This document shows, one piece after another, positions 1 to 64,000 of a DNA stretch of 64,000 nucleotides (position 1 is the stretch's first letter; each line of letters starts with the position of its first letter). The notes under the pieces are model-generated. The model did no database searches and was not told the origin of the DNA. It saw only the letters and a program-made list of their open reading frames with translations. A program made the translations under genes and the position numbers. The DNA lies in contig CAMYOD010000006.1 of assembly GCA_947259975.1 (NCBI GenBank), positions 102,482-166,481 on the forward strand. Direction: 5' to 3'. Origin of the DNA: an uncultured Gammaproteobacteria bacterium. Lineage in GTDB: Bacteria; Pseudomonadota; Gammaproteobacteria; HyVt-429.

Positions 1-1
1 G

Positions 2-1681
2 CGTGGCCCGGTAAGTGTCGCCAACGTCGCCGCGAGTACCGCCCTGGTGATCGGCGACCCGGTGAGTCATTTGATGGAGCTACCCGGGGCGCAGACGGAA
101 GCGGAGGCAACCGCGCGCGTGCTGGAAGAGTCCCGTTTCAGCGTGACCAGCCTGATTCGCCGCGCCGCCGCCGATGTGACCAGCGCGCTGTTCAATGGTG
201 ATTACAAGATCCTGCATTTGGCCGGTCACGGAATTTACGAGCCGGCGGATGCCGGAAAACCACCGCGAGCGGGAATGGTGCTGGGTAAGGATTGGCTACT
301 CACGCCCCAGGTCTTCGGGCAGATGCGTAGCTTGCCGGAGCTGGTGTTTATCAATTGCTGTCACCTGGGGTTCATTGAGGGTTTCCCGACCGGTGATTTC
401 GCCGCCAATGTGGCGACCAAGTTGATCGAGATGGGCGTACGCGCCGTCGTAGCCGCCGGTTGGGCCGTGGATGACGCCGCGGCGAACGATTTCGCGGAAG
501 TTTTTTATGACACGATGCTGGGTGGCGCCAGTTTCGGGCGTGCGGTCGAGGAAGCGCGACGCGTCTGTTACCACAAGCACTCTCATGTGAATACCTGGGG
601 TGCCTATCAGTGTTACGGCGACCCGGCTTATCGGTTGCGCATACAGGGCCGCGGGCGGCGTGACCACGCAGAGCCCATGCCGGTATCCACCGGGCAGGCG
701 ATTAAGGTCTTCGACAACATCGCCACTCGCGCCAAACGCGAGTCCGATGATCCGGAAAGCAAGGCGGCCCTCGAGCGGCGTCTGGACGCGATCGGTTCCG
801 CTCTACCGCGTGTGTGGCGACAGAATGCGCGACTATTCGCGGCAATGGCACGGGCCTACCGTGAGCTGGGCCGCTTCGAACAGGCTGTCGGGCATTACGA
901 AACGGCGCTTGCGATCGAAAAGGCCGATTGTGGGCTCGTGACCATCGAGCAACTGGCAAACCTGCGGGCGCGCTGGGCCGTCGAACTTGCGCAGCAGGGC
1001 AAAAACGCGCCTGACGGCGCATCCCCCGAGTCACTGATTCATAAATCCATTGCCGAGATCGAAGGCCTGGAAGCGATTGCGGGCGCAACCTCGGAGCGGG
1101 CAAGTCTCATTGCCAGCGCCAATAAGCGTTTGGCTCTGGTCGTGCGTACCCGAACCGCACTCATCGATGCATTGACGGCCATGGCGACACACTACAAGCG
1201 GGCGCACGAGATCGCGGTGGCACAAAATAATCTCGACACCTATCCGCTTAACAATTGGCTCATGGCCTGGCGTTTGTTGTCCATCACAGGCGTCCCGGTC
1301 GCGGCCTTGAAGGAGGTCGCGCCGGCCGAGTCGCTTGAGTCATTGCATGATGTCGCGCGGGCCACTGCTGAAAAGCGCGACAAACAGCAACCGAGTTTCT
1401 GGAACTGGATTGTGCCGGCCGAATGTTTGCTTGTCCGCCATTTAGGCGGTGCGCTTGCGCGTCATAAGGGTGAGATTTGCGATAGCTATCGCAAGGCATG
1501 GTCGGGGAAAGCCTCGACGCGGCAGAAGCGCTCCGTCCTCGACCAGTTTGTTTTTCTGGTCGATGCTTTGACCCGCCTGGCGCCTCGCCGACCGAGCAAA
1601 AGCAAGGCCGAACTACTTCGGCGCAGCGATCTTGCGGCGCTCAAATGGATTCATGATGAGCTGGAAAGCGATCTCGAATAA
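2..1681 (+). CDS. CHAT-domain (caspase-like) protease, 5' partial
   Basis: The frame is open to the left window edge, so the listed GTG at 47 is probably internal and the gene begins outside. In the ORF numbering from 47, residues about 1-205 form a CHAT domain, a caspase-fold cysteine protease unit. The catalytic His lies in HLAGHG (His61) and the Cys in INCCHLG (probably Cys105, the second Cys, by alignment to the usual LSAC pattern). The domain ends in the typical WGAYQCYGDP motif. Residues about 210-544 are helical, with a TPR-like stretch near ARAYRELGRFEQAVGHYETA. CHAT proteases act in cell-suicide and defence systems and in some signalling complexes. The gene converges on a TIR gene 46 bp away. 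Both catalytic residues are intact. Substrate and N-terminal partner domains are unknown from this window. Confidence 0.85.
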   Translation, partial: RGPVSVANVAASTALVIGDPVSHLMELPGAQTEAEATARVLEESRFSVTSLIRRAAADVTSALFNGDYKILHLAGHGIYEPADAGKPPRAGMVLGKDWLLTPQVFGQMRSLPELVFINCCHLGFIEGFPTGDFAANVATKLIEMGVRAVVAAGWAVDDAAANDFAEVFYDTMLGGASFGRAVEEARRVCYHKHSHVNTWGAYQCYGDPAYRLRIQGRGRRDHAEPMPVSTGQAIKVFDNIATRAKRESDDPESKAALERRLDAIGSALPRVWRQNARLFAAMARAYRELGRFEQAVGHYETALAIEKADCGLVTIEQLANLRARWAVELAQQGKNAPDGASPESLIHKSIAEIEGLEAIAGATSERASLIASANKRLALVVRTRTALIDALTAMATHYKRAHEIAVAQNNLDTYPLNNWLMAWRLLSITGVPVAALKEVAPAESLESLHDVARATAEKRDKQQPSFWNWIVPAECLLVRHLGGALARHKGEICDSYRKAWSGKASTRQKRSVLDQFVFLVDALTRLAPRRPSKSKAELLRRSDLAALKWIHDELESDLE

Positions 1682-1699
1682 TTGGTTCACGCATGGAGG

Positions 1700-1720
1700 C
1701 AATCGGCACTGATCCGATTG
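1700..1720. terminator. Hairpin between convergent CHAT and TIR genes
   Basis: A perfect 7-bp stem (CAATCGG / CCGATTG) with a 7-nt loop sits in the 46-bp gap between two converging stop codons. An outer GGTTCAC / GCGAACC pairing with one mismatch nests around it. The position suits a shared transcription end, but there is no clear T-run, so factor-independent termination is uncertain. Confidence 0.4.
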
Positions 1721-1727
1721 CGGAAAA

Positions 1728-2585
1728 TCAGCGAACCGTGGCTGCTATAGATGCGGTCAGACGCTCAATGTCACGCTGAAAGTCAGGGTCGGGCCGCAGC
1801 GGCATGCCGTTGCGAAACGCGAGATCGCGAATGCTTTCCGGAAGCGCGTCGGGGTCAGGGATCTCGATCCCATGAATCAGCAAGGGAATCACTGGAATTT
1901 TGCGCTTGAGTGCGACCTCGATCTCGATACGGACATGGTCGGTGGGGCTGTCCAGGCGGCGTTTCCCCGTGTTACTGGTCGCATTCAACCAGGTGCTCCC
2001 GATGACCTCGATGAACACGCGGCAGTCCGCCAGGGCCTGGTCCAGGTGTTCACGGAAATCAACGCCGAGAGGAATCGAATCCACATCCTTGAATACGGCA
2101 TCGTGACCGAAGTGTTGGGTCAGTTGATCATAGATTCGGCCGATCACATATTCACTGTCACTTCTGCGGTATGAAATGAAAATGGTACCCGGCGCGACCG
2201 CGTCACCCTTTGTGGAATCGGGTGATCGGGTTGGTCGTGGCTCATCGCGATCGGACTCCTGACTGACGCGGCCAGCCGCACCCGCTTCAAGCGGCCTTAG
2301 GGTCAAATAGTCGGTCGTCTGAAACGCACGCAAGATACCGTCCACCCCCTTGGGCGGTCCACAAAGCAGCTGCACCGCCTGTCCTTCGTTTACCTCTACG
2401 GGAAGCTCGGCAGACTTGTAGAAATCGATCTTGAGCTGAATTCGGTGCGCACCGGCGGGCACGTCGAGCGTAACGCGCTGGCCATTGCGAATATCATCCA
2501 CATGCTGGCCGTCGACGAAGACCTTGAAGGCGCGGGCCCGGTAATTGAGGCTGGATTCCCTGTTGATTACGACATGTCCCGACAT
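1728..2585 (-). CDS. TIR-domain protein with N-terminal PEGA-like domain
   Basis: I start at the internal ATG (MSGHVVINR), giving 285 aa; the 34 upstream residues of the ORF look non-coding. Residues about 15-80 resemble a PEGA-like beta-sandwich (VFVDGQHV, VPAGAHRIQLKI). A low-complexity charged linker spans about 100-130. Residues about 134-280 form a TIR domain of the bacterial SYRRxD type (IFISYRRSDS). A candidate NADase glutamate lies in RIEIEVAL (Glu221 or Glu223). Bacterial TIR domains commonly hydrolyse NAD+ or make cyclic ADP-ribose signals in antiviral defence; that role here is inferred. No membrane segment is seen. The gene faces the CHAT protease gene and lies just inside the tRNA-Phe boundary. 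Confidence 0.82.
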   Translation of the reverse strand: MSGHVVINRESSLNYRARAFKVFVDGQHVDDIRNGQRVTLDVPAGAHRIQLKIDFYKSAELPVEVNEGQAVQLLCGPPKGVDGILRAFQTTDYLTLRPLEAGAAGRVSQESDRDEPRPTRSPDSTKGDAVAPGTIFISYRRSDSEYVIGRIYDQLTQHFGHDAVFKDVDSIPLGVDFREHLDQALADCRVFIEVIGSTWLNATSNTGKRRLDSPTDHVRIEIEVALKRKIPVIPLLIHGIEIPDPDALPESIRDLAFRNGMPLRPDPDFQRDIERLTASIAATVR

Positions 2586-2921
2586 TGAAGAGCACTCGCA
2601 CGAGTCGCTGATAAAATAGGGTTGTGCGTGGTGGAAGTATATCGAATTCTCATTTATGCGTCCGCCGGCAAACGCGGTCCGGATCAAGCGCGAAGATCAG
2701 AGATGGCTGCGCGATATATGATACTGTGCGCTGCACCGTGTGGCTTGCGACGCAGGGCGACGTCGGGAAAATGGTGGCCAGGGACGACGCGCAGGGATGC
2801 GCTAGTGTCGCGAGAGGCCATGGATGGCCGAAGCGACCAGAAGTCCTTTTAGTGCAGTTCGATTCTGGGCGAATCAAACCCACGGCGCGGGTTTATGATA
2901 CTGAATTGGCTGCTAGGAAAA
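2586..2921. other. Gene-free boundary segment with tRNA-Phe scars
   Basis: This 336-bp stretch holds no credible gene; the listed short ORFs show no recognisable features. It contains a second copy of the last bases of tRNA-Phe at 2766-2785. It also has, at 2854-2867, a 14-bp inverted copy of the tRNA T-arm (GCAGTTCGATTCTG). It looks like decayed junction DNA between an accessory island and core genes. Confidence 0.5.
2766..2785 (-). repeat. Direct repeat of tRNA-Phe 3' end (att-like)
   Basis: Twenty bases here are identical to 2916-2935, which cover the CCA end and acceptor stem of the intact tRNA-Phe. Integrases that use tRNA genes usually leave such a copy of the tRNA 3' end at the far side of the insert. 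The two copies are only 150 bp apart, so this would be a leftover attachment site or a remnant of a lost tandem tRNA copy. No integrase gene is in the window. Confidence 0.5.
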
Positions 2922-2997
2922 TGGTGGCCAGGGACAGAATCGAACTGCCGACACGGGGATTTTCAATCCCCTGCTCTACCGACTGAGCTACCTGGCC
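2922..2997 (-). tRNA. tRNA-Phe (GAA)
   Basis: The 76-nt minus-strand sequence folds as a cloverleaf. It has acceptor GGCCAGG pairing with CCTGGCC, a D-loop like E. coli tRNA-Phe, anticodon loop TTGAAAA giving GAA, a T-arm with TTCGATTC, and an encoded CCA. The anticodon arm (GGGGATTGAAAATCCCC) is the classic tRNA-Phe one. It stands at the border between the CHAT/TIR region and yggX-mutY. Confidence 0.95.
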
Positions 2998-3096
2998 ATT
3001 AGTAAAATCTTTCTTGCCCTCCCTGGCGTAACAGTGCCGGCTGCGTGAAGTCCCGGCCCGGCCGCGCTCCGCTTCCCTGGCCGGGCGTTCGCGGGG

Positions 3097-3121
3097 AAAA
3101 AGGTACGTTTAGTACCTTTTT
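3097..3121. repeat. Perfect 10-bp palindrome upstream of tRNA-Phe
   Basis: AAAAAGGTAC and GTACCTTTTT flank a GTTTA loop. It could act as a weak bidirectional terminator because both strands read out into T-runs. Nearby, CCCGGCC / GGCCGGG also pair. It lies between the intact tRNA-Phe and the 5' tRNA fragment copy. Confidence 0.4.
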
Positions 3122-3136
3122 CTTTCTCCCGCTCAC

Positions 3137-3160
3137 CCGACTGAGCTACCTGGCCATTAG
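3137..3160 (-). repeat. Copy of tRNA-Phe 5' end
   Basis: These 24 bases match 2979-3002, which cover the first 19 nt of the intact tRNA-Phe plus 5 bp of upstream flank. On the minus strand it lies upstream of the intact tRNA, so it is a truncated second tRNA start. Similarity continues into the flank (ATCTT). A tandem tRNA-Phe duplication that later lost its body would explain it. Confidence 0.6.
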
Positions 3161-3279
3161 AGAGAATCTTGTCTGTCCCCGGCGAAATGAACCGGTCACG
3201 GGATAAGGCCGGGCCGGGGAGGGCGCATTATAGAGGAATCGCGAAGGTGTTGTAAAAATGCACGTCGGGACGCACGGAT

Positions 3280-3555
3280 TCAACCCTCCTGCGGGGGCAC
3301 ATATCCCTCCGGGGCGGTGGAATCGCCGGTGAAAAAGAACTTTTCCATTTCCGTCTTGATGAATTCCTTCGCCTTGGGATCGAGCGGATTCAGCCGGTAC
3401 TCGTTGATGAGCATGGTCTGATGTTGCATCCACATCTGCCAGGCCTCCTTCGAGACATTTTCGAAGATTCGCTTGCCGAGTTCGCCCGGATACGTTTGAA
3501 AGTCCAGACCTTCCGCTTCCTTGTCCAGTTTTACGCAGTGCACCATTCGGCTCAT
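3280..3555 (-). CDS. yggX: Fe(II)-trafficking / oxidative damage protection protein YggX
   Basis: This 91-aa protein is full length for the family and begins with the conserved [10 protein letters not shown], followed by [13 protein letters not shown] and the [19 protein letters not shown] block. YggX protects Fe-S enzymes and DNA from oxidative damage and handles cytosolic iron. Its start overlaps the mutY stop by 4 bp, indicating translational coupling in a mutY-yggX operon, the same order as in E. coli. The pairing fits, because MutY is itself an Fe-S enzyme repairing oxidised guanine mispairs. Confidence 0.96.
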
Positions 3556-4619
3556 TCGGGCTTCCTCAATCGTTCCAACAATCGTTTGACCGGCGCGGCC
3601 AGGCCGCGCGCATCCGGGAGGTCGGGGTTATACCAGACCAGCCCCGTATTCTCCATTACGCCCTCTACTGGCCCCTGCAGACGCGCCGGCACCGGCGTGA
3701 TACGCAGTTGAAAATGACTGAAGCTATGCTGAACGGGCTTCCAGGGTGCGGCGGGTTTGATTTCGAGGCCGAGACGCTTGCGACCGAAGCTCCGCGCCTC
3801 GGTTATCGATGGGCATTCTGGCAGGCTCCACAATCCACCCCATAGACCGGACGGGGGTCGTCGTTCCAGCAGGACACGGTCCTGTTGATCGCGGATGACC
3901 AGCATCGCCGTTTCACGCTGCGGCAACGTCCGTCGCGGTCGCGGCGCCGGGAGTTCATCCTGCTCCGCGAAGCGGTAGGCGTGACAAAAGCGTACCTGGG
4001 GACAATCCGTGCAGACAGGTTTGTTGCGAGTGCACACGGAGGCGCCCAGGTCCATGATCGCCTGGGTATAGTCGGCGATCCGGACAGCGGGTGTGAGGGC
4101 ATCGGCGAGCTGCCAGAGCTCTTGTACCACCGCCGCCTCGCCCGGCCAGCCGGCTATACGAAAAAAGCGTGTCAGCACACGCTTGACGTTACCATCGAGA
4201 ATCGGGTGGCGTTGCCCGCGAGTAAACGCGAGGATGGCGCCGGCGGTGGAGCGGCCGATGCCGGGCAGGGCCACTACCGCGTGAAAGTCGCGCGGGAATG
4301 TGCCGGCGTGTTGGTCGACGATGATACGCGCCGCTTTGTGCAGATTGCGGGCGCGGGCGTAATAACCCAGCCCGGTCCATAAGTGCAGCACGTCGTCGAG
4401 ATTCGCCTCGGCCAGGGACGCGATCGTTGGGAAACGTTTTATGAAGCGCTGGTAATAGGGAATGACAGTCGCGACCTGGGTCTGCTGCAGCATGATCTCT
4501 GAGATCCATACCCCATAGGCATCGGTGCGTTGCTGCCAGGGCAGGTGTTTGCGGCCGTGGCGATCGAACCAGGCCAGAAGCCGGTCACTGAAGCCGTCGT
4601 GATCAGCGAGGCTGCGCAT
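3552..4619 (-). CDS. mutY: A/G-specific adenine glycosylase MutY
   Basis: The enzyme removes adenine mispaired with 8-oxoguanine in base excision repair. At 355 aa it is of normal length. It shows the HhH-GPD fold with EIMLQQTQ (Glu41), [10 protein letters not shown] and catalytic Asp142 in PILDGNV. Four cysteines ligate the 4Fe-4S cluster (C196, C203, C206, C212). A C-terminal NUDIX-like domain from about 230 ([19 protein letters not shown]) recognises 8-oxoG. It overlaps yggX and begins 3 bp after the stop of the upstream redox fusion gene, so all three may share a transcript. Confidence 0.97.
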
Positions 4620-4622
4620 GTC

Positions 4623-6110
4623 TCACGCCACGAATAGCTGGTCGTCAGGCAAGCCGCCGGCACGGAAATGATCGCGCGCAACGTCGCCGATTGGCGCCGG
4701 TCCCGCGACATAAATATCAAAATCCGCCATATCCGAGTGACTTCGCGTGACGGTGGCGAGCTGGCGTGCCAGGGTGTCTGCAGAAACCCTGGCATCATCA
4801 CCGGCATCCGCCAGCAGAGGTGTGTAGCTGAAGTTGTCCAGGGCGTCGGTCCAGGCGCGACAGAGATTGTTCAGATAGTGGCCATGCGGTGACGTGGTAA
4901 TCCAATATAAATGCAGATATTCGGCGGCATCCACCGCCATGGCATGCTCGATCAGACTCTTGATCGGACCGAAACCGGTCTCGTAGGCGACGAAGATCAG
5001 TGCACGACCGGTGTTTTCCCGCAACAGAAAGTCCCCCGCCGGACCGACGATGGTAAGGGCGTCGCCATGATGTAAGGCGTTGAACAACTCATCCGTATCA
5101 TCGCTATCATGTGGTCGTGGGATGTGGAATTGCAGGTTCCGGTCATCGCAGGGACAGCTGGCGATGGGATAGCTCGTCGGCGGACTGTCCGCGAGGCGCA
5201 GCTCCGCGTTTTGTCCTGCCAGGAATCGCAAACGCGCGGTCTCCGGCGTGCGCACATGGACGAGCAAGACGTCGTCGGTGGGATGTTCGAGCATTTTTAC
5301 CGACCCGGTGATCGTCTGTTGTGCGACGTCATCTGCACCCGCGGCCTCGAACGTCTTGAGGACCAGTTCGCTGACCGCGGTATGTGAGCACATGAGCACC
5401 GCGCCCTCTGCCGCCTCGATATCGGAAAGTTGATAAGGCGTTTCCCGCAACTTCTTCACTTCGCCGGATACCACCGTCGCCTTGCAGAGACCGCAATGGC
5501 CGTCGCGGCAACCGTAGTTGGGTGCGCAGCCTGCGCGCAGGGCCGACTCGAGCAGGGAATCGTTACCCTCAACAAAGAATTCATGCCCCGACGGCAGGAT
5601 CTGCACCTGCGCGGCCATGATGCGCAGTAAGGTATCCTTGGCCACGAGCTGTTCGGCATCCGCGCTGGGACTGGTCTGCGCCTCCAGGGTCTGTAGAAAC
5701 CAGGCTTGAAAGTCGTGCAAGCCGTCGCCGAGAGTGCTTGCGTCTGCTACCGTTAGATTGGCGAGGCGGTGCTTGAGCATGTCTGTCAGTTCGGCATAGT
5801 GACTCACCTGTACCTTGGCCTTGGCGAGTTCCTTGCTCAGCGTCGTCAATCGCTTGGCCAATACCTCGGCGTCGGGCAGGACAGCGGTGGTCTGAATCGC
5901 GCGGGTGAAGGCCTCGTCCTTGATCTTCTGCATGCGTTCGAGGACGCGGTTATCTTCGATTTGTGTGTCCGGGTAGGCGCGGCGCAACTCTTCGATTTCG
6001 ATCATGCCTTCGAAGGTCGTGAGTTCGCCGGCACGGATCTTTTTCTGCAGCACGCCGCGGGTGACACCGACGAGCCGGGCGGCGCGTGAAAGGTTCAGAT
6101 AGCGAGCCAT
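4623..6110 (-). CDS. Fusion: HTH-like + coiled coil + 2Fe-2S ferredoxin + FNR-like reductase
   Basis: The 495-aa protein has four parts. Residues about 3-48 resemble an excisionase/MerR-type helix-turn-helix (LSRAARLVGVTRGVLQKKIRAGEL). About 55-120 is charged and heptad-like, probably a coiled coil. About 168-255 is a plant-type 2Fe-2S ferredoxin domain with C201-x4-C206-x2-C209 and C241. About 265-490 is a ferredoxin-reductase-like module with a flavin-site motif SYPIAS and a nucleotide-site motif near VAYETGFGPIKSLI. The usual RxYS arginine of the flavin site is absent. The C-terminal half looks like an NAD(P)H-dependent electron donor for an oxygenase or reductase; the N-terminal half suggests DNA or protein binding. 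A redox-responsive regulator is inference. It is the first gene of a run with mutY and yggX. Confidence 0.75.
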   Translation of the reverse strand: MARYLNLSRAARLVGVTRGVLQKKIRAGELTTFEGMIEIEELRRAYPDTQIEDNRVLERMQKIKDEAFTRAIQTTAVLPDAEVLAKRLTTLSKELAKAKVQVSHYAELTDMLKHRLANLTVADASTLGDGLHDFQAWFLQTLEAQTSPSADAEQLVAKDTLLRIMAAQVQILPSGHEFFVEGNDSLLESALRAGCAPNYGCRDGHCGLCKATVVSGEVKKLRETPYQLSDIEAAEGAVLMCSHTAVSELVLKTFEAAGADDVAQQTITGSVKMLEHPTDDVLLVHVRTPETARLRFLAGQNAELRLADSPPTSYPIASCPCDDRNLQFHIPRPHDSDDTDELFNALHHGDALTIVGPAGDFLLRENTGRALIFVAYETGFGPIKSLIEHAMAVDAAEYLHLYWITTSPHGHYLNNLCRAWTDALDNFSYTPLLADAGDDARVSADTLARQLATVTRSHSDMADFDIYVAGPAPIGDVARDHFRAGGLPDDQLFVA

Positions 6111-6289
6111 GACGATATACTAACCGCGAACAAACCAGCTGTCCGTTCCGTCGAGTGATTTGACCGCCGCAAATCGGTTTATTGGATGGCGGCTGTTGGT
6201 CCTTGATTGTGCCCATGCGGGCGAGGCGCCGCAAGGGCGGCTTATTAATTGCCCGCGTGAAGTTCTGGTCCTGGTTGATCCAGTACGTC

Positions 6290-6721
6290 TTAGCTGACGG
6301 TCGCTGCTAGTCGCTTTACCAGGGTAAGTTCATTGTAGCCGTCATCCGTGCGATGGTAGCGTAACTCGTCGAACAATGTATGCAGGAGGTGCACACCCAT
6401 GCCGCCAACCGGTCGATTATGCAAAGGTACAGTCGTCCGTTCGAGCGCGCGATTGGTCGGATCGAAGGCCGGCGCACGATCCCGCAGCACGATTGTCACC
6501 GTGTCATTCGCTACTTGCATGGCGATTTCGATATCGCCCGCGTTGTGACGATAGCCATGGACGATGATGTTGGTGACCGCCTCGTCTACCGCGAGCCGGA
6601 GATCGTTAGTAACAGACGCCGTGGCGCCCACCTCCATTGCCGTAGTCTCAATAAAGCGACGTACTTCGGCTAGTCGATCGAGATCGGCCGGCACGGCTAT
6701 GTGCCGGTTAACGGGTGTCAC
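6290..6721 (-). CDS. RsbW-like serine kinase / anti-sigma factor (HATPase)
   Basis: The 143-aa protein is a GHKL ATPase of the anti-sigma kinase type, with the N-box DEAVTNIIVHGY (Asn51) and the G-box PVGGMGVHL. Such proteins bind a sigma factor or other target and phosphorylate a STAS antagonist. It lies 17 bp after the STAS gene and follows the PP2C phosphatase gene, making a complete partner-switching trio on the minus strand. No sigma factor gene is adjacent, so the output target is unknown. Confidence 0.88.
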   Translation of the reverse strand: MTPVNRHIAVPADLDRLAEVRRFIETTAMEVGATASVTNDLRLAVDEAVTNIIVHGYRHNAGDIEIAMQVANDTVTIVLRDRAPAFDPTNRALERTTVPLHNRPVGGMGVHLLHTLFDELRYHRTDDGYNELTLVKRLAATVS

Positions 6722-6738
6722 TAGGTGTTCGGACTTCG

Positions 6739-7116
6739 TTAGAACGAATCTACCGCCTCGCGAAGATCGTCATGAATATTCAGGTAAGCATCGAAACCCA
6801 GGGTCTTGAAGATCTTACGGACATCGTCGGAGGCGCCGAGTATCTGCAGGTGCGGTGCCTTGGCCTCGCCGACTTGTGGTACACCACCATGGAGCGAGTT
6901 GTAAATCACGTGCAGCGCGCGAAAACCCGCACTGGCCATATAGTCCACCTTTGCTAGATCCAGCAGCACATCCTTTGCGCCCGCTTCAATCACTTCGCTT
7001 GCTCGTGTTTCCAAATCACCTGCATTGCTCGCATCGACCTGTCCTGTGATGTGCAGGACCGACACGGGCACACGGCCTTCCATTTGGGATACGGAAATAT
7101 CTAAACCGTTACTCAT
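6739..7116 (-). CDS. STAS-domain anti-sigma factor antagonist
   Basis: The 125-aa single STAS domain includes the conserved phosphorylation loop VDYMASAGFRAL, with Ser62 the likely target serine. In partner switching, the unphosphorylated form sequesters the HATPase kinase. Its gene lies between the SpoIIE-like phosphatase and the kinase. A good ribosome site (GGGAGG) precedes the ATG. Confidence 0.9.
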   Translation of the reverse strand: MSNGLDISVSQMEGRVPVSVLHITGQVDASNAGDLETRASEVIEAGAKDVLLDLAKVDYMASAGFRALHVIYNSLHGGVPQVGEAKAPHLQILGASDDVRKIFKTLGFDAYLNIHDDLREAVDSF

Positions 7117-7186
7117 GATGCAGAACCTCCCTACAGTTCTTAATTGCTCTTGAAAAATAAATTGATACCGGTATCGCGCTCATGCA

Positions 7187-8410
7187 TTAGTTGCGATGAA
7201 CCGCCAGCATAGTAATGTCATCAAACTGGCTCGCGTCTTGCGAGTAATCGTCTACCGCCTGACGAACATTAGCGACCAGTTCACCGACATTTCCAGTATT
7301 CGACTCCAGCTGCAATTGTAAACGCTCTTCGGTGAAAAGATCACCTGCGGCGTTCACCGCATCCGAGACTCCGTCCGTATAGCCAAAAAGCATATCACCC
7401 GGATTCAGGATAGTCGTGCCGCATTGATAGACGGCGCCGGGCATAATTCCGACAACGGGGCCCGTCGTCTCGAGTCGATCGCGTGACCCGTCTGCGCGAA
7501 GCACGAACGGTGCCTCGTGACCCGCATTCACATAATGCAGGGTACCGTCCGTCGGATCCAGCAATGCAAAGAAAAGCGTTGAGAACATGGACGACCGCCC
7601 GTGCGTCCGGCTCATATAGCTGTTCGTGAATGTCACACATTCGGCAAGCTGTGCGGGATTACTCTCGCTTGTCAGAAAGGACAGGAACCTACCGGTGTTG
7701 TCGAAGTTCTCGGCTGTCGCGGTGGCGCGAATCAAGCTACGGAACAGTGTCATGAACAATGCCGCGCCGACGCCCTTGCCACAGACATCGCCGATCACCA
7801 GCGCCAGTTTGCGACCGTCGGGCGTGAGAAAGACATCGTAATAGTCCCCGGCGACCTCGCGGGCGGCCTGGAAGTGTGCGGCGATAGACCATCCGGCGAT
7901 TTCCGGTAGGGTGTCGGGCAGGAAATCGGCCTGAATCTTTCGGCCGATCTCGAGTTCGTGTTCGAGTGCCGCTATTTGCCGGGTATCGTCGGCGATTTCC
8001 TGCACCCGGTTGCCGATTGTACGGCACAACGTACTAATGATATCGGTTGCCGCTTCCGGTCTATTCGTAAGGAGATTCTGTAGAGATTGTTTGCGTAGTT
8101 TAAGTAACGAGGTGTCGGAATCCGCAGTTACTGAGGCGCTACGCGCATCCTCGCTGAATGCGCCAATTTCGCCGAACATTTCGCCCGGCCCCAGACGCTT
8201 GAGTGTGAGCTCCCCGTCATGGATCCGCACGTGGCCGTCAAATATGACATAGAGCGCGTCGCCGGTGTCGCCCTTTTGGAAAAGGGTTTCACCCGTGCCG
8301 ACCTTAACGGTCTCGATGTGCTCAGCCACTTGTGCAAGCACATCATCGGATGCGGCTGAGAACAGTCCCGTTCGACGTAAGATTTGTTTGTGTGGTTCCG
8401 GGTGCGCCAT
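7187..8410 (-). CDS. PP2C-type phosphatase with N-terminal cNMP-binding domain
   Basis: Of 407 aa, residues about 10-125 form a cyclic-nucleotide-binding domain (FQKGDTGDALYVIFDGHV and GPGEMFGEIGAFSEDARSA). About 170-405 form an RsbU/SpoIIE PP2C domain with metal-binding acids in VAGDYYDVF, IGDVCGKGVGAA and YTDGVSDA. It should dephosphorylate the STAS protein encoded next. The fused sensor suggests that a cyclic nucleotide or another ligand controls the switch. The RSAS motif in the binding pocket is typical of cAMP-class sites, but ligand identity is inference. Confidence 0.9.
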   Translation of the reverse strand: MAHPEPHKQILRRTGLFSAASDDVLAQVAEHIETVKVGTGETLFQKGDTGDALYVIFDGHVRIHDGELTLKRLGPGEMFGEIGAFSEDARSASVTADSDTSLLKLRKQSLQNLLTNRPEAATDIISTLCRTIGNRVQEIADDTRQIAALEHELEIGRKIQADFLPDTLPEIAGWSIAAHFQAAREVAGDYYDVFLTPDGRKLALVIGDVCGKGVGAALFMTLFRSLIRATATAENFDNTGRFLSFLTSESNPAQLAECVTFTNSYMSRTHGRSSMFSTLFFALLDPTDGTLHYVNAGHEAPFVLRADGSRDRLETTGPVVGIMPGAVYQCGTTILNPGDMLFGYTDGVSDAVNAAGDLFTEERLQLQLESNTGNVGELVANVRQAVDDYSQDASQFDDITMLAVHRN

Positions 8411-8566
8411 GGTCCACGCGGTTCCTTAGATCGCTTATTATCTTAAATTCTACATGGCAATTATGCTCTTTTTTATTCCCCGTGTCGCGATCGACAGGCC
8501 TCCGAGCAGCTCACTGCGGCCGGTCCAATTCGCTGCAATTTAGCGGAAATTTCTTAGAAAGCGCGA

Positions 8567-8640
8567 TGGAGCGGGTGATGGGAATCGAACCCACGTCATC
8601 AGCTTGGGAAGCTGAGGTTCTACCATTGAACTACACCCGC
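8567..8640 (-). tRNA. tRNA-Gly (CCC)
   Basis: The 74-nt minus-strand cloverleaf has acceptor GCGGGTG, D-arm TTCAATGGTAGAA, anticodon loop TTCCCAA giving CCC, T-arm GGGTTCGATTCCC and an encoded CCA. It closely resembles E. coli glyU. It stands alone between the phosphatase gene and the acyl-CoA synthetase gene. A TAGAAT box lies about 26 nt upstream on the minus strand and may be its -10. Confidence 0.95.
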
Positions 8641-8709
8641 CTTGCGCTATGGATCTTGCGGTGACTATTCTAGCAAAGCCGGGTATGGAACCACCACGCG
8701 GCAGGATTT

Positions 8710-10635
8710 TCAGTCCGAATCGTCTTCTGGCAGGTCGTGCCCTTCGTACAGCTCATCCACGATATGGGCGTATTTGCTCAGAATTTCCTTACGTCGCAAC
8801 TTGAGGGTGGGGGTGAGCATTTCGTTCTCGACGGTCCAGGGTTCGGCAATCACCTCGGCCTGGTAGACGTTCGCGTAGCCGGGAAAATCCTCCAGCTGCC
8901 TGGCGATGCGTTCGAGCATCAGGTTCTGCACGGTCTCATCTTGCGCGCTGTCTACGGCCTCCGCGCCAAGGCCCTGCGACGCTGCCAGCGTGCTCCATTC
9001 TTCCGGATTGAGTACCACGAGCGCACCCAGGTAGGGCTTGCCTTCGCCGACAATCATCACCTGCTGGAACAAGGGGTCCTCCGCCACCGCCATCTCAAGG
9101 TCGGCGGGCGGCACTTTCTCGCCGTTGGCGAGCACCAGTATCTCTTTCAGACGACCGGTAATATAGACATGCCCGTCGTCGAGCCGTGCCTGATCGCCGG
9201 TATGCAGCCAGCCGTCCCGGTCGATCGCCCGGTAGCTCGCCTTGTGATTGTTCCAATAACCCAGCATGACACCGGGGCTGCGTACCAATAGTTCGTTGTC
9301 TTCGCCGATGCGGACTTCCACGTCCTGCAACGGCAGACCGACGCTCTTCGGGTCATTGTCCTCCAGGGGATTTACGCTGATCACCGGACTGGATTCGGTA
9401 AGCCCATAACCCTGTTGCATGGGCAGGCCCAGCGCAAGAAATGTGCGCGCGACGGTGAATGACAAGGGCGCACCACCACAGACAATGCAGCGCAAGCGAC
9501 CGCCGAAGCGCTCGCGCACTTTACGGGCCACGAGTCGATCGAGGATCGGCCACAGCAATGGGGGCGTCGCGTCCGGGCCGCGACGTTGTTTGCGCTTGAA
9601 ATACTTCCAGCCGGTCGCGATCGCAAGGCGAAAGATCGCGCGGCTGACGAACGAACCTTCCTTCAATCGTGTCATCAGCTTCGCGTAGACCCGCTCAAAG
9701 ATGCGCGGTACCGAAATCAGGCCGGTGGGCCGTAGTGTGAGCATGTCTTCGGCAAGGTATGAGATGGAGCGCGCGTGCGCGACTGCGGCACCGGCCATCA
9801 TGGGCAGGTAATAGCCCACGGTGCGCTCGAAGGTGTGCGATAAGGGCAGAAACGACAAAAACAGATCATGCGGGTAAATCATGATGCTCTGCAGTCCACT
9901 GAAAGCGTTCCAGACGATATTGCGGTGGCTGAGCATCACGCCCTTTGGGCGCCCGGTGGTCCCGGAGGTGTAAACGATGGTCGCGAGTGCGTCGGGGTCA
10001 TTGTTGGTATTGATGAGGCGCGCTTCGGCCGGCAGCCAATCACCGATACAGTGATGCGGTAGCGGCTTGTCATCGCCGGGAATCGGTTCGAGTGTCACGA
10101 CCCGCAGCAACTCGTCGAGTTCCTCATGCGACTCACACAAAGCCTGCCACTGTTCCTCGCCCCGTATAAGCAGTAGGCGCACACCCGCATCCTGCAGGAT
10201 GAAAACAATATTGTCGGCGCGGTCGTTGTAATATAGTGGGACCACGACGAGGCCAAGGCCCAGCGCGGCCTGGTCGAACATCACCCACTCTTTGCAGTTG
10301 TGTAATAGCACGGCGACACGATCGCCTCGTTCGAGACCCTCCTTAATAAGTGCGGCCTGCCAGCGCGCGACTTCCGCCGCCATCTGTGACCAGGACAGAC
10401 TACGCCAGAGGCAGCTCTGCTCATCGAAATAGCGGTAGGCCGCGGTATCAGGGCTTCGCCGTACACGTTCCCTGAACAGCGCATCAAGTGTCGGCGCCTG
10501 TGCGATACTGATAACGTCCGCACCCACTGCATCGCCGGCAACCGCCATGGCTTGTGGACGTGACGGCACGCGACCGGCATCCTTGCGCTGCAGGGCCGGG
10601 CTCAAAGCGGTCGCGATATCAGGCAGTGATCTCAA
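8710..10635 (-). CDS. Long-chain acyl-CoA synthetase (AMP-binding)
   Basis: The enzyme activates fatty acids to acyl-CoA with ATP. The 641-aa ANL-family protein shows the P-loop YTSGTTGRPKGVM, the QGYGLTESSPV motif, the GDQARLDDG motif and the C-terminal GRLKEILVLANGEKVPP hinge with a later catalytic-lysine region. It matches the FadD15-like long-chain AMP ligases that have a long middle insert. Its start overlaps the FadJ-like stop by 4 bp, so it is the third gene of a thiolase-FadJ-synthetase operon. Confidence 0.93.
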   Translation of the reverse strand: MRSLPDIATALSPALQRKDAGRVPSRPQAMAVAGDAVGADVISIAQAPTLDALFRERVRRSPDTAAYRYFDEQSCLWRSLSWSQMAAEVARWQAALIKEGLERGDRVAVLLHNCKEWVMFDQAALGLGLVVVPLYYNDRADNIVFILQDAGVRLLLIRGEEQWQALCESHEELDELLRVVTLEPIPGDDKPLPHHCIGDWLPAEARLINTNNDPDALATIVYTSGTTGRPKGVMLSHRNIVWNAFSGLQSIMIYPHDLFLSFLPLSHTFERTVGYYLPMMAGAAVAHARSISYLAEDMLTLRPTGLISVPRIFERVYAKLMTRLKEGSFVSRAIFRLAIATGWKYFKRKQRRGPDATPPLLWPILDRLVARKVRERFGGRLRCIVCGGAPLSFTVARTFLALGLPMQQGYGLTESSPVISVNPLEDNDPKSVGLPLQDVEVRIGEDNELLVRSPGVMLGYWNNHKASYRAIDRDGWLHTGDQARLDDGHVYITGRLKEILVLANGEKVPPADLEMAVAEDPLFQQVMIVGEGKPYLGALVVLNPEEWSTLAASQGLGAEAVDSAQDETVQNLMLERIARQLEDFPGYANVYQAEVIAEPWTVENEMLTPTLKLRRKEILSKYAHIVDELYEGHDLPEDDSD

Positions 10636-12674
10636 AGAGTCTCCAATAGCCGGGTCCAGTGGTCGTCCGGCGTGAAGCGGGACCCGTGGCTGTCCGCCAG
10701 TTCGCGCAGGCGTGCTGCCAGCACGCCGGCGCCGATGTGGCCGATGTAGTGCATCGGCCCGCCACGAAAAGGTGCAAACCCCGTGCCGAAAATAATACCT
10801 GCGTCCAGGCGGTCCGCATCCGCCACCACGCCCTCGCGCAGGCAGGCCACGGCCTCGTTGAGCAGGCGCAGCATCAGGCGGTCGGTCAGATCCGTCGGCG
10901 CGCGATAATCCTTAGCGGTTTTCGGAATCTGCGCATCGCGGCCTTTGTATTCATAGAAGCCGCGTCCGCTTTTGCGCCCGATATCGCCGGACTCGACGAG
11001 TCCACGCAAGCGTGCCGGCACCGCGCCGCCGAAGTGCGTGCTGAGTTTCTCTGCCACCGACAGGCAGATATCGAGCCCCACGGTGTCGGCCAACAGTACC
11101 GGACCCATGGGCATGCCGAAGTCCACCGCGGCCTTGTCGATGACCGCCGCCGGCACACCTTCTTCCACCAGTGCCACGGCCTCCATCAAGTAGGGCATGA
11201 GTATGCGGTTCACGAGAAAGCCCGGTGCGCTCCTGACGGGTAACGGCAGGCGCCCAATCTGACGCGTAAAGGCGGCCCCCCGTCCTGCTTCCTCGCTGTT
11301 CGTGGCATCGCCGGCGACGATCTCCACCAACTGCATCTTTGCGACCGGGTTGAAGAAGTGCAGCCCTACCAGCCGCTCCGGTCGCTGCAGTGCCTGACCC
11401 AGTTCCTCGAGCGGGATACTCGACGTATTGGTCGCGAGTATGGCGTCGGCACGCATCTTGGGTTCGATATCACGGAACAGGCCCTGTTTTGCTTCCAGAT
11501 TCTCGACGATCGCCTCGATGACCACGTCGGCGCGCGGCAATCCTGCGCCGGCCAGGTCCGGCATGAGTCGATCCATGGCCGCCTGTACCAGGCGTGGTTG
11601 CTTCAAGCGCTTCTTGAACAACCCATTGGCACGTTGCATCGCCCTTGCCAGCTGTTGCGGATTGCGATCCTGCAGGCTGACATGCAATCCCTTGACGGCA
11701 CACCAGGATGCGATATCGCCGCCCATGACCCCGGCGCCGATCACATGCACGTGACCGAACCTGGGTGACGATTCGGTGTCCTCGCCTTTGCCCAGGGATT
11801 TCAGTGATTCCTGCAGAAAGAAAACCCGCACCAGGTTCTGCGCCGTGTCCCCGGTTATAAGGTTGGCCACGGAGCGGGCTTCGCCATCCAGCATGGCGGC
11901 GGCATCATCGGCATGCTCGCGCCACAAATCGATCAAGGCATAGGGCGCCGGATAATGCGCCGGCGGTGCCTTGGCCGCGACCTTATGCTTGAGAAACCGG
12001 GCCAGTGCTGCGCGCGCGAGACGGTGATTCGTTAACGCCTGCCAGCCCTTCGCTTGATGGGCCGCAGGCTTTTTGGCGATCAGGCTGCGTGCGGCGGTAT
12101 GCAGGTGACGCGCGGGTACCGCATGGTCGATGAGGCCGATCTTCTTGCCCGCGCGGGCGCTGATGGTGCGACCGGTGAGCATCAAATCCATGGCCGCCGG
12201 CGCGCCGAGCAAACGTGTGGCCCGCAGCGTGCCACCGAAACCGGGGTGTATACCGAGGCGAATCTCGGGCAGGCCGAGCCGGGTGGCCGGGTCTTCGTCC
12301 GCGACCCGGTAGCGGCAGGCCAGAGCAAGTTCCAGACCCCCGCCGAGACAAAAGCCATGAATCAGGGCAACAGTCGGAAACGGCAGCGCCGCCAGACGAT
12401 CAAACACACCCTGTCCGCGTCTGATCAACTGATGCGCATCCTCGGTGTCGCTCAGGTTGGTGAATTCCTTGACGTCAGCGCCGGCGATAAAGCCGTTTTT
12501 TTTGTCCGAGAGTATGACGAGGCCCGGCGGCGCGCCGGCGGCGATTTCCTGTAGCAGCTCGTCGAGTTCCGTGAGCACTTCGCCGGACAGAGTGTTGGTG
12601 CCGGTCGCCGCCTTATCGAAGTGTAACCAGACGATTCCGTCGGCGTCGGTTTCGCTTTTCCAATGCTGTGCCAT
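10632..12674 (-). CDS. fadJ: Fatty acid oxidation complex alpha subunit (FadJ-like)
   Basis: I start at MAQHWKSE (680 aa); the ORF extends 22 residues further, but a GAGG site precedes this ATG. The N-terminal third is an enoyl-CoA hydratase (GFIAGADVKEF and GFCLGGGLELALACRYR). From about residue 290 comes an NAD-binding 3-hydroxyacyl-CoA dehydrogenase (HVIGAGVMGGDIA, then HFFNPVAKMQLVEIV). It performs two consecutive steps of beta-oxidation. The partner thiolase gene lies just upstream, 11 bp away. FadJ rather than FadB is a judgement from length and pairing. Confidence 0.9.
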   Translation of the reverse strand: MAQHWKSETDADGIVWLHFDKAATGTNTLSGEVLTELDELLQEIAAGAPPGLVILSDKKNGFIAGADVKEFTNLSDTEDAHQLIRRGQGVFDRLAALPFPTVALIHGFCLGGGLELALACRYRVADEDPATRLGLPEIRLGIHPGFGGTLRATRLLGAPAAMDLMLTGRTISARAGKKIGLIDHAVPARHLHTAARSLIAKKPAAHQAKGWQALTNHRLARAALARFLKHKVAAKAPPAHYPAPYALIDLWREHADDAAAMLDGEARSVANLITGDTAQNLVRVFFLQESLKSLGKGEDTESSPRFGHVHVIGAGVMGGDIASWCAVKGLHVSLQDRNPQQLARAMQRANGLFKKRLKQPRLVQAAMDRLMPDLAGAGLPRADVVIEAIVENLEAKQGLFRDIEPKMRADAILATNTSSIPLEELGQALQRPERLVGLHFFNPVAKMQLVEIVAGDATNSEEAGRGAAFTRQIGRLPLPVRSAPGFLVNRILMPYLMEAVALVEEGVPAAVIDKAAVDFGMPMGPVLLADTVGLDICLSVAEKLSTHFGGAVPARLRGLVESGDIGRKSGRGFYEYKGRDAQIPKTAKDYRAPTDLTDRLMLRLLNEAVACLREGVVADADRLDAGIIFGTGFAPFRGGPMHYIGHIGAGVLAARLRELADSHGSRFTPDDHWTRLLETL

Positions 12675-12685
12675 GATTGCCGTCC

Positions 12686-13978
12686 TCAGTCCGTGTCGCG
12701 CGCAACGAGCATGGCGCCGCCCTGACCGCCACCGATACATAAGGTAGCGATGCCTCGTTGCGCCTGGTTGCGGGCCAGCACATGCAGCAGATGTAAGACT
12801 ATTCGCGCGCCACTGGCGCCCACTGGGTGACCGAGACTCACGCCGCCACCGTCCACATTCAGGCGCGTGGGGTCGATATCGCCCAGCGGCCCGTCGAGGC
12901 CGAGTTCATCACGGCAATAGTCGCTGTCCTGCCATGCCGCCAGGCAGGCGAGCACCTGTGCGGCAAATGCCTCATTGATCTCCCAGTAGTCGATATCGCC
13001 CAGACCGAGACTGTGGCGCTGCAGGATCGGGGTACTGGCGTGTACCGGGCCGAGACCCATTTGCGCAGGATCGAGGCCGGCCCATTGCGCGTCGAGGATA
13101 CGCCCCATCACCGGCAATTGGTGACGTTGCACGGCATCTTCGCTGGCCAGGATCAGCCAGGCGCAGCCGTCGGTCACCTGGGCGCTGTTCCCGGCGGTTA
13201 CATGGCCAAACGAGCGATCGAAGACCGGTCGCAGTTTGGCGAGTTGTTCCAGACTCGATTCGCGGCGCAGACCGTCGTCGTGTTCAAAGGCGTTACCCTT
13301 GTGGTCGTAAAGATTCTCGATTTCATCCAGCCGGCCATTGTCCTGCGCTTGCGCGAGTCGCTGATGACTCTCGAGCGCGAAGCCATCCATCGTCGCGCGG
13401 CTGATGCCGAAGCGGTGCGCGAGGTTTTCCGCGGTTTGGCCCATGGACAAGCCGACGACGGGATCGCGCAGGCCGCGCAGCAGGCCGATGACCGGTTTCA
13501 GGTGACCCGGGCGCAGCCGGCCCAGCGTCTGCAGGCGCGCCGGCAGTGTCTTCGCACGTGCCCAGTCACTCAACCAGCCGACCATGGCAGCATTGAGCAG
13601 GACCGGCGCATGACTCATGGCTTCGGTGCCACCGGCGAGCACGAGGTCGGATTGACCGCTGGCAATATTGCGCGCCGCGCAGTCCAAAGACTGCATGCCC
13701 GAGGCGCAGTTGCGTTGCACGGTCCAGGCCGGCGTTTGCTTGCCGCAACCGAGCCGCAGTGACGCAACGCGTCCGATGTTGGCTTCGTCCGGTCCGGGGT
13801 TGACGCAACCGAGAATGACTTCATCAAAGTCGGTGGGCGAAAAGGGCTGGCGCGCGAGTAACGGCCGGCCGGCGGCCACGGCAAGATCGGAGGCGGCAAA
13901 CGGCCCCGGTTTGCCGCGCGCCTTGAGAAACGGTGTGCGACTGCCGTCGATAACGTAGACAGTTCTTCCGCTATACAT
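12686..13978 (-). CDS. fadI: Acetyl-CoA C-acyltransferase (thiolase, FadI-like)
   Basis: The 430-aa thiolase carries out the last step of beta-oxidation, releasing acetyl-CoA. Catalytic Cys91 is in NCASGMQSLDCA, the histidine motif in GGGVSLGHPVGASG, and the second cysteine in CIGGGQGGAM. A strong AGGAGG site precedes the ATG. It leads the operon with fadJ and the acyl-CoA synthetase. Its length fits FadI-type (about 430 aa) better than FadA (about 390). Confidence 0.92.
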   Translation of the reverse strand: MYSGRTVYVIDGSRTPFLKARGKPGPFAASDLAVAAGRPLLARQPFSPTDFDEVILGCVNPGPDEANIGRVASLRLGCGKQTPAWTVQRNCASGMQSLDCAARNIASGQSDLVLAGGTEAMSHAPVLLNAAMVGWLSDWARAKTLPARLQTLGRLRPGHLKPVIGLLRGLRDPVVGLSMGQTAENLAHRFGISRATMDGFALESHQRLAQAQDNGRLDEIENLYDHKGNAFEHDDGLRRESSLEQLAKLRPVFDRSFGHVTAGNSAQVTDGCAWLILASEDAVQRHQLPVMGRILDAQWAGLDPAQMGLGPVHASTPILQRHSLGLGDIDYWEINEAFAAQVLACLAAWQDSDYCRDELGLDGPLGDIDPTRLNVDGGGVSLGHPVGASGARIVLHLLHVLARNQAQRGIATLCIGGGQGGAMLVARDTD

Positions 13979-14095
13979 TTCGACCTCCTATCGTCAGGCC
14001 GTCGCGCGGCCGGGGTGTTCCATTATCCGTGTCCTGTCGGTAGACAAGGACATTGTGCGCGCTGCATTCAAACCTGAGCGCGCGCCGGGAGCAGG

Positions 14096-15001
14096 TTAGC
14101 GGGTGGAGACTTTTGAGCTTACGAGTGTCTCCGATGTCTCGACATGCTCTTGCCTATCTGTTTCGAGTTCATTGTCCGTCGCCGGCACATAACAGTCACC
14201 GTCATCGTCGCAGACCAATCCGTGGTCGCCCCAGGGTAACTGATGATACGCCGCCTGTTCGTTAAATGTCTGGTATGGGAATTTCAAGATATCGAAATAG
14301 GGCGAGATATCGAAGTCGCGAGGTGTAAACAATCGTGTATTCCGGTTATAGAGCTTGCGACGTCCCGTTTGGCTGTGCAAAACCACCGGCAGAATGGGGA
14401 AGCTCACCGATTGGAATGCCTCGGCCAGCAGGGTGGAACATACGGTGCGCGTCTCCGGCCCCGCATTATGTACAAACAGCGTCGAGCGAAAACGCCGCGG
14501 CAGGATACCGTAGGGGAACATAAAGCGTGCAAGATCGATGAGCTGACGCAAGTCATAGTCCGTACCCAGGTGCTCGACGACAAACGCGATCACACGCTGG
14601 CGATCCTGCAGCGTGATCCCGCCCGGCCGGCACAGTCGCACGCGATAGTTATGGTATTTGTCCAGCGGTGTGAGGATTGTGCCCTTGCCGAGAATGGCCT
14701 CGAGGACCAGTTGCCGATCCGGGGCGCAGCGGCTGAATTGTTCGACGCGCGCGCGGACCGCGGGTACGTCGATGTCCTGGGCGCGGCCGACGTAGACCGC
14801 CGAGTGGGACCAGGGGGTCTGGGTGACCGTCCTGATAATATTGCTGACCGGGCTGCGGCCTTCGACGAGCAGCACGTCGCAGGGGCGAATCTCATCGCCC
14901 AGCCGCTCAAAATCGCTGAGTGGCAGTCCGGGGGGGTCTGTCTCACGATTAAGCCGTTCGATGATCCGGTTGCGCAACCACTCGCTAAATCGGTTCAGCA
15001 C
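14096..15001 (-). CDS. YiiX-like permuted papain-fold hydrolase
   Basis: The 301-aa protein has the circularly permuted NlpC/P60-like fold of the YiiX/YaeF group. A catalytic His is in TPWSHSAVYVG (His66), an acidic residue in VLEAI (Glu101) and Cys188 in TRTVCSTLLAEAF. Known relatives cleave amide or ester bonds of lipids or peptidoglycan; the substrate here is unknown. No signal peptide is seen. The C-terminal tail of about 40 residues is acidic and probably disordered. It stands alone, divergent from thiS. Confidence 0.78.
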   Translation of the reverse strand: MLNRFSEWLRNRIIERLNRETDPPGLPLSDFERLGDEIRPCDVLLVEGRSPVSNIIRTVTQTPWSHSAVYVGRAQDIDVPAVRARVEQFSRCAPDRQLVLEAILGKGTILTPLDKYHNYRVRLCRPGGITLQDRQRVIAFVVEHLGTDYDLRQLIDLARFMFPYGILPRRFRSTLFVHNAGPETRTVCSTLLAEAFQSVSFPILPVVLHSQTGRRKLYNRNTRLFTPRDFDISPYFDILKFPYQTFNEQAAYHQLPWGDHGLVCDDDGDCYVPATDNELETDRQEHVETSETLVSSKVSTR

Positions 15002-15110
15002 AGCGATAGCCTCGTATGTCCGGGTGTGGCGTAGGGACTTTGCGGCCCTTATTTAAGTATATATCCCCTTAGGCTTCCTGCCCCGGCGTTTGGTTCCAAA
15101 TGGCCCTGAT

Positions 15111-15140
15111 TTGACTACAGTATTTGTACACCGCTAGGCT
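15111..15140 (+). promoter_or_regulatory. Possible sigma-70 promoter for thiS
   Basis: TTGACT and TAGGCT are spaced by 18 bp immediately before thiS. The predicted start of transcription would fall close to the thiS ATG, leaving little or no leader. The -10 match is only fair. Confidence 0.35.
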
Positions 15141-15146
15141 TGCCCC

Positions 15147-15347
15147 ATGGATATCGTTATCAACGGTGAGACCCGCGATCTGCCGGTCGGCGTAACCGTC
15201 TCCGAGCTGGTCAACGACCTTGGGTTCGGCGACAAACGCGTGGCTGTGGAGGTCAATCAGGAAATCGTGCCCCGTAGCGAGCATCCCGCATTTCAACTGC
15301 AGCCGGGCGACCGCGTCGAAGTGGTCGCCGCCATCGGCGGCGGTTAA
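15147..15347 (+). CDS. thiS: Sulfur carrier protein ThiS
   Basis: The 66-aa ubiquitin-fold protein ends in the diagnostic Gly-Gly tail (AAIGGG). The C-terminal glycine is thiocarboxylated and donates sulfur for the thiamine thiazole ring. It is followed by thiG 54 bp later, the usual pair. No TPP riboswitch was found upstream. Confidence 0.95.
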   Translation: MDIVINGETRDLPVGVTVSELVNDLGFGDKRVAVEVNQEIVPRSEHPAFQLQPGDRVEVVAAIGGG

Positions 15348-15401
15348 GCCTCTTCCGCGGTATAATCCGCGGCCCTGTTTCATCGACCCAGGATTTTGCG
15401 C

Positions 15402-16193
15402 ATGTCGAAGTCTGACTCCCCGCTGGTGATCGCGGGCCGCGAGTATCATTCCCGCCTTTTGGTAGGCACCGGAAAGTACAAGGACCTCGAGGAAACCCGT
15501 CTGGCGATTGAAGCCAGCGGTGCCGAGATTGTCACCGTGGCGATCCGCCGCACCAATATCGGCCAGTCGAAAGATGAGCCTAATCTCCTCGACGTAATTT
15601 CGCCCGACAAATACACCATCCTGCCGAATACCGCGGGATGTTATTCAGCCGACGACGCGGTGCGGACCTGTCGGTTGGCACGTGAACTGCTGGACGGCCA
15701 TGACCTGGTCAAGCTGGAGGTCCTGGGCGACGAGAAGACACTGTTTCCGAATATGCCGGAAACCGTCGTTGCCACCGAGACCCTCGTAAAAGACGGATTC
15801 AAGGTCATGGTCTACACCAATGACGATCCCATTATGGCCAAACAGCTGGCGGAAATGGGTTGTGTCGCGGTCATGCCATTGGCCGCGCCCATTGGCTCCG
15901 GGCTCGGCATACGCAACCCCTACAATATCCATTTCATCGTCGAAGAAGCGACGGTACCGATCCTGGTCGATGCGGGCGTGGGGACCGCCAGCGATGCCGC
16001 GATTGCCATGGAGCTTGGTTGCGACGGTGTGCTGATGAATACTGCGATCGCCGCAGCCGAAAATCCGATACTAATGGCGAGCGCGATGCGCAAGGCGATC
16101 GAAGCCGGCCGCGAGGCCTTCCTGGCCGGGCGCATGCCGCGCAAGCAATACGCCGCGGCGTCGTCGCCGACGGCGGGCACGTTCTTCAATTAA
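15402..16193 (+). CDS. thiG: Thiazole synthase ThiG
   Basis: The enzyme condenses deoxyxylulose phosphate, dehydroglycine and ThiS-bound sulfur into thiazole phosphate. I chose the ATG at 15402 ([10 protein letters not shown]) with AGGA eight bases upstream, over the TTG at 15396. The TIM barrel shows [20 protein letters not shown], the Schiff-base lysine in LVKLEVLGD and the phosphate-binding [12 protein letters not shown]. Length (263 aa) is typical. It lies in a thiS-thiG-trmB run. Confidence 0.97.
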
Positions 16194-16239
16194 GGATTGC
16201 GTGCAGGCCGCCGCATCGTGGACTGCGGTTAAGATCCTG

Positions 16240-16941
16240 ATGACGACGCGGTCGACGAAGCCCGATACCGCACGACGCCCAATACGCAGCTTCGTACGGC
16301 GCGAGGGCCGTATGACCGCCGCGCAGCGCCAGGCACTGGACACCCTGTGGCCGAAATTCGGTGTCGCCGATGACACAGCTGAAATTGAATTCGAGACCTT
16401 GTTCGGGCGTGATGCGCCCACCATCGTCGAGATCGGCTTCGGTGACGGCGGTGCCTTGCTGGCCATGGCGCGCGCCGATCCCGCGATCAATTTCCTGGGG
16501 ATCGAGGTCTACCGGCCCGGCGTCGGCCGGCTGCTCATGCGACTCGAAGAAGACCGGCTCAATAACGTCAGGGTGGTGATCGGCGATGCTGTGGATGTTC
16601 TGACGCAGCGCATTGCGGACACCAGCCTGGACGCGGTGCACATCTTTTTTCCGGATCCCTGGCCGAAAAAGCGACATCACAAGCGGCGACTGTTGCAGGC
16701 TGGACTGGTTACGGTGCTTGCAAACAAGCTGCGTGCCGGCGGGCGATTGCACATCGCCACGGATTGGCAGGATTACGCGGACCACATCGTCGAGATGATG
16801 GACGCGCAGGCCGAGTTCGAAAATGTCGCCGGTGCGGATGTGTATTCACCGCGGCCGGACTATCGCCCCCTGACGAAATATGAAAAACGTGGCCAGCGTC
16901 TGGGCCACCGGGTGTACGATTTGATCTATCGCCGCCGTTAG
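16240..16941 (+). CDS. trmB: tRNA (guanine-46-N7)-methyltransferase TrmB
   Basis: The protein methylates G46 in the tRNA variable loop using SAM. Key motifs are IVEIGFGDGGALLAMA (SAM binding), HIFFPDPWPKKRHHKRR (substrate binding, near invariant) and the C-terminal TKYEKRGQRLGH. I start at MTTRSTKPD (233 aa); a GTG at 16201 with AAGGA upstream would add 13 residues and cannot be excluded. It follows thiG directly. Confidence 0.95.
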   Translation: MTTRSTKPDTARRPIRSFVRREGRMTAAQRQALDTLWPKFGVADDTAEIEFETLFGRDAPTIVEIGFGDGGALLAMARADPAINFLGIEVYRPGVGRLLMRLEEDRLNNVRVVIGDAVDVLTQRIADTSLDAVHIFFPDPWPKKRHHKRRLLQAGLVTVLANKLRAGGRLHIATDWQDYADHIVEMMDAQAEFENVAGADVYSPRPDYRPLTKYEKRGQRLGHRVYDLIYRRR

Positions 16942-16976
16942 CGGGTGAAGGTCATCGCCGGGTTTGCGCCACGGTG

Positions 16977-17171
16977 TCATTCGTCGTCGCGGCGTAACGC
17001 CACTGACTCCAATTGGCCTTGTGCGGACACCCGGACCATGAATTCGATGGGACGACAGCACACGGCGCAATCCTCGATGTAGTTCTCCGTGCCCGCGGAC
17101 AGATCCAGGCGGGTTTCGAAGACCTCACCGCAATACGGACACTGCGCGCGATAGGCTTCAAGCATTTCCAT
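16977..17171 (-). CDS. CPXCG-motif cysteine-rich protein
   Basis: This 64-aa protein has CPYCGE near the N terminus and CAVCCRPI further on, forming a probable zinc site. It belongs to a small conserved proteobacterial family of unknown function named for the CPXCG motif. A start at the third-residue methionine is equally possible. Confidence 0.85.
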   Translation of the reverse strand: MEMLEAYRAQCPYCGEVFETRLDLSAGTENYIEDCAVCCRPIEFMVRVSAQGQLESVALRRDDE

Positions 17172-17269
17172 AGTCAGCGACCGGTACGATTGATAGGCGA
17201 TGGTGTTGCATGCTGTGTGGGTGCGCCCTATGCTGACCCTGCCAGGGCCGTTAATATAGATAATCCATC

Positions 17270-18364
17270 TTGCGTTCCAACTACAATCAAGCCGCGCCGC
17301 ACTGGGACCACTTTTCCGACCAGCCCCACCGGCTTCCCGCCAGCGAGAAACAGCGTCTCGCCCCCGGCGCGCTCAGGGAGTACGTGCTGACCGCCGCCAC
17401 CGCCCTGCTCAAGCTGCCGGAAATTGCATGGCGTTATACCGTCATGCCACTGTCGCTCAGTCCTGTTTTGCCCAAGCACTTTGTTGGCCTCAGTATCTCC
17501 TACGACCCCCATTTCGGCGATGCTACCCGGGAGATGGTAACGGAACTCGGCGTCCGTGAGTTACTGCTGCGGGTACCGCTGTGGGATCTGCATCGCATCG
17601 ATGATTACGTTGCATTCGCCGAGCGGTTTCCGGATCAGCGATTTCTGATCAACGTCCTGCAGGATCGGGACAGTGTGTGTGATCCGGTACGCTGGCAGAC
17701 GGGTCTCGACGCCGTCTTCACCCGTTTCGGGCATATCAGCTCCGACTTTCAAATCGGCAACGCATCCAATCGCACCAAGTGGGGTTGCCGCCACAGCGGC
17801 GAGTATCTGCGTCTGCTCGAAATTGCCGAGGATGTGCGCCGGGAGCATCCGGGCATCAACCTGGTGGGCTCGTCGGTGATCGACTTCGAGCCCCTGTTCA
17901 CGTTACGTACCCTGATCAATCGGTGTGACTTTCAGTTGGACGCGGTGAGTTCATTACTTTACGTGAACCGGCGCGGCTCGCCCTACGGCCGCCAGTTGGG
18001 AATATTCGATTTGGCGCGCAAGCTGCGGCTCATTGCCGCGATTACAGCGGCCTCGAAGCGGGCGGCGCCGCGCCTGTGGGTGACCGAATTCAATTGGCCC
18101 TTGCTCGACACCAAACCGTACACACCCAATTCGGGACGTCCCGAAACCACCGTGGACGAGGCGACCCAGGCCCGATATCTGAAACAGTATTATCAGATCG
18201 CCGCCGCCAGCGGCCAGGTGGAACGGGTTTACTGGTGGCAGCTCATCGCGCCGGGCTATGGGTTGGTGGATTCCCGCGGTGGCCGGTTGCGCAAGCGCCC
18301 CAGCTATTACGCCTTTAAAGAGGTCCTCGACGGCGACCTGTTGCAGTCACCGATCCGGCCCTGA
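17270..18364 (+). CDS. Glycoside-hydrolase-like TIM-barrel protein, acid/base residue apparently lost
   Basis: The 364-aa protein resembles clan-A glycosidases. WVTEFNWPL near residue 265 fits the strand-7 nucleophile. The strand-4 motif, normally GNExN, reads FQIGNASNRTKWG, so the catalytic acid/base glutamate seems replaced. The C-terminal YWWQLIAPGYGLVD fits the usual strand-8 tryptophan region. It may be a carbohydrate-binding pseudoenzyme or use another acid. The TTG start has no clear ribosome site, so the N terminus is uncertain. No signal peptide is evident. Confidence 0.6.
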   Translation: MRSNYNQAAPHWDHFSDQPHRLPASEKQRLAPGALREYVLTAATALLKLPEIAWRYTVMPLSLSPVLPKHFVGLSISYDPHFGDATREMVTELGVRELLLRVPLWDLHRIDDYVAFAERFPDQRFLINVLQDRDSVCDPVRWQTGLDAVFTRFGHISSDFQIGNASNRTKWGCRHSGEYLRLLEIAEDVRREHPGINLVGSSVIDFEPLFTLRTLINRCDFQLDAVSSLLYVNRRGSPYGRQLGIFDLARKLRLIAAITAASKRAAPRLWVTEFNWPLLDTKPYTPNSGRPETTVDEATQARYLKQYYQIAAASGQVERVYWWQLIAPGYGLVDSRGGRLRKRPSYYAFKEVLDGDLLQSPIRP

Positions 18365-18383
18365 GGTCGCAACTCAGGCCAGC

Positions 18384-18584
18384 TTATTCGGGCACGACGT
18401 CGAAACGATCTTCGTCGCCGCCGCTGCCGGGCACGAAGGTCACGTCCATGCTGATGTGGTGGGCTGTATAAACAGTGGTGCGAACCAGCGCGCCCTTGCC
18501 GGGCATAAGTGCCTGTTCGCTCATGGTGCGAATCTTCGTGGTGTCATCGTAGGCGTCTTCAACGACTTCATATGAAAGTTTCAT
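18384..18584 (-). CDS. Small conserved hypothetical protein
   Basis: The 66-aa product starts MKLSYEVVEDAYDD and has an acidic C terminus. I do not recognise a domain. A good ribosome site (AGGAACG) precedes the ATG and codon use resembles the neighbours. It lies between the glycosidase-like gene and rpiA, in the rpiA direction. Confidence 0.6.
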   Translation of the reverse strand: MKLSYEVVEDAYDDTTKIRTMSEQALMPGKGALVRTTVYTAHHISMDVTFVPGSGGDEDRFDVVPE

Positions 18585-18622
18585 GGCGCGTTCCTTTATC
18601 CAGCGATCTGGATAGATAGTGG

Positions 18623-19279
18623 TTAACTGATCGACTTCACACCCTCGGGGCCGCCTAGCAGAAGAATGTCTGCCGGACGCCGGGCGAACAGCCCGTTGGT
18701 CACGACACCGGTAACGTGATCCAGCAGCTCCTCCATCTCTACTGGATTGAGAATCTCCAGATGATGAACATCGAGGATGACGTTGCCGTTGTCGGTGGTG
18801 AACCCTTCCCGCAGCACCGGCTCACCGCCCAGTTTCACCAGTTGCCGCGCGACGTAACTGCGGGCCATGGGGATGACCTCAACGGGCAGGGGGAAGGCGC
18901 CGAGCACGCTCACCAGCTTCGACTCGTCGGCGATACAGACGAATTTCTCGCTCGCCGCGGCGACGATTTTCTCGCGCGTCAATGCACCGCCACCGCCCTT
19001 CACCAGGTGCAGGTGCCGCGTGGCCTCGTCGGCGCCGTCCACGTACAGGGAGAGATCACCGGTCTGGTTCAGGTCGAGCACCGGAATACCGTGCTGCTTC
19101 AGCCGATCAGCGCTGGCCACCGAGCTGGCTACGGCGCCGTCGATCTTGCCCTTCATGCGGCCGAGGCCGTCGATGAAGTGGTTCGCGGTGGAACCGGTGC
19201 CCACGCCGATTACAGTGCCTGATTCGACGTACTCGAGCGCCGCCTCGGCGGCAGCCTGTTTCATTTCATCCGGGGTCAT
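18623..19279 (-). CDS. rpiA: Ribose-5-phosphate isomerase A
   Basis: The enzyme interconverts ribose 5-phosphate and ribulose 5-phosphate. I start at MTPDEMKQ (218 aa, matching the family) because AAGGAG lies 6 bases upstream; the ORF's extra 37 residues are non-coding. Motifs are [22 protein letters not shown] with catalytic Asp, [16 protein letters not shown] and ETTDNGN-like [11 protein letters not shown]. Confidence 0.97.
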
Positions 19280-19418
19280 GCGAAAACTCCTTGGAAATCC
19301 GGACCGGCAAGGATACCCGCAAACGTGGGTCGCAACAAAGCCTCGTGGCCGAATTTCGGGTTCATTGCGAAGCCAGGCGGCGGCTGACATGACTGTGCCG
19401 ACCTGTTAGTTTACTCCC

Positions 19419-20930
19419 ATGGCTGACAAGTATTTACAAATGGTTCTGACGGCCCGCGTCTATGACGTTGCCGAAGAGACCCCGCTGGATTTCGCGCCGA
19501 ATTTGTCGCGTCGCACCGCCAACAATGTATGGCTCAAACGCGAAGATGAGCAGCCCATCTTTTCGTTCAAGTGTCGCGGCGCATACAATAAAATGACACA
19601 CCTCTCTGCGGCGGCACGTAAGAAGGGTGTGGTGGCGGCGTCCGCCGGCAATCATGCGCAGGGTGTCGCCCTTGCCGCCAGCGTGCTGGGTACCGAAGCG
19701 GTTATCGTGATGCCCGACACCACACCGCAGATCAAGGTCGATGCGGTGAGTAATCTGGGGGCCAAGGTCGTGCTGCACGGCACCACCTACGATGAGGCCT
19801 ATGAACAGGCAACGTCGCTGGCGAAAAAACGTGGTCTCACGTTCGTGCATCCCTATGATGACCCGGATGTGATCGCCGGCCAGGGCACCGTGGCCATGGA
19901 GCTGATACAACAATGTATTCAGTTGCCCGACGCCATCTTTGTACCGGTGGGCGGCGGCGGGTTGCTCGCAGGCATCGGTGCCTATGTGAAGGCGCTCTAT
20001 CCGCAGATCAAGGTCATCGGCGTGGAGCCGGACGATGCCGACGCGATGTATCGCTCGCTCAAGGCCGGCCGTCGTGTACGCCTCAAACAAGTTGGCATCT
20101 TTGCCGATGGTGTGGCGGTGAGCCAGGTCGGCAAGGAGACCTTTCGTATCGCACGCCAGTGTGTCGACGAAGTGATCTGTGTCAGTAACGACGAAATCTG
20201 CGCCGCGATCAAGGACGTTTTCGAAGACACCCGATCGGTTTTAGAGCCGGCCGGCGCCCTGTCCGTGGCAGGCCTGAAAAAGTATGTCGAACGGGAGAAG
20301 CTCACCGGCGCGGAGTTGGCGGCGATCGCCTCCGGCGCCAATATGAACTTCGACCGGCTGCGTCATGTCTCGGAGCGCGCCGAGATCGGTGAACGGCGTG
20401 AGGCGATTCTCGCCGTGACCATACCGGAACAGCCGGGCAGCTTCCGCCGATTTTGCTCCCTTATTGGAAATCGCGGCATTACCGAATTCAACTATCGCTA
20501 CGCGGACCCAAAGGCGGCGCATGTCTATGTCGGATTACAGATCCGCAATGTCGACGATGTCGAGAAACTGGTCAGCCGCTTCGAGAAGAAGGGCTATCGG
20601 GTGCTGGACATGACTGACAACGAAATGGCGAAGCTGCATGTACGCCATCTTGTCGGTGGGCATGCGCCCCAGGCGGAACACGAGATCGTCTATCGTTTCG
20701 AATTTCCCGAGCGGCCGGGGGCGTTGTTGAATTTTCTCAACCACATGGGGGAGACCTGGAATATCAGTCTCTTTCACTACCGGAGTCACGGTACCGACGT
20801 GGGGCGCGTGCTGGTGGGTATGCAGGTGGCACCGAAAGAGATGCCGGCGTTCAAGAAGTTTCTGGCGAAGCTCGGCTACCCCTATCACCAGGAGACGGAT
20901 AACCCCGCCTACAAGCTGTTCTTGTCGTAG
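19419..20930 (+). CDS. ilvA: Threonine dehydratase, biosynthetic (IlvA)
   Basis: The PLP enzyme deaminates threonine to 2-oxobutanoate, the first step of isoleucine synthesis. The PLP lysine is Lys51 in FSFKCRGAYNKM, and the phosphate loop is VPVGGGGLLAG. Two ACT-like regulatory domains (about 325-415 and 420-503) explain the 503-aa length and predict isoleucine feedback. It is divergent from rpiA. Confidence 0.97.
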   Translation: MADKYLQMVLTARVYDVAEETPLDFAPNLSRRTANNVWLKREDEQPIFSFKCRGAYNKMTHLSAAARKKGVVAASAGNHAQGVALAASVLGTEAVIVMPDTTPQIKVDAVSNLGAKVVLHGTTYDEAYEQATSLAKKRGLTFVHPYDDPDVIAGQGTVAMELIQQCIQLPDAIFVPVGGGGLLAGIGAYVKALYPQIKVIGVEPDDADAMYRSLKAGRRVRLKQVGIFADGVAVSQVGKETFRIARQCVDEVICVSNDEICAAIKDVFEDTRSVLEPAGALSVAGLKKYVEREKLTGAELAAIASGANMNFDRLRHVSERAEIGERREAILAVTIPEQPGSFRRFCSLIGNRGITEFNYRYADPKAAHVYVGLQIRNVDDVEKLVSRFEKKGYRVLDMTDNEMAKLHVRHLVGGHAPQAEHEIVYRFEFPERPGALLNFLNHMGETWNISLFHYRSHGTDVGRVLVGMQVAPKEMPAFKKFLAKLGYPYHQETDNPAYKLFLS

Positions 20931-20936
20931 TTCACA

Positions 20937-20954
20937 GGCCGGTAACCACCGGCC
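20937..20954. terminator. Hairpin after ilvA
   Basis: GGCCGGT and ACCGGCC form a 7-bp GC-rich stem with an AACC loop in the 39-bp gap between the converging ilvA and cyclophilin genes. It probably ends transcription from one or both sides, though a T-run is lacking. Confidence 0.5.
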
Positions 20955-20969
20955 GGTCTGGTTCGATGC

Positions 20970-21566
20970 CTATTCTCTGACGATCGCGGCGGATTCGATG
21001 ATTACGTCGTTCTTCGGCACGTCGGTATGCGGCCCCGAGGTCGTCGTCGCCACATTAGCGATTGCGTCCACCGTTTTCATGCCATCGATTACTCTACCGA
21101 AGACCGCGTAACCCCAACCGTTGATCGTTTTGTCGGCGTGGTTCAAAAAGGCATTGTCACGGGTATTGATAAAGAACTGTGACGTGGCCGAATGCGGATC
21201 GTTGGTACGCGCCATCGCGATGGTGCCGCGATCGTTCAGCAAGCCATTGTCCGCCTCGTTCTGGATTGGCGAATTCGTGTGCTTGCGTTTCATGCCCGGT
21301 GTAAAGCCGCCGCCCTGGTTCATGAATCCATTGATGACACGGTGGAAGATGGTGCCGTCATAAAAACCGTCACGGACATAGGCGAGAAAGTTTTCCACAC
21401 TTAACGGTGCCTTGGCGTGATCGAGCTCGATGTCGACCTCACCCAGGCTGGTTTTGATGCGTACCACCGGATTCGGTTTGGCGACCGCTTGGGCGTCGGC
21501 GACTGATAATGTCATCGCGCGCAGGCCGAGCGCCAGCCGGAGCATTTGGAACGAGCTGAACAGCAA
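20970..21566 (-). CDS. Periplasmic peptidyl-prolyl isomerase (cyclophilin), copy 1
   Basis: The 198-aa cyclophilin has [17 protein letters not shown] and [16 protein letters not shown] motifs and an N-terminal hydrophobic signal-like segment ending near VADAQA. The TTG start is supported by GGAGG eight bases upstream. It assists proline isomerisation during protein folding, probably in the periplasm. A close paralogue lies at 22378 on the same strand, with the EVE gene between. Confidence 0.92.
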
Positions 21567-21781
21567 CGCCGGTACCCTCCGTCAGAGTGTTTATTATTAG
21601 TATGGTTGGCGAATATATAGCCTTTTAAACTTTAGACTATATCCAGAGGCTTTCCAGTGCCGGGGTCACGACGAATCGGCCGTTCGGCGGGAAAACCAGA
21701 CCGGTCATGGGCGGTCGCGGGGGATTCTTTTTAAATCCAGCGCCACTGGCCGGATTTCGGGCCGATCTCGCCGCCTCCCGG

Positions 21782-22246
21782 TCAGCGCTTCTCCAGGGCC
21801 AGGATGGCTCGCCACTCCCGCTCGGTCACCGGCATCACCGACAGCCGGTTGCCCTTTTGCAGCAGTTTCATGCTCTTCAGCCCCTTATTTTCCTTGAGCT
21901 CTTTGAGGGTGATAGGGCGTTTCAACTTGCGCCGATAGCGCACGTCGACCATGTACCAGCGGGGCTTATCCGGGTCGCTCTTGGGGTCGAAGTATTTTTC
22001 CTTGGGATCGAATGCCGTGTGGTCCGGGTAGCCGGCGCGGACGATTTCCGCGATGCCGACGATGCCGGGTTCGGCGCAGTTCGAGTGGTAGAAAAACACC
22101 TGGTCACCCTTGTTCATGTCGTCGCGCATGAAATTTCGCGCCTGATAATTGCGTACCCCGTCCCAGTGCTCGGTCTTCTTCGGCGCCTTGGCCAGATCGT
22201 CGATACCGAAGACGTCGGGTTCGCTTTTTAGCAGCCAGTAGTTCAT
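21782..22246 (-). CDS. EVE-domain protein
   Basis: The 154-aa product is a single EVE domain (PUA superfamily): MNYWLLKSEPDVF, HWDGVRNYQARNFMRDDMNKGDQVFFYHSN and PRWYMVDV. EVE domains bind modified bases in RNA or DNA; the exact ligand of this clade is not settled. It resembles the stand-alone eukaryote-like (THYN1) form found widely in proteobacteria. It separates two paralogous cyclophilin genes. Confidence 0.92.
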   Translation of the reverse strand: MNYWLLKSEPDVFGIDDLAKAPKKTEHWDGVRNYQARNFMRDDMNKGDQVFFYHSNCAEPGIVGIAEIVRAGYPDHTAFDPKEKYFDPKSDPDKPRWYMVDVRYRRKLKRPITLKELKENKGLKSMKLLQKGNRLSVMPVTEREWRAILALEKR

Positions 22247-22296
22247 GAATCTCGGAGAGGTAGAGCCAATATGTAGGGAAGGGCTGCGACGTCAAT

Positions 22297-22376
22297 GTTT
22301 CAAGTTGCAAGGTACAAGTTACAAGATAAAAACACGACCGGTTCTTGCTTGTATCTTGATCCTTGCACCTTGAAAC
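22297..22376. repeat. Palindromic repeat of the CAAG/TACAAG family
   Basis: Two 29-bp arms (22297-22325 and 22348-22376) are inverted copies with 4 mismatches, built of CAAG-containing short words. A related element lies at 27697-27790. It occupies the gap between the EVE gene and cyclophilin copy 2. It could fold as a strong hairpin in RNA. Confidence 0.7.
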
Positions 22377-22377
22377 T

Positions 22378-22965
22378 TTATTGAACCACCTCGACCTTCT
22401 CGATGACCACCGCTTCCCTGGGCACGTCGGTAAAGGGGCCCGAGTTACCGGTGGCCACATCCGCGATCTTGTTGACGGTGTCCATGCCGTCAATCACCTT
22501 GCCGAAGACGGCGTAGCCCCAACCCTGCGGATTTTTGGCCGTATGGTTCAGGAAGGTATTGTCCTTGGTGTTGATGAAGAATTGCGCCGTGGCGGAGTGA
22601 GGATCGTTGGTGCGCGCCATGGCGATGGTCCCGTTGTCATTCGTGAGCCCGTTATCGGCCTCGTTCTCGATCGCCGCGCGGGTTTCCTTTTGTTTCATAT
22701 CGGCGGTGAAGCCGCCACCCTGGTTCATGAAACCCTTGATCACGCGATGAAAGATAGTGCCGTCATAGAAACCGTCTTTCACGTAGGTGAGGAAATTATC
22801 CACCGTAATCGGTGCCTTTGCCGGATACAGTTCGATATCGATGGCACCGTGGTTGGTGGTGAGACGAACGACCGGGTTGGCCTTGTCCGCCGCACCGCCG
22901 CCGGTGGCGGTGGCAAAAAGGGTGATACCTAATAACAGCTTGATGAGTCGCATCGGGTTCAGCAT
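22378..22965 (-). CDS. Periplasmic peptidyl-prolyl isomerase (cyclophilin), copy 2
   Basis: The 195-aa cyclophilin has a signal peptide ([22 protein letters not shown]) after a short leader. It carries [17 protein letters not shown] and [16 protein letters not shown]. It is very similar to the copy at 20970, including the C-terminal sequence order, indicating a local duplication. Function should be periplasmic proline isomerisation. Confidence 0.92.
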
Positions 22966-23138
22966 GGGTACTTTCCTGTCCGTTGGTCCGAGATTGGCGC
23001 TGCATTCTAAAGGATTTCCGCATCGGTGACGAACTCAAGGACGTTGATTGCAAACCAGCATGGCTCTATGAGACCACTGTGCTTTCGTTTTCTTTATGTG
23101 TTTCCTATTTATCTTAATGAACGGTCCAGACCGGGGCT

Positions 23139-23510
23139 TCAAGGATGTTTGGGTGGCCCCAGATACTTGAGGTGCGCGCCGCAGCCCCGGCGGCAATCCG
23201 TGGCACCGAAACGCTTCACTAGAATCTCTCCTTCGGTGTGCTGATTAACGTGGCATTCCTCCGCCACGCAGCGCAATACTTCGGTCACCCGCACGCCACG
23301 AGCGGACAACAGGTAGTCAATATGCCAGTGCAGTCTTTTCTGTGCGGAGAGATGGCGATTGATGCGAGCGCCGAGGTTGAGTTTCGCGCTGCCGGTGTAG
23401 ACGTAACGGCCGGCGGGAAAGTCGAAGGTCCCCAGGCGACCGACGGTGACAGTGACCGGCCGCGCGACGAGGACAGTCAGTTGATACGTCTGTGGGCGGA
23501 CCGGCGGCAA
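23139..23510 (-). CDS. GIY-YIG nuclease family protein (DUF123)
   Basis: The 123-aa protein matches the DUF123 GIY-YIG group: a FPAGRYVYTGSAKLNLGARINRH core, then LHWHIDYLLSARG and a C-terminal FGATDCRRGCGAHLKYLG cysteine motif. Relatives are stand-alone or fused to endonuclease III and are thought to act in DNA repair; the activity is unproven. It sits alone before the IalB-like gene. Confidence 0.88.
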   Translation of the reverse strand: MPPVRPQTYQLTVLVARPVTVTVGRLGTFDFPAGRYVYTGSAKLNLGARINRHLSAQKRLHWHIDYLLSARGVRVTEVLRCVAEECHVNQHTEGEILVKRFGATDCRRGCGAHLKYLGPPKHP

Positions 23511-23551
23511 CGTGTGCGGTTGGTCGCGTCGTGACCGCCGCGCACGGCGTT

Positions 23552-24058
23552 CTATTTGAGCGCCGCGAATCCAGCGCTGAAGCCGTTCAGGGAGATGCTG
23601 GCGGTGACCGGGCCGCGCACGACATCGACGTATTGGAACTCGGCGGTGACGCCGTTTTTGAATGCGGCGAGCAATTTGTCGTCCAGCTCGACGGCGCTGG
23701 TGCAGCCATTAGGGAAGCACGTCTCCAGCGGAATACGACCCGGCTCGCCGCCATCGACGCGGAAGGCAATGCCGGCCTGCAGGGCGATGCCCAGCGGTGC
23801 GAGGATGATGACTACCGGCTTGCCCTGATTGCCCGGATACCCAATGCCGAGGCGCAGGAGTTGATTCTTGCCGTCCTTGCTGGCGGCGGTCTGGTAGATA
23901 TGACAGACCTCCGCCTTGCTGGCGGCGTCCTGTTCGCACTGCACCGTCCAGGCCTTGAATTTCTGGCCGGTCTCCAGTGCGGCATGCGCAGGATTCACCA
24001 ACACGCCAAGCGCGGCGAGGATGAATAAGAAAAAGAGCGGAACGTTTGGCTTGGTCAT
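23552..24058 (-). CDS. Invasion-associated locus B (IalB)-family secreted protein
   Basis: I start at MTKPNVPLFFLF (168 aa); the upstream extension of the ORF runs over fau and the tandem repeat. A signal peptide ends near NPAHA. The mature part has the family's paired cysteines (VQCEQ, EVCHIYQ, LETCFPNGC) and a GKPVVIILAPLG core. The family is periplasmic and was named in Bartonella, but most members are in non-pathogens and have no known role. Confidence 0.85.
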   Translation of the reverse strand: MTKPNVPLFFLFILAALGVLVNPAHAALETGQKFKAWTVQCEQDAASKAEVCHIYQTAASKDGKNQLLRLGIGYPGNQGKPVVIILAPLGIALQAGIAFRVDGGEPGRIPLETCFPNGCTSAVELDDKLLAAFKNGVTAEFQYVDVVRGPVTASISLNGFSAGFAALK

Positions 24059-24148
24059 GAATTTACCAATTTTGCAGTTGTGCGACTCGCGATTGCGCCA
24101 TCCTACCACGCTTTCGTGCCGCGGCCGCGCTCCTACAAAGGGCAGTCG

Positions 24149-24180
24149 CGAGTAACGAGTAACGAGTAACGAGTAACGAG
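24149..24180. repeat. Short tandem repeat, 7-mer CGAGTAA
   Basis: About 4.6 exact copies of CGAGTAA run without interruption in the gap between the IalB-like gene and fau. Such a run is prone to slippage. No spacer structure is present, so it is not CRISPR. Confidence 0.85.
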
Positions 24181-24215
24181 GGTGAGCCTTCGCGCATGCA
24201 GAGTCATCATCAGCT

Positions 24216-24809
24216 TCAACGGTTGACCGGGTAGTACGCTCGATCGGTGACGACGCCGTCGAGGGGAATGTCCCAGGGGTCGGTGTCGACCGTCTCCGTC
24301 CGCTGCAGCTCATGGGCCAGGCCCAGCAGGCGGGGTTTGTGCCAGTGATTGCGCTGGCGCAAAAACGCCAGGGTCTGGTCATAGTAGCCGGCGCCCATGC
24401 CGACCCGCCCGCCGGCGAGATCGAAGGCCACCAGGGGCAACAGGATCAGATCCAGGGCCACGGCCTTGCGCCAGCTGCGGCGCGGCACCTCCGGCTCGGG
24501 AATGCCGTAGCGGTTGATGGCCAGTGACATGCCCGCGGTCGCCGGGGCGAAGCGCAGTCGGTTACCGATGACATGCACCAGGGTCGGCAGGAAACAGCGT
24601 TTTTTCATGGACCAGGCCTGGGCCATGGCCAGGGTGGGATCGATCTCGCCGTCGTCGGGAAAATAGAAGGCGATACGGCGGCTGTTTTGGAACAGAGGCA
24701 GGGTGCTCAGGCGCGCCGCCAGATTTTCCGCTGCACGCGCCTGGTCCCGCTCCGACAGCGCGCGCCGGCGCGCACGCATGGTTTGCCGAAGACTTGCTTT
24801 TGAATTCAT
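24216..24809 (-). CDS. fau: 5-formyltetrahydrofolate cyclo-ligase
   Basis: The enzyme converts 5-formyl-THF to 5,10-methenyl-THF with ATP. The 197-aa protein has LRQTMRARRRALSE, an IAFYFPDDGEIDP motif and the signature LPLVAFDLAGGRVGMGAGYYDQTLAF. It follows 6S RNA on the same strand, the ssrS-fau order of E. coli. It complements the gcv, thyA and folA one-carbon genes in the window. Confidence 0.96.
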   Translation of the reverse strand: MNSKASLRQTMRARRRALSERDQARAAENLAARLSTLPLFQNSRRIAFYFPDDGEIDPTLAMAQAWSMKKRCFLPTLVHVIGNRLRFAPATAGMSLAINRYGIPEPEVPRRSWRKAVALDLILLPLVAFDLAGGRVGMGAGYYDQTLAFLRQRNHWHKPRLLGLAHELQRTETVDTDPWDIPLDGVVTDRAYYPVNR

Positions 24810-24870
24810 CGTTCGCGGCGAATGTTGCAGGCCGTGGCCGGGGCGTCAAACGACGACCGGATGGGAAATA

Positions 24871-25060
24871 GGAGGCGCCCCCGCATGTGCCGTGCCGTTC
24901 CTCGCCCTTGAACCAGTGGGGTTCAAGTGGGCGCCTCGGAGACGCTTAAGGCTTACCGCAATGCGGTCATGCACAGTGGCATCTACACTTCGGCTCCCTG
25001 AGTGTGCTTTAGGTTCTAAGGTTTCATCAGAACGGTACGCACACCGCAGGAGGCGCCAAA
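24871..25060 (-). ncRNA. ssrS: 6S RNA
   Basis: The minus strand between zapA and fau carries a 6S RNA of about 185 nt. The ends pair (GGCGCC...GGCGCC). The 3' half has the conserved CACTTGAACC...GGTTCAAGGG hairpin, as in E. coli ssrS. 6S RNA binds the sigma-70 RNA polymerase holoenzyme and lowers its use of many promoters in stationary phase. Synteny (zapA, ssrS, fau) supports the call; exact ends are estimated. Confidence 0.9.
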
Positions 25061-25070
25061 CCTTTCTTGA

Positions 25071-25382
25071 CTACAATTCTAGCTCACTCTGCTCGCGAAG
25101 GGCAGCTTCGATGCGGTTCTGCAGCGAAACCAGTTTCGTTTCGACTTCCGCGACCGGCGTAACGTCCTGTTGCAGCGCGAGTAATTCATGGGAAATATTC
25201 AATGCCGCCATGATCGCGCAGCGCTCCAGGCCGATGACCTTGCCGCTTTCCTGAATACCGCGCATCTTGCGGTCCATATATTCCGCGGCGGCGCGCAGCT
25301 CTTCGCGTTCTTCTTCAGGACAGGCGACGGTAAATTGTTTACCGAGGATGGAAACGTTAACGGCGTCTTGGCTGTCTTTCAC
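25071..25382 (-). CDS. zapA: Cell division protein ZapA
   Basis: The 103-aa protein (SVNILGKQF-like VNVSILGKQFTVACPEEE, then a C-terminal coiled coil) bundles FtsZ filaments at the division ring. The GTG start immediately follows the TAG of the upstream zapB-like gene, so translation is probably coupled. The 3' end is 10 bp from the 6S RNA. Confidence 0.93.
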   Translation of the reverse strand: MKDSQDAVNVSILGKQFTVACPEEEREELRAAAEYMDRKMRGIQESGKVIGLERCAIMAALNISHELLALQQDVTPVAEVETKLVSLQNRIEAALREQSELEL

Positions 25383-25589
25383 CTAGTTTACATCCATAGA
25401 CTGGAGTTTGCCGATAATGGCTTCGATGCGCGTGCGCGCCAATTGCGTGCGCTGCGAAAGCCGCACGTTCTGTTCCGAGAGATCCTGTTCTCGCGTACGC
25501 AGTTTCTGGTTTTCATCTTTGAGATGCCTGCAGACACCGAGCAGCGTGTTCACCCGATCCTCCAGCTTTTTTATCTCTTCGTCAATCAT
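25383..25589 (-). CDS. ZapB-like coiled-coil protein (TIGR02449 type)
   Basis: The 68-aa product is almost wholly heptad-like coiled coil (IKKLEDRVNTLLGVCRHLKDEN). It abuts zapA with no gap, the usual arrangement of this short coiled-coil family. A role in the division ring is inferred from the neighbour and from resemblance to ZapB. Confidence 0.85.
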   Translation of the reverse strand: MIDEEIKKLEDRVNTLLGVCRHLKDENQKLRTREQDLSEQNVRLSQRTQLARTRIEAIIGKLQSMDVN

Positions 25590-25710
25590 CCGCCCCGCCC
25601 ACTTCTTATCTTTTCTATTCAGGTAAAACTATAGGGTGCATGCACCCTACGGTCAATGTCGGAAACGGCCTGTGTGTCGTCCCCTGTCAAGGGTTGTGCG
25701 CCCGCAGCTG

Positions 25711-25719
25711 TGGTATAGT
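25711..25719 (+). promoter_or_regulatory. Extended -10 promoter of ygfB operon
   Basis: TGGTATAGT fits the extended -10 pattern TGnTATAAT with one change. It lies 35 bp before the chosen ygfB start and inside the longer ORF, which supports the downstream TTG start. A matching -35 is weak. Confidence 0.5.
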
Positions 25720-25753
25720 ACCGTTGCCTTTTCGTCCCCCAAGGTCACAGCGC

Positions 25754-26332
25754 TTGGACACCGCCGAATATTACCTGCCGGACTATTCCCTGTTCACCTC
25801 GGAGCTCGAGGCGCTGGGTCTGTTGGTCGATGCCTCCGAGGCGCATGGTCTGGTGAGCGGCCTGGTCTGTTCCGCGGCGGATGTCGATACGCCGACGCAG
25901 ATCGCCGGCATGTTCTCCGATTTCGGGCTCGGCGAGGAAGAAATGAATCGGCTGGTGGATTTGCTCACCAATCTCTTTATTCTCACGCGCGCTCACCTGC
26001 ACGAAGCCGATTTTACTTTTCAGCTCCTGTTGCCCGAGGAAGAGGCCGGCATTGGTGCGCGTACCGAGGCGCTCGCCGCCTGGTGTCGCGGGTTAGTCTA
26101 CGGTCTGGTCGAGGGCGGTGTCGGCGATCCGACGGCGCTACCGGGCCATCCCGGCGAGGTGGTGCGCGATCTCATTGAAATAGCCGAAGCCGAGCCGGAT
26201 ACGGATGCGAGCGATGAAGAGGAGGAGCGGGCGCTGATGGAACTGGAAGAGTACGTGCGTGTCGGTGTGCAGCTTATCTTCGAGGAATTGACCGTCGCCG
26301 CACCCCCGGGCGAGCCGGACCCATTTGCCTGA
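25754..26332 (+). CDS. ygfB: UPF0149 family protein YgfB
   Basis: The protein matches YgfB: an N-terminal YSLFTSELEALG, SEAHGLVSGLVC, AWCRGLVYGLVEGG and a C-terminal acidic EEEERALMELEEYVRVGVQLI. I start at the TTG (LDTAEYYL; 192 aa) because a promoter box lies in the upstream part of the ORF and AAGG precedes the TTG. It leads ygfB-pepP-ubiH-ubiI as in E. coli. The molecular function is poorly known. Confidence 0.88.
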   Translation: MDTAEYYLPDYSLFTSELEALGLLVDASEAHGLVSGLVCSAADVDTPTQIAGMFSDFGLGEEEMNRLVDLLTNLFILTRAHLHEADFTFQLLLPEEEAGIGARTEALAAWCRGLVYGLVEGGVGDPTALPGHPGEVVRDLIEIAEAEPDTDASDEEEERALMELEEYVRVGVQLIFEELTVAAPPGEPDPFA

Positions 26333-26379
26333 ACCGTGCAACGGCCTGTATCTGCGTGCGCACATTGAATTGAGGCATA

Positions 26380-27696
26380 ATGGGCGTTATGGACCCGAAG
26401 CTATTTGCCCGTCGCCGCCGCGACGTAATGCAGTTGATGGGCGACGGCGTCGCCGTCATTCCCACGTCCCCGATCCGCACGCGCAACCGTGATGTCGAGT
26501 TCCCGTTCCGACCCGACAGCGACTTTTATTACCTGACCCACTTTCCCGAACCTGAGGCAGTCGCGGTGTTGGTCCCAGGGCGCGAACAGGGGGAGTTCAT
26601 TCTGTTTTGTCGTGAACGTGATCCGGAAAAGGAGATCTGGGAAGGGCACCGCGCGGGACTCGAAGGGGCCCGTGAACTCTATGGTGCAGACGATGCGTTT
26701 CCCTACGAGGATATCGACGAGATCATGCCCGGGTTGCTGGAGGACCGGGAGAAGGTCTATTCCACCATGGGCCGTTATCAGGCCTTCGACCATCATCTTT
26801 TGAGCTGGGTCAACGAAGTCAAGGAAAAGGCCCGTGCGGGCGTGAGCGCGCCGGGCGAGTTTGTCGATCTCAAGTACATCCTGCACGAGTTGCGCCTGCT
26901 CAAGGGCCCGGAAGAAATCAAGCTCATGCGCCGGGCGTGCAAGGTTTCCGCGGCGGCGCATCGGCGTGCCATGCGCAACTGCCGCGCCGGGATGATGGAA
27001 TACGAGGTGCAGGCGGAACTGGAGTACGAGTTTCGCAAGGCAGGCAGCAGTTCGCCGGCCTATCCCTCCATCGTCGCGAGCGGTGCCAATGCCTGTATTC
27101 TGCATTACACCGAGAACGAATCCGAACTGAAGGACGGCGACCTGCTGTTGATCGATGCGGGGGCGGAAATGGACTGTTATGCGGCGGATATCACCCGCAC
27201 GTTCCCGGTAAACGGTAAATACACTGCCGAGCAACGGGACCTTTACGAGGTGGTATTAGCGGCGCAGCTGGCCGCCATCGATGCAGTACGGCCCGGCAAT
27301 CACTGGAACGAACCCCATGAAAAGGCAGTCGACGTCCTGGTCGATGGCATGGTGCATCTGGGGCTGCTCAGCGGCGACAAGGAAGAGATCCTCGAGGAAG
27401 GCCATTACAAGCGCTTTTACATGCACCGCACCGGCCACTGGCTCGGCATGGATGTGCATGATGTGGGTGACTACAAGGTGGAGGACACCTGGCGGCTGCT
27501 TGAGCCCGGTGTGGTGATGACTGTCGAGCCGGGCCTCTACATCGCCGCCGGCAGTGAGGACATCGACGAGCGCTGGTGGAATATGGGTATCCGTATCGAG
27601 GACGACGTGTTGGTGAACAAGGAAGGTTGCGAGGTGCTGAGCAAGGATGTACCGAAGGTGGTAGATGAAATTGAAGAACTGATGGCAAAAGGCTAG
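26380..27696 (+). CDS. pepP: Xaa-Pro aminopeptidase PepP
   Basis: The enzyme releases the N-terminal residue before proline. The 438-aa protein has an N-terminal creatinase-like domain and a pita-bread catalytic domain with metal ligands in IDAGAEMDCYAADITRTF, HRTGHWLGMDVHD, MTVEPGLY and GIRIEDDVLV. A start three codons downstream (MDPKLFARR) is equally likely. It precedes ubiH in the conserved order. Confidence 0.96.
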   Translation: MGVMDPKLFARRRRDVMQLMGDGVAVIPTSPIRTRNRDVEFPFRPDSDFYYLTHFPEPEAVAVLVPGREQGEFILFCRERDPEKEIWEGHRAGLEGARELYGADDAFPYEDIDEIMPGLLEDREKVYSTMGRYQAFDHHLLSWVNEVKEKARAGVSAPGEFVDLKYILHELRLLKGPEEIKLMRRACKVSAAAHRRAMRNCRAGMMEYEVQAELEYEFRKAGSSSPAYPSIVASGANACILHYTENESELKDGDLLLIDAGAEMDCYAADITRTFPVNGKYTAEQRDLYEVVLAAQLAAIDAVRPGNHWNEPHEKAVDVLVDGMVHLGLLSGDKEEILEEGHYKRFYMHRTGHWLGMDVHDVGDYKVEDTWRLLEPGVVMTVEPGLYIAAGSEDIDERWWNMGIRIEDDVLVNKEGCEVLSKDVPKVVDEIEELMAKG

Positions 27697-27790
27697 TTAC
27701 AAGTTTCAAGATACAAGATACAAGATACAAGATACAAGAGATCACTCGCAATTGTTTTACTTGCATCTTGTATCTTGCAACTTGGAACTC
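27697..27790. repeat. Palindromic repeat with four ATACAAG units
   Basis: Four tandem ATACAAG heptamers (27711-27738) follow TTACAAGTTTCAAG, and an inverted counterpart lies at 27760-27790. It is related in words and layout to the element at 22297-22376. It fills the pepP-ubiH gap, so a transcript crossing it would form a long hairpin. Confidence 0.75.
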
Positions 27791-27835
27791 GGAGCACACT
27801 GCTGAGTACACCTTCGTCACACAATATTTCGCGAC

Positions 27836-29059
27836 ATGGAAACAGACCACGACATCCTGATAATTGGCGGCGGCCTCGCGGGCGCCAGCCTGGCCTGTGC
27901 GCTGGGGCCGAGCGGGTTGCGCATCGGCGTGGTCGAGGCGGTGCCCTTCGGCGGCCGTGGCCAACCCAGTTACGACGACCGCAACGTGGCCCTGGCCTAT
28001 GGCTCGAAACGGATCTTTGCCACCATGGGGGTGTGGGAAGACGTTGTCGCCGGGGGTGCCGCGCCGATCAAGCAGATCCATATCTCTGACCGCGGTCATT
28101 TCGGCGCCAGCCATTTGCATCACGACGCCATGGGTGTGGAGGCCCTGGGCTATGTGGTACCCAACCGGGTGCTGGGCGTCGCACTGCTGGCGGGCATGGA
28201 GCGTTACGCCAATGTGGATCTGATCTGTCCGGCGACCATGCAGGATATTCAGATCGATCATGATGCGGCCCGGGTCCAGGTCGACCGTGACGGCGAGGTT
28301 GTCACACTCACGACGCGCCTGCTGGTCATCGCCGACGGTGGCCGCTCGGCGGCACGGGAGATGTTGGGTATCGAGGCGCGTACCGTGGACTACCGGCAGA
28401 CCGCGGTTGTCGCCAACGCGACCCCGGAACGACCGCATGACGGCGTGGCCTTCGAACGCTTTACGCCGACCGGTCCGCTGGCACTGTTACCGCTGACCAA
28501 TGATCGCTGTGCGATGGTATGGAGCACGCGCCCCGAGCATGTTGATGAATTACTGGCGCTATCGGACGAGGAGTTCGCCAGTCGGCTGCATGCACGCTTC
28601 GGTGATCGCCTCGGCCGCTTCCAGCGGGTCGGCAAACGCAATGCCTACCCGCTGACCCTGGTGCGGGTACGCGAGCATGTGCGCGCACGGGTGGCGCTCA
28701 TCGGCAACGCGGCCCATGCGCTGCACCCGGTGGCAGGCCAGGGATTCAATCTGGGTCTGCGCGACGTGGCGGCGCTGGCGCAGGTGGTGACCGATGCGGT
28801 GCGCGCCGATAAAGACATCGGCGACCTGATGGTGTTGCAGGAGTATGCGGACTGGCGTCGTCGCGACACACTCGCCGTGACTCGCTTTACTGATTCCCTG
28901 GTACGGATGTTTTCCAACTCATTCTTCCCCGCGGTGGCGGCACGCAATCTCGGCCTGGTGGCGGTGGATCTCATCCCGCCGCTCAAGCGCAGCCTGGTGC
29001 ATCGCACCATGGGTCTGGCCGGCAAGCTGCCGCGCCTGGCGCGCGGACTGTCGTTGTAG
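27836..29059 (+). CDS. ubiH: 2-octaprenyl-6-methoxyphenol hydroxylase UbiH
   Basis: The FAD monooxygenase hydroxylates the ubiquinone ring. The 407-aa protein shows the dinucleotide fold ILIIGGGLAGASLACAL, a mid motif VIADGGRSAARE and LIGNAAHALHPVAGQGFNLGLRD. It is followed 3 bp later by a paralogue. UbiH is assigned from gene order and motifs. Confidence 0.93.
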   Translation: METDHDILIIGGGLAGASLACALGPSGLRIGVVEAVPFGGRGQPSYDDRNVALAYGSKRIFATMGVWEDVVAGGAAPIKQIHISDRGHFGASHLHHDAMGVEALGYVVPNRVLGVALLAGMERYANVDLICPATMQDIQIDHDAARVQVDRDGEVVTLTTRLLVIADGGRSAAREMLGIEARTVDYRQTAVVANATPERPHDGVAFERFTPTGPLALLPLTNDRCAMVWSTRPEHVDELLALSDEEFASRLHARFGDRLGRFQRVGKRNAYPLTLVRVREHVRARVALIGNAAHALHPVAGQGFNLGLRDVAALAQVVTDAVRADKDIGDLMVLQEYADWRRRDTLAVTRFTDSLVRMFSNSFFPAVAARNLGLVAVDLIPPLKRSLVHRTMGLAGKLPRLARGLSL

Positions 29060-29062
29060 ACC

Positions 29063-30274
29063 GTGGCGCGGGATTACGACGTCATCATTGTCGGTGCCGG
29101 TATCGTCGGCGCGACCCTGGCCCGTGCTTTGGCCGGTAGCACACTGCGGGTCGCCCTGATCGACGGTCGTGCGCCGGCGTTGGATCCGGTGGACGATTAC
29201 GACTTGCGAGTGTCTGCAATCACTCTGGCCTCGCAACAGGTGTTCGAAACCCTGGGTGTGTGGGCGGGGATGCAAACGCGTCGTGTGAGCCCGTTTCGCG
29301 AAATGCGTGTCTGGGATGCGGTCGGCGAGGGCAGCATTCATTTCGACAGCGCCGAAATCGGTGCATCGCAGCTCGGACACATCATCGAAAACCCGGTCAT
29401 CATCGCCGCCCTGCTCGAGGATCTGGCCGCGAGCGGCAATGTGGATACGCACTACCCGAATACCATTACGGCGATCCGCGAGTCCGACCGCGTGCATGTG
29501 ACCCTGGCCGACGGCGAACAACTGTCCGCCCTGGTGCTGGTGGGAGCAGACGGTGCCGATTCCGCGGTGCGCCGACACGCAGGTATTGAGAGCCGCGGCT
29601 GGAGCTATGACCAGAAAGGCATCGTCGCCACGGTGCGCACCGCACAGCCGCACCGGGAGACGGCCTGGCAACGCTTCCTGCCCACCGGCCCGCTGGCGTT
29701 TCTGCCGCTGGCCGACGGTCGTTGTTCGATCGTATGGAGTAACGACACGACACGCGCCGATGAACTCCTGGCGCTGGACGAAGATGCCTTTTGTAGCGCG
29801 TTGGCACAGGCGTTTGATCACGTCCTCGGCGAGGTGCGTGAAACCTCGCCACGGGCCGCGTTTCCCCTCGCCCGCGCCCACGCTGCGGCCTATGTGCAGC
29901 CGCGCCTGGTACTCATCGGCGATGCGGCACACACCATCCATCCCCTGGCCGGGCAGGGCGCCAATCTCGGCATCGCGGACGCGGCCACCCTGGCCGAGGT
30001 GCTGTGCGAAGCGAGCGCGGCGCAGAAGGATATCGGTGCCCTTTCCGTGTTGCGCCGCTACGAGCGCTGGCGCAAGGGCGACAACCTGGCAACCATGACC
30101 GTGATGGATGGCTTCAAGCGTTTGTTCGGCACCGACAACGCGCCGTTGGCGCGACTGCGCAGTTTGGGAATGAACGCCGCCGACGCAGCCACGCCGCTAA
30201 AAAATGTATTGGTGCGGCGCGCCATGGGCATGACAGGTGATCTGCCCAAGCTCGCGCGCGGCATTCGGCTTTAG
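29063..30274 (+). CDS. ubiI: UbiI/VisC-type ubiquinone biosynthesis hydroxylase
   Basis: The 403-aa flavin hydroxylase is paralogous to UbiH, with VIIVGAGIVGATLARAL, LVGADGADSAVRR and LIGDAAHTIHPLAGQGANLGIAD. In E. coli the gene in this slot hydroxylates C5 of the ring. The GTG start sits 3 bp after ubiH and lacks a clear ribosome site, suggesting coupling. It could instead act at another ring position, so the symbol is by synteny. Confidence 0.85.
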   Translation: MARDYDVIIVGAGIVGATLARALAGSTLRVALIDGRAPALDPVDDYDLRVSAITLASQQVFETLGVWAGMQTRRVSPFREMRVWDAVGEGSIHFDSAEIGASQLGHIIENPVIIAALLEDLAASGNVDTHYPNTITAIRESDRVHVTLADGEQLSALVLVGADGADSAVRRHAGIESRGWSYDQKGIVATVRTAQPHRETAWQRFLPTGPLAFLPLADGRCSIVWSNDTTRADELLALDEDAFCSALAQAFDHVLGEVRETSPRAAFPLARAHAAAYVQPRLVLIGDAAHTIHPLAGQGANLGIADAATLAEVLCEASAAQKDIGALSVLRRYERWRKGDNLATMTVMDGFKRLFGTDNAPLARLRSLGMNAADAATPLKNVLVRRAMGMTGDLPKLARGIRL

Positions 30275-30282
30275 GTAATGTC

Positions 30283-31254
30283 ATGTTCGTAGACACAATC
30301 AAACGCTTGTTACCCCATGGCCTGGTGCAATATGTGCCACGCTCGCTGCGGGATCGGCTGCGTGGGCGCCACCGCGCCGCCACGTCCGCCAGCTATACGG
30401 CGCTGGCCGCGTTGATGGATCGCTATACCACCGAAGCCCTTGTGAATACCGATGCGCAAGCCTTTCGTCGCCGCATCGATGAATTTCTGAGTCTGGATGA
30501 TTTTGCCGTCGAGGGTTATCAGGATCCGAGCATGCAACGGGATCTCTCCATGCGGTTTCACTGGGGGCATGACCACGACTTCGGTGAGTTTAAGCTGGCC
30601 GGGCGTATGCGCGACCGGCATATCGCCCTGCTGACCCAGTTCATGGATGAATTCGACGCCCTGCCGCTGGATCTTACCGGCCTGCGCGTGCTCGATATCG
30701 GCTGTTGGACCGGCGGCACCAGTCTGTTGTTACACGCCATGGGTGCGGAGGTCTACGCCATCGAAGAAGTCAGAAAGTATGCCGACTGCGCCGGCTACCT
30801 GGCCGATGCCTTCGGACTCGAACGTCTGCAGGTCGAAAATCTCTCGCTCTACGATCTTGGCCGCGACGATCTGCAGGACCGCTTCGATATCGTCTTGTTT
30901 GCCGGTGTGCTGTACCACGTCACCGATCCGGTCATCGCGTTGCGCCATACCTTTAATGTGCTGAAGGACGGCGGTACCTGTCTGGTGGAAACCGCGGCGA
31001 TTCCCGCCTTGCGGCAATCCCTCGAATACGAGGGACCGACCCTGTTCGCCGAACGGGACGCCAAGGGCAAGAGTCGCGGCGGCTGGAACTGGTTTGTGCC
31101 CTCGACGCGCACGCTGGCACGCATGATGGCGGACGTAGGCTACACGGACGTGCGCACTCGCGGGCTGGTCGCCGGGCGCGCGTTTGCCGTGGGTAAACGG
31201 CAGCGACACGTAGACATATTGCGCGCCGGTTTGTCGGTGCGGGATGTCCGTTAG
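30283..31254 (+). CDS. SAM-dependent methyltransferase (DUF1698/CmoB-like class I)
   Basis: The 323-aa protein has a Rossmann methyltransferase core: LRVLDIGCWTGGTSLLLHAMG, an acidic YAIEEVRKY and FDIVLFAGVLYHVTDP. The DUF1698-like C-terminal half includes WFVPSTRTLARMMADVGY. It is the length of CmoB but lacks obvious CmoB-specific tRNA-site motifs, so the substrate is open. It follows ubiI by 8 bp and may be co-transcribed. Confidence 0.75.
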   Translation: MFVDTIKRLLPHGLVQYVPRSLRDRLRGRHRAATSASYTALAALMDRYTTEALVNTDAQAFRRRIDEFLSLDDFAVEGYQDPSMQRDLSMRFHWGHDHDFGEFKLAGRMRDRHIALLTQFMDEFDALPLDLTGLRVLDIGCWTGGTSLLLHAMGAEVYAIEEVRKYADCAGYLADAFGLERLQVENLSLYDLGRDDLQDRFDIVLFAGVLYHVTDPVIALRHTFNVLKDGGTCLVETAAIPALRQSLEYEGPTLFAERDAKGKSRGGWNWFVPSTRTLARMMADVGYTDVRTRGLVAGRAFAVGKRQRHVDILRAGLSVRDVR

Positions 31255-31280
31255 GCACGCCGTCTTATCGAGACCCGGGA

Positions 31281-31865
31281 ATGCCGGCAAGCGAACGAGA
31301 GAAATGGGATACGCGTCACCGTGCCGCGGTTACGGCCGCAACGCCGGCGCGCGTGCTCGAGGAAAACGCACACTTGCTGCCGGCGTCAGGCAAGACGCTG
31401 GATCTGGCCTGCGGTAGCGGAGCGAATGCACTTTGGTTGGCGCGCCGCGGTTACGACGTCAGCGCCTGGGATTTTTCGTCCGTGGCCATAGAAAAGGTCG
31501 CCGCGGAAGCACGACGCCTGGAACTTGCGGTGACCGCGGAGGTGCGGGATGTGGTGCAAGACCCACCGGCAGTCGAGAGCTTCGACGTCATCGTGGTGAC
31601 GAGGTTTCTCGAGCGTAGCTTGACGCCGCGGTTGATCGCCGCTCTGTACCCCAACGGCCTGCTCTACTACCAGACGTTTACCGCGGCGCGTGTGGATGAC
31701 AAAGGGCCGGCAAACCCGGCTTATCTATTGCAGGACAATGAGTTGTTAGCGCTCTTTTCGCCGCTGCGGATTCTCGTGTATCGTGAAGAGGGATGTGTCG
31801 GCCGGCGCGACGCCGGCTGGCGTGGTCAAGCCATGTTGGTCGGGCAAAAACGCAGCCCGCGGTGA
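31281..31865 (+). CDS. Class I SAM methyltransferase, TehB-like
   Basis: The 194-aa protein begins REKWDTRHR and has the SAM motif TLDLACGSGANALWLARRG, followed by SAWDFSSVAIEK. This pattern is typical of TehB/thiopurine-type small-molecule methyltransferases. The substrate cannot be told from sequence. It is the last gene of the probable ygfB-to-methyltransferase run. Confidence 0.82.
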   Translation: MPASEREKWDTRHRAAVTAATPARVLEENAHLLPASGKTLDLACGSGANALWLARRGYDVSAWDFSSVAIEKVAAEARRLELAVTAEVRDVVQDPPAVESFDVIVVTRFLERSLTPRLIAALYPNGLLYYQTFTAARVDDKGPANPAYLLQDNELLALFSPLRILVYREEGCVGRRDAGWRGQAMLVGQKRSPR

Positions 31866-31879
31866 TTGGATCTGAACTC

Positions 31880-32254
31880 ATGTTTGTTATGAAAAATTTC
31901 ACGCGTCGCATTGCCTGGTTAAGTGCGGCGTTGGCGGTTTGTTTCTGGGCCGCGGGCTGTACGCCACTGTTGGTCGGCGGCGCCGCCGCGGGTGGTTACT
32001 ATGTCGGTAAGGACGAACGTTCCGCCGGTCGTATTGCGGATGATGCGGGTATCACCGCAAGCATCAATGCGAAATATGCCAAGGATCCGGACGTCAGCGC
32101 TATCGACATCAATGTGGATACGCGCAGCGGGGTCGTGACCTTATATGGCAGCGTCTCCAGCCGGCGCGCGGCGAACCGGGCGGTGGAACTGGCGCGCAGC
32201 ACCAAGGGTGTGCGCAAGGTCATCTCCAAGATCACCGTGGTGCCGGCGAATTAA
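31880..32254 (+). CDS. BON-domain lipoprotein
   Basis: I start at MFVMKNFTRR (124 aa). A signal peptide leads to a lipobox at FWAAGC, then a glycine-rich segment GGAAAGGYYVGKDE. The mature part holds one BON domain (ITASINAKYAKDPDVSAIDINVDTRSG-type, GVVTLYGSV, and AVELARSTKGVRKV). It resembles half of the outer-membrane lipoprotein DolP, which has two BON domains. An envelope-integrity role is inferred. Confidence 0.85.
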   Translation: MFVMKNFTRRIAWLSAALAVCFWAAGCTPLLVGGAAAGGYYVGKDERSAGRIADDAGITASINAKYAKDPDVSAIDINVDTRSGVVTLYGSVSSRRAANRAVELARSTKGVRKVISKITVVPAN

Positions 32255-32333
32255 ACATTCCATAGTATTGTCAGCGCGTGCACGGGGTGCGATCGTGGTA
32301 CACGCTGGCTGGACCAGTTTGTAGAGAATTCAT

Positions 32334-33128
32334 ATGAAGCAATACCTGGATTTGATGCGCCATGTGCGCGACCATGGCGTGCGCAAGGATGATCGCACCG
32401 GCACCGGCACCTTGAGCGTATTCGGGTATCAAATGCGCTTCGACCTGGCCGCGGGATTTCCGCTACTGACGACCAAGAAACTGCATTTGCGTTCCATTAT
32501 TCACGAGTTGTTGTGGTTTTTGCGCGGCGATACGAATGTAAAATATCTTCACGACAACGGTGTCAGTATCTGGGACGAATGGGCCGATGCCGACGGTAAT
32601 CTGGGGCCGGTTTATGGTTACCAGTGGCGCTCCTGGCCGGCGCCGAACGGACGCCACATCGATCAGATTAGCCAGATTCTGGATCAGATCAGGAACAACC
32701 CGGATTCCCGGCGCATTATCGTCAGTGCCTGGAATGTGGGCGAAATCGAAAACATGGCGTTGCCGCCCTGTCACGCGTTCTTTCAGTTTTACGTGGCGGA
32801 AGGTCGCCTCTCCTGCCAGCTGTATCAGCGCAGTGCCGACATATTTCTCGGCGTGCCATTCAACATCGCCTCCTATGCGCTGCTGACGATGATGGTGGCC
32901 CAGGTCTGCGGGCTGCGGCCGGGGGATTTTGTGCACACCCTCGGCGATGCGCATCTGTACTCGAATCATCTCGAACAGGTCGATTTACAGTTGAGTCGCG
33001 AACCCCATCCCCTGCCGACCATGGTGTTGAATCCGGACGTGACATCCTTGTTTGATTTCAGTTTCGAGGATTTCAGCCTGGAAAACTATCAAGCCCACCC
33101 GGGCATCAAGGCGCCGGTGGCGGTTTAG
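32334..33128 (+). CDS. thyA: Thymidylate synthase
   Basis: The enzyme methylates dUMP to dTMP using methylene-THF. At 264 aa it has exactly the E. coli length, with catalytic Cys146 in [21 protein letters not shown] for phosphate binding and [16 protein letters not shown]. folA follows 4 bp after the stop and regenerates the folate oxidised here. Confidence 0.98.
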
Positions 33129-33132
33129 CATC

Positions 33133-33621
33133 ATGGGCCTGTCCCTGATTGTCGCCATGGACGAGGGTCGCGTGATCGGCGCCAACAATGCCATGCCCTG
33201 GCATCTGCCGGCGGACCTGCGCCATTTTCGCGAAGTGACCATGGGCAAGCCCATCGTCATGGGCCGCAAGACATTCGAATCCATCGGCAAGGCGCTGCCG
33301 GGGCGTCGCAATATCGTGATCAGTGCGAATCCGGATTTCGTCGCCGCGGGTTGTATGGTGGTACCGAATCTGCAGGCGGCGCTGGAATCTGCTGCGGACG
33401 CGCCGGAGATCATGATCATCGGCGGTGCCACGATCTTCGCCCAGACCCTGGCGCAGGCGGATCGGCTCTACCTGACGGTGATCCACCATCGCTTCGACGG
33501 GGATACCTGGTTTCCGGAAATCGACGCCGTAAAGTGGCGTGAGGTGGCACGCAGCGATCACGCGGCGGATGAACGCAATCCCTACGACTACAGCTTCATC
33601 ACGCTAGAGCGGGCAAACTAA
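33133..33621 (+). CDS. folA: Dihydrofolate reductase
   Basis: The NADPH enzyme reduces dihydrofolate to tetrahydrofolate. I start at MGLSLIVAMDE (162 aa); the ORF's earlier part overlaps thyA. Motifs are VIGANNAMPWHLPADLRHF (substrate site), VMGRKTFESIG and MIIGGATIF. The thyA-folA pair is standard. Confidence 0.97.
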   Translation: MGLSLIVAMDEGRVIGANNAMPWHLPADLRHFREVTMGKPIVMGRKTFESIGKALPGRRNIVISANPDFVAAGCMVVPNLQAALESAADAPEIMIIGGATIFAQTLAQADRLYLTVIHHRFDGDTWFPEIDAVKWREVARSDHAADERNPYDYSFITLERAN

Positions 33622-33635
33622 TCGTTGCAGCGCGT

Positions 33636-35078
33636 TCACAGCTCCGGCGAGCGCAGCACCATCATTTTTTCGATCTGCATGTCCTCGAAGGTGTAGGGGA
33701 TGCCGCCGACACCGAGCCCAGATTGACGCAATCCGGCAAAAGGCATCCAGTCGACGCGGAAGGCGGTGTGATCGTTGATCATGACCGCGGACGCGTCGAG
33801 GCGGCGATAGCATTTCATGGCGGTATCCAGGTCCTGGGTGATCACCGACGCCTGAAACGCGAAGGGCAGGGCATTCGCCCGCGCCAGGGCGTCGTCGATG
33901 TCATCATAGGGATAGACACAGATCACCGGCCCGAAGATTTCCTGCTGACTGACCCGTGCATCCGCGGGTGGGTCGTAAAGAACCGTGCAGGCATAGGTTG
34001 TCGTCGAGAGTCGTTCGCCGCCGGTGAGGCACTCGGCGCCGCCGGCCACCGCCTCATCCACCCACTCACCGACGCGGTCGGCTTCCCGCGGGCGAATCAG
34101 GGGGCCGACCTCGGTTGCCGCCAGCGTCGGATCGCCGATGGTCATCTGGCGCGCCAAATCCGTGAGCCCGTCGGCGACCTGGCGCGCGATCGACGCGTGC
34201 GCGAACACGCGCTGCACTGACACGCAGACCTGGCCGGCGTGATAAAGCCCGCCCTTGGCGAGCAGGGGCAACATTTCGTCGATCCTGGCGTCCGCCGCCA
34301 TGATCACCGGTGCCGCGCCACCGTGCTCCAACGCGCAACGGGCGCCGGGCGCCAATTGTGAGCGCAGCATCCAACCCACCCGGGCGCTGCCGATAAAGCT
34401 GAAGAAACCGACCCGCGAGTCCGTGACCAGTTGGCTGGCGACCTCGAGATTTTCCGTCATCACCGCCTGGCAATATTCGTCCGGCAGCCCCGCCTCGCGC
34501 AGTATCTGCACGAAGCGAAAACACGACAGCGGCGTGTCCTCCGCCGGCTTCACGATTACCGGACAGCCCGCCGCGATGGCCGGACCGACCTGGTGTACGA
34601 TCAGATTGAACGGATGATTGAAGGCACTTACCGCCATCACCACGCCGATGGGTTCACGCCGGGTCATGGCCAGGCGATTGGCGGAGGCGGCGTTCAGATT
34701 CATGGGAATTTCGCGGCCGCTGTCCGTGCGCAGGCACTCGATACAGTTCTTCACGCCGTCGATGGCACGCGCCACCTCGACACGGGAATCCAGCAGCGGC
34801 TTGCCGCCCTCCCGCGCCGCCTCGACGGCCAGGTGCTCGGCGCGATCCTCGATCAGGCCGGCGGTCTTTTCGAGCACGGCGATGCGGGTCGCCGGCGGCA
34901 ACCAGCGATCCTTGTCCGCGAACACGGCGTGAGCGTTCGCCAACGCGGTTTCGGCGCCAGCCGCATCAATCGTGGCGACCCGGCCGATGGTCTGTTGATC
35001 GAAGGGTGCGGTTACCGCCGTCGGGTCCGCCGTCGCGGTTGCACCTGGAACCATGAGGTCGAATGTCTCGTCGGTCAT
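33636..35078 (-). CDS. NAD(P)-dependent aldehyde dehydrogenase
   Basis: I start at MTDETFDLMV (480 aa) with GGAGG upstream. The protein has the family's coenzyme region (AFNHPFNLIVHQVGPAIAAG, VKPAEDTP), the GSARVG loop, a general-base glutamate in ALEHGGAAPVI and the catalytic Cys in HAGQVCVSVQR. The usual ELGG reads LEHGG, so the substrate class is unclear. It is convergent with folA and stands alone. Confidence 0.9.
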   Translation of the reverse strand: MTDETFDLMVPGATATADPTAVTAPFDQQTIGRVATIDAAGAETALANAHAVFADKDRWLPPATRIAVLEKTAGLIEDRAEHLAVEAAREGGKPLLDSRVEVARAIDGVKNCIECLRTDSGREIPMNLNAASANRLAMTRREPIGVVMAVSAFNHPFNLIVHQVGPAIAAGCPVIVKPAEDTPLSCFRFVQILREAGLPDEYCQAVMTENLEVASQLVTDSRVGFFSFIGSARVGWMLRSQLAPGARCALEHGGAAPVIMAADARIDEMLPLLAKGGLYHAGQVCVSVQRVFAHASIARQVADGLTDLARQMTIGDPTLAATEVGPLIRPREADRVGEWVDEAVAGGAECLTGGERLSTTTYACTVLYDPPADARVSQQEIFGPVICVYPYDDIDDALARANALPFAFQASVITQDLDTAMKCYRRLDASAVMINDHTAFRVDWMPFAGLRQSGLGVGGIPYTFEDMQIEKMMVLRSPEL

Positions 35079-35195
35079 TGCCGTCCTCCGTGTCGGTTCC
35101 CTGCGGAAACCCATCTTTGCTTCGTACAATCAGTCTACATCTATTTATCGGCTGGCGTGGGGATTGATTTAGACCGTGCCCGCGGCACGAAGTTG

Positions 35196-35285
35196 TCAAA
35201 AATGGGGTCGGAGTGAATTTTCCATTCACAGCGGACAATAAACATCCAGGTTTTCTGGAAAACTTCACTCCGACCCCATTTTTGA
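35196..35285. repeat. REP/RAYT-type 22-bp perfect inverted repeat
   Basis: Two perfect 22-bp arms (35196-35217 and 35264-35285) contain ATGGGGTCGGAGTGAA and its complement. Six further bases (TTTTCC / GGAAAA) pair inside after a one-base bulge. GGGGTCrGAGTGAA-type palindromes are the known partners of REP-associated IS200-like transposases. No such transposase is in the window, so this copy would be mobilised in trans, if at all. Confidence 0.75.
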
Positions 35286-35423
35286 GCTGTCGGCAGCGGC
35301 TCAGTTTCCTTTTCATTTCGGCGGCGGAGACGCCACCAGAATGAGACGAATGGGCAATGTGTGCCACTACCCGGCTCTCATTCGGCTGGGCAGTTGCGCG
35401 GTATCTCCGGTATCATTATCCGT

Positions 35424-35687
35424 ATGCGCACCAGGAACACATCTCGCTCGGGTCGCCTGCTTGCCACTGCGGCGGCGCTGGCTTTCTTGCAGGCCTGTGC
35501 GACGGGCGGGACGGAAACCCGTTCCACCGCGCAAATAGAGTGTCTGGGCGCGAACCAGTGTGCCGGCATGAGTGAATGCGCCACCGCGGCGCATGTCTGT
35601 GCCGGACACAACGACTGCAAGGGACAGGGTTGGGCGTACAAGGACCGCGAGCAGTGCCTGGCCGCCGGCGGCAAGGTGCTGCGTTAG
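35424..35687 (+). CDS. Cysteine-rich bufferin-like lipoprotein
   Basis: I start at MRTRNTSRSG (87 aa). A signal peptide leads to a lipobox LQAC. The mature protein carries spaced cysteines in a repeated pattern (ECLGANQC, MSEC, HVCAGHNDCKGQGW, QCLAAGG). This resembles the periplasmic bufferin-type metal-binding peptides (BufA2 type). The usual partners (DUF692 and DUF2063 maturation proteins) and a DoxX gene are not nearby. Metal binding is inference; modification by a partner encoded elsewhere is possible. Confidence 0.65.
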   Translation: MRTRNTSRSGRLLATAAALAFLQACATGGTETRSTAQIECLGANQCAGMSECATAAHVCAGHNDCKGQGWAYKDREQCLAAGGKVLR

Positions 35688-35721
35688 GCGTGGCGATGCA
35701 CGTGCGCGAACGACGTCGCGG

Positions 35722-36411
35722 TTAGGGAAAGCTGTACAGAAAACTGGCGGAGAAGAAATCGATATCGTCGTCGGTGGACAGACTGTCGCGCGACAGATCG
35801 AAATCGCCGTCGAAGCTGAGACGCTCCCACTCGAGGCGGAATGAGGCGTTCTCGGTGAAGTTCACCGCGCCGCCGAGTCCGATTGACACACCCGCGCCCG
35901 ACTCCGACACGCTTTCGCGTAAACCGAACGCCGGCGCGCTCGCTTCCAGATCCGCGTTCCAGTACAAAAGACCAGCCTTGCCGAACACGCTGCCGAAGTC
36001 ACCGACCGGAATCTGTGGCACGAGGGCCAGGGTCAATCCGCTGAGGTCGAGGCTGACATCCGCGCTGCCGAGGATTTCCGTATCCGCGGTGAGATCGCCA
36101 AGGGCCACGAAACCCCCTTCGAGCGCAAAGAACTTGCCAAAGTTAACGCCACCGAAGAACTTATAGCCGGTGTCGCTGGTATCGGCGTTGCAGATGAAAC
36201 CCTCGTCCACGCACAACTGCTCGATCTGTTCCTCGCCACCGTAATCGGCCTCGCCGATGCCGACGCCGATATAGCCACCCATGTCGGCAGACGCCGTGGC
36301 GACGGTGACCAGTAGCCACAGGGCAAGTACGCTCGTGATCGTATGCCGAGAGAAAATCGCCCTGCGAACGGGTTCACAGACAGGGACCGCGGAGATGTGT
36401 AGGCTGTTCAT
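35722..36411 (-). CDS. Outer-membrane beta-barrel protein
   Basis: The 229-aa protein has a signal-anchor region (SVLALWLLVTVATASA) followed by YIGVGIGEADYGG, FFGGVNFGKFFALEGGFVAL and a C-terminal strand ending in Phe-Pro (FLYSFP). The alternation and strand pattern fit an OmpA-type 8-stranded barrel. A pair of cysteines (QLCVDEGFIC) may form a disulfide in an outer loop. The first 20 residues may not be part of the protein; a start nearer the hydrophobic stretch is possible. Confidence 0.75.
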   Translation of the reverse strand: MNSLHISAVPVCEPVRRAIFSRHTITSVLALWLLVTVATASADMGGYIGVGIGEADYGGEEQIEQLCVDEGFICNADTSDTGYKFFGGVNFGKFFALEGGFVALGDLTADTEILGSADVSLDLSGLTLALVPQIPVGDFGSVFGKAGLLYWNADLEASAPAFGLRESVSESGAGVSIGLGGAVNFTENASFRLEWERLSFDGDFDLSRDSLSTDDDIDFFSASFLYSFP

Positions 36412-36492
36412 AGGTAATAATTATAGCGCGATCCGGCGATTTTACATATGCCCTGCGACCGCCGGCTCGCCCTTGTTTTGAGCGTGTAATCG

Positions 36493-36858
36493 GTGCCCCT
36501 GATTGAGCGTAGCGTCTTCCAGCCGCGCGGCCCGCACCGGCGCCGCTGGTTCTACGACGATTACTTCGATCTCATCGTCTGGCTGTCGCCGGCGGATGCG
36601 GTGGTCGGATTTCAGCTGTGCTACGACAAATCGGGGGCTGAGCATTCCCTGACCTGGCAGACAGGAGATGGTTTCCGCCATCACCAGATCGACGCCGGTG
36701 AGGCCAATCCGGCAAAGAACCAGTCACCTATATTGCTGACCGCCGACCGCCTCCCACCACACCAGCTGGTGGAACGATTCGCCATCGCTAGCTCTGCGAT
36801 GGACCACGCGTTGCGACGTTTTATCCTGCGACAGCTCGAGAAGATCGTTGATGCGTGA
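36493..36858 (+). CDS. Conserved hypothetical protein
   Basis: The 121-aa product begins at GTG and contains RRWFYDDYFDLIVWLSP and FQLCYDKSGAEHSLTW. I do not recognise a named domain; small proteins with this WFYDDYFDLIVW pattern occur in proteobacteria. It lacks a signal peptide. Codon use resembles the neighbours. Confidence 0.6.
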   Translation: MPLIERSVFQPRGPHRRRWFYDDYFDLIVWLSPADAVVGFQLCYDKSGAEHSLTWQTGDGFRHHQIDAGEANPAKNQSPILLTADRLPPHQLVERFAIASSAMDHALRRFILRQLEKIVDA

Positions 36859-36941
36859 TTTCACTGTCATACGCTGCCGAGTTGCAATTGCCGTAATGCG
36901 AGATAGACTGCGGTAACGATTCCCGAGTCAGGAGCAGGACA

Positions 36942-37148
36942 ATGTATTTGTTACATCGCACCAGCGGCGATCTGGTCGAAGTACTCGACGTCAGCGAAGC
37001 AATTGATCCCTGCAAGGATTCGCTTGGCGGCCGCTTTCATGCCGGCGAAGAGATCCAGGAGCCGGAGACCTTTGCCAAATCAGATCTTGTATTCCCGTCC
37101 GGTGAGGCCTTGCCCCGTTGTTGGCTGGATCCCGACTACAAGCGCTAG
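36942..37148 (+). CDS. Small conserved hypothetical protein
   Basis: The 68-aa protein (MYLLHRTSGDLVEVLDVSE) is acidic and has no signal peptide or recognised domain. A GGAG-like site (AGGACA) precedes the ATG. It may be co-transcribed with the 37184 gene, 35 bp downstream. Confidence 0.55.
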   Translation: MYLLHRTSGDLVEVLDVSEAIDPCKDSLGGRFHAGEEIQEPETFAKSDLVFPSGEALPRCWLDPDYKR

Positions 37149-37183
37149 TCTTGCCGTGCGATCCGGTATAGCGTCCGGCGTGT

Positions 37184-37540
37184 GTGATCATGGCGCTGCC
37201 TGAACTCGGTACGGCCGTGCCCAAGCGGCGCTATCAGATCGGATCCGATATGGCGGTTTTGTTGGGCGATATCGAGAGCAAAGGCGACGTTCATTACCGT
37301 TACGTGCTCGCACTGTTGCGCGCGGGGCAGCCGGAACCCACGTTCTATGTCACCGCCGAGCGCGGCGCCAAAGAGCCGGCAGGAGTACCGCTTGATCTTT
37401 GTATCTACACGGCGGAGGGCGGTCGCGAGCAGATTGATGCGTCGAAGGAGTGGCGCAAGATCGACCATTTCGCCGACCGTGCGCTGGAGCTGGCCATTGC
37501 GCGCCATGGCTTAAACGCGCAGCCGCAGCGCCTGATGTGA
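37184..37540 (+). CDS. Conserved hypothetical protein
   Basis: The 118-aa protein includes RRYQIGSDMAVLLGDIESKG and a middle TFYVTAERGA strand. No domain is recognised. The GTG at 37184 or the ATG two codons later could start it. It precedes the broken antiporter gene by 40 bp. Confidence 0.55.
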   Translation: MIMALPELGTAVPKRRYQIGSDMAVLLGDIESKGDVHYRYVLALLRAGQPEPTFYVTAERGAKEPAGVPLDLCIYTAEGGREQIDASKEWRKIDHFADRALELAIARHGLNAQPQRLM

Positions 37541-37580
37541 TCCCGCGGAAATCGGTTGCACAGACAGGAATAGAGATGTC

Positions 37581-38695
37581 GTGGAACTTCTGAACGTCGC
37601 TGCCGCCCTGATAACACTCGCGGCGGTCTTTAGCTTCATCAATCACCGTTTCATCAAATTGCCGACTACCATCGGGCTGATGTTGATCGCCCTGATCATG
37701 TCGCTTTGCCTGATCGGCCTGGACCAGGCCGGATTCACGGCGATCTCGGACTTCGCCGAGTCCATGGTGGCAGCGGTGGATTTCGATATCACCTTGCTCT
37801 ACGGCATGTTGAGTTTCCTGTTATTCGCGGGCGCCCTGCACGTAGACATCAGTGATCTGGCAAAACAGAAATGGGTGATCGCCAGCCTGGCGAGCGTGGG
37901 CCTGATCTTATCCACCTTTCTGGTCGGCTCGATCATGTGGTTCGTGTTCGAACTACTCGGCCTTGCGATACCGTATATCTACTGCCTGCTGTTCGGTGCC
38001 CTCATCTCGCCGACGGACCCGATTGCGGTGCTCTCCATACTCAAGCAGATATGGCGGCAAGTGACGTGCTCGGACTGTTTGCGGTGGAAGCCATCGGTGG
38101 CGCGGTGTTCGGTCTGGCGATCGGTTATGTGGCCTACCAGATGTTGCAGCGTGTAGACAGTTACCAGGTCGAGGTGCTCATCACGTTGGCCCTGGTGATG
38201 GGTGGCTACGCGCTGGCGCACAAGATCCATGTCTCCGGCCCCATCGCGATGGTCGTGGCCGGTTTGTTGATTGGTAACCATGGGCGCAGTTTTGCGATGT
38301 CCGAGCGTACCCGCGAGCATCTCGATACCTTCTGGGAGCTGGTGGACGAAATACTGAATGCAGTATTGTTCGTGTTGATTGGACTCGAGGTGATCGTCCT
38401 TGCCTTCACCGGCAGCTACTTCATTGCCGGTCTGCTTGGCATCGCGATCGTTCTCGTCGCACGATTCGTGAGTGTCGGACTGCCGATCAGCGTCCTGCGT
38501 CTGCGGCGTGAATTCAGCGAGAATGTGGTGCGCGTGCTGACCTGGGGCGGCCTGCGTGGTGGCATTTCCATCGCGCTCGCCTTGTCGTTACCGCAAGGCG
38601 AGAACCGCGATGTGCTGGTGGCGGTGACTTATGTAATCGTGGTGTTCTCGATCCTGGTCCAGGGGCTGACCATCGGGCGCCTGATACAACGCTAG
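37581..38695 (+). pseudogene. NhaP-type Na+/H+ antiporter (CPA1), internal deletion and frameshift
   Basis: Two ORFs in different frames together cover a CPA1 antiporter. The first (from 37581) runs through ALISPTDPIAVLSILKQ; the second resumes near 38052 at ASDVLGLFAVEAIGGAVFG and continues to GRLIQR. Between these points intact relatives carry roughly 35-40 residues, including the conserved GESLFNDGVGVVVF motif. That block is missing here and the frame is shifted. The asparagine-aspartate pair in it is part of the ion site, so the product should be inactive. Both halves are otherwise well conserved, suggesting a recent loss; assembly error is the alternative. Confidence 0.8.
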
Positions 38696-38838
38696 TTTGC
38701 GTTTCCGCTCTGCACGGCCACGGCGCGGGCCAGTTCAAATCCCCAGATATCCTTCAGGAGATGCGCCAGCAGGGCCTCGTATTCTCTGCTCGCCGCTGAC
38801 CACGCCCCTACCGCCGCCGCCGGCGGGTCGCCGATGAA
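38692..38838 (-). pseudogene. Possible gene remnant, 48 codons without a start
   Basis: On the minus strand a frame bounded by stops encodes a coding-like peptide ending LLKDIWGFELARAVAVQSGNAN. It has no start codon and overlaps the antiporter's stop. It may be the tail of a deleted gene. I cannot name the parent family, and chance is possible. Confidence 0.25.
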
Positions 38839-38850
38839 CTAAGGAATACA

Positions 38851-38891
38851 AATGAGAACGATTTGCATTTATCAATTAGCCCCGTTAGAAT
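38851..38891 (+). promoter_or_regulatory. Fur-box-overlapped promoter of iron transporter
   Basis: AATGAGAACGATTTGCATT (38851-38869) resembles a Fur box. It overlaps the -35 element TTGCAT (38863-38868), which is 17 bp from TAGAAT (38886-38891). Fur-Fe binding would therefore block polymerase. The downstream gene is an iron-binding transport protein, which supports the assignment. Confidence 0.7.
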
Positions 38892-38978
38892 CCCGCGGCT
38901 CACGCCGCGCACGTCAGGACCGCGTGGCACCCATTATCTGTGTGTTTAACGTAACGTAGTCATCAGACAGGTCGGACA

Positions 38979-39968
38979 ATGAAATTCAATCTCCCGCTTC
39001 TTTTCCTTATCGTTTTTGCAACCCCGGTCGCGGCCGACGAGCTCGTGGTCTATTCCGCGCGTAACGAACAATTGATCAAGCCTTTGTTCGACGCCTATAC
39101 GGCCGAGACCGGCACCGAAATCAAATTTATCACCGACAAGGCGGGCCCACTGCTGGCGCGTCTGAAGGCGGAGGGCGCGGGTACCCGCGCCGATCTGCTA
39201 CTCACCGTGGATGCGGGAAACTTGTGGAAGGCGGCACAGGACGGTGTGTTGACGTCGGTACGTTCCAATACCCTGGATCAGAACATTCCGTCTCATCTGC
39301 GTGACCCGGACGGCAAATGGTTTGGGCTGTCAGTACGCGCGCGCACCATCGTCTACAGCACCGAGCGGGTCAAACCCGGCGAATTATCCACCTACGAAGC
39401 ACTGGCCGAGCCGCAGTGGAAAGGTCGTTTGTGTCTGCGCACCTCGAAGAAGGTCTATAACCAATCTTTGATCGCCACCATGATTGCGCGCCATGGTGCG
39501 GACGCAACCCGAAAGGTCGTCGAAGGCTGGATCGCAAACCTGGCGACCAGCGTATTCTCCAATGACACCAAGGTAATGCAGGCCATTGCCGCGGGTCAAT
39601 GCGATGTCGGTATCGTCAACACCTATTACTTCGGTCGGTTGCTGAAAAAAGACCCCAAGCTTGCGCTTGCACTGTTCTGGCCTAATCAGGACGCCGGTGG
39701 TGTACACGTCAATGTATCCGGTGCCGGCATTGTGCGTCATGCAAAGCATGCCGACGCGGCGCAAAAATTTCTCGAGTGGTTGAGTGAGGAAAAGGCGCAA
39801 CGCATGTTCGCGGATGGAAATCTGGAATATCCCGCCAATCCCAATGTCGAGGCCCATGCAACCGTCAAGACCTGGGGTGATTTCAAACAGGATGCAACCA
39901 ATCTCTCGGCAGCGGGGCGGCTGCAAGTCGAGGCCATCAAATTGATGGATCAAGCAGGTTATAAATAA
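38979..39968 (+). CDS. fbpA: Fe(III) ABC transporter periplasmic binding protein
   Basis: The 329-aa protein has a signal peptide (MKFNLPLLFLIVFATPVAA) and the FbpA/FutA fold: ELVVYSARNEQL, TRADLLLTVDAGNLWKA and the tyrosine pair in VNTYYFGRLL that binds ferric iron. It delivers iron to the permease encoded 52 bp downstream. A Fur-type promoter lies upstream, so expression should rise in iron shortage. Confidence 0.93.
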   Translation: MKFNLPLLFLIVFATPVAADELVVYSARNEQLIKPLFDAYTAETGTEIKFITDKAGPLLARLKAEGAGTRADLLLTVDAGNLWKAAQDGVLTSVRSNTLDQNIPSHLRDPDGKWFGLSVRARTIVYSTERVKPGELSTYEALAEPQWKGRLCLRTSKKVYNQSLIATMIARHGADATRKVVEGWIANLATSVFSNDTKVMQAIAAGQCDVGIVNTYYFGRLLKKDPKLALALFWPNQDAGGVHVNVSGAGIVRHAKHADAAQKFLEWLSEEKAQRMFADGNLEYPANPNVEAHATVKTWGDFKQDATNLSAAGRLQVEAIKLMDQAGYK

Positions 39969-40020
39969 GCTGTAATACACTCCCGGTAAAGCAAACCGAT
40001 TTCGTGCAAGGTCTGATGCT

Positions 40021-41682
40021 ATGAGTAGTACATCGGCCATGGCGACACCGTCGCCGGGCATCGGCGAGTGGTTGGATGTAAACGTCGGGCTCTGGCGGCT
40101 GGCCAGTTTTATGGTCGCCGCCATCGTCGCCGCGCCCTTATTGGTGCTCGCCTCCGCCTGGTTAGTGCCCAGCTCGGAACTCTGGGCTCATCTCGCTGAT
40201 ACCGTATTGCTCGGTCTGATTCGCAACACCCTCGTGCTGACGATCAGCGTCGGTTTGGGGGTAACGGTGATCGGTACCGGCCTCGCCTGGCTCACCGCCA
40301 TGTGTGAGTTTCCGGGGCGTCGCGTCTTTGACTGGGCCTTGATGTTGCCATTGGCTGTGCCCGCCTATGTGCTCGCCTTCGTGATGATCGGTCTGCTCGA
40401 TTTCAGCGGACCGGTGCAGTCCTGGCTGCGAGGCGTCTTCGGCAAGGATGTATGGTTTCCGCCAATCAGGTCGGAAGGCGGCGTGATCCTGGTTATGGTG
40501 CTGGCGTTTTATCCTTACGTCTACATGCTCGCGCGCGCAGCATTTCTGAGTCAGGGACGCAGCATGTTGGAAACCGGACGTTTGTTCGGCTTGAGCCCGG
40601 CCCGATCCTTCATGCGCGTCACCTTGCCGATGGCGAGGCCCGCCATCGCTGCCGGTGTCGCGCTCGCGCTGATGGAGACGCTGGCGGATTTCGGTGCCGT
40701 GTCCGTATTCAATTACGACACATTCACGACTGCGATTTACAAGGCGTGGTTTGGTTTTTTTAACCTGAATGTGGCGGCACAACTTGCAACGGTGTTGTTG
40801 TTGTTTGTCGCTGTCGCACTTTACGCGGAGCGCCGCTTGCGTGGCGATGCCCGTTACCATGTAAGCCTCAAGGTTGCGCGGGATGTGCCGTATCAACTCC
40901 GCGGCGGCAAGGCGGTTATGGCGTTTTCCGTTTCCGCGCTGGTCGTGGGCGTCGCCTTTGTGATTCCGCTCATACAGCTGGCGCTGTGGGGCCTTTCGGT
41001 TGCCGCCGAGGAGATCGACGCGCGTTATCTGCGATTTCTTGGTAATACCCTGGCCCTCGGCGCGTTGGCGGCGTTGGTGACCACCATCGCCGCGCTGTTG
41101 CTTTCCTACACCTACCGTTTGCGCCCGGATCGAATTACCCAGGGCGCGGTGCGTACGGCGACACTGGGCTATGCCTTGCCCGGATCCGTGCTGGCGGTGG
41201 GCGTGATGATTTCCTTCGTCTGGCTGGATGCGCGGATTGCATCCATCAGCCTGCATATGCTCGACGTGACCGTCGGGCCGTTGTTGACCGGCACGGTGGT
41301 CGCCTTGATTCTCGCCTATGCGGTGCGCTTCCTGGCAGTCGCCTACGGACCCGTCGACAGCGCCTTCGAACGCATTCGGCCGTCGGTCCTGCAAGTGGCC
41401 CGCTGCCTGGGTGCGGGCAATATGGCGATCCTGCGACGAATTTCCATTCCCATGTTGCGGACCGGTCTCGTCAGCGCCTTGCTTCTGGTCTTCGTCGAAG
41501 TGATGAAGGAGATGCCGGCGACGTTACTGCTGCGGCCCTTCGGATGGACCACCCTGGCGACACGAATATTCGAACTGACCTCCGAGGGGGAATGGGAGCG
41601 GGCCGCGTTGCCGGCGGTCACGCTGGTGCTGGCCGGGCTGATACCCGTGGTGCTATTGGTGCGGCGCACCGCACCACGGTAG
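40021..41682 (+). CDS. fbpB: Fe(III) ABC transporter permease (FbpB-like)
   Basis: The 553-aa inner-membrane protein is a fused two-domain permease with about 12 hydrophobic segments. Each half carries an ATPase-docking EAA-like loop (LFGLSPARSFMRVTLPMARPAI and CLGAGNMAILRRISIPMLR). It pairs with the binding protein upstream. The ATPase gene (fbpC) expected next is absent; the glycine operon begins instead. Confidence 0.92.
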   Translation: MSSTSAMATPSPGIGEWLDVNVGLWRLASFMVAAIVAAPLLVLASAWLVPSSELWAHLADTVLLGLIRNTLVLTISVGLGVTVIGTGLAWLTAMCEFPGRRVFDWALMLPLAVPAYVLAFVMIGLLDFSGPVQSWLRGVFGKDVWFPPIRSEGGVILVMVLAFYPYVYMLARAAFLSQGRSMLETGRLFGLSPARSFMRVTLPMARPAIAAGVALALMETLADFGAVSVFNYDTFTTAIYKAWFGFFNLNVAAQLATVLLLFVAVALYAERRLRGDARYHVSLKVARDVPYQLRGGKAVMAFSVSALVVGVAFVIPLIQLALWGLSVAAEEIDARYLRFLGNTLALGALAALVTTIAALLLSYTYRLRPDRITQGAVRTATLGYALPGSVLAVGVMISFVWLDARIASISLHMLDVTVGPLLTGTVVALILAYAVRFLAVAYGPVDSAFERIRPSVLQVARCLGAGNMAILRRISIPMLRTGLVSALLLVFVEVMKEMPATLLLRPFGWTTLATRIFELTSEGEWERAALPAVTLVLAGLIPVVLLVRRTAPR

Positions 41683-41727
41683 CCGGGTGCCCGGCCGACG
41701 TGTTCGCAGGCTGTGCCATACCTTGCC

Positions 41728-41756
41728 TTGGATTCGGCCCGGCGAGAGAGTATATT
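41728..41756 (+). promoter_or_regulatory. Promoter of the glycine cleavage operon
   Basis: TTGGAT (41728-41733) and TATATT (41751-41756) are spaced by 17 bp, placing transcription start at the beginning of the glycine riboswitch. Confidence 0.65.
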
Positions 41757-41945
41757 CAGCCCTCGACTTTCGCCCTGGGGGAGAGACCGGCCGCAGCCGG
41801 CGCCGAAGGCGCAACCCACCCAGAATCGCTCAGGCAAAAGGACCGCAGGGCTAGTGTCGACTCTGGAGAGAGGTTGCCTTGTAACGGCATGGCAACCCAC
41901 CGAAGGGGCTCAAGCTCTCAGGTTACCGGACAGAGGGGTGGTGGA
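41757..41945 (+). promoter_or_regulatory. Tandem glycine riboswitch
   Basis: Two aptamers are visible. The first has GGGGGAGAGACCGG, GCCGAAGGCGCAACCCACC and CAGGCAAAAGGACCGCAGGG. The second has TCTGGAGAGAGGTTGCC, ACCCACCGAAGGGGC and TCTCAGGTTACCGGACAGAGGGG. The paired ends AGCCCT / AGGGCT close aptamer 1. This is the classic gcvT riboswitch, which usually turns expression on when glycine is high. gcvT follows 42 bp later. Confidence 0.93.
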
Positions 41946-41987
41946 TGATTCCATCGCCCTTTTTCGTTTGGGATCCAATTTCTTCTA

Positions 41988-43100
41988 GTGAGCGCATCCA
42001 GTATGGCGCACAAGACGCCCCTTTACGACAAGCATATCGAGCATGGCGGCAAGATAGTCGATTTCGCCGGCTGGGAAATGCCCATCCACTACGGTTCCCA
42101 AATCGAGGAGCATCACCAGGTGCGACGTGACGCCGGTATGTTCGACGTTTCGCACATGACGGTTGTGGATCTTAAGGGCGCCCAGGTGGGCGACTTTCTC
42201 AAGCTCTTGCTTGCCAACAACGTCGATAAGCTGGGCACGGAAGGCAAGGCACTTTACTCGTGCATGCTCAATGCCAAGGGCGGCGTCATCGATGATCTCA
42301 TCGTCTATTACATGAACGACGAGTTCTTCCGCGTTGTGGTCAACGCCGCGACACGGGACAAGGACATGGCCTGGATCGAAACGACCGCCCGGGAAATGGG
42401 CGGGGTGACCGTGACTGAGCGCGCCGATCTGGCAATGATCGCCGTGCAGGGTCCGAAGGCGCGTGAAAAAGCCTTTACTGCCCTGGGCGACGGCATACGT
42501 GTCGTTGCCGAGCCCTTGAAGCCGTTTACCGCCGCCAGCGTCGGTGAGTTGTTCGTCGCCCGTACCGGCTATACCGGAGAGGACGGCTTTGAAATCATGC
42601 TGCCCGGCAAGGCCGCCGCCTTTACCTGGCAGATGCTGTTCGACGCCGGTGTGGCCCCCTGCGGCCTGGGTGCCCGCGATACGCTGCGGCTCGAGGCGGG
42701 CATGAATCTCTACGGCACCGACATGGATGAGACGACGACACCACTGGAATCCGGCCTGGGCTGGACGGTGGCGTGGGAGCCGGAGGCGCGCAATTTCATT
42801 GGTCGTAGCGCGCTGGAGGCACAGCGGGACGCCGGGCTCGAACGCAAGTTTGTCGGGCTGGTGCTCGACGGCAAGGGCGTGTTGCGAGGCCATCAACAGG
42901 TGACCTTCGATGGTCTTGGCGAGGGTGAGACCACGAGCGGCACATTCTCGCCCACACTGGGCCGGGCAATCGCATTGGCACGGGTGCCGGTGGGGGTCAA
43001 AATAGGCGATTCCTGCCAGGTGGATATACGCGGCCGGTCCGTCGACGCGCATATCGTTAAGTACCCGTTCGTACGCAAGGGCAAGAGCTGTATTGATTAA
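41988..43100 (+). CDS. gcvT: Glycine cleavage system T protein
   Basis: The aminomethyltransferase transfers the methylene group to tetrahydrofolate. The 370-aa protein shows [20 protein letters not shown] and [16 protein letters not shown] at 41988 or an ATG five codons later may start it. It is the first gene under the glycine riboswitch. Confidence 0.96.
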
Positions 43101-43117
43101 AGGGGGCTGAACAGAAA

Positions 43118-43510
43118 ATGAGTAATATGCCGGATAATCTTCGTTATTCGAAGAGTCACGAGTGGGCAAAACAATTACCCGATGGCAGTATCGAGATCGG
43201 GATTACCGATCATGCCCAGGATCTGATGGGCGACATGGTCTATGTGGAGCTGCCGGAGGTAGGTGCGCAATTATCCGCAGGCAAAGAATGCGCAGTGGTT
43301 GAATCGGTCAAGGCCGCTTCGGATGTATATGCGCCCATAAGCGGTGAGGTCGTTGCGGTGAACACGGAACTTGCCGATTCACCGGAGCTGGCGAATCAAG
43401 CCCCCTATGAGGCCGGTTGGATGTTTCGCGTCAAGCCGGACAATAGCGCTGACATCGAAGCCTTGCTCGACGTGGCCGCCTATCGAGAGGTTATCGCGGC
43501 CGAGGCGTAA
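43118..43510 (+). CDS. gcvH: Glycine cleavage system H protein
   Basis: The 130-aa lipoyl carrier has Lys65 in [19 protein letters not shown] as the lipoylation site and an N-terminal YSKSHEWAK. It shuttles the aminomethyl group from the P protein to the T protein. It follows gcvT by 17 bp. Confidence 0.97.
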
Positions 43511-43557
43511 CGAACTCGTGCCGTCATCGCTTATCACGCTGTTTTAGAGAAATCCAA

Positions 43558-44946
43558 GTGCCATTCATACCACACACTGATGCAGACATCGCCGCCATGT
43601 TGGCGGCAATCGGCGCCGCGTCTATCGATGAGTTATTCGATGAGATTCCTGCCGAGCTGCGCGTCGGCGGACTCAGCGCGGTTCCCGCAGGTCTGACCGA
43701 GATGGAAATCAGCCGCCTGATGCAGGAGCGCGCCGAGCAAGATGGTCGTTACCTGAATTTCATCGGCGCCGGTGCCTACGAACATCATATTCCCGCGGCG
43801 GTTTGGGAGATCACCACCCGTGGAGAATTCTACAGTGCCTATACGCCATATCAGGCCGAAGCCAGTCAGGGCACCCTGCAGTTGCTGTACGAATTCCAGA
43901 CCATGATATCGAGCCTGACCGCCATGGATGTGTCCAACACGTCCATGTATGAGGGCGGATCCGCGTTGGCGGAAGCGGTGCTGATGGCGGTACGCAGCCA
44001 CAAAAAGTCACGCCGTATTCTGATGCCGGCGACGGTGCATCCGGTATACCGGAGCGTGGTCAAAAGCATTGTGCACAACCAGGGCATCGAATTGGTGGAA
44101 CTCCCCTATTGTACGGACGGCGGTAACGTCCTGCTGGAATCACTGCACACGTACGCCGACACGGAGTTTGCCGCCCTGGTTATCCCGCAACCGAACTTTT
44201 TCGGCGTGCTGGAAGAAGTCGACGAGCTGACTGACTGGGCGCACGCCAACGGCGGACTGGTCATTGGCCTGGTGAACCCGGTTTCCCTGGGCCTGCTAAA
44301 GCCGCCGGGCCAATGGGGTGACGAAGGCGCAGACATCGTCGCCGGCGAAGGTCAGCCCCTGGGCGCACCCTTGTCCTCGGGCGGCCCTTATTTCGGCTTT
44401 ATGTGCTGCAAGCAGAAGTATGTGCGCCAGATGCCGGGCCGCATCGTCGGCCGTACCGTGGATCTGGACGGCAAGCCGGGCTACACGCTGACCCTGCAGG
44501 CCCGTGAGCAGCACATCCGTCGCTCCAAGGCCACATCCAACATCTGTACCAACCAGGGCCTGCTGGTGACCGCCGCGACCATTCACATGGCCCTGCTGGG
44601 ACCGGACGGCATCGAACGCGTCGCGCGCCAGTCCCATGCGCGAACCCTGGAGTTGATCGATAAACTGACGGCCATCGAAGGGGTCGAACGCATGTTCGAC
44701 CGCCCGGTGTTCAACGAGTGCGTTTTGCGCCTTAGTCAGTCCGCGATCGATACTCTGCGCGCACTGGAAGCCGAAGGCATCATCGGCGGTTATAACCTCA
44801 ATCGTTACTACCCGGAGTTCGGCGACGCGATCCTGGTTTGTGCCACCGAGACACGCACCCATGAAGACATCGATAACTACGCCATGCATATGGAACGGAT
44901 CATCGGCGCACGCCGTCTGGATCCACCCTGTGCGCAGAAGGCGTGA
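43558..44946 (+). CDS. gcvPA: Glycine dehydrogenase (decarboxylating) subunit 1
   Basis: The 462-aa subunit is the N-terminal half of the split P protein ([35 protein letters not shown]). It forms a heterotetramer with GcvPB and decarboxylates glycine. Split P proteins are common in Firmicutes, archaea and some deep gammaproteobacteria. The GTG start has a modest ribosome site. Confidence 0.95.
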
Positions 44947-44976
44947 TCCCAAGGCGAGGAAAACAGGAGAACTGAG

Positions 44977-45474
44977 ATGGCGACGATTACATTAAAGGGC
45001 GACACCATTCATACCAACGCTGAGTTACCCGCACCTGGTGCGCCGGCGCCGGACTTCAAGCTTGTTGCCACCGATCTGCGCGAGGTGACGCTGGCGGATT
45101 TCCAGGGCAAGACCAAGCTGCTCAATATCGTGCCCAGTCTGGATACGGGCATTTGTGCCATTTCGACGAAGAAGTTCAACGAGCATGCCAACGATCGGGA
45201 CGATCTCGCCGTGCTGGTGGTTTCCGCCGATCTGCCGTTTGCCCAGGGACGCTTCTGCGAGGCTGAGAACACACGTGATGTGCAAACCTTATCGATGATG
45301 CGCGACCGGCACTTCGCCAAAGACTATGGTGTGCTCATCGAGGACGGTCCATTGGCGGGTATCACCGCCCGCGCGGTGGTGGTGATCGATGCGGATGACA
45401 AAGTGACCTACACGGAACTCGTGCCCGAGATCACCCAGGAGCCGGACTACGACGCGGCGCTTGCAGCAATCTAG
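44977..45474 (+). CDS. tpx: Thiol peroxidase Tpx, inside the gcv operon
   Basis: The 165-aa peroxiredoxin has peroxidatic Cys60 ([15 protein letters not shown]) and resolving Cys94 (GRFCEAEN), at the positions known from E. coli Tpx. It reduces organic peroxides with thioredoxin. It sits between gcvPA and gcvPB with short gaps (30 and 17 bp), so it should be co-transcribed. SLDTPVC, the usual active site, reads SLDTGIC here. Confidence 0.95.
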
Positions 45475-45491
45475 AGGATGCGATTCCTGCC

Positions 45492-46946
45492 ATGTTGATT
45501 TTCGAACACTCACAAACGCAGCGTCGCAATCCGCCACAGGCGCCGGCGGACAAGCCCGCCGTGGAAGATATTCCGGATCGTTTTCTGCGACGCGACAAGC
45601 CCTGTTTACCCGAAGTCTCGGAGATGCAGGCCGTGCGTCACTATACGCGGCTGAGCCAGAAGAACTTTTCCATCGACACCGAGTTCTACCCGCTGGGTTC
45701 CTGCACCATGAAATACAACCCGCGAGCCTGCAACAAGCTCGCGATGCTGCCGCAGTTTCTGGCGCGCCATCCCTCGGCGCCGAACAGCACCGGCCAGGCA
45801 TTCATGGCCTGTATGCACGATCTGCAGGAAATATTAAAAGATGTCACTGGAATGCAGGCGGTCTCGCTCGCCTCACTGGCCGGGGCCCAGGGCGAGTTTG
45901 CCGGTGTCGCCATGATCCGGGCCTATCACGATGCCCGCGGCGATACCGAGCGTGCCGAGATTCTGGTGCCGGATGCGGCCCATGGCACCAATCCCGCCAC
46001 CGCCGTCATGTGTGGTTACAAGGTACGCGAGATTCCCACCGATGCCGACGGCGACGTGGACCTGGATGCGCTCAAGCAGGCGGTCGGACCACACACCGCC
46101 GGTTTGATGCTGACTAATCCATCCACGCTGGGCGTATTCGAACGCCGCATCAGCGACATTGCCGCGGTGGTACATGACGCCGGTGGATTGCTGTATTACG
46201 ACGGCGCGAATTTGAACGCGATTCTCGGCAAGGTGAAGCCCGGCGACATGGGTTTCGATGTGATCCACATGAATCTGCACAAGACCTTCTCCACCCCCCA
46301 TGGCGGCGGCGGTCCGGGTGCCGGTCCGGTGGGCGTGGGTGAGCGCTTGCTGCCGTTTCTGCCCATTCCCATTGTCGAGCATGAGCATGGTGAGTATCGC
46401 TGGCTCACGGAAGTGGATCGACCCCAATCCATCGGTCGTTTGTCCGCGCACATGGGTAATGCCGGGGTGTTGCTGCGGGCCTATGTTTACGCGCGCATGC
46501 TGGGACGCGAGGGTATGCATCGTGTCGCCGATTTCGCGACACTCAATGCGAACTATGTAATGGCGCGTCTACAACAGGAGGGATTCGAAGTCGCTTATCC
46601 GGGGCGCCGCGCGAGCCATGAATTCATCATCACCTTCAAGGCGCTGAAGCAGGAAACCGGTGTGTTGGCCATGGATGTGGCCAAGCGGCTGCTGGATAAG
46701 GGGTATCATGCGCCGACCACGTACTTCCCCTTGCTGGTACCCGAGTGCTTTCTCATCGAACCCACCGAGACAGAAAGCAAGGAAGAGCTCGACGGGTTTG
46801 TTGCCGCGCTGAAGGAGGTTGTCGAGGAGGCGCGCCAGGACCCGGACAAAGTAAAGCAAGCGCCCTATACGACGCCGGTGCGACGCCTCGACGATGTGCG
46901 CGCAGCCAAGGAACTGGATCTCGCCTGGCGCCCCGGCGACAGTTAA
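45492..46946 (+). CDS. gcvPB: Glycine dehydrogenase (decarboxylating) subunit 2
   Basis: The 484-aa subunit carries the PLP lysine in [17 protein letters not shown] and the N-terminal [13 protein letters not shown]. With GcvPA it forms the P protein. It ends the gcv operon, 17 bp after tpx. Confidence 0.96.
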
Positions 46947-47029
46947 ATTAGACCGGTACACACCCTCTTCCCCGGTGTCGCGATCGCGATTCGGTGAAGT
47001 TGATTCGCGGTATTGCCCAGGAGATAAGT

Positions 47030-47971
47030 GTGACGATCCTCGTTTGTGGTTCCTTTGCCTATGACACCATCATGGTGTTCCCGGACAAGTTCAAAAATCA
47101 CATCCTGCCGGACAAGGTCCATATACTGAATGTGTCATTCATGGTGCCGGACATGCGTCGCGAGTATGGCGGCTGCGCGGGTAATATCGCCTACAACCTG
47201 AAACTGCTGGGTGCCGATGCCCGGCCAATGGGGACGGTGGGTCATGACTTCGCGCCTTATGCGGCATGGATGGATCAGCACGGCATCGAGCGCCGGCACG
47301 TGACCCAGGTTGACGGCACCTATACCGCGCAGGCATTTATCACCACGGACATGGACGACAATCAGATCACCGCATTTCATCCCGGCGCCATGTCGCACGC
47401 GCATATCAATCGCGTCGGTGATGTCGAGGGTGTGGTGCTCGGCATCGTCTCGCCGGACGGACGCGACGGCATGATCGAGCATGCCGGCCAGTTTGCCGAG
47501 GCGGGCATACCATTCGTGTTCGATCCGGGTCAGGGCTTACCCATGTTTGACGGCGCCGAGCTGCAAATCTTCCTCGATCAAGCCACCTATCTCAGCGTGA
47601 ATGATTACGAGGCGCAGCTGATTCAGGAGCGCACCGGCCTGAGCCGGGCGCAGATGGCCGAGCGGGTCGATGCCGTGATCATCACCAAAGGCGGCGAAGG
47701 GTCGGAGATTCGGGTCGACGGTCGGGTCATCGAGATCCCGGTCGCCAAGACCCAGGCACTCGCCGACCCCACCGGCTGCGGCGATGCCTACCGCGGCGGA
47801 TTGCTCCACGGCATCGCCCAGGGCATGGACTGGGAGACCACCGGCCGGCTCGCCGCGCTCATGGGAGCCCTTAAAATCGAGTGCCACGGCACCCAGAACC
47901 ACCGCCCGGACCGGGTGGAACTGGAAACCCGCTTTCGTGACAGCTTCGGCTACGATCTGCCGGCGGCCTAG
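47030..47971 (+). CDS. PfkB-family carbohydrate/nucleoside kinase
   Basis: I choose the GTG at 47030 (VTILVCGSFAYDTIMVF; 313 aa) because AGGAG lies 7 bases upstream. The ribokinase-fold protein has YGGCAGNIAYNLKLLG and the catalytic-base motif DPTGCGDAYRGGLLHGIA. It resembles adenosine-kinase-like PfkB members; the sugar or nucleoside is not certain. It may be on the gcv transcript. Confidence 0.88.
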   Translation: MTILVCGSFAYDTIMVFPDKFKNHILPDKVHILNVSFMVPDMRREYGGCAGNIAYNLKLLGADARPMGTVGHDFAPYAAWMDQHGIERRHVTQVDGTYTAQAFITTDMDDNQITAFHPGAMSHAHINRVGDVEGVVLGIVSPDGRDGMIEHAGQFAEAGIPFVFDPGQGLPMFDGAELQIFLDQATYLSVNDYEAQLIQERTGLSRAQMAERVDAVIITKGGEGSEIRVDGRVIEIPVAKTQALADPTGCGDAYRGGLLHGIAQGMDWETTGRLAALMGALKIECHGTQNHRPDRVELETRFRDSFGYDLPAA

Positions 47972-47988
47972 GAAGACCCTCATAATTC

Positions 47989-48035
47989 GGTAGTGGCCCA
48001 GATTGCACGCGCGAGAGGCAATCTGGGCCACTGCC
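47989..48035. repeat. 18-bp inverted repeat between PfkB kinase and ppk
   Basis: Arms 47989-48006 and 48018-48035 pair over 18 bp with one G-U wobble (GTGGCCCAGATTGC core). The hairpin lies in the 116-bp gap. It is followed by an A-run on the plus strand, so it is not a classical terminator in either direction, although it could still stop transcription or protect an RNA end. Confidence 0.7.
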
Positions 48036-48087
48036 AAAAAACGTCACATTTCCCGGTCCGGCGCCCGGCAAGTATACTTATAAGGCT

Positions 48088-50184
48088 ATGGGTGTCGTCG
48101 AAAAAATCGCTCCCGGCCCGGATCTGAAGCAACCGGACCTCTACATCAACCGTGAGCTCAGCCTGCTCGAATTCAACCATCGGGTACTGCAGCAGGCGCG
48201 GGATCCGGACACGCCCCTGCTCGAGCGCCTGCGCTTCCTGTGTATTTCCAGTACCAACATGGACGAGTTCTTCGAGATTCGCGTGGCCGGCCTCAAACAA
48301 AAGGCGGAATTGGGTTCGACCGCGTCCGGGCCGGACAATCGGTCCCCCGGCGAGATCCTGGCTGCGGTCAGTGAGCGTGCCCACGAATTGGTTGATGAGC
48401 AATATCACGTCCTCAACGAGGAGCTGATTCCGGCCCTGGCAGCGGAGGGCATTCGCTTTATTCGACGCACGGAATGGAGCGATGCGCAGGACGCCTGGTT
48501 GCGGAGATACTTCGAAGATGAGTTGTTGCCGGTGTTGAGCCCCCTCGGCCTCGATCCGGCGCATCCGTTCCCGCGCATCCTTAACAAAAGCCTCAATTTT
48601 GTCGTCGCCCTCAAGGGCAAAGATGCGTTTGGGCGCAGCAGCCGCATGGCCGTGGTGCAGGCGCCGCGGGCGCTTCCGCGCCTGATCCAGTTGCCGGCAA
48701 CGGAAAGCAAGAGCGGCCCCAATGATTTCGTGTTCCTGTCGTCGGTTATCCATGCCTATGTGGAAGAGCTGTTTCCAGGCATGAAGGCCACGGCCGCCTA
48801 TCAGTTTCGCGTCACGCGTAACAGTGATCTTTTCGTTGACGAGGAAGAGGTGGATGACTTGTTGCGCGCAATGGAGGGCGAATTGCCATCACGCCGCTAC
48901 GGTGACGCAGTGCGCCTCGAAGTCGCCCACGATACGCCGGTGGACATGGTGGACTTCCTGTTCAACAAGTTCGAGTTGGCGCGCGAAGACGTTTATGAGG
49001 TGAATGGCCCCGTCAATCTCAACCGCATGTCGGCGATCTGCGATATGGTGGATCGTCCGGATCTGACCTACGTGGGCTTCACGCCGCGGTTGCCACCCGA
49101 ATTTGCCCCCGGTAGCGATGTCTTTGCCGTAATTCGTAAGCAGGATGTATTACTCCATCATCCATTCGAATCTTTTGCCCCGGTGGTTGAGTTTGTGCGC
49201 CAGGCCGCCGCGGATCCGCACGTGCTTGCGATCAAACAAACGCTGTACCGTACCGGGCCGGACTCGGCGATCGTCGGCGCCCTGGTCGATGCCGCGCGTG
49301 CGGGCAAGGAAGTTACGGTCATTATCGAGCTGCGCGCCCGTTTCGATGAGGAGGCCAATATCGAACTGGCCAACCGTCTACAGGAGGGCGGGGCACATGT
49401 GGTGTACGGGGTGGTCGGGCACAAGACTCACGCCAAGATGATCTTCGTGGTGCGCCGTGAAGGAAAAAAGCTGCGCCACTATGCCCATCTCGGTACCGGC
49501 AACTATCATCCCCGCACCGCGCGGCTGTATACGGACTATGGGCTGTTTACCTGCGACAAGGCCATCGGCAAGGACGTGCACAAGGTGTTTCTCCAGCTCA
49601 CCAGTCTGGGCAAGGTGTCGAAACTGCAAAAGCTGATTCAATCGCCGTTTGCGCTGCATGATGCGATGCTGAGCAAGATTCGACGCGAGAGCGAAAACGC
49701 CCGCGAAGGCCGCCCGGCGCGCATCATCATCAAGGTCAATTCCCTGGTTGAGACCAAAGTCATCCGGGCCCTGTACGAGGCCTCCCAGTCCGGGGTGAAA
49801 ATCGATCTGCTGGTGCGCGGCATGTGCAGTCTGCGACCCGGCATCCCGGGGGTATCCGACAACATCCGCGTACGCTCCATCGTCGGCCGCCTGCTCGAGC
49901 ACACGCGGGTGTACTATTTTGAGAACGCCGGTGAGCCGGAAGTATTCTGTGCCAGTGCCGACTGGATCGAGCGCAACTTCTTCCGTCGCGTGGAAATCGC
50001 GTTCCCCCTCGAAAATAAGCAGCTACGGGAACGTGTCGTCGCGGACCTGCATGCCTATCTCAAGGACAACGCCCAGGCATGGCTGCTCGATTCGGGCGGC
50101 GGTTACCAGCGTGCGCGACCCGGTCGACAGCGGCGTTTCAGCGCACAAAGGACCCTGATACAAGAGATCGCAGAATCCGGCTAG
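48088..50184 (+). CDS. ppk1: Polyphosphate kinase 1
   Basis: The enzyme makes polyphosphate from ATP. The 698-aa protein has YINRELSLLEFNHRVL, IKQTLYRTGPDSAIV, GHKTHAKMIFVVRRE (autophosphorylated histidine region) and YAHLGTGNYHPRTARLYTD. It converges with ppx, which encodes the opposite activity. Confidence 0.97.
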   Translation: MGVVEKIAPGPDLKQPDLYINRELSLLEFNHRVLQQARDPDTPLLERLRFLCISSTNMDEFFEIRVAGLKQKAELGSTASGPDNRSPGEILAAVSERAHELVDEQYHVLNEELIPALAAEGIRFIRRTEWSDAQDAWLRRYFEDELLPVLSPLGLDPAHPFPRILNKSLNFVVALKGKDAFGRSSRMAVVQAPRALPRLIQLPATESKSGPNDFVFLSSVIHAYVEELFPGMKATAAYQFRVTRNSDLFVDEEEVDDLLRAMEGELPSRRYGDAVRLEVAHDTPVDMVDFLFNKFELAREDVYEVNGPVNLNRMSAICDMVDRPDLTYVGFTPRLPPEFAPGSDVFAVIRKQDVLLHHPFESFAPVVEFVRQAAADPHVLAIKQTLYRTGPDSAIVGALVDAARAGKEVTVIIELRARFDEEANIELANRLQEGGAHVVYGVVGHKTHAKMIFVVRREGKKLRHYAHLGTGNYHPRTARLYTDYGLFTCDKAIGKDVHKVFLQLTSLGKVSKLQKLIQSPFALHDAMLSKIRRESENAREGRPARIIIKVNSLVETKVIRALYEASQSGVKIDLLVRGMCSLRPGIPGVSDNIRVRSIVGRLLEHTRVYYFENAGEPEVFCASADWIERNFFRRVEIAFPLENKQLRERVVADLHAYLKDNAQAWLLDSGGGYQRARPGRQRRFSAQRTLIQEIAESG

Positions 50185-50203
50185 CGGTGATCGCCGGGTG
50201 CGG

Positions 50204-51709
50204 TTAGGTAAACTCCAGAGTGTAGCCAGCCGCCGTCAGGTAGTCTGCTTCTTCCTCCAGGTCTGCCTGTGTCAGGGGATGTTCATCAAGCCACTGGCCT
50301 GGAAACTCTATGCGTAGTGATTTCTTGCGCGCGGACAGTTTGAAGTCCGGCAGCGCTTGCGGGCTGCGGCTGCGATGCAGGGTCGTGGCCAGGCGCAGAA
50401 GTACCGCGAGAGGCTTCAAGTGCTGCGCCCAGTAACCGCTTAGATCCTTGAACAATGCGACGGGAAACTTGCGTCGGTGCGCACGAATCAACAGTGCCAG
50501 GGCCTGTTGCTCCTGGCGGGAAAATCCATACAGGTCGGCATTCTCGACGATATACGCTCCATGTTTTTGATACTTGCTGTGCGAAATCTCGATCCCGATT
50601 TCATGCAGGCGTGCCGCCCAGTCGAGGAAATCGGCCGCAACTTCCGCTTCCAGGCCCCAGGCTTCGGCCACCTGGGCCAGACAATGATGCGCCGTATTCG
50701 CAACCCGTTCGGCCTGGGCCGTATCCGCATGGTAGCGTTTCGCCTGCGCCGTTACAGTTCGGCTGCGCACGTCTTCGTGACGGATACGGCCGACCAGGTC
50801 ATAGACCAACCCTTCCCGCAGCGCTCCGCCGGCGACACTCATGCGCTCGATACCCAGGGCCTCGAACGCCGCCTTGAGCACGGCCACGCCGCCCGGAAAT
50901 ACGGGTGCGCGCTCCGGGTCCAGGCCGGTCAGGTTCAGTTTATCCACGTGACCCGCCTCCAGTAGCGCCGTCTGTAACTTGGCCATGGCATCCGGGGTGA
51001 TGCCCTGATCGCTCCAGCCCGCGGCACGAATGACCGCGTCTACCGCGCGAATCGTACCCGAGGCACCAATGGCGTCCTCCCAGCCCACCTGCCGGTAGCG
51101 ATCTTGTATGACTTCCAGCTCCATACCTGCCCCGATTACCGCGCGTTTCATACGCTTCTTGGTGATCGTTCCGTCGTCGAAGTACTTTCGGCTCAGGCTG
51201 ACGCAGCCCATGTAGAGACTTTCCATATGCAAGGGCTCGAAGCGTTCGCCGATAATGAACTCGGTGCTGCCGCCGCCGATGTCCATTACCAGGCGACGCT
51301 TGCCGTCCTCGGCAAGTGAATGGGCGACGCCCAGATAGATCAGGCGCGCCTCTTCCACACCAGAGATGATTTCGATGGGATGGCCTAATGCCTTTTCTCC
51401 GGCGGCAAGAAACTCATTCGCATTTCGCGCGCTGCGCAGGGTATTGGTACCCACGACACGGACCGCGGCGGAGGGTAAATGGCGCAGCCGTTGTCCGAAG
51501 CGCTCGAGACAGGCCAGCGCGCGGACCTGTGCAGCAGTTGTAATGTCGCGATTTTCATCCAGGCCACCGGCCAGACGCACCATCTCACGCAGGCGGTCGA
51601 CGATATTCAGTTTACCGTCCTGGTAGCGGCACACGATCATATGAAAACTGTTCGATCCGAGATCGACAGCGGCGACGTTTTCGGGTGTGGGCGTGCGTAA
51701 TGGAAACAT
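50204..51709 (-). CDS. ppx: Exopolyphosphatase Ppx
   Basis: The 501-aa ASKHA-fold phosphatase releases phosphate from polyphosphate ends (or converts pppGpp). Motifs are VDLGSNSFHMIV, LVMDIGGGSTEFI and a C-terminal HD-like region around RLHEIGIEISHSKYQKHGAYI. Ppx and GppA cannot be told apart fully by eye; the ppk neighbour favours Ppx. Confidence 0.94.
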   Translation of the reverse strand: MFPLRTPTPENVAAVDLGSNSFHMIVCRYQDGKLNIVDRLREMVRLAGGLDENRDITTAAQVRALACLERFGQRLRHLPSAAVRVVGTNTLRSARNANEFLAAGEKALGHPIEIISGVEEARLIYLGVAHSLAEDGKRRLVMDIGGGSTEFIIGERFEPLHMESLYMGCVSLSRKYFDDGTITKKRMKRAVIGAGMELEVIQDRYRQVGWEDAIGASGTIRAVDAVIRAAGWSDQGITPDAMAKLQTALLEAGHVDKLNLTGLDPERAPVFPGGVAVLKAAFEALGIERMSVAGGALREGLVYDLVGRIRHEDVRSRTVTAQAKRYHADTAQAERVANTAHHCLAQVAEAWGLEAEVAADFLDWAARLHEIGIEISHSKYQKHGAYIVENADLYGFSRQEQQALALLIRAHRRKFPVALFKDLSGYWAQHLKPLAVLLRLATTLHRSRSPQALPDFKLSARKKSLRIEFPGQWLDEHPLTQADLEEEADYLTAAGYTLEFT

Positions 51710-51780
51710 GGAACTTCGCGCAGAACTCTCGTTATGTCAGGACGCCGCCGCAGAGTGCGCCGGAATCCACATGTGAGATT

Positions 51781-52293
51781 CTAGCATTTTGCGAGCATTC
51801 GCATTTGCCGGGGTGCCATATGCCAGCGCAGCACGCCCTCGCCGGCGCGACCGTGATCGGGGAAGTCGACCAGGCAGGCACCACCCTTCTTGAGGACCAT
51901 GAGTGAGCGCGGTGACCCGGTCAGAAGCCAGCCCACCCACTCACTCAGACCCGGTTCGTGGCCGACCAGCGCGATGACACCACCGTCGCGATAGCCCAGC
52001 GATTGCGCCAGTAACTGCTCGGGTAAGGCGCCCGGTGCCAGGGCGTCCGTCTCGTGTACCGGCACCTGGCCGAACGCCTGCGCAAGAATGTCTGCAGTCT
52101 GGGCCGCGCGCAGCAGCGGGCTGGTGAGAATGACCTGCGGGCTGTCGATTGTGTGCCGCAGGCCGCGGGCGATCTGCTGCATGCGTTGGCGTCCCTTTTC
52201 GATGAGTTCGCGGCGCTCATCGCGCACATGCTGCTCCGCTGCAATCAACCGGTTCAGGGCAATGCCGTGCCGGACGATGAGGAACTCTCGCAA
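51781..52293 (-). CDS. sixA: Phosphohistidine phosphatase SixA
   Basis: The 170-aa histidine phosphatase has the RHG signature (FLIVRHGIA), TSPLLRAAQTADIL and VGHEPGLSEW. SixA removes phosphate from histidine phosphotransfer proteins. The gene lies after the PCu(A)C gene on the same strand, 18 bp away. Confidence 0.92.
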   Translation of the reverse strand: MREFLIVRHGIALNRLIAAEQHVRDERRELIEKGRQRMQQIARGLRHTIDSPQVILTSPLLRAAQTADILAQAFGQVPVHETDALAPGALPEQLLAQSLGYRDGGVIALVGHEPGLSEWVGWLLTGSPRSLMVLKKGGACLVDFPDHGRAGEGVLRWHMAPRQMRMLAKC

Positions 52294-52311
52294 TGCGGGA
52301 TCCCGGAGCGG

Positions 52312-52749
52312 CTACGGCCGGCGCACCGGCACCGTGGCGACGATGCGGCTGCCATCGTCGAGTTCCAGCTCCAGCGTTACATCGTCACCGCTGAGCAGCG
52401 GTTTGTTTGGCTGCATTAACATCAGATGCAGGCCGCCGGGTTCCAGTCGCAGGGTCGATCGCGGCGGCAATTCGAGCCGCTCCTTGTGGACCATACGCGC
52501 CACGCCCGCCGCCATTACCGTGCCATGTATCTCCACAGCGGCAAAGTCGGGGCTTGCGACCTTGGTAACCGTGTGGGCCTGGTCCGACTTGTTCCGGATC
52601 GACATGTAGCCGGCCAGAACCATCGCCGTGGGTGGTGCTTCCCGGATCCACGCGTCCTCTACCGAGACTTGCCCGGTATCGGCGGCTTGAGCTGTGGAAT
52701 TGACCAGGATCCCGGCAAATATACCTAGGATATAAACCGCTTTATTCAC
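52312..52749 (-). CDS. Copper chaperone PCu(A)C
   Basis: The 145-aa periplasmic protein has a signal peptide (VNSTAQA) and the copper-binding His/Met set: YMSIRNKS, VEIHGTVMAAGVARMVHKE and LEPGGLHLMLM. It delivers copper to the CuA site of cytochrome oxidase with SCO. Its start overlaps the SCO stop by 4 bp. Confidence 0.93.
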   Translation of the reverse strand: MNKAVYILGIFAGILVNSTAQAADTGQVSVEDAWIREAPPTAMVLAGYMSIRNKSDQAHTVTKVASPDFAAVEIHGTVMAAGVARMVHKERLELPPRSTLRLEPGGLHLMLMQPNKPLLSGDDVTLELELDDGSRIVATVPVRRP

Positions 52750-53399
52750 TCGTCGTGGTTCCGAATCCGCTTGACGCCGTCGGCGATGAGTTGCGTGTCA
52801 TGGGGCGGTGAAAATAGTGCGCGCAGTTCGCCCCGCGGGTTGATGAGCAGAATCGCCGCGGTATGGTCGACCAGGTAAGCGTCGCCCGGTTTTGCGGCGT
52901 GTTTTACGTAGAGGACACCCAGGTGCCGTGTCAGCTTGCGGATTTCTTCATGCGTTCCGGTTATGCCGATAAAGCCCGGATCGAAATATGATACATAGCT
53001 GGAGAGTTTTTCGGTCGTGTCGCGTTCCGGATCGACCGAGACAAAGACGACCTGCAGCGGGTGTTCGACACGCTCGTGATCCGCAAGCATCGATGTCACG
53101 TTCTTTAGATTGGTAAGTGTCGTTGGGCACACATCCGGGCAATAGGTATAACCGAAGAACAATAGCGACCAGCGGTCCCGCAGGTTGTCGAGCGAGAAAG
53201 GACGACCCTGATGATCCGCCAGTGAAAAATCGGCGAGCGGCTTCGGCGGCTTGAGGATCGCGGCGCGCACCACACTGAGATCACTCTCGCTGCGTTGCTG
53301 CTGGGTCGCAAACCAGTAGCCGGCCAGGCCTGCCGCCAGGGCGATAGACAAAATCAGAAACTGCTGCAGGCGGCGATTCATGTGCGGCTTCGTAGACAC
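52746..53399 (-). CDS. SCO1/SenC-family copper protein
   Basis: The 217-aa protein has an N-terminal membrane anchor (FLILSIALAAGLAGYWF) and a thioredoxin-like fold with the copper motif YCPDVCP (Cys87, Cys91) and a distal His in YLVDHTAAI. It assists CuA assembly in cytochrome c oxidase and may reduce its cysteines. It is coupled to the PCu(A)C gene. Confidence 0.94.
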   Translation of the reverse strand: MSTKPHMNRRLQQFLILSIALAAGLAGYWFATQQQRSESDLSVVRAAILKPPKPLADFSLADHQGRPFSLDNLRDRWSLLFFGYTYCPDVCPTTLTNLKNVTSMLADHERVEHPLQVVFVSVDPERDTTEKLSSYVSYFDPGFIGITGTHEEIRKLTRHLGVLYVKHAAKPGDAYLVDHTAAILLINPRGELRALFSPPHDTQLIADGVKRIRNHDE

Positions 53400-53510
53400 G
53401 ATTGGATTATGCCATAGCTAGGCGAATGTTCCTGATCCTGCCGGTGGCGCGCGAAATAATATCGTGGCGGCTGGGGGCCGTGCAGTGAACGTGGCCTTTC
53501 GCGGTGTGCG

Positions 53511-53972
53511 CTACTGCGGATTAAAACGACCCCGGCACTGCCGCGCTGCAGCTCTCAATGACGTGGGATGATAGTAGATGTAGAGCAATTCCCCCGCCGG
53601 GCGATCGCCGGGCTGAAAACGGCAGCTGCCGACCCGACCGGCGCCGGGGCAGCCCGATTCGAGAAACGTGCTGCCAGAAGCGGTGGCGCACTCGAGCCGC
53701 GCGTTGCCGGTGGTCCACTTGCTGCCCGAGTATTCGTAGCAGAAGCCCAACGTCTCCCGCACGTCGCAGCCGCTTGCTGCTGCCGCCGTTGCCGGCAGCG
53801 TGAGCCACAATACGCACATGAACGCAGTGAACCGGAGAAATGGACCGGATTCATCGTCCAGGCACCTATTGCCGGGCTTGGCGGCCGCTGCCCGGCGGCA
53901 TTTTTTACGCAAAATCCCCACGGCCCACAGTTTAGCCATGCCGGGCACGACCGGCCAGTGAATTTTTCCCAC
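53511..53972 (-). CDS. Secreted cysteine-rich hypothetical protein
   Basis: Within the 153-aa ORF a signal-like segment (FTAFMCVLWLTLPATAAAAS) precedes a mature part with four or more cysteines (SGCDVRETLGFC, RLECATASG, ESGCPG, GSCRFQ). The family is unknown to me. The true start is uncertain: a Met at about residue 12 or 52 is possible, and no strong ribosome site decides it. Confidence 0.5.
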   Translation of the reverse strand: MGKIHWPVVPGMAKLWAVGILRKKCRRAAAAKPGNRCLDDESGPFLRFTAFMCVLWLTLPATAAAASGCDVRETLGFCYEYSGSKWTTGNARLECATASGSTFLESGCPGAGRVGSCRFQPGDRPAGELLYIYYHPTSLRAAARQCRGRFNPQ

Positions 53973-54034
53973 CCGCTGTGGCAGGTCTCGGTGGTGGCCC
54001 GTGACGTATCGCGGGTCGTCCTGGCGCGTCGCGG

Positions 54035-56161
54035 TCAGCCGCTGCTATCGGTATCGGCAATGGCGGGCTTGACCTCGGTGCTGGCGAGTTCGCGCGCAAA
54101 CGCCGCTTCGTCGCTGATGGGTTCGGAACACGAGAGCCCGCTACAAATATAGGCGGTCACGCCGTCGCGCGGGGTCCTTGCGGCGAGTACCCCAGGCAGA
54201 TCCTGTGCGTCGTTCGGGATGGCCAATGTCATTCGCCGGGGTGCGTAGTATTGGAGACAGCGGTCAACCCACGACTTGAGTGCGCTGCGGTCGCCGCGTA
54301 GCACGACCGTTTGCGGTGGTGTCAGATATTCCTCCAGGGCGTGCAGCAATGCGCCACAGGCATGCGGGTAATGTTCCATCTCACCGGATAGTGAGCGCAG
54401 CGTGCGTTCCGCTGCATCCAGATAGCGTGGCTCACCCAACAAATGGCCGGCCCGCAACAAAACCTGTGCCGCGACCCCGTTGCCCGAAGGGATCGCTTCG
54501 TCGGTGCCGCTCTTGTGTCGATGAATGAGCTGTTCGTGATCGCTCGAGGTAAAGAAAAAGCCACCGTTTTCCGGGTCTTCGAAGTGTTTCAGAATGACCT
54601 CGAGCAAGGCAATGGCAAACTCGAGGTCGCCGTCGCGCCAGCGTGCCTGCAGTAATTCGAGCACGCCGTCGGCGAGAAACGCATAGTCGTCGAGATAGGC
54701 ATTCAGATGGGCTTTGTCGTCCTTGGTGGTTGCCAGGAGGCGACCGTCCCGCCACAGCGTGTTGCGAACAAAATCCATGGCATGTTCCGCCGACTGCACA
54801 AAGTCAGCACGATCGAAGTAACGGCCGGCGCGGGCCATGCCTTTGATCATCAGCCCATTCCATGAGGTGAGAATTTTTTCATCGCGACCCGGGCGCACGC
54901 GTGTTTGGCGGGCGGCAAACAGTTTGCCGTGGGCCGAGGCGAGAAGTTCAGCCGCGTGTTCGCGAGGTATACCCAGTGCGCTGGCGGTATCGTCCAGGGA
55001 TTGGTGCACATGGAGATGCCAGCGGCCCTCGAAATTCGGTTGTCCGCGCAGCTGATACCGTGTCTCCAGTACGTCCCATTCCGAATCATCGACCAGGGAT
55101 TTAATTTCGTCCGCATCCCAGACATAAAACTTGCCTTCCTCGCCCTCGGAATCGGCATCGAGGGTGGAGAAGTAGCCGCCGTCCGGCGATTGCATTTCAC
55201 GCAGCACCCACTCACCGATCCCGATGGCAGTACTCGCAAAGACCTTTTCGCCGGTCGCGCGTGCGGCGTCGGTATAGACGGCCTGTAAGGGCCCGTTGTC
55301 GTAGAGCATTTTTTCGAAGTGGGGGATCATCCATGCCTCGTCGACGGCGTAGCGGCAGAAGCCACCGCCCACCTGATCGTAGATGCCACCGCCGGCCATC
55401 GCGTGTAAGCTCAATCGCGCCATGTCGAGCGCGTTGCCGGCCTCATTACCGGCAAGCACGCTGGCAGCCCAGTGGCGCAACAATCGCTCGAGATTCGTCG
55501 GGTGCGGAAACTTGGGGGCCTGGCCAAAACCGCCATGTACCGAATCGAACTGGTGGCTCAACCCACCGATGGCGTCGACCAGGACCCGCGGGCCAAGATT
55601 GCCACCTTTGTGCGAGCTGTCCGCGCTGATCCTGTCGAAGGCGCCGCGCACCGAGGCATTTTGTTGTTCGAGTTCGGTTCGATGGTCGGTGTAATACGCG
55701 GCGACGCGGCGCAGGATATCGGTGAACGCCGGCATGCCGTGGCGTGGCTCGCGCGGGAAATAGGTACCGCCGAAAAAGGGCGTGTGGTCATCCGGCATCA
55801 AAAAGACATTCAGCGGCCAGCCACCGGCGCGTTGAGTCAACATCTGGTGTGCCAGTTGGTAGATCTTGTCGAGATCGGGTCGTTCCTCGCGGTCTACCTT
55901 GATGCAAACGAACAACTCGTTCATGACCTGCGCCACTTCCGGGTCCTCGAAAGATTCTCGCTCCATGACGTGACACCAATGGCAGGCGGAATAGCCGATC
56001 GACAAGAGAATGGGTTTGTCCTCGTCGCGCGCCCGTTGTAACGCTTCTTCGCCCCAGGGGTACCAGTCCACCGGATTGTGCGCATGCTGGAGCAGGTAGG
56101 GGCTGGTCTGATGGATGAGGCGATTGGCGTGTCCTGCGCCCTCCGGGCCGTCGGCGGACAT
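54035..56161 (-). CDS. DUF255 thioredoxin-domain protein (YyaL/SSP411 family)
   Basis: The 708-aa cytosolic protein has an N-terminal thioredoxin-like domain with [20 protein letters not shown] (Cys60, Cys63) and [16 protein letters not shown] long alpha/alpha-barrel domain like N-acylglucosamine epimerases follows ([40 protein letters not shown]). Its biochemical role is not established. It is of normal length. Confidence 0.92.
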
Positions 56162-56256
56162 GGGCGAACTCCATTAATAGTTGAGTGAAACGCTGGACTA
56201 TAACCGGGCGCTTGGACGCAAGTCCATGCGTGACGCGCGACGTTCGCGCAGTGCAG

Positions 56257-56285
56257 AAAAAAGCCGCCGCGGTGACCGCGGCGGC
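56257..56285 (-). terminator. Rho-independent terminator
   Basis: On the minus strand a perfect 10-bp stem (GCCGCCGCGG / CCGCGGCGGC) with a 3-nt loop is followed by six Ts. It should end transcription of the small membrane-protein gene at 56338-56622. Confidence 0.9.
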
Positions 56286-56337
56286 TGCTCGATACCTGTG
56301 ACCGGCACCGCCTGAGAAGGCGCCCGGTTGCGGTGAA

Positions 56338-56622
56338 TTATCGTGCCAGGGCCTTACGAATGAGGCCGACGATGGCCAGTAGCACGCCACCGCCGACGCC
56401 GGAGGAGGCGACATTGCCGACGATGCTGCTCATGTCCATCCCGTCACCGCCGATACCGACACCGAGCATACCCAGCAGCTGACCGCCGAGGCCACCGCCA
56501 AGAATCCCGACAATCGAGTTGCCGAGTGTGCCCAGACTCAAATTTTTCATCACCGTACCGGCGGCGTTACCGCCGACCGCACCACTGGCGAGACTAATCA
56601 GAATTGGTAGAAGACTTTCCAT
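56338..56622 (-). CDS. Small glycine-rich hydrophobic protein
   Basis: The 94-aa protein is rich in Gly, Leu and Ile, with hydrophobic runs (LLPILISLASGAVGG and GVGGGVLLAIVGLI). It probably sits in the inner membrane. No named domain is recognised. A GGGGGAAG site precedes the ATG, and a strong terminator follows the stop, so it is probably a monocistronic real gene. Confidence 0.7.
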   Translation of the reverse strand: MESLLPILISLASGAVGGNAAGTVMKNLSLGTLGNSIVGILGGGLGGQLLGMLGVGIGGDGMDMSSIVGNVASSGVGGGVLLAIVGLIRKALAR

Positions 56623-56925
56623 GCTTCCCCCTTACTGGTTGGTTGTAGTTGGTATTAAATGCGCCTGCCTCGTGCCGCTCAGGTTGGTTGTGTTATCCCG
56701 TCGCTGTGACGCAATGACGTCGTGGCGTGTTCGTATAGTTCTTGATTTCTTGCGGCGGCGCCAATGCGGTCTGTTGCGCTGCCTTGGCTTTCGTTATGGT
56801 AATGAATCCTGCGTTCGGTCGGCAAGAATATATCTAATGCTGCCGGGCGCCCTAATTATCAATAGTTTTCGAACCATCGGTCACGGCCGGGACCAGGGGG
56901 CCGTTGCGGGGACCTTCGTGCCAGC

Positions 56926-57408
56926 CTACTGGAAATAGTCGCGCAGCGGCATATTGCCGTCATAAACACTCCAGGTTTCAACACGCCCGTTGCGCAGTAC
57001 CACTTCTTTGACGACGAATTCACGTCCGAAGTAAAACGGATCCCAGAACGGGTCCCAGAGCCGCCAATGATGCTGATAGGGGCGGTGATAATACCAGGGT
57101 GCGTAATAATGCGGTCGGTAGTCTTCGATCCGCGTATAGATCCATGTCTCACTTGATCCGGCGGTATCCTCGCTTTTGATTCTGCGGTTTGGCCGGCCCC
57201 ACGCGAGATAGACATCCAATTCCGCGAAGCCGACGCTAATCTCCTTTTTCCGGATAAGTTCCTGCTGCGCGGGTGGCAGGCTGCCAAAATAGTCCTGATT
57301 TTTGTTAATCCGACTTTGCGTGGTCTCACAGCCCGCAAGCATGCCGCTTATCGCGAGCAGAATAATCAAGCTTGTGTGAATCGGACGCACGGCCGGAATG
57401 TCTCGCAA
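56926..57408 (-). CDS. Hypothetical lipoprotein
   Basis: The 160-aa product has a signal peptide with a lipobox (GMLAGCETT). The mature part contains VYLAWGRPNRRI, reminiscent of the BamE-like small beta-sandwich, and an aromatic His/Tyr/Trp-rich stretch (YYAPWYYHRPYQHHWRLW) that might bind metal or membrane. I cannot name a function. Confidence 0.65.
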   Translation of the reverse strand: MRDIPAVRPIHTSLIILLAISGMLAGCETTQSRINKNQDYFGSLPPAQQELIRKKEISVGFAELDVYLAWGRPNRRIKSEDTAGSSETWIYTRIEDYRPHYYAPWYYHRPYQHHWRLWDPFWDPFYFGREFVVKEVVLRNGRVETWSVYDGNMPLRDYFQ

Positions 57409-57414
57409 TGCGAG

Positions 57415-58017
57415 TTACTTGCGCCTCCAGGCGCCACCGCTGTCCTGGTACCACCAGCCCGCATGCGCGTTTGCGATCCACCGCCGCGCAAATGTTTCGC
57501 GGATATCGTTTTCCCATTCCGGGTGACCGTTGGCACGCGCGATTTCACGGTAAAGCGCATTGCGGTTCGTGTTTTCATCGGCAACCAGCTTCTTCACCTG
57601 GTTACGGGACGGCAGCGGAATCGCGCTGATATCCCGTATCATCACTAACGCGGCGCGCGTATAACCGATCGCGCCGCTATCATAGTGAGGCCCCAGCTGC
57701 GAGTGACGTGCCTTCATCGCGGCGCGCAGTCCATCGATCGCCGGTGTGGAAATCGATATATCCGCTTCCGCCGCATGTGCGGAGGCAATGAAAATTCCGA
57801 GCAAGGCCTCCAGGCGCTCGCTATCGCCGCTGGATTTCCCGTCGCTCGAGGGGCCTGGCTCGGTCGTTTCGCTGGCGGGCGCATCGCCCAACACATCCTT
57901 GATTATGATGTCGGCGGCCTTCTCCGCGGCGGCCGCGGGAAAATAGATATTGATCGTGACGCAGGCCACGAGCAGCAGCGATGCGAATAACGTCGGCAGA
58001 TGCTTGTTCCGGATCAT
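57415..58017 (-). CDS. ydbL: DUF1318 (YdbL-like) lipoprotein
   Basis: The 200-aa protein carries DUF1318 in its C-terminal half (GYTRAALVMIRDISAIPLPSR, VADENTNRNALYREIA). The N terminus has a lipobox (LLLVAC) followed by VTINIYFPAAAAEKAAD. The latter resembles the strand of the small lipoprotein YnbE. In E. coli ydbH-ynbE-ydbL form one operon; here no separate ynbE exists in the 47-bp gap after ydbH. A Ser/Glu-rich linker (about 48-68) is unusual. Confidence 0.8.
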   Translation of the reverse strand: MIRNKHLPTLFASLLLVACVTINIYFPAAAAEKAADIIIKDVLGDAPASETTEPGPSSDGKSSGDSERLEALLGIFIASAHAAEADISISTPAIDGLRAAMKARHSQLGPHYDSGAIGYTRAALVMIRDISAIPLPSRNQVKKLVADENTNRNALYREIARANGHPEWENDIRETFARRWIANAHAGWWYQDSGGAWRRK

Positions 58018-58064
58018 GACAATCTTCCTCTTCAGGTCGTGGCCGCCCCTTGCGACGGGTTGGT

Positions 58065-60194
58065 CTATTCTACACGGGCCGCGCCCTCGCGGGTCACGCG
58101 TTTGAGCTTCGTTACAAGGTCATTCCAGTCGACGCGGCGCGTATAGCCGATGACGTCGATGCGCGGCAGGCCGCCGCCCTTGACGATATAAAAGCCGTTT
58201 TCCGCCGGCGCGACACCCTCCATGTCACAGACTCCACGTGCAAGCCGGCAACGCAGGCGGAGCTTCGAATAACCGAAGTTCTTGAACATGCCCAGCGCGC
58301 CGCGCGAAAGCACGTCCGACATCCCGCCCCCCGTCAGGCGCGCGAGATGATTCACCGCTTGCTGGCTGATGCGTCGCCGCGAGCGGTCACCAGGTGGTGT
58401 GTAAAAGTCCGCATCGAAGGCCACGGGCCGCCAGTTCTGTAGACGCAAATCCTTGATGTTGCCGTCCAGGCGGCCCTCTATCCTGCCGAAGGAAAATGTC
58501 TGTGTCAGCGATTTGAGATCGAGGCCGCGCAGTTCGACGTTGGCCTGCAGTCGCGGCACCAGACCCAATGGCTCGCGCATACGGAGATCGCGCACGATCG
58601 TGACGCCGTCGAACGCGTTGATTTTCAATTCGCCCGTCGTTGACATGACACCATCTGCATAACGCACCGCCGGTATGGTGCTCGACAGTTTACCGCCCAT
58701 CGGCACCCAGCCGAGTGCCTTGGTCAATCGGCCCATCGAGATGGGTGTGACGCTGCCCTTAAGTGCCCAGCGTGTCTTGTTGCCGCCGAGGTTGTCCGCG
58801 TCAAGATGATCGACGATAACGGTGCCATCCAGTACCGGGATGCGCGCCTGTTTCCGAAGCCGTATGCTGGCCTTTCGATGAATCGCATCGAGTTCCGCAA
58901 CACCAATGTCGATACCGTAGAAGCGCCCGCTGCGCCAACTCACCCGGGATGGTTTGACTTTCTGTTGTCGTCCCCAATACCAGTTACCGGCCAGATCCGT
59001 CACGGCGAAGCGTGCATCGCGGTCGGTGATTTCGACGTCGCGGAACTGCAGGCGCAGGCTTACGGGCCGCAAACGGCGCAACCGTCCGGTCATATTCACA
59101 CGACCCTTTGTCTCCAGATTATCCAATACGGTGCCAATCAAGTAGGGATTTGCATAGGTCTGGTAAAAGCCCGGCAATGTGGCGGCCAGACCCTGGATAG
59201 ACACTGTGTCTAACGATAATTCGGGTGCCAGGATGACATCGCCGGAGGCGCGCAGATCGGCGACGCCGGGGTGGATCAGTCGGAAATGCTCCAGTCGCAA
59301 GCGATCCTGGTCGAGGGCCCACCGGCCCTGTGCGGCGAGTGAAACCGGCCGGCGTCCCGCCTCGACGAAGACGGGATCCCAGTAAAGTTGACCTTTTGGC
59401 AGGTTCATCTTGAGGTTGACCAGGAAATCCTCATCGGCGCCGGTGAGCTCGACCTGGATCGCGGTACGCAGGTTTGCCGTGGCGAACCGGCTGTCTACGG
59501 TGGCCAGATCCCTCGATTGGATCGTTGCCTGCAAATCCAGTTTCTCCAGGCCGTCGTCGCCGCCGTTCATCTGCGTCTGAAAATCCAGTTGTCCGGATCC
59601 GGTCAGCGGCGGAAGTTCGATAACGTCACGGAACAATTCACCGATCGTCTGTACGCCCGTGTTCTTGCCGGCTAATGTCACGCGCCATGAGTCGGGTCCA
59701 AACGCGCCATCGAGCGTTGCCCCGGTTTCGCCCAGCGGAATATCCCTGACCGCCAGATTTATGATGTCCTCGGTAAAAAAGTATTCGAAATCGTAATTAA
59801 ATTCGCGGGCGGCGAATCGATCATCCGCGACCGTGCCCGTACCCATCGCACAGGTCAGTTTTTCTTGCGCTACTTTGAGTGACGGGCAGTCGATGGAAAT
59901 ATCGGTGATGTCGCCAATCACGGGGAGACTCAAAGCCGTGGCGTTTGCCTGCAGGCGGATCGCGGGCGGGTTCTGCCAATCGATCGCCAGGCGCAGGCCG
60001 CGTATCTGCCACTTTTCACCGCCCACGTCACCGACGCCGATTTCCATGCGGCCGAGCAACCACAGCGTGACGCCGATCGCGGTCAACGCAATGCATAACA
60101 GAATCAATACGCGTGCCAGCGCCTTAACCACCGAACGAGTCTTATCCGCAATTAGTCGGCATCGAGAGCTATATCCTAGCAAGGTCTTTCGCAA
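58065..60194 (-). CDS. ydbH: YdbH-like intermembrane (AsmA/TamB-type) transport protein
   Basis: The 709-aa protein has one N-terminal membrane anchor (VLILLCIALTAIGVTLWLLG) and a long repetitive beta structure ending in a YdbH-type domain. YdbH, TamB and YhdP span the periplasm and move phospholipids to the outer membrane. ydbL follows downstream, as in E. coli. Identity is by topology, length and neighbours. Confidence 0.85.
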   Translation of the reverse strand: MRKTLLGYSSRCRLIADKTRSVVKALARVLILLCIALTAIGVTLWLLGRMEIGVGDVGGEKWQIRGLRLAIDWQNPPAIRLQANATALSLPVIGDITDISIDCPSLKVAQEKLTCAMGTGTVADDRFAAREFNYDFEYFFTEDIINLAVRDIPLGETGATLDGAFGPDSWRVTLAGKNTGVQTIGELFRDVIELPPLTGSGQLDFQTQMNGGDDGLEKLDLQATIQSRDLATVDSRFATANLRTAIQVELTGADEDFLVNLKMNLPKGQLYWDPVFVEAGRRPVSLAAQGRWALDQDRLRLEHFRLIHPGVADLRASGDVILAPELSLDTVSIQGLAATLPGFYQTYANPYLIGTVLDNLETKGRVNMTGRLRRLRPVSLRLQFRDVEITDRDARFAVTDLAGNWYWGRQQKVKPSRVSWRSGRFYGIDIGVAELDAIHRKASIRLRKQARIPVLDGTVIVDHLDADNLGGNKTRWALKGSVTPISMGRLTKALGWVPMGGKLSSTIPAVRYADGVMSTTGELKINAFDGVTIVRDLRMREPLGLVPRLQANVELRGLDLKSLTQTFSFGRIEGRLDGNIKDLRLQNWRPVAFDADFYTPPGDRSRRRISQQAVNHLARLTGGGMSDVLSRGALGMFKNFGYSKLRLRCRLARGVCDMEGVAPAENGFYIVKGGGLPRIDVIGYTRRVDWNDLVTKLKRVTREGAARVE

Positions 60195-60270
60195 GATTGG
60201 TGATTGGGCATTGGTTTCGCGCGCTCAAATGGCGTTGCCGGTTTAACAGCCAGCCGCCATAATCGGATTT

Positions 60271-61065
60271 ATGTTCGAACATCCTGAATTCGATCCCGTG
60301 GCATTCGCTATCGGTCCGCTGAAAGTGCATTGGTATGGGCTGATGTACCTGATCGGCTTTCTTGCGGGTTGGTGGCTGGGGCGCGTGCGAGCGGCGCGTC
60401 GGGATTCCGGCTGGCAAGCAGCGGAAATCGGTGATCTGCTCTTTTATATCGCACTGGGCGCTATTCTTGGCGGGCGTCTCGGGTATGTGTTGTTCTACAA
60501 CGCCGCGTATTATTTGCAGCACCCGTTGGAAATGCTCTACCTATGGTCCGGGGGCATGTCGTTCCATGGTGGCCTGATCGGAGTGCTGTTGTCGTTGTGG
60601 CTGTATGGCCGCTCCACCGGCCGTCACTTTCTGCAGGTCGGTGATTTCGTCGCACCGCTGGTGCCGATCGGTTTGGGCGCCGGCAGAATCGGCAACTTCA
60701 TTAACCAGGAGCTTTGGGGAAAAGTCACCGCGGCCCCATGGGGTGTGGTATTTCCCGCGGCCGGCGCGGATCCGCGTCATCCTTCTCAGTTATATCAAGC
60801 GGGACTGGAGGGTTTGGTCTTGTTCTTGGTCTTGTGGATCTTTTCCGCACGGCCGCGTCGGCGTGGCGCGGTATCGGGTTTGTTTCTTGTGCTATACGGC
60901 GTGTTTCGTTTCCTGGTGGAGTTCGCGCGCGAGCCGGACGCGCACCTCGGTTATCTCGCCTTCGGTTGGGTGACCATGGGTCAGGTGCTATCGGTGCCCA
61001 TGATCATTCTGGGCCTGGTGTTGTTCTTCTATTCCAGGGCGCGTCGCCGCCCATCACCGGCCTGA
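60271..61065 (+). CDS. lgt: Prolipoprotein diacylglyceryl transferase
   Basis: The inner-membrane enzyme adds diacylglycerol to lipobox cysteines, the first step in lipoprotein maturation. The 264-aa protein has [40 protein letters not shown] and the signature [17 protein letters not shown]. It serves the several predicted lipoproteins in this window. Confidence 0.97.
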
Positions 61066-61120
61066 GTCGGCGCCTTATTGGGTAGTGGAGGCCGGGATGT
61101 TCCGGCGGACGCCGGTAACC

Positions 61121-62332
61121 CTAGAATTTGTATTGCTGCAGCATCCCATCCAGTTGTTGCGCCAGACCCCCGAGTTCTTCGCTCACGGCGACCACGCGTT
61201 CCCGGCCCGCGGCGGTGTTGGCGGTCGCATTGCGAATATGCTCCACGGCATCATTGATTTCGCCGGACGCGCTGCGTTGTTGTGCGGCCGCGTCCGCGAT
61301 CCTGCCGTTCATCGATTGCATGGATGAGACTGAGGCGGCAATTCCACCCAGGGCTTCAGCCGTCTTTTCGACCTGGTCAGTGCCTTCCTCGCCCTTGCCG
61401 CGCGCCTCCGCAATCACTTTTACCGACATGGAAACGTTGCTTTGCAACTGCTCGATCATGTTTTGAATCTCCTGGGTCGACTGCTGGGTGCGACCGGCCA
61501 GGGTGCGAACTTCGTCGGCGACAACCGCGAAGCCACGTCCCTGTTCACCGGCGCGGGCCGCCTCGATTGCGGCATTGAGGGCAAGCAGGTTGGTCTGCTC
61601 GGCGATACCGCGAATCACATCCAGTACCACACCGATGTTTTCGCTGTCCGCCGACAGCCCTTCGACCACCGATGATGCCTCGGCAATTTTTTCGACGAGC
61701 GCATCACTGCCACCAATTGCTTCGGTTGCCACCAGCGCACCATTATTGGCTTCCTTGTTTGCGTCTGTAGAGGCGTCGCATGCCTCCGCAGCGCTTGATG
61801 TTACTTCCTCGACGGCGGTGTTAAGCGTGGTTACCGCCTCGGTCGCTCGATTGGCATAGTCTTTCTGTTCGCCCAGGCAGCGGTCGGTGTCGGCGCGGAT
61901 CTGGCCGATCGTATCTGCGGCGGCGGCAAGTTGACCGGAGAAATTCTGCATCTGGGAGAATGATTGATGCAGGGAATCGGCCATGCGATTCATGCTGTTT
62001 GCGATATGCCCGACGATGTCATTGCCACGGAGCTTACAGCGCACGGAAAGATTCTTTTCGTCGATCGCCTTGGCCATAGCGTCGACATTCACCAGCCGTC
62101 GGATCAGAAGCCGCTTCACCATCCACACATTAAATGCCGCAACCAGGATGCCGGCCGTTACACAACTGGCCACGAACCAGGGCCGCGCACCCGGTTTCCA
62201 TACGACCAGAAGATCGGCGATGACCGGAAACACGGCGCCAATGGCGAGACCGGCGAGACCGAAGACTACGGTCAGTTTTACCACCACATTCTGGGTGATG
62301 TGGGCCATCAGCCGGCGTAGCATTTTGCGCAT
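61121..62332 (-). CDS. Methyl-accepting chemotaxis protein without large periplasmic domain
   Basis: The 403-aa receptor has two closely spaced membrane segments (about 18-42 and 50-70), a HAMP-like region and a cytoplasmic signalling domain with the hairpin tip [37 protein letters not shown]. There is almost no periplasmic sensor, so it may sense a cytoplasmic or membrane state such as redox or energy. No other chemotaxis gene is nearby. Confidence 0.93.
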
Positions 62333-62535
62333 TGTGTGCCGCTCCTGGGTTCATTTTCGCGTCCGGAACGCAGAATTGAATGGGGCGACCGGACGCCATT
62401 GCCTGAGTGTTCCACGCGGCCGAGTTACCGCGCATGCAGTCCGGTTATCGGCGGACCCGCGCAGGACTTAAGCCTGTGCTGCGGGTTGCGCCGGAGGTGC
62501 GCGCCATCAGCTTGCGATATCGCAAATACGTCGGC

Positions 62536-63291
62536 TTATCTGAGGAGCAGGCTGAGACCGACGAGCACGGTCACGGTTTCAAATCCGCGCTTGATCCAGC
62601 GATTTCCCTGGGTGATCGCAAGGTGGGCGCCCAGGTAGCCGCCGAGCAGTGAGCCGGCTAAAAGCGCCGGTAGCCATGGCCACTTGATCTCGCCAAGCAC
62701 ACCCAGCGTCACGGCGCCGGCGCCGTTCCAGGCGAGACCCACCAACACCAGCGTGTAGGCCACCGCACGGCGGTAATCGAGGCCGAACCACTGCACCAGC
62801 CAGAGCGTACAGAAGAGCCCGGTGCCCGAGGTCAGGGAACCGTTGAGCACGCCGATGACAAAGAGTCCGGCGCCGCCGCTGACGAGGCCGGGACCGTCGC
62901 GGTGTTTGGGTTCGTAACGCTGGCCCAGTTCCGGCTGCACGAACGAGTAGACACCGAGTCCAATGGTAAGGATGCCGAGCGCCACAATTGCCCAGCGTTC
63001 CGGGATCTGAAAAATCGCCGTGGCGCCGAGAATGACGCCGGGAATACCGGTCGCCAGAATCCATGCGGAAAATCGCCACTCGAGGGAACCGGCGCGCAGA
63101 TGCCGCAGCGTCGCGCCCAGGCCGAGGGCGACGGTCGCGACCTTATGCGTGGCGAGGGCAACGGTAAACGGCAGGCCGAGAAAAATAAGTACCGGTAGCT
63201 GAATCAGTCCGGCGCCACCGCCGGAGAACGCGGAGAAAATGTTTGCGACAAGCGAGGCAACAAACAGGATGATTTGCTCAAGCCAGGACAT
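62536..63291 (-). CDS. TauE/SafE sulfite exporter family permease
   Basis: The 251-aa membrane protein has about seven to eight hydrophobic segments with the paired TauE motifs (GGGAGLIQLPVLIFLG near the N terminus, GSLTSGTGLF in the middle, LLAGSLLGGYLGAH later). The family exports sulfite, organosulfonates or similar anions; the substrate is unknown here. Confidence 0.9.
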   Translation of the reverse strand: MSWLEQIILFVASLVANIFSAFSGGGAGLIQLPVLIFLGLPFTVALATHKVATVALGLGATLRHLRAGSLEWRFSAWILATGIPGVILGATAIFQIPERWAIVALGILTIGLGVYSFVQPELGQRYEPKHRDGPGLVSGGAGLFVIGVLNGSLTSGTGLFCTLWLVQWFGLDYRRAVAYTLVLVGLAWNGAGAVTLGVLGEIKWPWLPALLAGSLLGGYLGAHLAITQGNRWIKRGFETVTVLVGLSLLLR

Positions 63292-63385
63292 CGGTGTCGT
63301 CGTAAATAGTCGTCATACGTTGCATTCGGAATAACGTCATAATGCCTGTGGATTCACTGTATTTCTCGTGGCGCGTACGCCGACC

Positions 63386-63413
63386 TTGACATTTCTGTGT
63401 ACGACCTTATTTT
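63386..63413 (+). promoter_or_regulatory. Sigma-70-type promoter
   Basis: TTGACA (63386-63391) and TATTTT (63408-63413) are spaced by 16 bp, about 40 bp before the ATG of the downstream partial gene. Confidence 0.5.
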
Positions 63414-63453
63414 GAACGTGTGAGACGCGAATGCGTCACAAACGAGGTTTCTC

Positions 63454-64000
63454 ATGGATTTCAGACAATTACATCATCCCGCGGGCGTATTGGCCGGCCT
63501 GTTCCTGCTGCGCCGCCCAGACGTTTATGAAATGCCAGGACGCCGAAGGAAATTGGCATTATGGCGATACGGCGGCGCGGGAATGTGCCAAATCGCGCAT
63601 CACCGAGATCGACCAGGAAGGCAATAAGGTGCAGGAGATCGAGGCGCCGGTCAGCAAAGAAGAACTGGCGGCACGCAAGGCCGCGGAAGAAAAGGCCCGG
63701 GTTGAACAGGAGGCCGCGGATAAACTGCAGGGCGAACTCGAGCGTCTGCGGGCAATTTATGACGATGAAGATGCGATCATTCGTGCGCGCGATGAGCGGC
63801 TGGCACACATCGATCGAACCGTAGCGATCAACGACGCGCTCATCAAACAGTCACAAGGCGCGTTGGCCAAGTTAAAGCAGCGGGCAGCCTCGCAACCAAA
63901 TAAACTGCAGGCGGAAAAGCTGGCGACACAAATCGCGGATACGGAAACGCAGATCGCGGAGTACACCGCCGCGAACGATGCAGAACGCGCACAACGCGCG
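63454..64000 (+). CDS. DUF4124-like secreted coiled-coil protein, partial, apparent frameshift
   Basis: A signal peptide starts at ATG 63454 (MDFRQLHHPAGVLAGLFLL) behind a GAGG site. The body continues one base out of frame, as AAQTFMKCQDAEGNWHYGD, then a long charged coiled coil (KEELAARKAAEEKARVEQEAAD) open to the window end. Removing one C near 63511 joins the two exactly into a normal signal peptide plus DUF4124-like start. It is absent from the ORF list because it runs off the window. Either a real frameshift or a sequencing error is possible; the in-frame ATG at 63527 would leave the body without a signal peptide. Confidence 0.65.

Follow-up and report, generated by a model that had tools for sequence, protein, structure and literature searches.

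Do a CHAT protease gene and a TIR gene that converge in the genome of an uncultured gammaproteobacterium encode a cell-suicide module, or do they lie side by side by chance? The window, as we call the whole 64,000-nt stretch of DNA analyzed here (G000:C6:102482–166481), begins with a CHAT frame at 2–1681 (+) and a TIR gene at 1728–2585 (−), separated by 46 bp and near a tRNA-Phe gene. The initial annotation described this convergent pair, and both frames prove to be real (Pfam CHAT, 2.3e-26 on the window frame alone; TIR_2, 8.5e-14). The gap between them (1682–1727) holds an 8-bp hairpin, GCAATCGG/CCGATTGC, and by its sequence could be a bidirectional transcription end.

A Five-Domain Hub Protein

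The CHAT gene was seen to run off the left edge of the window. We read the left flank from the same assembly and found the complete gene (L002:11823–17162, equivalent to G000:C6:98823–104162), which starts ~3.66 kb left of the window and encodes a protein of 1,779 aa that we call the hub; upstream of it, in the same orientation, lies a gene for an astacin-like metalloprotease. The window frame, open leftward, is the C-terminal 559 aa of the hub (residues 1221–1779). The CHAT domain itself is confirmed, but the frame named after it covers just the last third of an enzyme with five domains. The domains are a DUF7379 alpha/beta-hydrolase (residues 180–276; Pfam, 1.2e-35), an LCAT-like alpha/beta-hydrolase (583–719; 5e-11) with profile kinship to group XV phospholipase A2 (PLA2G15) and LCAT, a macro-fold domain, CHAT (1156–1427; 4.2e-32 on the full protein), and TPR-S (“TPR-Sensor”; PF20308; 1512–1641), which matches with 1.3e-7 on the full protein and 7.1e-9 on the window frame and scores 36.6 bits, above the curated cutoff of 27.6. 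On the plus strand of the window, CHAT spans 2–622, its first ~65 residues lying further left, and the TPR/TPR-S region with the C-terminal helices spans 830–1681 (Pfam TPR-S match, 875–1264).

The CHAT domain carries the His-Cys dyad of CHAT proteases (PF12770), His1296 at nt 227–229 and Cys1340 at nt 359–361 (Cys105 in the initial annotation). Across an alignment of 81 hubs, His1296 is found in 81/81 and Cys1340 in 80/81, the nucleophile Ser251 in 81/81, and the catalytic Ser623 in 78/81, so all three enzymatic centers look maintained. TPR-S is matched by 48 of 50 hub homologs. Structure prediction, proposed at the outset for both proteins, gave for the CHAT side a CHAT–TPR-S model (pLDDT 90) with a helical-repeat TPR region, whose top PDB fold match is the activated SAVED-CHAT (8tl0; E 1.1e-4), followed by weaker matches to ASK1 and the Craspase TPR-CHAT (8d9f, 8d9g). 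The corresponding profile, searched against PDB sequences, retrieved chiefly generic TPR proteins and one weak CHAT match. TPR-S has reportedly been proposed to occur in animal ASK kinases as well, which act downstream of SARM1/TIR-1.

The macro-fold domain lies between the LCAT part and CHAT and has no Pfam annotation in the window hub. At this region, Peptidase_M17_N is matched in 27 of 44 hub homologs (best 2.2e-8), and a PDB profile search finds an aminopeptidase N-domain. For the fold model we used L067, a homolog whose overall identity to the window hub is 44% in the best segment; this confident AlphaFold model reaches a pLDDT of about 97 over residues 41–250, and Foldseek matches it to PDB macro domains, among them macroH2A1.1, PARP14, and MACROD2 (E ~1e-6 to 1e-5; target TM up to 0.74). 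The hub is thus predicted from its homolog to contain a macro fold of the macro/M17_N superfamily, in a region that can be aligned throughout the hub family. Position 899, N or D in 74/81 hubs and N in the window hub, resembles, by sequence, the Asp with which macro domains contact adenine; together with a GSGAGG-like loop, this residue is at most suggestive of ADP-ribose binding.

The TIR Protein

The TIR gene encodes 285 aa from an ATG at 2585, a start supported by alignment with homolog L063, and combines an N-terminal beta-rich domain with a TIR_2 domain (1806–2183, −), FISYRRSD lying at residues 136–143. Glu221 (nt 1923–1925) aligns with the catalytic Glu of the SARM1 TIR, giving the protein the sequence signature of a TIR NADase, and this Glu is conserved in the hub-associated TIRs. 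Judged by these alignments, catalytic residues are kept in both proteins, as the initial annotation held. The N-terminal domain, described there as PEGA-like, is indeed beta-rich and PEGA/DUF2846-like (2367–2579, −), but the resemblance is weak, both matches falling below the cutoff (PEGA, E = 0.028; DUF2846, 8e-5). The NCBIfam Thoeris model ThcB4 also matches the TIR protein below threshold (38.7 bits vs. a cutoff of 220).

No second TIR_2 match occurs in the source genome. Among full-length relatives, the one closest to this PEGA-TIR is in L063; it lies near a GGDEF-EAL gene with no hub beside it, and a search of its genome (G350) returned no hub match. Phylum-wide and plasmid searches for other PEGA-TIRs gave matches to the TIR domain only. 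The L063 relative (L063:8272–9300) bears a zinc ribbon at its C terminus, and its gene overlaps another zinc-ribbon gene (9287–9664), upstream of which the GGDEF-EAL gene is located.

A Synteny Break at tRNA-Phe

The tRNA-Phe (GAA) gene expected from the initial annotation is present at 2922–2997 (−), and is not part of the hub/TIR system; the “island edge” placed there is unsupported. Scanning the left-flank genes revealed no integrase, the 40 kb searched showed no distal tRNA-Phe 3′ repeat or att site, and GC content is ordinary (hub, 0.61; TIR, 0.58; window, 0.60). On the first two counts, the parts searched lack the marks of a tRNA-integrated mobile island. The only duplications of the tRNA ends in these 40 kb are 20–24-bp pieces about 150 bp from the tRNA gene: a 20-bp copy of the 3′ end (window 2766–2785) and an approximately 24-bp copy of the 5′ end (3137–3160) flank it, as if they were leftovers of a former tandem tRNA-Phe array. 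The relative G002 conserves the tRNA-Phe/YggX/MutY block and has, beyond the tRNA, zero matches to L002 genes within 5 kb; on this comparison, the junction is a synteny break or variable spot rather than a demonstrated island.

Recurrence of the Hub–TIR Association

The initial annotation would have counted against the pair its failure to recur in other genomes; TIR genes do recur beside this CHAT family. Of 369 genomes of the class, 14 carry a hub and 17 a relative of the window TIR; 9, the source genome included, have both, and neither was found in the three family relatives. In G110 and G342, a TIR gene directly follows the hub in the same orientation, and in G133 a more distant TIR does likewise. 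Scanning GTDB, we identified 80 hub loci, labeled Proteobacteria, Desulfuromonadales, Acidobacteria, Nitrospira, Anaerolineales, Bacteroidota, and others, and plasmid copies of the hub exist. A TIR lies within 1.5 kb of the hub or is fused to it in 17/80 of these loci, three of them fusions in which the TIR is the hub C terminus itself (L068, L069, and L073). All 17 near TIR domains are codirectional with the hub, whereas the window TIR is convergent.

TIR domains around the hubs were detected with an iterated profile built for this analysis, from which their E-values come. Their density around the 80 hubs is 77/Mb within 1.5 kb, 5/Mb at 1.5–3 kb, and 12–18/Mb (about 16) at 3–8 kb, against a class background of ~0.2/Mb (about 150 in 229 genomes). 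The excess near the hub over the 3–8-kb flanks has a Poisson p of ~1e-7, indicative only because the TIRs were called with this iterated profile and the loci are phylogenetically nonindependent (L118 and L136 are both Methyloversatilis, and the three fusions are close relatives). The hub-associated TIRs fall into several different subfamilies in our alignment, so the association looks repeatedly acquired rather than inherited once. On a Rhizobium plasmid (CP050083.1; L148), a shorter CHAT relative has annotated TIR-domain proteins of 1,322 and 1,473 aa on either side.

Other Partner Genes

Proteases are further partners of the hub, and these genes, astacin-like here and caspase in 24/80 GTDB loci, belong to its picture. 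A survey of hubs lacking a TIR likewise gave caspase, M15, astacin, and patatin genes as partners. Caspase genes also stand beside the hub in L052, L053, and L056. The 45 codirectional upstream neighbors scanned include 17 caspases, 4 TIRs, and 2 patatins, and the 45 downstream neighbors 9 TIRs and 6 M15 peptidases. Caspase and TIR occur together in 5 GTDB loci, with ~5.1 expected under independence (17 × 24/80). The astacin-like gene upstream of the window hub encodes HEFGHMIGLAHE; relatives of it precede the hub in L071 and follow hub and TIR, in that order, in G110, so that hub, TIR, and astacin occur together in G110, of the same class, as in the source genome. Astacin-like genes are also found in genomes without a hub.

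Several other neighbors were recorded. A reprolysin-like (M12B) metalloprotease gene (L002:8427–10292) directly precedes the astacin-like gene, so that two metalloprotease genes lead up to the hub. A Cache-domain Ser/Thr kinase gene followed by a LysM/FecR gene lies upstream of the hub region (L002:4328–6364), and a kinase gene (33.5% identity) is also found upstream of the G110 hub locus (L053:14414–15841). Directly downstream of the hub in L103, L104, L106, L117, L128, L131, and L136, we find seven related proteins of 189–286 aa, often with a 4-bp overlap with the hub stop, that are likely Peptidase_M15_3 matches.

Proposed Mechanism and Alternatives

The hub and its TIR are probably a real suicide-signaling module, related to yet distinct from known TIR–protease defense systems. 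The single most likely reading, at a probability of about 0.42, is a TIR-linked suicide module, probably antiphage, built on the giant hub, with signaling from TIR to hub. Upon infection or stress, the TIR protein would hydrolyze NAD+ and yield an ADP-ribose-type product, which the TPR-S domain, the macro-fold domain, or both would bind; the ligand-bound hub would then activate both its CHAT protease and its lipase-like domains and damage the cell, and accessory proteases (astacin-like here, caspases elsewhere) could serve as further effectors. A TIR-derived ligand is a concrete idea because the CHAT protein has a macro-fold domain as well as a TPR-S sensor, and TIR-to-hub signaling is favored by these domains together with the TIR enrichment and fusions and the precedent of type IV Thoeris. 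It is weakened by the convergence of the window TIR and by its closest relative, which is not beside a hub and comes from a genome with no hub match. Moreover, ~79% of hub loci have no nearby TIR, so a TIR cannot be the sole activator.

The direction of signaling could tentatively be reversed, with the TIR as one of several interchangeable effectors: the hub CHAT would cleave or recruit a partner (TIR, caspase, astacin- or M15-type peptidase, or patatin), the partner would kill, and hub would act on TIR with no nucleotide signal. The mixed set of genes found upstream (caspase, patatin, and TIR) and downstream (TIR and M15) would suit such arming, with which the CHAT–TIR fusions are also compatible, and the CHAT protease Csx29 of Craspase cleaves a partner protein once activated (PMC10028731). 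Against it, TPR-S in nearly all hubs and a macro-fold region alignable across the family, both associated with nucleotides or ADP-ribose, argue for an incoming ligand.

We think it unlikely that the window TIR is a chance neighbor in a variable chromosomal region and that the astacin-like protease is the sole working partner of the hub. The convergent orientation, a PEGA-like domain of its own, and a nearest relative located elsewhere would all be consistent with chance, as would the codirectional astacin–hub arrangement that recurs in L071; but with a class background of only ~0.2 TIRs per Mb, the single TIR_2 match of the genome lies 46 bp from a hub of a TIR-enriched family, and the trio of hub, TIR, and astacin recurs in G110. 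It is highly improbable that the hub is a housekeeping lipase/peptidase for lipid or envelope maintenance, with TIR proximity reflecting general accessory-gene clustering: its two lipase-like domains and flanks at 3–8 kb that also hold more TIRs than the class background would fit, but its patchy spread (14/369 class genomes, 0/3 family relatives), plasmid copies, and TIR fusions speak against it.

The window TIR would belong to this module under the TIR-to-hub reading, which we retain as the leading one. A stronger version, in which an undescribed TIR-triggered death complex couples two candidate receptors for ADP-ribose-type ligands in an ~1,800-aa hub, the macro fold and TPR-S, to two lipases and CHAT, with plug-in TIRs and accessory proteases in many phyla, appears rather doubtful. 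The hub makes the question specific: does TPR-S or the macro fold bind an ADP-ribose derivative, and which one?

Comparison with Known Systems

Burroughs and Aravind reportedly predicted in 2020 that TPR-S, in neighborhoods rich in TIRs and proteases, senses signals derived from NAD+. The hub resembles these TPR-S conflict systems (PF20308; Burroughs and Aravind 2020, as cited by PMC8195603) in carrying TPR-S in such neighborhoods. SAVED-CHAT (8tl0), the best fold match, likewise couples CHAT to a ligand sensor, with SAVED replaced in the hub by TPR-S and the macro fold. Craspase shares a TPR region and a CHAT protease (Csx29 TPR-CHAT; PMC10028731); this type III-E system is RNA guided with a Cas7-11/gRAMP partner, and neither that nor another CRISPR partner was recognized beside the hub among the ORFs and Pfam-scanned neighbors. 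Type II Thoeris also pairs a TIR gene with a macro-domain receptor, a TM-macro effector (PMC11204291, PMC12847820), whereas here there is no TM-macro effector and the macro fold is internal to a CHAT/lipase enzyme.

The nearest precedent in proposed logic is type IV Thoeris, in which, as summarized in PMC12847820 (Rousset 2025), a TIR NADase gene is paired with a caspase-fold protease that TIR-made N7-cADPR activates. Compared with that summary, the protease here is a CHAT domain within an ~1,800-aa hub that also has two hydrolases, a macro fold, and TPR-S; the window pair is convergent rather than one operon of TIR and effector, and many hubs have no TIR. No Thoeris family in NCBIfam, which may hold no type IV effector model, matched the hub, and no Thoeris model of a PADLOC version that predates type IV matched its CHAT part. 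In the literature searched, to which the 2020 survey of Burroughs and Aravind did not belong, we found no description of a hub built this way with a macro fold inside it. TIR–protease signaling is already known, and this architecture may be a new variant of it, or one described earlier; if the TIR-to-hub reading is true, TIR-to-protease immune signaling is not confined to a small system of two genes but reaches a large, multioutput enzyme of many phyla.
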